From an uncultured Pedobacter sp. (GTDB taxonomy: Bacteria > Bacteroidota > Bacteroidia > Sphingobacteriales > Sphingobacteriaceae), in the NCBI RefSeq assembly GCF_946479715.1, contig NZ_CAMLHF010000155.1, positions 1 to 13,601 on the forward strand: a stretch of 13,601 bases of DNA, written 5' to 3'. Shown here piece after piece: positions 1-13,601 of this stretch; position 1 is the first letter of the stretch, and each line of letters opens with the position of its first letter. The position numbers were made by a program, and so were the translations under genes. The notes under the pieces were generated by a model, which saw only the letters and a program-made list of their open reading frames with translations, was not told the DNA's origin and made no database searches.

Positions 1-2
1 AA

Positions 3-2084
3 GGCTTTCTTGCGCTCCCAGTTGTGGCGTCACGAGACCTGGACGGACCCGGTCCCACCGCGGCCAGTAATGGAGTTATCGGCTCTTTCACCATAACTGG
101 CCACAGCAATATTAACGATGCCGACCTGACCAATTTTGCTACACTAGCTCCCATAAGTGGTCAGGGAGGGGGACTGTTGGGAAGCACCGGGGGAACATCC
201 TCTGCATACATCAATTTAAATTTCTCAGGGGCCATTTTACCAAAAACCGGCACGTCCATAATAATTAAACTAACAGCAGGAACTTTAGGCGGAGTGCAGG
301 TACAGGCTTATAATGGTATTACTGCCCTTGGCAGTGCACAGTCATTTTCATCCCTACCGCTAAAAGGTACAAATGAATATGTATTTATTACTCCAGCAGA
401 TTGTAACAGCATAAGAATTACATCCACCACTTCTGCTGGTGCTCTACTAGGTGGGATCTCCACAAATTCAACAAATATTTACTACGCTTATATCCTTGAT
501 CCAAATTGCAATCCGCCCGTTTATACAGCTATCAGGAAAACTACAATACTTGATCTGGGCTCTGCAATTAGCAACGAAACAAATGCCATTGATGGAAACC
601 TGAATACCTTCTCCTTGTTTTCAAATGGTTTAGGTGTGGGAACAACATTGTACCAGACTGTTTATTTTTCCCAACCCTCACCTACGGGCAGCGTAGCCAC
701 ATTAACCCTTTCCATTCCTCCGGCTGTCATATCTGCTGGTGTACTGGGCTACATAAATATCAACACCTACAACGGAGCAACGCTGGTCAGTAATACATCA
801 TTCAGTGGATTATTGCTTGGAACCGATCTATTAACATTATTGAATTCAGGTGGAAAAACCACAATTTCCATTGCCCCTCCATCAGCATTTGACCGTGTAG
901 AGCTCTCAGCAAGTTCCCTCTTAAGCCTAGCAACAAGTCTAAACCTATATGAGGTACAGATAACCCCTCCAAAACCAACTTTCACAGCCCCCGGTTCAAC
1001 CCCTGCTGTAATAATTTGTTCAGGAACATCCGTAACGCTTAAACCTGATGCGCCAGATTCAGGAAATGAATTGCGGTGGTATGATTCTTTAACTTCAACA
1101 ACATTATTAGCCAACACCAATACTTATACGCCTACTCCATCACTTACAGCAACCAAAACCTACTATGTGGCAACCGCAAGAACAAATTGTAATGCTGAAT
1201 CAGAAAGAGTTCCTATAATCGTTACCGTAAATCCTCTCCCAACTGTTTCTGCAATTATTGGTAACGCAAATATTTGCGTGGGCGTTGGTTATACATTTAC
1301 CAATACGAGTGAAGATCCAGGTGTTTGGAGTACTAATAACTCTTCAGTAGCCACTGTTGATGGTACTGGATTTGTAAAAGGTGTTTCTGTTGGAACAGCT
1401 AACATCACATATACTATTACCAATACAACTACACATTGTAGCAATTCAACTTCTTTCACTGTTGATGTATCTCCACTCCCAACAATATCTTTAGGAAATA
1501 TTCCAGCCATATGTAAAGGGACTACAGCAGCCACCCTACCTTATACTGCTGTTTCTTCCGGTAGTCTTAAATATGACATCATTTGGAATACAACAAGTTT
1601 AACCAATGTTAGCGGAGCTGATCTTCCTACGAGTCCAATTCAATTGAGTATCCCTTCAAATGCACCTGTTGGTACATATACAGGAACTTTTAGTATCCGG
1701 AATACAACAAGCAATTGTACTAATTCATATCCAATAAGTTTAATGATCAACCAATCACCAGTCATTATTGTAATCACAAATCCAACTGCTTGTAAAGGAA
1801 TAACAAACGCAACATTAACTTACACATCTACATATAGTCCAACCAGCTACAGCATCAATTGGGATTCCGCAGCAATAACAGATGGTTTTGTGAATGTATC
1901 ATCTGATACTCCCTTACCAGCTTCTAATATAAGCATTATTGTTCCCACAACAGCAAATGTAACTACTTATGCTGGGACAATAAGTGTTAAAAATGCGAAT
2001 GGTTGTATAAGCCCTCCTGTAACTTTTAACATGATCATACACCCTAAACCACCTCTTCCACAAGTAAACATAACTTCTAATTAA
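3..2084 (+). CDS. Large Thr/Ser/Asn-rich multidomain surface protein (5' partial)
   Basis: The reading frame is open to the left edge, so the N-terminus is missing. A GTG at 24 could start it, but nothing favours that over a start outside the window. Counting from codon 24 (686 residues), four kinds of module are visible. Residues ~20-160 and ~165-315 are two related beta-rich modules, each with a long run of alternating hydrophobic, Ser, Thr and Gly residues. Residues ~316-404 look like the Ig-like domain common in Bacteroidota surface proteins (SGTSVTL, LRWYDS, YTPTPSLTATKTYYVA). Residues ~405-486 look like a bacterial Ig-like (Big2) domain (WSTNNSSVATVDGTGFVKGV). Residues 487 to ~678 are two tandem PKD-like modules. 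LPT/PKP linkers separate the modules. There is no T9SS C-terminal sorting domain; the protein ends PKPPLPQVNITSN. The role is inferred: a secreted adhesin-like or matrix protein, first in a run with two further exported proteins and a PorP/SprF protein. Confidence 0.8.
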   Translation, partial: GFLALPVVASRDLDGPGPTAASNGVIGSFTITGHSNINDADLTNFATLAPISGQGGGLLGSTGGTSSAYINLNFSGAILPKTGTSIIIKLTAGTLGGVQVQAYNGITALGSAQSFSSLPLKGTNEYVFITPADCNSIRITSTTSAGALLGGISTNSTNIYYAYILDPNCNPPVYTAIRKTTILDLGSAISNETNAIDGNLNTFSLFSNGLGVGTTLYQTVYFSQPSPTGSVATLTLSIPPAVISAGVLGYININTYNGATLVSNTSFSGLLLGTDLLTLLNSGGKTTISIAPPSAFDRVELSASSLLSLATSLNLYEVQITPPKPTFTAPGSTPAVIICSGTSVTLKPDAPDSGNELRWYDSLTSTTLLANTNTYTPTPSLTATKTYYVATARTNCNAESERVPIIVTVNPLPTVSAIIGNANICVGVGYTFTNTSEDPGVWSTNNSSVATVDGTGFVKGVSVGTANITYTITNTTTHCSNSTSFTVDVSPLPTISLGNIPAICKGTTAATLPYTAVSSGSLKYDIIWNTTSLTNVSGADLPTSPIQLSIPSNAPVGTYTGTFSIRNTTSNCTNSYPISLMINQSPVIIVITNPTACKGITNATLTYTSTYSPTSYSINWDSAAITDGFVNVSSDTPLPASNISIIVPTTANVTTYAGTISVKNANGCISPPVTFNMIIHPKPPLPQVNITSN
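1482..2055 (+). repeat. Tandem duplicated PKD-like modules within the surface protein
   Basis: Two consecutive modules of about 93-98 residues (nt 1482-1760 and 1761-2055) share the same order of motifs. These are CKG-T-ATL-YT near the start, a Tyr-x-Ile-x-Trp core (YDIIWN versus YSINWD), LPTS/LPAS, a Pro-Val/Thr-Tyr-x-Gly-Thr segment (VGTYTGTFSIRN versus VTTYAGTISVKN), and a C-terminal Cys in SNCTNS versus NGCISP. The likeness is clear at protein level and much weaker in DNA, so this is an old duplication. Confidence 0.7.
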
Positions 2085-2119
2085 TAAACAATTAACGTAA
2101 AACTTAAAATCAAAAAGAC

Positions 2120-2833
2120 ATGAAAACAAAAATTACATTTTTAAAAATGAGCTTCTTGTTAGCTTCATTTTTAATCACTTCAACATCTGCAATGGCAGCG
2201 ACATTTTATACTTGCTCTGGAACAACCCTAAATTTAGGTGTAACAAATTTACCAGCAGGAACTTCAGCTTTGTGGGATGTCAAGAAAGATGGAACTCAAT
2301 TCGCTGGTTATCCTTCTGCCACCGCACCAACTTCGTTTACAGATCCAGGAAGTTACGAAGTGATACTAGTTTCGCAGACAGATGCAGCCTCAGGGCAATG
2401 TTCTTCCGATCCTGTAAGCAACACAATAATCATACTCCCTCCATTGGCATTTTCATTAAACGCACCTTCTGTTCCTGCCTATTGCCAATCCAACAACACG
2501 GTTAATTCTTCTGATATCACTCAAACAGGAGCTGCATTATCTCCAGTAAGCGGATCAGATCTAGTTTTAGAATATACTTATAGCGTTAATAATGGAACCA
2601 CAACTGTAGATGGGAGTACCGTTGGTACTATTGACCAAGCTACTGGAAAGTTTACACTAACAACAACTACTCCAGGTGTCTATGTAATTACAGGAAAGGT
2701 AAAATATAAACAAGCAACAACGTTTACGAATACACTTCTAGGTACAGGTTGCGAGGTTACAGCTACAACAACTCAAACAGTCACAGTAACTCAAACTCCT
2801 GGTCAACCTACAGTTACTATTACAGCACCTTAA
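2120..2833 (+). CDS. Small secreted Thr-rich protein of unknown function
   Basis: A 237-residue protein with a clear Sec signal peptide: MKTK, then a hydrophobic stretch (~residues 10-22) and the cleavage-type sequence STSAMA before ATFYTCSG. The mature part is rich in Thr, Ser, Val and Pro with little Lys or Arg, and is likely all-beta. Four cysteines (residues 32, 94, 122 and 211) could form disulfides after export. Residues ~32-107 resemble an Ig/PKD-like module (TSALWDVKKDGTQFAGY, SFTDPGSYEVILVSQ). Residues ~150-226 form a second beta unit (TTPGVYVITGKVKYK). The C-terminus PGQPTVTITAP echoes the tail of the upstream surface protein, PLPQVNITSN. It begins 35 nt after that gene and ends 24 nt before the next, so the genes are probably cotranscribed. 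No T9SS sorting domain is seen. I do not recognise the family; it is probably a structural partner of its neighbours. Confidence 0.75.
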   Translation: MKTKITFLKMSFLLASFLITSTSAMAATFYTCSGTTLNLGVTNLPAGTSALWDVKKDGTQFAGYPSATAPTSFTDPGSYEVILVSQTDAASGQCSSDPVSNTIIILPPLAFSLNAPSVPAYCQSNNTVNSSDITQTGAALSPVSGSDLVLEYTYSVNNGTTTVDGSTVGTIDQATGKFTLTTTTPGVYVITGKVKYKQATTFTNTLLGTGCEVTATTTQTVTVTQTPGQPTVTITAP

Positions 2834-2857
2834 TTTAAATATTAAGCTCAGAGCTTT

Positions 2858-3805
2858 ATGTCTAACAGAAAAATAAGTTTTGTGTCAAGTATGCTGTTGC
2901 TCACTGCAACGGCATGCTTTGCGCAATCTTCTGGTCCGCAAACGGTGAATCTCCCTCCGGGAGCCTCTTTAAAGTTGCGGGCAAATTCTGTTAACGCATC
3001 AACCTATCAATGGCTTAAAGACAATCAAATTGTAAGTGGTGCTATTGGTCAGGAATTTACAGTATTTGTTTCTGGAACATACACTGTGATATCTTATAAC
3101 ACCGAAGGCTGTGCTTCTGATATTTCAGAAGCTGTCATCGTTGTAGGTGGCTCCCCTCCTGTTATTCTCAAAGCTGATATGATGGTTACTAAAACATCAG
3201 AAAACAGGGCTTTAACACTCAACGACTCATTCGATTACACCATTAACGTAAAAAACAATGGGGTAGATAAGGCAACCAACATTAGGGTTACAGACGAACT
3301 ACCTCCCGAGGTTGAATTTCAACAACTAACACCTACTGCCGGCAGTAATGCAAGGTATAGCTTTGCAACCAGGACAGTACTTTGGGAAATTGATAGTCTG
3401 CAAAATGGCGAATCAGCTGATTTAAGGATAAAAACAAAAGCCCTTAAAGCCGGTGTTATTTACAACACAGCCAAAGTTTCGGCTGATCAGGCTGACCCGA
3501 ATCTGGCTAATAACGTTTCCACAGCCAGTACTTCGGTAGCAGGTATTATTATTCCTAACGTATTTACGCCAAACGGAGATAATAAGAACGAAACCTTTGA
3601 AATACCAGGCGTACAAGCGTTTGAAAATGAAATCACCATCCTAAACAGATGGGGAGGAACTGTATACTTCAAAAAAGGCTACAATAATGAATGGACCGGA
3701 CGAGGGCTTAATGAAGGTACTTATTTCTATGTACTAAGACTAAAAATAGGCACTAAATGGGAAATCTATAAAGGTTATATCACTTTATTAAGGGGCAAAC
3801 AATGA
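2858..3805 (+). CDS. Secreted Ig-like/DUF11 protein with gliding-motility C-terminal (T9SS type B) domain
   Basis: A 315-residue exported protein. Residues 1-22 are a signal peptide ([14 protein letters not shown]). Residues ~25-97 are an Ig-like domain ([33 protein letters not shown]). Residues ~104-225 match the DUF11 beta-sandwich repeat ([45 protein letters not shown]). Residues ~229-315 are the gliding-motility-associated C-terminal domain (CHU_C, type B T9SS sorting signal). Its hallmark motifs are present: [42 protein letters not shown] and YKGYITLLR. In this family the domain targets proteins through T9SS to the cell surface, usually with a PorP/SprF partner encoded beside it. That partner follows here with a 4-nt ATGA overlap (3802-3805), suggesting translational coupling. 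The extracellular role is inferred. Confidence 0.9.
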
Positions 3806-4791
3806 TGAAAAGAATCATACTTCTGTTTTTGGCATCTATTGGAATTGTGTGTAGCTCAAGTGCACAGCAAGACAGTCAGTTTACACAGTACATTTTCAAT
3901 ACAATCCATATTAATCCTGCTTATACAGGGTATAAAAAAGAGCTGTACATACAGGCTTTTTATCGCGCGCAATGGGTGGGCGTGAGAGGCGCACCAACAA
4001 CAGTTTCAGTAGCTGTAGATGGTGCTATTGACGATGGAAATGTTGGTCTTGGATTTATCGCTTCAAACGATAAGATTGGTGCTCAAAAAAACCTTTCTGC
4101 ATATGCAAACTATGCCTATAAAATCCAATTGGGTTATGATGAAAATTCAAGACTCTCTTTTGGTTTGGCCGCTGGTGTAATGCAACTTGGTCTTGATGGA
4201 GATAAATTAAATAGCATAGATCCCGATGACGAGGTTATCCCTACCGGAATGCAAACCAGATTTTTCCCTGATGCCAGAGCCGGTATTTACTATTCTAATG
4301 AAAAATATTTCGCCGGACTTTCGGCAAGTAACCTGATCGCAAGCTGGGCTGCAAAAAACTACAGCAATAACCTTCTTGTTCCTGTTCCGCAACCGCACAT
4401 ATTTTTAACTGCAGGGGCCTTAATACCCATTACTTATGGATGGGCTTTAAAACCGGTTATTTTATTAAAAGACGACATAAAGGGTCCTACTTCTCTGGAT
4501 GTTAATGCCTTCGTTCTACTTAATGAAAAGGTATGGATAGGAGGTTTTTACAGAACCACTGTACCTTTATACAACAAAAAATATCTCCAAAACGACCTTA
4601 CTAAAAAAAATGCATTGGGCATGATGTTCGAACTCTTTGCTACAGACAACCTAAGAGTCGGCTATTCTTACGACTATTCTTTAAACAAGCTCCAGTACTA
4701 CAACTATGGCAGTCATGAGTTTTCAGTAGGCATTTATTTAGGTCCCAGAAATATGAGAAAAATCAGATCATCCAGATGTTATGATTTTTAA
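3802..4791 (+). CDS. PorP/SprF family type IX secretion system outer-membrane protein
   Basis: A 329-residue protein with an N-terminal signal peptide ([22 protein letters not shown]) and the classic PorP/SprF opening right after it: [23 protein letters not shown], followed by [15 protein letters not shown]. The rest alternates polar and hydrophobic residues with frequent aromatics, as expected for an outer-membrane beta-barrel. Examples are [37 protein letters not shown] and [12 protein letters not shown]. It closes with the family-type [15 protein letters not shown] segment and a terminal aromatic (YDF). PorP/SprF proteins help deliver or anchor T9SS substrates with type B sorting domains. 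The gene overlaps the stop codon of such a substrate (ATGA), so this barrel is probably its dedicated partner. Length and motifs are complete. Which paralogue it is (PorP versus SprF) cannot be told from sequence alone. Confidence 0.93.
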
Positions 4792-4809
4792 AAAGACGAT
4801 TCAGGTATT

Positions 4810-4822
4810 ATTTTGTCCGTTT
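4810..4822. promoter_or_regulatory. 13-nt direct repeat copy 1, candidate LytTR-regulator site
   Basis: The sequence ATTTTGTCCGTTT occurs here, 127 nt upstream of the kinase start, and identically at 6784-6796, just after the response-regulator gene and 111 nt before the next ORF. The CCGTTT core with following purines resembles known LytTR-family half-sites (AlgR CCGTTCGTC, AgrA-type GTTNAG). Binding by the local regulator is inferred. No second, clearly spaced half-site was found. Confidence 0.35.
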
Positions 4823-4949
4823 GAGCACTAAACACCTTTAATTCAAATGCTAAACCCTTCATTTTTGTAAGAACACAATTTCATGTGAACTTTGCGAGCT
4901 TTGTGATAAAATAAAAGTTCTTCGTTAATCATGAATATATTTGCACTAA

Positions 4950-6023
4950 ATGAAAACGAAACTTCCTCTTAAAAGCTTAATAAAAATAAGCTGCTGTTTT
5001 ACTACAGCGGTCAGTTTGTTTTTGCTTCTTTCTTCTTTTATTCAAGATGGGGAACTGTACTCATCTCTCGTAAAATGCTTGTTTTTTCAACTGCTGCTTA
5101 CGCTAATGTGCTTATCTAACATCCGTCTCCTGGTGGTTTTTGGGGATGAAAAATCGCCTCCAATAAGTAAAAGCAGCAAAAAGTTTTACCTGGCAAGTTT
5201 TGTGATGAGCGCGGTAATAATTATATGCATCTACTGGCTTGGCCAATACCTTACTTTTCGCGGTATTATAGAACAGCATGAACCATTTAGGGTTAGAGGC
5301 AATGTAATTTACCTGTACCTCAGTTTACAGGGATTCTTCATTAATGGTATTGTTTTGCTGCTCCAAAATTTCATTATTGTACAAGATTCTAATAACCAGG
5401 TGCAGTTGGAGAACTCACGTTTAATTGCAGCAAGGTCTCAGGCGGCTAATGAATTGTTACTTCAGCAAATACATCCGCATTTTCTGTTTAATGCGCTAAA
5501 CATATTAAAATCACTGATTAAAAGGAGTCCCGATAAAGCTGAGGATTATTTACTTCGCCTATCTGACTTCCTGCGTGTCTCCATATCGGGCAATAAAAGT
5601 GGAATAGCATCTCTGAATGATGAGCTGAAATTATGTGCAGATTATCTGGAGATGCAAAAAGTAAGGTTTGGTGAAGCCCTGAGCTTTAATTTAGACATAC
5701 AAGATCAAGAGAAAGAAAGTTCTGGACAAGTGCTTCCTATTTTTTCGCTACAGCCACTTCTGGAGAATGTGATTAAACACAATGAGCTTACGGATGCTGC
5801 TCCGCTCAACATAAATATCAAACAAAATGGCAACTGGATCAGCGTAACAAATAACATTCAACTTAAATCGAATCTGGAGCATTCTACTGGTAGCGGTCTG
5901 GCTAATCTTGCAGAAAGATATAACCTGTTATCTGGCGATGAGATCGACATCAGAGATGATGGACTTACCTTTTCCGTTAGCTTAAAAATATTAAAACATG
6001 AAGATTGTAATTATAGAAGATGA
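4950..6023 (+). CDS. LytS-type membrane sensor histidine kinase
   Basis: A 357-residue kinase of the His_kinase (PF06580) / LytS-YehU type. Four hydrophobic helices lie at about residues 14-32, 39-64, 80-102 and 119-144, with no sizeable extracellular sensor domain. A helical linker (~146-170) leads to the phosphoacceptor box LLQQIHPHFLFNALNILKSL, with His177 in PHFLFN the expected phosphorylation site. The L-SDFLRVSI and L-DELKLCADYLEMQKVRFG segments are family hallmarks. The ATPase part is compact: an N-box (PLLENVIKHNE, Asn273) and a Gly-rich box (STGSGLANLAERY, residues 312-324), with a reduced D-box (SVTNNI). The ATG at 4950 is preceded by no Shine-Dalgarno sequence, as is usual in Bacteroidota. 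Its 3' end overlaps the response regulator by 26 nt, so the two are coupled partners. The signal sensed is unknown. Confidence 0.93.
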   Translation: MKTKLPLKSLIKISCCFTTAVSLFLLLSSFIQDGELYSSLVKCLFFQLLLTLMCLSNIRLLVVFGDEKSPPISKSSKKFYLASFVMSAVIIICIYWLGQYLTFRGIIEQHEPFRVRGNVIYLYLSLQGFFINGIVLLLQNFIIVQDSNNQVQLENSRLIAARSQAANELLLQQIHPHFLFNALNILKSLIKRSPDKAEDYLLRLSDFLRVSISGNKSGIASLNDELKLCADYLEMQKVRFGEALSFNLDIQDQEKESSGQVLPIFSLQPLLENVIKHNELTDAAPLNINIKQNGNWISVTNNIQLKSNLEHSTGSGLANLAERYNLLSGDEIDIRDDGLTFSVSLKILKHEDCNYRR

Positions 6024-6759
6024 ACAAATAACGGCTGAGGATCTTGCTGATCTGATCATCAGATTACAACCTAATGCTCAAATTGTTGCAAGCTTAAGAT
6101 CGGTAAAAGAATCACTTCATTATTTTAGAACGCACGGCATGCCTGATCTTATCTTTAGCGATATTCAACTTGGCGATGGGTTAAGTTTTGACATATTTAA
6201 AGCTGTTGAGGTTACTGCTCCTATTATTTTTTGCACCGCTTACGATGAATATGCATTCAACGCTTTTCGCACAACCGGCATCGATTATATATTAAAACCA
6301 ATCGTTTCTTCAACAGTTGAACAAGCGCTAAAAAAATATCAAACCTTACGCAAAGAATTTACTACCTCGGCGGTTTCTTATGATTCTATTTTAGAGCTCT
6401 TTGCAAACAAGCCTGTGCAGAAAACATTTTCTATTTTAGTTACCCATAAAGACAAGATCATTCCTGTAAAAATGGAGCATATTGCTTTGTTTTATATTAA
6501 ACATGAAGAAACCTGCTTGTATACTTTTGACGATAAGACGTACGCGGTTAGTAAGAAAATGGAAGAGCTGGAACGTATTTGCGGCGATGATTTTTTTAGG
6601 GTAAACAGGCAGTGCCTGTTAAACAGAACGGCGGTTAAAGACGCGGCTCATTTTTTTTCCCGTAAGCTGGTTATAAACCTCTTAGTTCCGTTTAAGGAAA
6701 CCATCACCATAAGCAAGGAAAAAACACCTCAGTTTTTAGACTGGCTTGCCAGAAAATAA
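5998..6759 (+). CDS. LytTR-family DNA-binding response regulator
   Basis: A 253-residue response regulator. The receiver domain (1 to ~120) has the acidic pair Glu7/Asp8 (IVIIEDEQ), phosphoacceptor Asp55 (LIFSDIQLGDG), Thr80 (FCTAYDEYAF) and Lys100 (YILKPI), all in their conserved places. Residues ~143-250 form a LytTR DNA-binding domain, with ILVTHKDKIIPV, HIALFYIKHEETCLYTFDDK, the MEELERICGDDFFRVNRQCLLN segment typical of the family, and the closing FKETITISKEKTPQFLDWL. The protein is complete and no catalytic residue is missing. It is the expected phosphorylation partner of the overlapping LytS-like kinase. Its targets are unknown. Identical 13-nt sequences on both sides of the pair suggest autoregulation plus control of the small downstream gene, and the upstream T9SS-type cluster is another possible target; both are inferences. 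Confidence 0.95.
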   Translation: MKIVIIEDEQITAEDLADLIIRLQPNAQIVASLRSVKESLHYFRTHGMPDLIFSDIQLGDGLSFDIFKAVEVTAPIIFCTAYDEYAFNAFRTTGIDYILKPIVSSTVEQALKKYQTLRKEFTTSAVSYDSILELFANKPVQKTFSILVTHKDKIIPVKMEHIALFYIKHEETCLYTFDDKTYAVSKKMEELERICGDDFFRVNRQCLLNRTAVKDAAHFFSRKLVINLLVPFKETITISKEKTPQFLDWLARK

Positions 6760-6783
6760 ATACACGCTTGCAATTCAGCTTCA

Positions 6784-6796
6784 ATTTTGTCCGTTT
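6784..6796. promoter_or_regulatory. 13-nt direct repeat copy 2, candidate LytTR-regulator site
   Basis: This copy is identical to 4810-4822 and in the same orientation. It lies in the 148-nt gap between the response regulator and the small HMA-like gene. The likeness continues loosely downstream: both copies are followed within about 25 nt by AATTCA in a T-rich then A-rich stretch (4840-4845 and 6819-6824). Function is inferred. Confidence 0.35.
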
Positions 6797-6907
6797 CGGT
6801 GTAAATTCTCTTTTCTTAAATTCACAAATCAACCATCTTTATATGTGTTAGGTTGAGGCAATAAGGATTGCAACCTGATAATTGTTAGACACAATCAATG
6901 AAGAGTG

Positions 6908-7144
6908 ATGAACATAATTATTTTTAAAACCTCGGTACGGGACAAAAATGATCTTAGTACCATCAGACGTAAGATGGACAATCTGCTGGGCACAAAAAAC
7001 TGGACTTTTGCATTAGAGGATGAAGATAAAATCCTTAGAGTAGTTAGCGCTAGTTCTTATGTACCTGCCATCAGAAAGATATTAATGAAATATGGCTTTA
7101 TTTGCGAAGAATTGCCCTATTCTTTAGATGAGTTTAAAGTTTAG
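6908..7144 (+). CDS. Small HMA-like (ferredoxin-fold) protein lacking the CxxC motif
   Basis: A 78-residue protein starting at ATG 6908; a GTG directly before it at 6905 would add one residue and is less likely. The pattern fits a beta-alpha-beta-beta-alpha-beta fold like heavy-metal-associated domains: strand MNIIIFKTSV, helix KNDLSTIRRKMDNLLG, strand WTFALED, strand KILRVVSA, helix VPAIRKILMKYG, strand FICEEL. The metal-binding CxxC of true HMA domains is absent and there is one cysteine only (in FICEEL). Similar short CxxC-less proteins are, from memory, common in Bacteroidota, usually annotated as hypothetical or HMA-domain. It lies 148 nt after the response regulator, behind copy 2 of the 13-nt repeat, and its last 21 nt overlap the 3' end of the convergent Fic gene. 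The function is unknown. Confidence 0.75.
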   Translation: MNIIIFKTSVRDKNDLSTIRRKMDNLLGTKNWTFALEDEDKILRVVSASSYVPAIRKILMKYGFICEELPYSLDEFKV

Positions 7145-8236
7145 GTCATAATGCACACTACGCCCACTTCCGGCGGTTATTAAAATTTCTAAATCACTTA
7201 GTTCCTGCAAATCGCGTGTGGCTGTGGCTTTTGATGTTTTAGTAATTGAGATGTATTTTTTTGCTGTCATCCCTCCTTTAAATCCTTCGATACCTGCATC
7301 TAACATTTTGATGATCGCTTTCTGCTGACGGCTATTTAATTGTTCTTTATATTTATCAAAGAATCTGGTTTTCTGCAATGTAAAATTGACTAACGTTTTT
7401 GCTTTCCGTTGAGCTGTTAATGTTACTGAAACAAAATAGTTTATCCATTCGGAAATGTCATTACTTTGCTGGGCTTTTTTAAGAGCTGCATAATATGCAG
7501 CTCGATCTATCTCAATCGCTTCAGATAGACTAAGTAAAACCGGCCTTCCAAGGGTTTGAGAAAGTGCTTTCTCGGCAATTGCTCTTCCTATTCTCCCATT
7601 TCCATCTTCAAGTGGGTGTATTGATTCAAAATACAAATGGGCAATTGCAGATCTAACGGGCGCACTGTTAATTTCCCGAGAGCCTCCGGGAGCTGTTTGA
7701 TTAAACCATTCTATAAAATGCTCCATTTCTGCTGGTACCCGACTTGAAGGCGGGGCTTCAAAATGAACCGTTTCACTTCCAATTCTACCAGATATAACCT
7801 GCATTGGCTCGTCACCTTTTCGCCATGCTCCAATTCTTATTCTATTCGATGAACCCAACAAGGCTTTATGCCACTCCCATATTTTTTTTTGAGTAAGTGG
7901 TTCTTTAAATGAATTTCGAACATCAATCATAAGTTCACCAATGCCTGAAGCTCTTCTGTCGTGCACAACATCAGATGGAATATTAAGTCCAAGATTATTA
8001 CGAATGGAGGACATAACTTCCTGTCGGCTTAAAAACTCGCCTTCAATTTCAGAAGTCTTCACCGCTTCTGATATCATAATCTGCAACAATGCTTCTTGCT
8101 GAATGTCTGGTGGCAGAGTTTGTAATATGCCGTTCACTTCACCTGTTTCCAGTGTAAAGGCGTATAACATAGCCTCGCTTTTATTAAGCTGAATCTTAAA
8201 ATCTGGCCAATCTGGTAGTTCCCAATTATATTTCAT
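7124..8236 (-). CDS. Fic family protein (class II) with C-terminal winged helix
   Basis: A 370-residue Fic protein. Residues ~1-80 form the N-terminal domain common in this subfamily (opening YNWELPDWPDFKIQ) and carry the inhibitory motif TSEIEG (61-66), matching [S/T]xxxE[G/N] ahead of the Fic core, hence class II. The Fic core spans ~115-275, with a flap around ETVHFEAPP (155-163) and the catalytic loop HPLEDGNGRIGR (207-218). His207 and the nucleotide-binding Asn213, Gly214 and Arg215/Arg218 are all present. Active Fic enzymes usually transfer AMP from ATP to a target protein hydroxyl. Residues ~300-370 look like a winged helix-turn-helix (KKYISITKTSKATATRDLQELSDLEIL), so the protein may bind DNA. 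The start codon lies at the edge of perfect palindromes that also cover the promoter, pointing to autoregulation. Phe in HPFxDGN is Leu here, a common variant. The modified target is unknown. Confidence 0.93.
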   Translation of the reverse strand: MKYNWELPDWPDFKIQLNKSEAMLYAFTLETGEVNGILQTLPPDIQQEALLQIMISEAVKTSEIEGEFLSRQEVMSSIRNNLGLNIPSDVVHDRRASGIGELMIDVRNSFKEPLTQKKIWEWHKALLGSSNRIRIGAWRKGDEPMQVISGRIGSETVHFEAPPSSRVPAEMEHFIEWFNQTAPGGSREINSAPVRSAIAHLYFESIHPLEDGNGRIGRAIAEKALSQTLGRPVLLSLSEAIEIDRAAYYAALKKAQQSNDISEWINYFVSVTLTAQRKAKTLVNFTLQKTRFFDKYKEQLNSRQQKAIIKMLDAGIEGFKGGMTAKKYISITKTSKATATRDLQELSDLEILITAGSGRSVHYDLNFKLI

Positions 8237-8320
8237 GAGCCGATTATTTTTGCTAATCGGCTCAAATATAGTGAATTTATGAGCCGATTAGCAAAAATAA
8301 TCGGCTCATAAATTCACTAT
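8235..8320. promoter_or_regulatory. Nested perfect palindromes, probable operator of the Fic gene
   Basis: Two 27-bp inverted repeats lie here, each GAGCCGATTA and TAATCGGCTC separated by 7 nt: IR1 at 8237-8263 and IR2 at 8281-8307. IR1 is the exact reverse complement of IR2, and with AT on the flank this gives 29-nt arms at 8235-8263 and 8281-8309 around a 17-nt centre. IR2 extends into its own larger palindrome with perfect 23-nt arms (8268-8290 and 8298-8320). The Fic start codon touches IR1. The -33 element of the candidate Fic promoter falls in the spacer of IR2 and the -7 element abuts IR1. This layout fits repression by a dimeric winged-helix protein, probably Fic itself (inference). 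Confidence 0.7.
8263..8295 (-). promoter_or_regulatory. Bacteroidota-type promoter of the Fic gene
   Basis: On the minus strand, TATATTTG (8270 down to 8263) matches the Bacteroidota -7 consensus TAnnTTTG exactly. TTTG (8295 down to 8292) matches the -33 element, with a 21-nt spacer inside the usual range. Transcription would start near 8257, inside IR1, giving a leader of about 20 nt before the ATG at 8236. No other good match lies between the Fic start and 8340. Confidence 0.55.
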
Positions 8321-8326
8321 GATTTT

Positions 8327-8376
8327 TAACGAACAATAACGAGTTTTATACTGTTATGTAATCACTAAGTTCGTTA
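8327..8376. promoter_or_regulatory. TAACGA half-sites upstream of the polyketide operon
   Basis: TAACGA occurs at 8327-8332 and 8337-8342 (10 bp apart, same helix face) and inverted as TCGTTA at 8371-8376. The outer two extend to an 8-bp perfect inverted repeat, TAACGAAC...GTTCGTTA, separated by 34 nt. The set ends 6 nt before the GTG start of the first biosynthetic gene. A weak promoter-like TTTT-N18-TAAGTTCG (8344-8373) lies between the sites. A regulatory role is inferred. Confidence 0.3.
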
Positions 8377-8382
8377 CCGGCT

Positions 8383-9510
8383 GTGAAATCAGAAAAAAAA
8401 GACATAATTATAGTTGGTGGTGGCTTAGCTGGGTTAACCTGTGCAATACATTTGCTAAAGTCAGGATTTGATGTTACGCTTATAGAAAAAAACCATTACC
8501 CGCAGCATAAGGTTTGCGGCGAATACATTTCAAATGAAGTACTCCCCTATTTGAAATGGCTTGATGTTGATCCGGCCCAGCTTAATCCCACAGAAATTAT
8601 CCGGTTATCTATTTCTTCTGCCAGTGGCAAAACAGTAAACACAGAATTGCCTCTTGGCGGTTTTGGAATCAGCCGGTTTGCACTTGATCATTTTCTTTAC
8701 GAAAAAGCATTGCAAAATGGCTGCATCTTCATAAATGATACTGTAAACGCTATTGATTTCAATGATGATGTATTTAGCATTAGTACGGCGAAAACTGGTT
8801 TGCTTAATGCAAAAATAGTAATAGGTGCTTTTGGAAAAAGATCATCGTTAGATCAAAAAATGGAACGGCGATTTATTCAAAAAAAATCTCCATGGCTTGC
8901 AGTAAAAGCACACTACAAGGGTGATTTTCAGGATGATCTGGTTGCACTTCATAATTTTAAAGGAGGGTATTGTGGGGTTTCTAAAGTGGAAAAGGACCGT
9001 ATCAACATCTGTTACCTTACAGATTACCAAAGCTTTAAAGCACACAAGAACATTACTGATTTTCAAAAACAGGTACTTTATAAAAACCCTCATCTAAAAG
9101 AGGTATTTGAAAACTGCATTCCATTGTTTGATCAGCCACTAACAATAAGTCAGATTTCTTTCGAAAAAAAGGAACCTGTTTACAATCATATTTTAATGGT
9201 TGGGGATACCGCAGGATTAATCCATCCTTTGTGTGGAAACGGAATGGCAATGGCCATTCATAGTGCCAAGATTTGTGCAGAATTAAGCATTCAATTTTTG
9301 AATGGCAGTATCTCATCAAGAATAATATTAGAAGAAAAATACCACAAAGAGTGGGACCTGAATTTCAAAAATAGACTGGCCGTGGGGAAACTCTTGTCTG
9401 GGATTATAAGAAAAGAAAAACTGTTTGCTCCATTATTAAATCTATTGATTAAATTCCCTTTTATATTGCCCAAAATCATTAAAAAGACTCACGGAAAACC
9501 AATAATTTAA
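8383..9510 (+). CDS. FAD-dependent oxidoreductase (geranylgeranyl reductase / UbiH-like hydroxylase family)
   Basis: A 375-residue flavoprotein. The start is GTG at 8383: an in-frame stop at 8359 blocks longer forms, no upstream ATG exists, and the Rossmann strand begins by residue 8. The FAD-binding motif is IIIVGGGLAGLTCAIHLL (GxGxxG at 12-17), with the ribose-binding acid Glu35 at the end of strand 2 (VTLIEKN). KVCGEYIS (~residues 44-51) is the signature loop of the geranylgeranyl-reductase-like branch. The second FAD motif is VGDTAGLIHPLCGNGMAMAI (from residue 273). No transmembrane helix is obvious, although the C-terminus (FAPLLNLLIKFPFILPKII) is hydrophobic and may touch the membrane. 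It heads an operon with a methyltransferase (directly adjoining) and a type III polyketide synthase, so hydroxylation or oxidation of a polyketide phenol is the likely role, comparable to SrsC. Reduction of double bonds is an alternative. Confidence 0.88.
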   Translation: MKSEKKDIIIVGGGLAGLTCAIHLLKSGFDVTLIEKNHYPQHKVCGEYISNEVLPYLKWLDVDPAQLNPTEIIRLSISSASGKTVNTELPLGGFGISRFALDHFLYEKALQNGCIFINDTVNAIDFNDDVFSISTAKTGLLNAKIVIGAFGKRSSLDQKMERRFIQKKSPWLAVKAHYKGDFQDDLVALHNFKGGYCGVSKVEKDRINICYLTDYQSFKAHKNITDFQKQVLYKNPHLKEVFENCIPLFDQPLTISQISFEKKEPVYNHILMVGDTAGLIHPLCGNGMAMAIHSAKICAELSIQFLNGSISSRIILEEKYHKEWDLNFKNRLAVGKLLSGIIRKEKLFAPLLNLLIKFPFILPKIIKKTHGKPII

Positions 9511-10257
9511 ATGCTTGTAAACACCAGTCGAAGAAGCGAAGCACCTGAAATAATGGATAATTTCTCTATGGAAGGAGAAATACTAAAGGACGCTTTAGAC
9601 AAAATTGCAAGCATAAACAGGTTGCTGGGCGGGAACAAAGTGACCTTGCAGGGCGTAACAACCTTAATAAAAAACAGTGGGGCTTTTAGCAATAATACTT
9701 CGAAAGAGATTAGCATTTTAGATGTAGGTTGTGGAAATGGCGATATGCTGAGAACCCTTGCCAACTATGCTGCTAAAAACAATTTAAAGTTTAAACTAAT
9801 TGGAATTGATGCCAACAATTATACCATTGGCCATGCACAGCAGTTATCTAAAAACTACCCAAACATTAGTTACATATGTACAGATATTTTCAATGAAATT
9901 GAACAACAAAGCACTTACGATGTTATCCTTTGTACATTAACCCTTCACCATTTCAAAGACACGGAAATACTGACACTGATGAACGGTTTTAGAAATCAGG
10001 CAGAGATGGGTATTGTGGTTAACGATTTACATAGAAGTGCTGTTGCTTATTACCTGTTTTTGGCGATATGCTTTGTTTTCAGGCTCAATAAAATGTCTAA
10101 AGATGATGGATTGGTTTCGATACTTAGGGGTTTTAAAAAGGCTGAATTGCTATCCTATTCCAGTGAACTGGATTTTAAAAAATATACGGTAAAATGGAAA
10201 TGGGCATTTCGCTATCAATGGATAATTCCTACTTCAATTAATAAAAATCATGTATGA
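9511..10257 (+). CDS. Class I SAM-dependent methyltransferase
   Basis: A 248-residue methyltransferase. Motif I is ISILDVGCGNGDMLRTLA (DVGCGNGD at 71-78), followed by the acidic strand end LIGIDANN that binds the SAM ribose, a CTDIFNE segment, and motif IV-like YDVILCTLTLHHF. The N-terminal ~50 residues (RRSEAPEIMDNFSMEGEILK, SINRLLGGNKVTLQGV) form a helical cap; from memory, this cap is typical of methyltransferases next to type III polyketide synthases in Bacteroidota. A hydrophobic stretch VAYYLFLAICFVFRL (~residues 176-190) could be a lipid-substrate lid. The ATG follows the upstream stop codon with no gap, and the TGA overlaps the polyketide synthase ATG (ATGA, 10254-10257), so coupling is tight. 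The probable role is O- or C-methylation of the polyketide product; the position is unknown. Confidence 0.9.
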   Translation: MLVNTSRRSEAPEIMDNFSMEGEILKDALDKIASINRLLGGNKVTLQGVTTLIKNSGAFSNNTSKEISILDVGCGNGDMLRTLANYAAKNNLKFKLIGIDANNYTIGHAQQLSKNYPNISYICTDIFNEIEQQSTYDVILCTLTLHHFKDTEILTLMNGFRNQAEMGIVVNDLHRSAVAYYLFLAICFVFRLNKMSKDDGLVSILRGFKKAELLSYSSELDFKKYTVKWKWAFRYQWIIPTSINKNHV

Positions 10258-11306
10258 GCGTAAAGATCAAAACCATTGCTAAGCTGCTACCCCGGTATTC
10301 AAGAAAAACTGAAGAAATTATACCTTTTTTAGATTCATGGTTAAGCGGACAAGATGAGCGTTTCATTAGAAAAGTAAAAAAGATATTTGAAAATGCAGGG
10401 GTTGATCAGCGCTATTCGATCATGTCGCCCGAAGAAGTATTTAGCGATCTGACTTTTGAAGAAAGGAACAATATTTATCTAAGAGAGGGCATAAACCTTG
10501 CTACGGAATGCCTAAAAAAAGCCTTAGAAAAAGCGGCATGGTTGCCTGAAGATCTGGATTATATAATTACTGTGAGCTGCACGGGTATTATGATTCCTTC
10601 GTTAGATGCCTACCTTATCAATACCTTAAATTTGAAACAAGATATAGTTCGATTACCTGTTACAGAAATGGGTTGTGCGGCTGGTGTTTCGGGTGTGATA
10701 TATGCCGATAATTTTTTGAAAGCTAATCCGGGGAAAAGAGCAGCTGTAGTTGCATATGAATCGCCTACAGCTACATTTCAGGTAAATGATTTTTCTATGG
10801 CCAACATTGTTAGTGCCGCAATTTTTGGGGATGGTGTGGCTTGTGCATTGGTTTCATCTCATCCTGATGATGAGGGCCCGGAAATTATAGCGAATGAAAT
10901 GTATCACTTTTACAATGCAGAACAAATGATGGGTTTTAAACTGGTAAACAGTGGTTTGCAAATGGTTTTGGATGTTGCAGTGCCAGATACAATAGAAAGC
11001 CATTTCCCTGATATTATTCATCCGTTTTTAGCGAAACACAATTTAACAATAAATGATATTGATCATCTGATCTTTCATCCGGGAGGAAAAAAAATTGTAC
11101 AGCTTGTTGATGACTTATTTGGTAAATTAGGTAAGAATATAGAAGATACTAAAGCGGTTTTAAGATTGTTTGGAAATATGTCGAGCGCCACGGTTATGTA
11201 TGTTTTAGAACGCTTTATGGAGGGTGAGCAAAAGGCCGGAGATTTGGGACTGATGTTAAGCTTTGGCCCGGGGTTTTCTGCGCAAAGAATATTGTTGAAA
11301 TGGTGA
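10254..11306 (+). CDS. Type III polyketide synthase (chalcone/stilbene synthase family)
   Basis: A 350-residue homodimer-type condensing enzyme of normal family length. The catalytic triad is intact: Cys141 in VTEMGCAAGVSG, His275 in LIFHPGGKK and Asn308 in LFGNMSSATVMY. The C-terminal loop LSFGPGFSAQRILL matches the conserved GFGPG strand. DQRYSIMSPE and VSCTGIMIPSLDAYLIN are further family hallmarks. The enzyme uses an acyl-CoA or acyl-ACP starter and malonyl units to make an aromatic or pyrone product without a carrier domain of its own. The genes after it supply an ACP, ketosynthase and dehydratase, so an ACP-bound fatty acyl starter and an alkylresorcinol or alkylpyrone product are likely (inference). 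A plant-like chalcone product is unlikely, as no phenylpropanoid genes are present. Folding mode (aldol versus lactone) cannot be read from the motifs. It overlaps the methyltransferase stop codon by 4 nt. Confidence 0.95.
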   Translation: MSVKIKTIAKLLPRYSRKTEEIIPFLDSWLSGQDERFIRKVKKIFENAGVDQRYSIMSPEEVFSDLTFEERNNIYLREGINLATECLKKALEKAAWLPEDLDYIITVSCTGIMIPSLDAYLINTLNLKQDIVRLPVTEMGCAAGVSGVIYADNFLKANPGKRAAVVAYESPTATFQVNDFSMANIVSAAIFGDGVACALVSSHPDDEGPEIIANEMYHFYNAEQMMGFKLVNSGLQMVLDVAVPDTIESHFPDIIHPFLAKHNLTINDIDHLIFHPGGKKIVQLVDDLFGKLGKNIEDTKAVLRLFGNMSSATVMYVLERFMEGEQKAGDLGLMLSFGPGFSAQRILLKW

Positions 11307-11322
11307 TTTAAAGTTAGTTTTG
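11292..11322 (+). promoter_or_regulatory. Possible internal promoter before the dehydratase gene
   Basis: TAGTTTTG (11315-11322) matches TAnnTTTG. A TTG at 11292-11294 lies 20 nt upstream, and a second at 11295-11297 lies 17 nt upstream. Transcription would start near 11330, before the long palindrome. One such match is not rare by chance in AT-rich DNA, so this is weak. Confidence 0.22.
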
Positions 11323-11349
11323 TTGAATGTAGTTGTGGTTTCTGCACGC

Positions 11350-11429
11350 TCGTCATCTCGAACGCAGAGAGAGATCTCTTGTTCAGGATTACGATTTCAA
11401 GAGATCTCTCTCTGCGTTCGAGATGACGA
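11350..11429. repeat. Long perfect palindrome (dispersed-type hairpin element) inside the operon
   Basis: Perfect 32-nt inverted arms (11350-11381 and 11398-11429) flank a 16-nt loop. The arms start with TCGTCATCTCGAACGCAG and end at the loop with GAGATCTCTTG. Similar sequences built on CGTCATCTCG...GAGATCTC are, from memory, dispersed intergenic repeats in Pedobacter-like genomes. It has no coding content and is not followed by a T-run on either strand, so it is not a standard terminator. It occupies over half of the 147-nt gap between the polyketide synthase and dehydratase genes. It may limit read-through or shape mRNA decay between the two halves of the operon. Confidence 0.85.
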
Positions 11430-11453
11430 AAATTAAAAAGATATAAACATAAC

Positions 11454-11900
11454 ATGAATAAAGAAGAAATTTTAGCCCACTTACCTTACTCCAAACCGTT
11501 TTTATTTGTAGATGAAATACTTCATATAGATGAAAATGGATCAAGCGGAACTTTCACATTTGATAAAGATCTTGACTTTTACAAAGGTCATTTTAAAGAT
11601 CATCCGGTAACACCAGGAGTAATTTTAACTGAAACCATGGCTCAAATTGGTTTGGTTTGTTTGGGTATATACCTTACAGGAAGTGCCGAAGGTGGTGTAC
11701 CGGGACATGTAATGCTAACTTCAACTGCTATTGATTTTATGAAACCGGTATTTCCGGGAGAAAAAGTAAAGGTTGTTGCAGAAAAAGTATACTTCCGCTT
11801 TAAAAAACTAAACTGCACTGTACAAATGCTAAATGAGCAGCATGAAGTGGTATGCAAAGGCACAATAGCCGGAATGGTAACTAATAAAATGAATGGATAA
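11454..11900 (+). CDS. FabZ-like 3-hydroxyacyl-ACP dehydratase
   Basis: A 148-residue single hotdog-fold protein, the usual FabZ length. It opens with the substrate-tunnel segment LPYSKPFLFVDEI. The catalytic pair is intact: His46 in YKGHFKDHPVTPGVIL and Glu60 in TETMAQIG, with the 14-residue spacing of E. coli FabZ (His54/Glu68). Further hallmarks are IDFMKPVFPGEKVKV and a C-terminal KGTIAGMV strand. The enzyme would remove water from 3-hydroxyacyl-ACP to give trans-2-enoyl-ACP. In this operon it probably serves a dedicated acyl-chain pathway rather than housekeeping lipid synthesis, because it overlaps the ketosynthase by 8 nt and is followed by its own ACP. No ketoreductase or enoyl reductase is encoded in the window, so these steps come from elsewhere or from genes past the right edge. 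Confidence 0.9.
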   Translation: MNKEEILAHLPYSKPFLFVDEILHIDENGSSGTFTFDKDLDFYKGHFKDHPVTPGVILTETMAQIGLVCLGIYLTGSAEGGVPGHVMLTSTAIDFMKPVFPGEKVKVVAEKVYFRFKKLNCTVQMLNEQHEVVCKGTIAGMVTNKMNG

Positions 11901-13167
11901 CAGAGTTGTTGTAACAGGATTAGGTGTTGTTGCCCCAAATGGAGTTGGCTTAACTGCATTTACGGATTCCATAAAAAATGGTACTTCGGGTATTAAACAC
12001 GATTCTCAGTTAGAACAACTGCAGTTTTCTTGTCAGATAGCTGGTAAACCTGAACTGTCTGATGATTTTATTGCACAATATTTTACCGCCTTAGAGTTAA
12101 GGAATTTTAACAGTACAGGCATCCTGTATGGCGTTATAGCCGGTATGGACGCCTGGAAAGATGCAGGTTTAACCATTACAGAAAGCGATGAACCTGATTG
12201 GGACAGTGGAACAATATTTGGAACCGGCACTTCGGGCATTGATAAGTTCAGAGAGTCTATCTATAAAGTTGATGATCTGCAGCTCAGGAAACTTGGCAGT
12301 ACCGTGGTGGTGCAAACCATGGCTAGCGGAATCAGCGCTTATCTTGGCGGTAAGCTTGGATTGGGAAATCAGACAACCACTAACTCATCGGCCTGCATTA
12401 CGGGTACAGAAAGCATTTTAATGGCCTATGAGCGTATTAAAACCGGACAGGCGACAAAGATGCTCGCTGGCAGCACAAGTGACAGCGGGCCTTATATATG
12501 GGCCGGATTTGATGCAATGAAAGTTTGCACTTACAAATACAATCCATTTCCGGAACAAGGATCAAGACCAATGAGTGCAAGTGCAAGTGGCTTTGTACCC
12601 GGTAGCGGCGCAGGAGCTATGGTTTTGGAATCACTAGATAGTGCCCTTAAACGGAGAGCAACAATTTATGGGGAAATACTGGGAGGCCATATCAACTCAG
12701 GCGGACAAAGGGGCACCGGAACAATGACAGCTCCAAATAGTATTGCTGTTCAGCGCTGCATAAAAGGAGCCTTACAAAATGCAGGCATTAAAGCCAGCGA
12801 AGTGGATGCCATTAACGGGCACCTTACAGCAACCTCTAAAGACGCTATAGAAATCCAAAACTGGAGTATTGCTTTGAATAGAAAAGGCTCTGATTTCCCT
12901 TATGTCAACTCTTTAAAATCTACAATTGGCCATTGCCTAAGTGCTGCCGGAAGCATAGAATGTGTAGCCTCAATCTTACAATTGCATCATAATTTTATAT
13001 TTCCGAATATCAATTGTGAAGATCCAAATCCAGAGATTAGCAATATGATAGATTTCAATAGAATTCCGCAACAATTATTGAACACAAGTGTTAATATTGT
13101 GGCTAAGGCAAGCTTTGGATTTGGCGATGTAAATGCTTGTATTATCTTAAAAAAATACGCTAAATAA
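11893..13167 (+). CDS. FabF-like beta-ketoacyl-ACP synthase
   Basis: A 424-residue thiolase-fold condensing enzyme of KAS II length. The active-site residues are present: nucleophile Cys168 (SSACITGTESI), His310 (INGHLTATSKDA), Lys342 and His347 (SLKSTIGHCLSAAGSIE). The glycine-rich GFGDVNACIILKK closes the fold. The first catalytic-His loop reads HLTATSKD where FabF has HGTSTPxxD, a difference seen in secondary-metabolism ketosynthases and one that could alter chain or ACP choice. It would condense malonyl-ACP with acyl-ACP to lengthen the starter chain. There is no adjacent chain-length-factor gene in the window. The start at ATG 11893 overlaps the dehydratase stop by 8 nt, and the ACP starts 2 nt after the stop codon, so it sits in one translation-coupled unit. 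Confidence 0.93.
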   Translation: MDNRVVVTGLGVVAPNGVGLTAFTDSIKNGTSGIKHDSQLEQLQFSCQIAGKPELSDDFIAQYFTALELRNFNSTGILYGVIAGMDAWKDAGLTITESDEPDWDSGTIFGTGTSGIDKFRESIYKVDDLQLRKLGSTVVVQTMASGISAYLGGKLGLGNQTTTNSSACITGTESILMAYERIKTGQATKMLAGSTSDSGPYIWAGFDAMKVCTYKYNPFPEQGSRPMSASASGFVPGSGAGAMVLESLDSALKRRATIYGEILGGHINSGGQRGTGTMTAPNSIAVQRCIKGALQNAGIKASEVDAINGHLTATSKDAIEIQNWSIALNRKGSDFPYVNSLKSTIGHCLSAAGSIECVASILQLHHNFIFPNINCEDPNPEISNMIDFNRIPQQLLNTSVNIVAKASFGFGDVNACIILKKYAK

Positions 13168-13169
13168 AT

Positions 13170-13424
13170 ATGGACAGAGCAGAATTAATAGCAAGGCTTA
13201 CGCCTATTATTGCTACCTATGCGCAAGATAAAGATGCCGTAGCCTCAATAAATGAAACCACTGATTTCATTAAAGATCTGAAGATTAATTCTGCAAACCT
13301 CGTTGATGTAATTTTAGATGTTGAAGAGGAATTTGATATCGAGATTGACAACCTATCGATGGAACGAATGTTGAATGTTAGCGCTGCCATGGAAATCATT
13401 GAGGATAAACTGAAAACAAAATGA
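13170..13424 (+). CDS. Acyl carrier protein
   Basis: An 84-residue, acidic, four-helix carrier protein. The phosphopantetheine site is Ser41 in DLKINSANLVDVILDVEEEF, where the usual DSL is NSA: Asp is replaced by Asn before the serine, and Leu by Ala after it. The following helix II (VDVILDVEEEFDIEI) is strongly typical of ACPs. It lies 2 nt after the ketosynthase and overlaps a phosphopantetheinyl transferase start (ATGA, 13421-13424). That transferase probably activates it by adding 4'-phosphopantetheine to Ser41. The altered site and the linked transferase suggest a specialised carrier separate from the housekeeping AcpP (inference). Confidence 0.92.
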   Translation: MDRAELIARLTPIIATYAQDKDAVASINETTDFIKDLKINSANLVDVILDVEEEFDIEIDNLSMERMLNVSAAMEIIEDKLKTK

Positions 13425-13601
13425 TAGGCAACGACATAGTAGATCTTGTACAGGCTGCAATAGATAGTAACTGGAAACGGAAGGGTTATCTGGATAAGAT
13501 CTTTAACACAGAAGAGCAATTTATGATCACCTCCGGTATTCATCCTTCTATGATCATATGGTTGCTATGGAGCATGAAAGAGTCTGCCTACAAAATATAT
13601 T
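13421..13601 (+). CDS. 4'-phosphopantetheinyl transferase (3' truncated by window end)
   Basis: The ATG at 13421 overlaps the ACP stop codon, and the frame is open to the window edge (60 codons visible). Two family motifs are readable: MIGNDIVDLVQA at the N-terminus, with the Mg-binding Asp of the GxDIV motif, and WLLWSMKESAYKIY near the edge, the W-x-KES-x-K motif with its metal-binding Glu. FNTEEQFMI between them fits the AcpS-like helix. The enzyme transfers phosphopantetheine from CoA to an ACP serine; the neighbouring ACP is the obvious substrate. The C-terminal part lies outside the window. Confidence 0.88.
   Translation, partial: MIGNDIVDLVQAAIDSNWKRKGYLDKIFNTEEQFMITSGIHPSMIIWLLWSMKESAYKIY

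What the first reader, a model, noticed from the sequence alone, without database searches (positions are those of the whole stretch)
8383..13601. Type III polyketide synthase operon with a built-in acyl-ACP starter pathway
Seen: a flavoprotein, methyltransferase, intact type III PKS, FabZ-like dehydratase, FabF-like ketosynthase, ACP and phosphopantetheinyl transferase, all on one strand with overlaps of 4-8 nt or gaps of 0-2 nt, apart from one 147-nt gap. Known: in Azotobacter, ArsB/ArsC take fatty acyl starters directly from a type I FAS encoded beside them. Inference: this operon is the type II counterpart, in which a private ketosynthase-dehydratase-ACP set makes an unusual acyl chain that is passed to the type III PKS to form an alkylresorcinol or alkylpyrone. 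I know of no named product for this arrangement.
Basis: partly seen in the sequence, partly recalled or inferred. Interest (0 to 1): 0.82.

Follow-up and report, generated by a model that had tools for sequence, protein, structure and literature searches.

The report
Lipid-ring operon with private fatty-acid cassette
A soil bacterium carries a tightly packed set of genes in which a ring-making enzyme is paired with its own small fatty-acid assembly line; the set recurs in many related bacteria and its product is not known.

Summary
Seven genes at 8383-13601 (FAD oxidoreductase, methyltransferase, type III PKS, FabZ-like dehydratase, FabF-like ketosynthase, ACP, PPTase) lie on one strand with junctions of -8 to +2 nt and one 147-nt gap. 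Of 80 relatives held, 68 keep all seven in order. In two genome samples the PKS ortholog and the close KS ortholog occur in the same 63 genomes, on one contig in 62.

Two things were not in the finding. First, 35 of 80 loci add a FabL-like enoyl-ACP reductase, absent here. Second, a homologous reductase-dehydratase-KS-ACP-PPTase cassette, with the same unusual N-S-A motif in the ACP, exists without this PKS in 23 genomes of a sister genus, and lies within 5 kb of the dialkylresorcinol synthase gene darB in 19 of them.

Ring type, chain length, saturation and the acyl handover itself are untested. Verdict: a widespread, apparently uncharacterised variant of known type III PKS phenolic-lipid operons.

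The parts
8383..9510 (+). FAD-dependent oxidoreductase (hydroxylase, reductase or halogenase fold class; likely ring tailoring)
   Evidence: PF01266 and TIGR02032 matches; model pLDDT 86, nearest folds FAD halogenases and aromatic hydroxylases at 15-20% identity; present in 78 of 80 loci
9511..10257 (+). class I SAM methyltransferase, likely ring methylation
   Evidence: PF13649; present in 80 of 80 loci
10254..11306 (+). type III polyketide synthase
   Evidence: PF00195, PF02797; C141/H275/N308 in 80 of 80; model pLDDT 88, nearest folds Pks11 and CylI
11350..11429 (.). perfect inverted repeat (32-nt arms, 16-nt loop) inside the 147-nt gap
   Evidence: function unknown, 0 exact matches of its arm pattern in G001
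11454..11900 (+). FabZ-like 3-hydroxyacyl-ACP dehydratase
   Evidence: PF07977; H46/E60 in 75 of 75; found in 63 of 63 carrier genomes
11893..13167 (+). FabF-like ketosynthase
   Evidence: PF00109/PF02801; C-H-H in 77 of 77
13170..13424 (+). acyl carrier protein with N-S-A around the modified serine
   Evidence: PF00550; N-S-A in 63 of 63 aligned relatives, full INSANLVD in 57 of 63
13421..13601 (+). 4'-phosphopantetheinyl transferase, cut by the window end (154 aa in L007)
   Evidence: PF01648; L007; PPTase seen in 70 of 80 loci

Best explanation
One operon makes a phenolic or pyrone lipid. The private ACP, activated by the co-encoded PPTase, carries an acyl chain that the FabF-like KS extends; a housekeeping ketoreductase, the FabZ-like dehydratase and, in the eight-gene version, a dedicated enoyl-ACP reductase process it. 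The acyl-ACP is handed to the type III PKS, which adds malonyl units and closes a ring; the methyltransferase and the FAD enzyme then tailor the ring, as in hid-type operons. Shown here: gene content, unchanged active sites, conserved order, co-occurrence, and use of a homologous cassette beside DarB. Inferred: ACP-bound starter and direction of transfer, use of housekeeping ketoreductase, role of MT and FAD enzyme, ring type.
For: Same order in 68 of 80 loci. PKS and close KS in the same 63 genomes, same contig in 62, at most 1.3 kb apart there. Distances of the six genes correlate at 0.65-0.89 over 67 operons. Homologous cassette within 5 kb of darB in 19 of 23 sister-genus genomes, with the same ACP motif in 6 of 6 read. 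Acyl-ACP starters are on record for ArsB/ArsC, germicidin synthase and CylI (PMC6274091 and PMC8086630, passages); CylI is among the nearest structures.
Against: Transfer was not tested. Planctomycete PKSs in operons with MT and FAD genes made alkylresorcinols in Corynebacterium, proposed from acyl-CoA (PMC10896814, passages), so a cassette is not needed in general. No ketoreductase in the operon. The halves can part: L047, L051 (divergent) and G298 (separate contigs). A cassette without the PKS exists. Correlated distances and co-occurrence are partly shared descent.
Confidence: 0.7

Rival explanations
1. Conjugate model: the PKS takes ordinary acyl-CoA or housekeeping acyl-ACP, and the cassette makes a second acyl or polyene chain that is later joined to the ring, as aryl polyene and dialkylresorcinol are joined in flexirubin.
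For: Flexirubin is such an ester of an aryl polyene with a dialkylresorcinol (PMC3992019, abstract). The window's set has KS, DH and ACP without ER, as expected for a polyene. The halves can be separate transcription units.
Against: No ligase, acyltransferase or aryl-starter gene was seen among the seven or eight conserved genes. ER in 35 of 80 loci does not fit a polyene there.
Confidence: 0.15
2. The cassette changes general membrane or envelope lipids and is only co-regulated with the PKS.
For: Related (ER-)DH-KS-ACP sets lie beside GNAT-like and glycosyltransferase genes in three distant genomes.
Against: In 251 family genomes the close KS ortholog (68% or more) was never found without the PKS ortholog; the cassette ACP and PPTase are separate from the housekeeping set only by inference.
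Confidence: 0.07
3. Reverse order: the PKS or its product primes the cassette KS, so that the chain is grown on an aromatic starter.
For: Not excluded by gene content.
Against: The homologous cassette also accompanies DarB, named a DAR cyclase in PMC3949708 (passages), with no type III PKS ortholog in those 23 genomes; no enzyme to load an aromatic acid was seen.
Confidence: 0.03

Closest known systems
hidABC (cyanobacteria) and the MT-FAD oxidoreductase-type III PKS operon of Planctomycetota
   Same: Same three enzyme kinds in one operon; products are methylated alkylresorcinols (PMC8086630, PMC10896814, passages)
   Different: Gene order differs (here FAD-MT-PKS); no KS, DH, ACP, PPTase or ER reported in the passages seen; sequences of HidA/B/C were not compared with the window
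Type III PKS + methyltransferase + hydroxylase/oxidoreductase operons of Streptomyces griseus and Mycobacterium smegmatis (srs, pkq)
   Same: PKS with a methyltransferase and an oxidase, giving alkyl benzoquinones (PMC9927152, passages; the name srs is recalled)
   Different: No private fatty-acid cassette reported in the passages; sequences not compared
Azotobacter ars operon
   Same: A fatty-acid synthase beside type III PKSs that take its ACP-bound chains (PMC6274091, passages)
   Different: The ars FAS is type I (as the finding says; recalled); here the set is discrete type II proteins
Cylindrocyclophane pathway (CylI)
   Same: ACP-bound ketide chain passed to a type III PKS that makes an alkylresorcinol (PMC8086630, passages); CylI is among the nearest structures
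   Different: Chain is made by a free ACP plus type I PKSs; identity to CylI only about 26%
DarB-linked cassette in the sister genus g3 (L086-L091)
   Same: Homologous ER-DH-KS-ACP-PPT, KS 52-56% identical, ACP with INSANLVD
   Different: Ring synthase is DarB, not a type III PKS
'T3pks-arylpolyene' cluster of an Aequorivita strain
   Same: Possibly this very family: Aequorivita loci L052 and L074 here hold the operon
   Different: One sentence with data not shown, PKS 69% identical to a Zobellia one (PMC6139392, passages); no gene list or product; not compared with my loci

Membership tests
Type III polyketide synthases | Chalcone/stilbene synthase domains with Cys-His-Asn | tested here: met
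   PF00195 and PF02797 above cutoff; C141/H275/N308
Type III polyketide synthases | CoA (or ACP) starter extended with malonyl-CoA and cyclised | not testable with these tools
   needs enzyme assay
hid/srs/pkq-type phenolic-lipid operons | PKS in one operon with a methyltransferase and a flavin or other oxidoreductase | tested here: met
   FAD gene 78 of 80, MT 80 of 80 loci
hid/srs/pkq-type phenolic-lipid operons | sequence orthology of PKS, MT and oxidoreductase to the characterised ones | not tested
   their sequences were not fetched
hid/srs/pkq-type phenolic-lipid operons | resorcinol or quinone product | not testable with these tools
   no chemistry; the Trp281/Gly284 position was not mapped
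ars-type FAS-fed PKS | type I FAS encoded beside the PKS | tested here: not met
   discrete type II-like KS, DH, ACP
Flexirubin / aryl polyene clusters | aryl starter enzymes, several KSs, ligases, DarA/DarB | tested here: not met
   one KS and none of the others in the window; no DarB at E 1e-50 in the nearest genome G001
Flavin-dependent halogenases (for the FAD enzyme) | WxWxIP motif (recalled) | tested here: not met
   absent, although halogenases are the nearest folds
FabL/FabI-type enoyl-ACP reductases (extra gene of other loci) | SDR fold with Tyr-X6-Lys (spacing recalled) | tested here: met
   34 of 34; FabL is the best NCBIfam model in 4 of 4 scanned, below cutoff

The most novel reading that the evidence does not exclude
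The optional enoyl reductase is a natural switch of product class. Operons without it, as in this window (48 of 85 labelled operons on the PKS tree, with at least six changes on that tree, two of them forced by well-supported branches), leave the chain unsaturated, or hand the KS product over as beta-ketoacyl-ACP in the manner of CylI, and so make polyenyl or keto-alkyl resorcinols or pyrones, while operons with it make saturated ones. The N-S-A carrier protein with its cassette would then be a portable starter-supply module shared by two unrelated ring synthases, type III PKS and DarB.
Probability: 0.25. Interest if true: 0.78.

Novelty: new variant of a known kind. Interest (0 to 1): 0.6.

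Why it matters
Type III PKSs are usually described as taking free acyl-CoA from the cell; here one is tied, across several families of Bacteroidota, to its own carrier protein and elongation enzymes, and a homologous cassette accompanies a different ring synthase. If transfer is shown, this is a tractable type II to type III handover system, a carrier-protein signature for mining, and a natural experiment on saturation (with and without enoyl reductase). Type III PKS clusters are also common but chemically unexplained in this phylum: one survey assigned 9% of the clusters predicted in its Flavobacteriaceae to this class (PMC7440613, passages).

Tried and rejected
Resorcinol or pyrone from the Trp281/Gly284 position: I looked for ArsC by a PDB search with a remote PKS (L104); ArsC was not among the five alignments shown, and the residue was not mapped. 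Left open.

FAD enzyme as a halogenase: nearest folds include PltA, PltM and Mpy16, but WxWxIP is missing and identities are 15-20%; hydroxylase or reductase stays possible. A protein search scored only the 8000 best candidates and returned generic names.

Plasmid location: no match to the PKS in the plasmid collection at E 1e-60.

The 147-nt gap as a hidden gene: the only listed ORF of 60 aa or more across it is antisense. It holds a perfect palindrome, whose arm pattern has 0 exact matches in G001, so it is not shown to be a dispersed repeat.

Myxobacterial alkylpyrone cluster as closest relative: passages of PMC12224551 gave no gene list to compare. PMC9248904 and, for Bacteroidetes, PMC8086630 and PMC10896814 were searched for terms with none found.

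Trees were quick-method trees; the KS tree carries a warning that long branches meet among L092-L094.

Literature: ten searches listed no paper that I recognised as describing this gene set with a product; I opened passages of eleven papers only, and the library lacks most subscription journals.
Full report
WHAT IS THERE. The window is from a Pedobacter near P. panaciterrae: its PKS is 96% identical to that of strain LMG 23400 (L006), and the nearest held genome is G001. Pfam and NCBIfam give FAD oxidoreductase, methyltransferase, type III PKS, FabZ-like dehydratase, FabF-like ketosynthase, ACP and PPTase. The PPTase is cut by the window end; in L007 it has 154 aa and is followed by ORFs of 292 and 684 aa on the other strand (not scanned), which ends the operon.

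A CONSERVED UNIT. A scan of genome contigs with the PKS gave 122 relatives, of which the best 80 are held (L006-L085); the other 42 were not seen. With profiles built from these loci, 43 have FAD-MT-PKS-DH-KS-ACP-PPT and 25 the same plus one gene between PKS and DH: 68 of 80. The other 12: L050, L052, L073, L074 lack only a recognised PPTase; L079 lacks ACP and PPTase; L017, L042, L069 and L082 are incomplete on short or cut contigs; L047 and L051 (Dyadobacter) have PPT-ACP-KS-DH-ER divergent from MT-PKS and no FAD gene in the 21 kb held; L049 (P. insulae) has only FAD-MT-PKS. In G298, whose PKS is identical to that of L049, DH-KS-ACP-PPT lies on another contig. The profiles come from the same loci, so this describes the set and is no independent test. 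Median junctions: FAD-MT 0, MT-PKS -4, PKS-DH +25 (or PKS-ER -7, ER-DH +3), DH-KS -8, KS-ACP -4, ACP-PPT -4 nt (starts are the most upstream possible ones).

CO-OCCURRENCE. Phylum sample, 198 genomes: PKS at 64-95% identity in 16, all other hits at 37% or less; KS at 61-96% in the same 16, then 54% and 48-50% in four genomes without the close PKS. Family sample, 251 genomes: PKS at 65-95% in 50, KS at 68-96% in the same 50, and KS at 52-56% in 23 genomes of genus g3 without the PKS ortholog. Three genomes are in both samples, so 63 carriers; PKS and KS are on one contig in 62, at most 1329 nt apart, the exception being G298. The dehydratase is found in 63 of 63. Four rows carry one stop inside the matched range (KS in G085; DH in G085, G143, G298); I did not check whether these lie only at gene ends. 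Relatedness inflates all these counts.

THE EXTRA GENE. 35 of 80 loci have a short-chain dehydrogenase of about 265 aa. FabL is its best NCBIfam model in four of four members scanned, below cutoff; the best PDB matches of one member are enoyl-ACP reductases; Tyr-X6-Lys is present in 34 of 34 (its meaning is recalled). Of 63 carrier genomes six have it, all in the operon; elsewhere in the set only matches of 31-33% were found at E 1e-25. On the PKS tree the label needs six changes against about 28 for shuffled labels; well-supported branches force two. The window lacks it.

THE CASSETTE ELSEWHERE. In six g3 genomes fetched of 23 (L086-L091), ER-DH-KS-ACP-PPT is present without the PKS. In L086 the divergent neighbours include DarB (635 bits, cutoff 550), DarG and DarH above cutoff, and an ABC-transporter ATPase; the ORF where darA would be matched no family. 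DarB is in 23 of 23 g3 genomes and within 5 kb of the cassette KS in 19; not in G335, G338, G353 and G362. The six g3 ACPs read carry INSANLVD; among 63 PKS-linked ACPs aligned, N-S-A is in 63 and the full INSANLVD in 57; the alignment holds 63 of the 74 loci with an ACP. Canonical ACPs have D-S-L there (recalled). PKS-linked and other cassette KSs lie on two sides of one branch (support 99). Three distant genomes have (ER-)DH-KS-ACP with other ACP motifs; in the one whose neighbours I scanned (L092) these are a GNAT-like and a GT2 glycosyltransferase gene.

HOW IT PROBABLY WORKS. KS, DH and, where present, ER build a chain on the private ACP with a housekeeping ketoreductase; the PKS takes it and closes a ring; MT and FAD enzyme tailor it. 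The strongest evidence is that one kind of cassette accompanies two different ring synthases; DarB is annotated as DAR cyclase and DarA as aromatase in PMC3949708 (passages). Acyl-ACP starters have precedent in ArsB/ArsC and germicidin synthase (PMC6274091, passages) and CylI (PMC8086630, passages). Pks11 and CylI are the nearest structures to the PKS model, and PDB titles show CylI with beta-ketoacyl, acyl and resorcinol ligands, so a beta-ketoacyl handover is conceivable here.

AGAINST. Planctomycete PKSs from operons with MT and FAD genes made alkylresorcinols in Corynebacterium, proposed from acyl-CoA (PMC10896814, passages). No ketoreductase is encoded. The halves can part. The conjugate model is not excluded. 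Distance correlations of 0.65-0.89 over 67 operons do not remove shared ancestry.

KNOWN OR NEW. Each part is known, and the three-gene core resembles hid-, srs- and pkq-type operons by gene content. The nearest mention of the whole that I saw is one sentence on a 'T3pks-arylpolyene' cluster in Aequorivita, data not shown (PMC6139392, passages). Ten searches gave no product (see Tried and rejected). I rate it a new variant of a known kind.

Noticed in passing
window 8232-8320: Two overlapping inverted repeats (38-nt arms 92% and 23-nt arms 100% complementary) between the divergent Fic/DUF4172 gene (7124-8236, - strand) and the operon start; possibly an operator or terminator.
   Followed up: partly
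window 11350-11429: Perfect palindrome with 32-nt arms filling most of the 147-nt gap between PKS and dehydratase; no exact match of its arm pattern in the nearest genome.
   Followed up: partly
L047, L051: Dyadobacter carries a rearranged, divergent version with ER and without a FAD gene nearby, and both its PKS and KS fall among Pedobacter sequences on the quick trees, which suggests transfer between families.
   Followed up: partly
L092, L093, L094: A more distant (ER-)DH-KS-ACP set without the PKS; in L092 beside a GNAT-like and a GT2 glycosyltransferase gene, the others look alike by eye.
   Followed up: partly
L105:3251-4865: A remote type III PKS followed by an ICMT-family methyltransferase gene, a different two-gene arrangement in the same phylum sample.
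   Followed up: no
window 2858-4791: A type IX secretion sorting-domain protein next to a PorP/SprF family gene.
   Followed up: no
window 4950-6759: Overlapping histidine kinase and LytTR response regulator genes; relation to the operon unknown.
   Followed up: no
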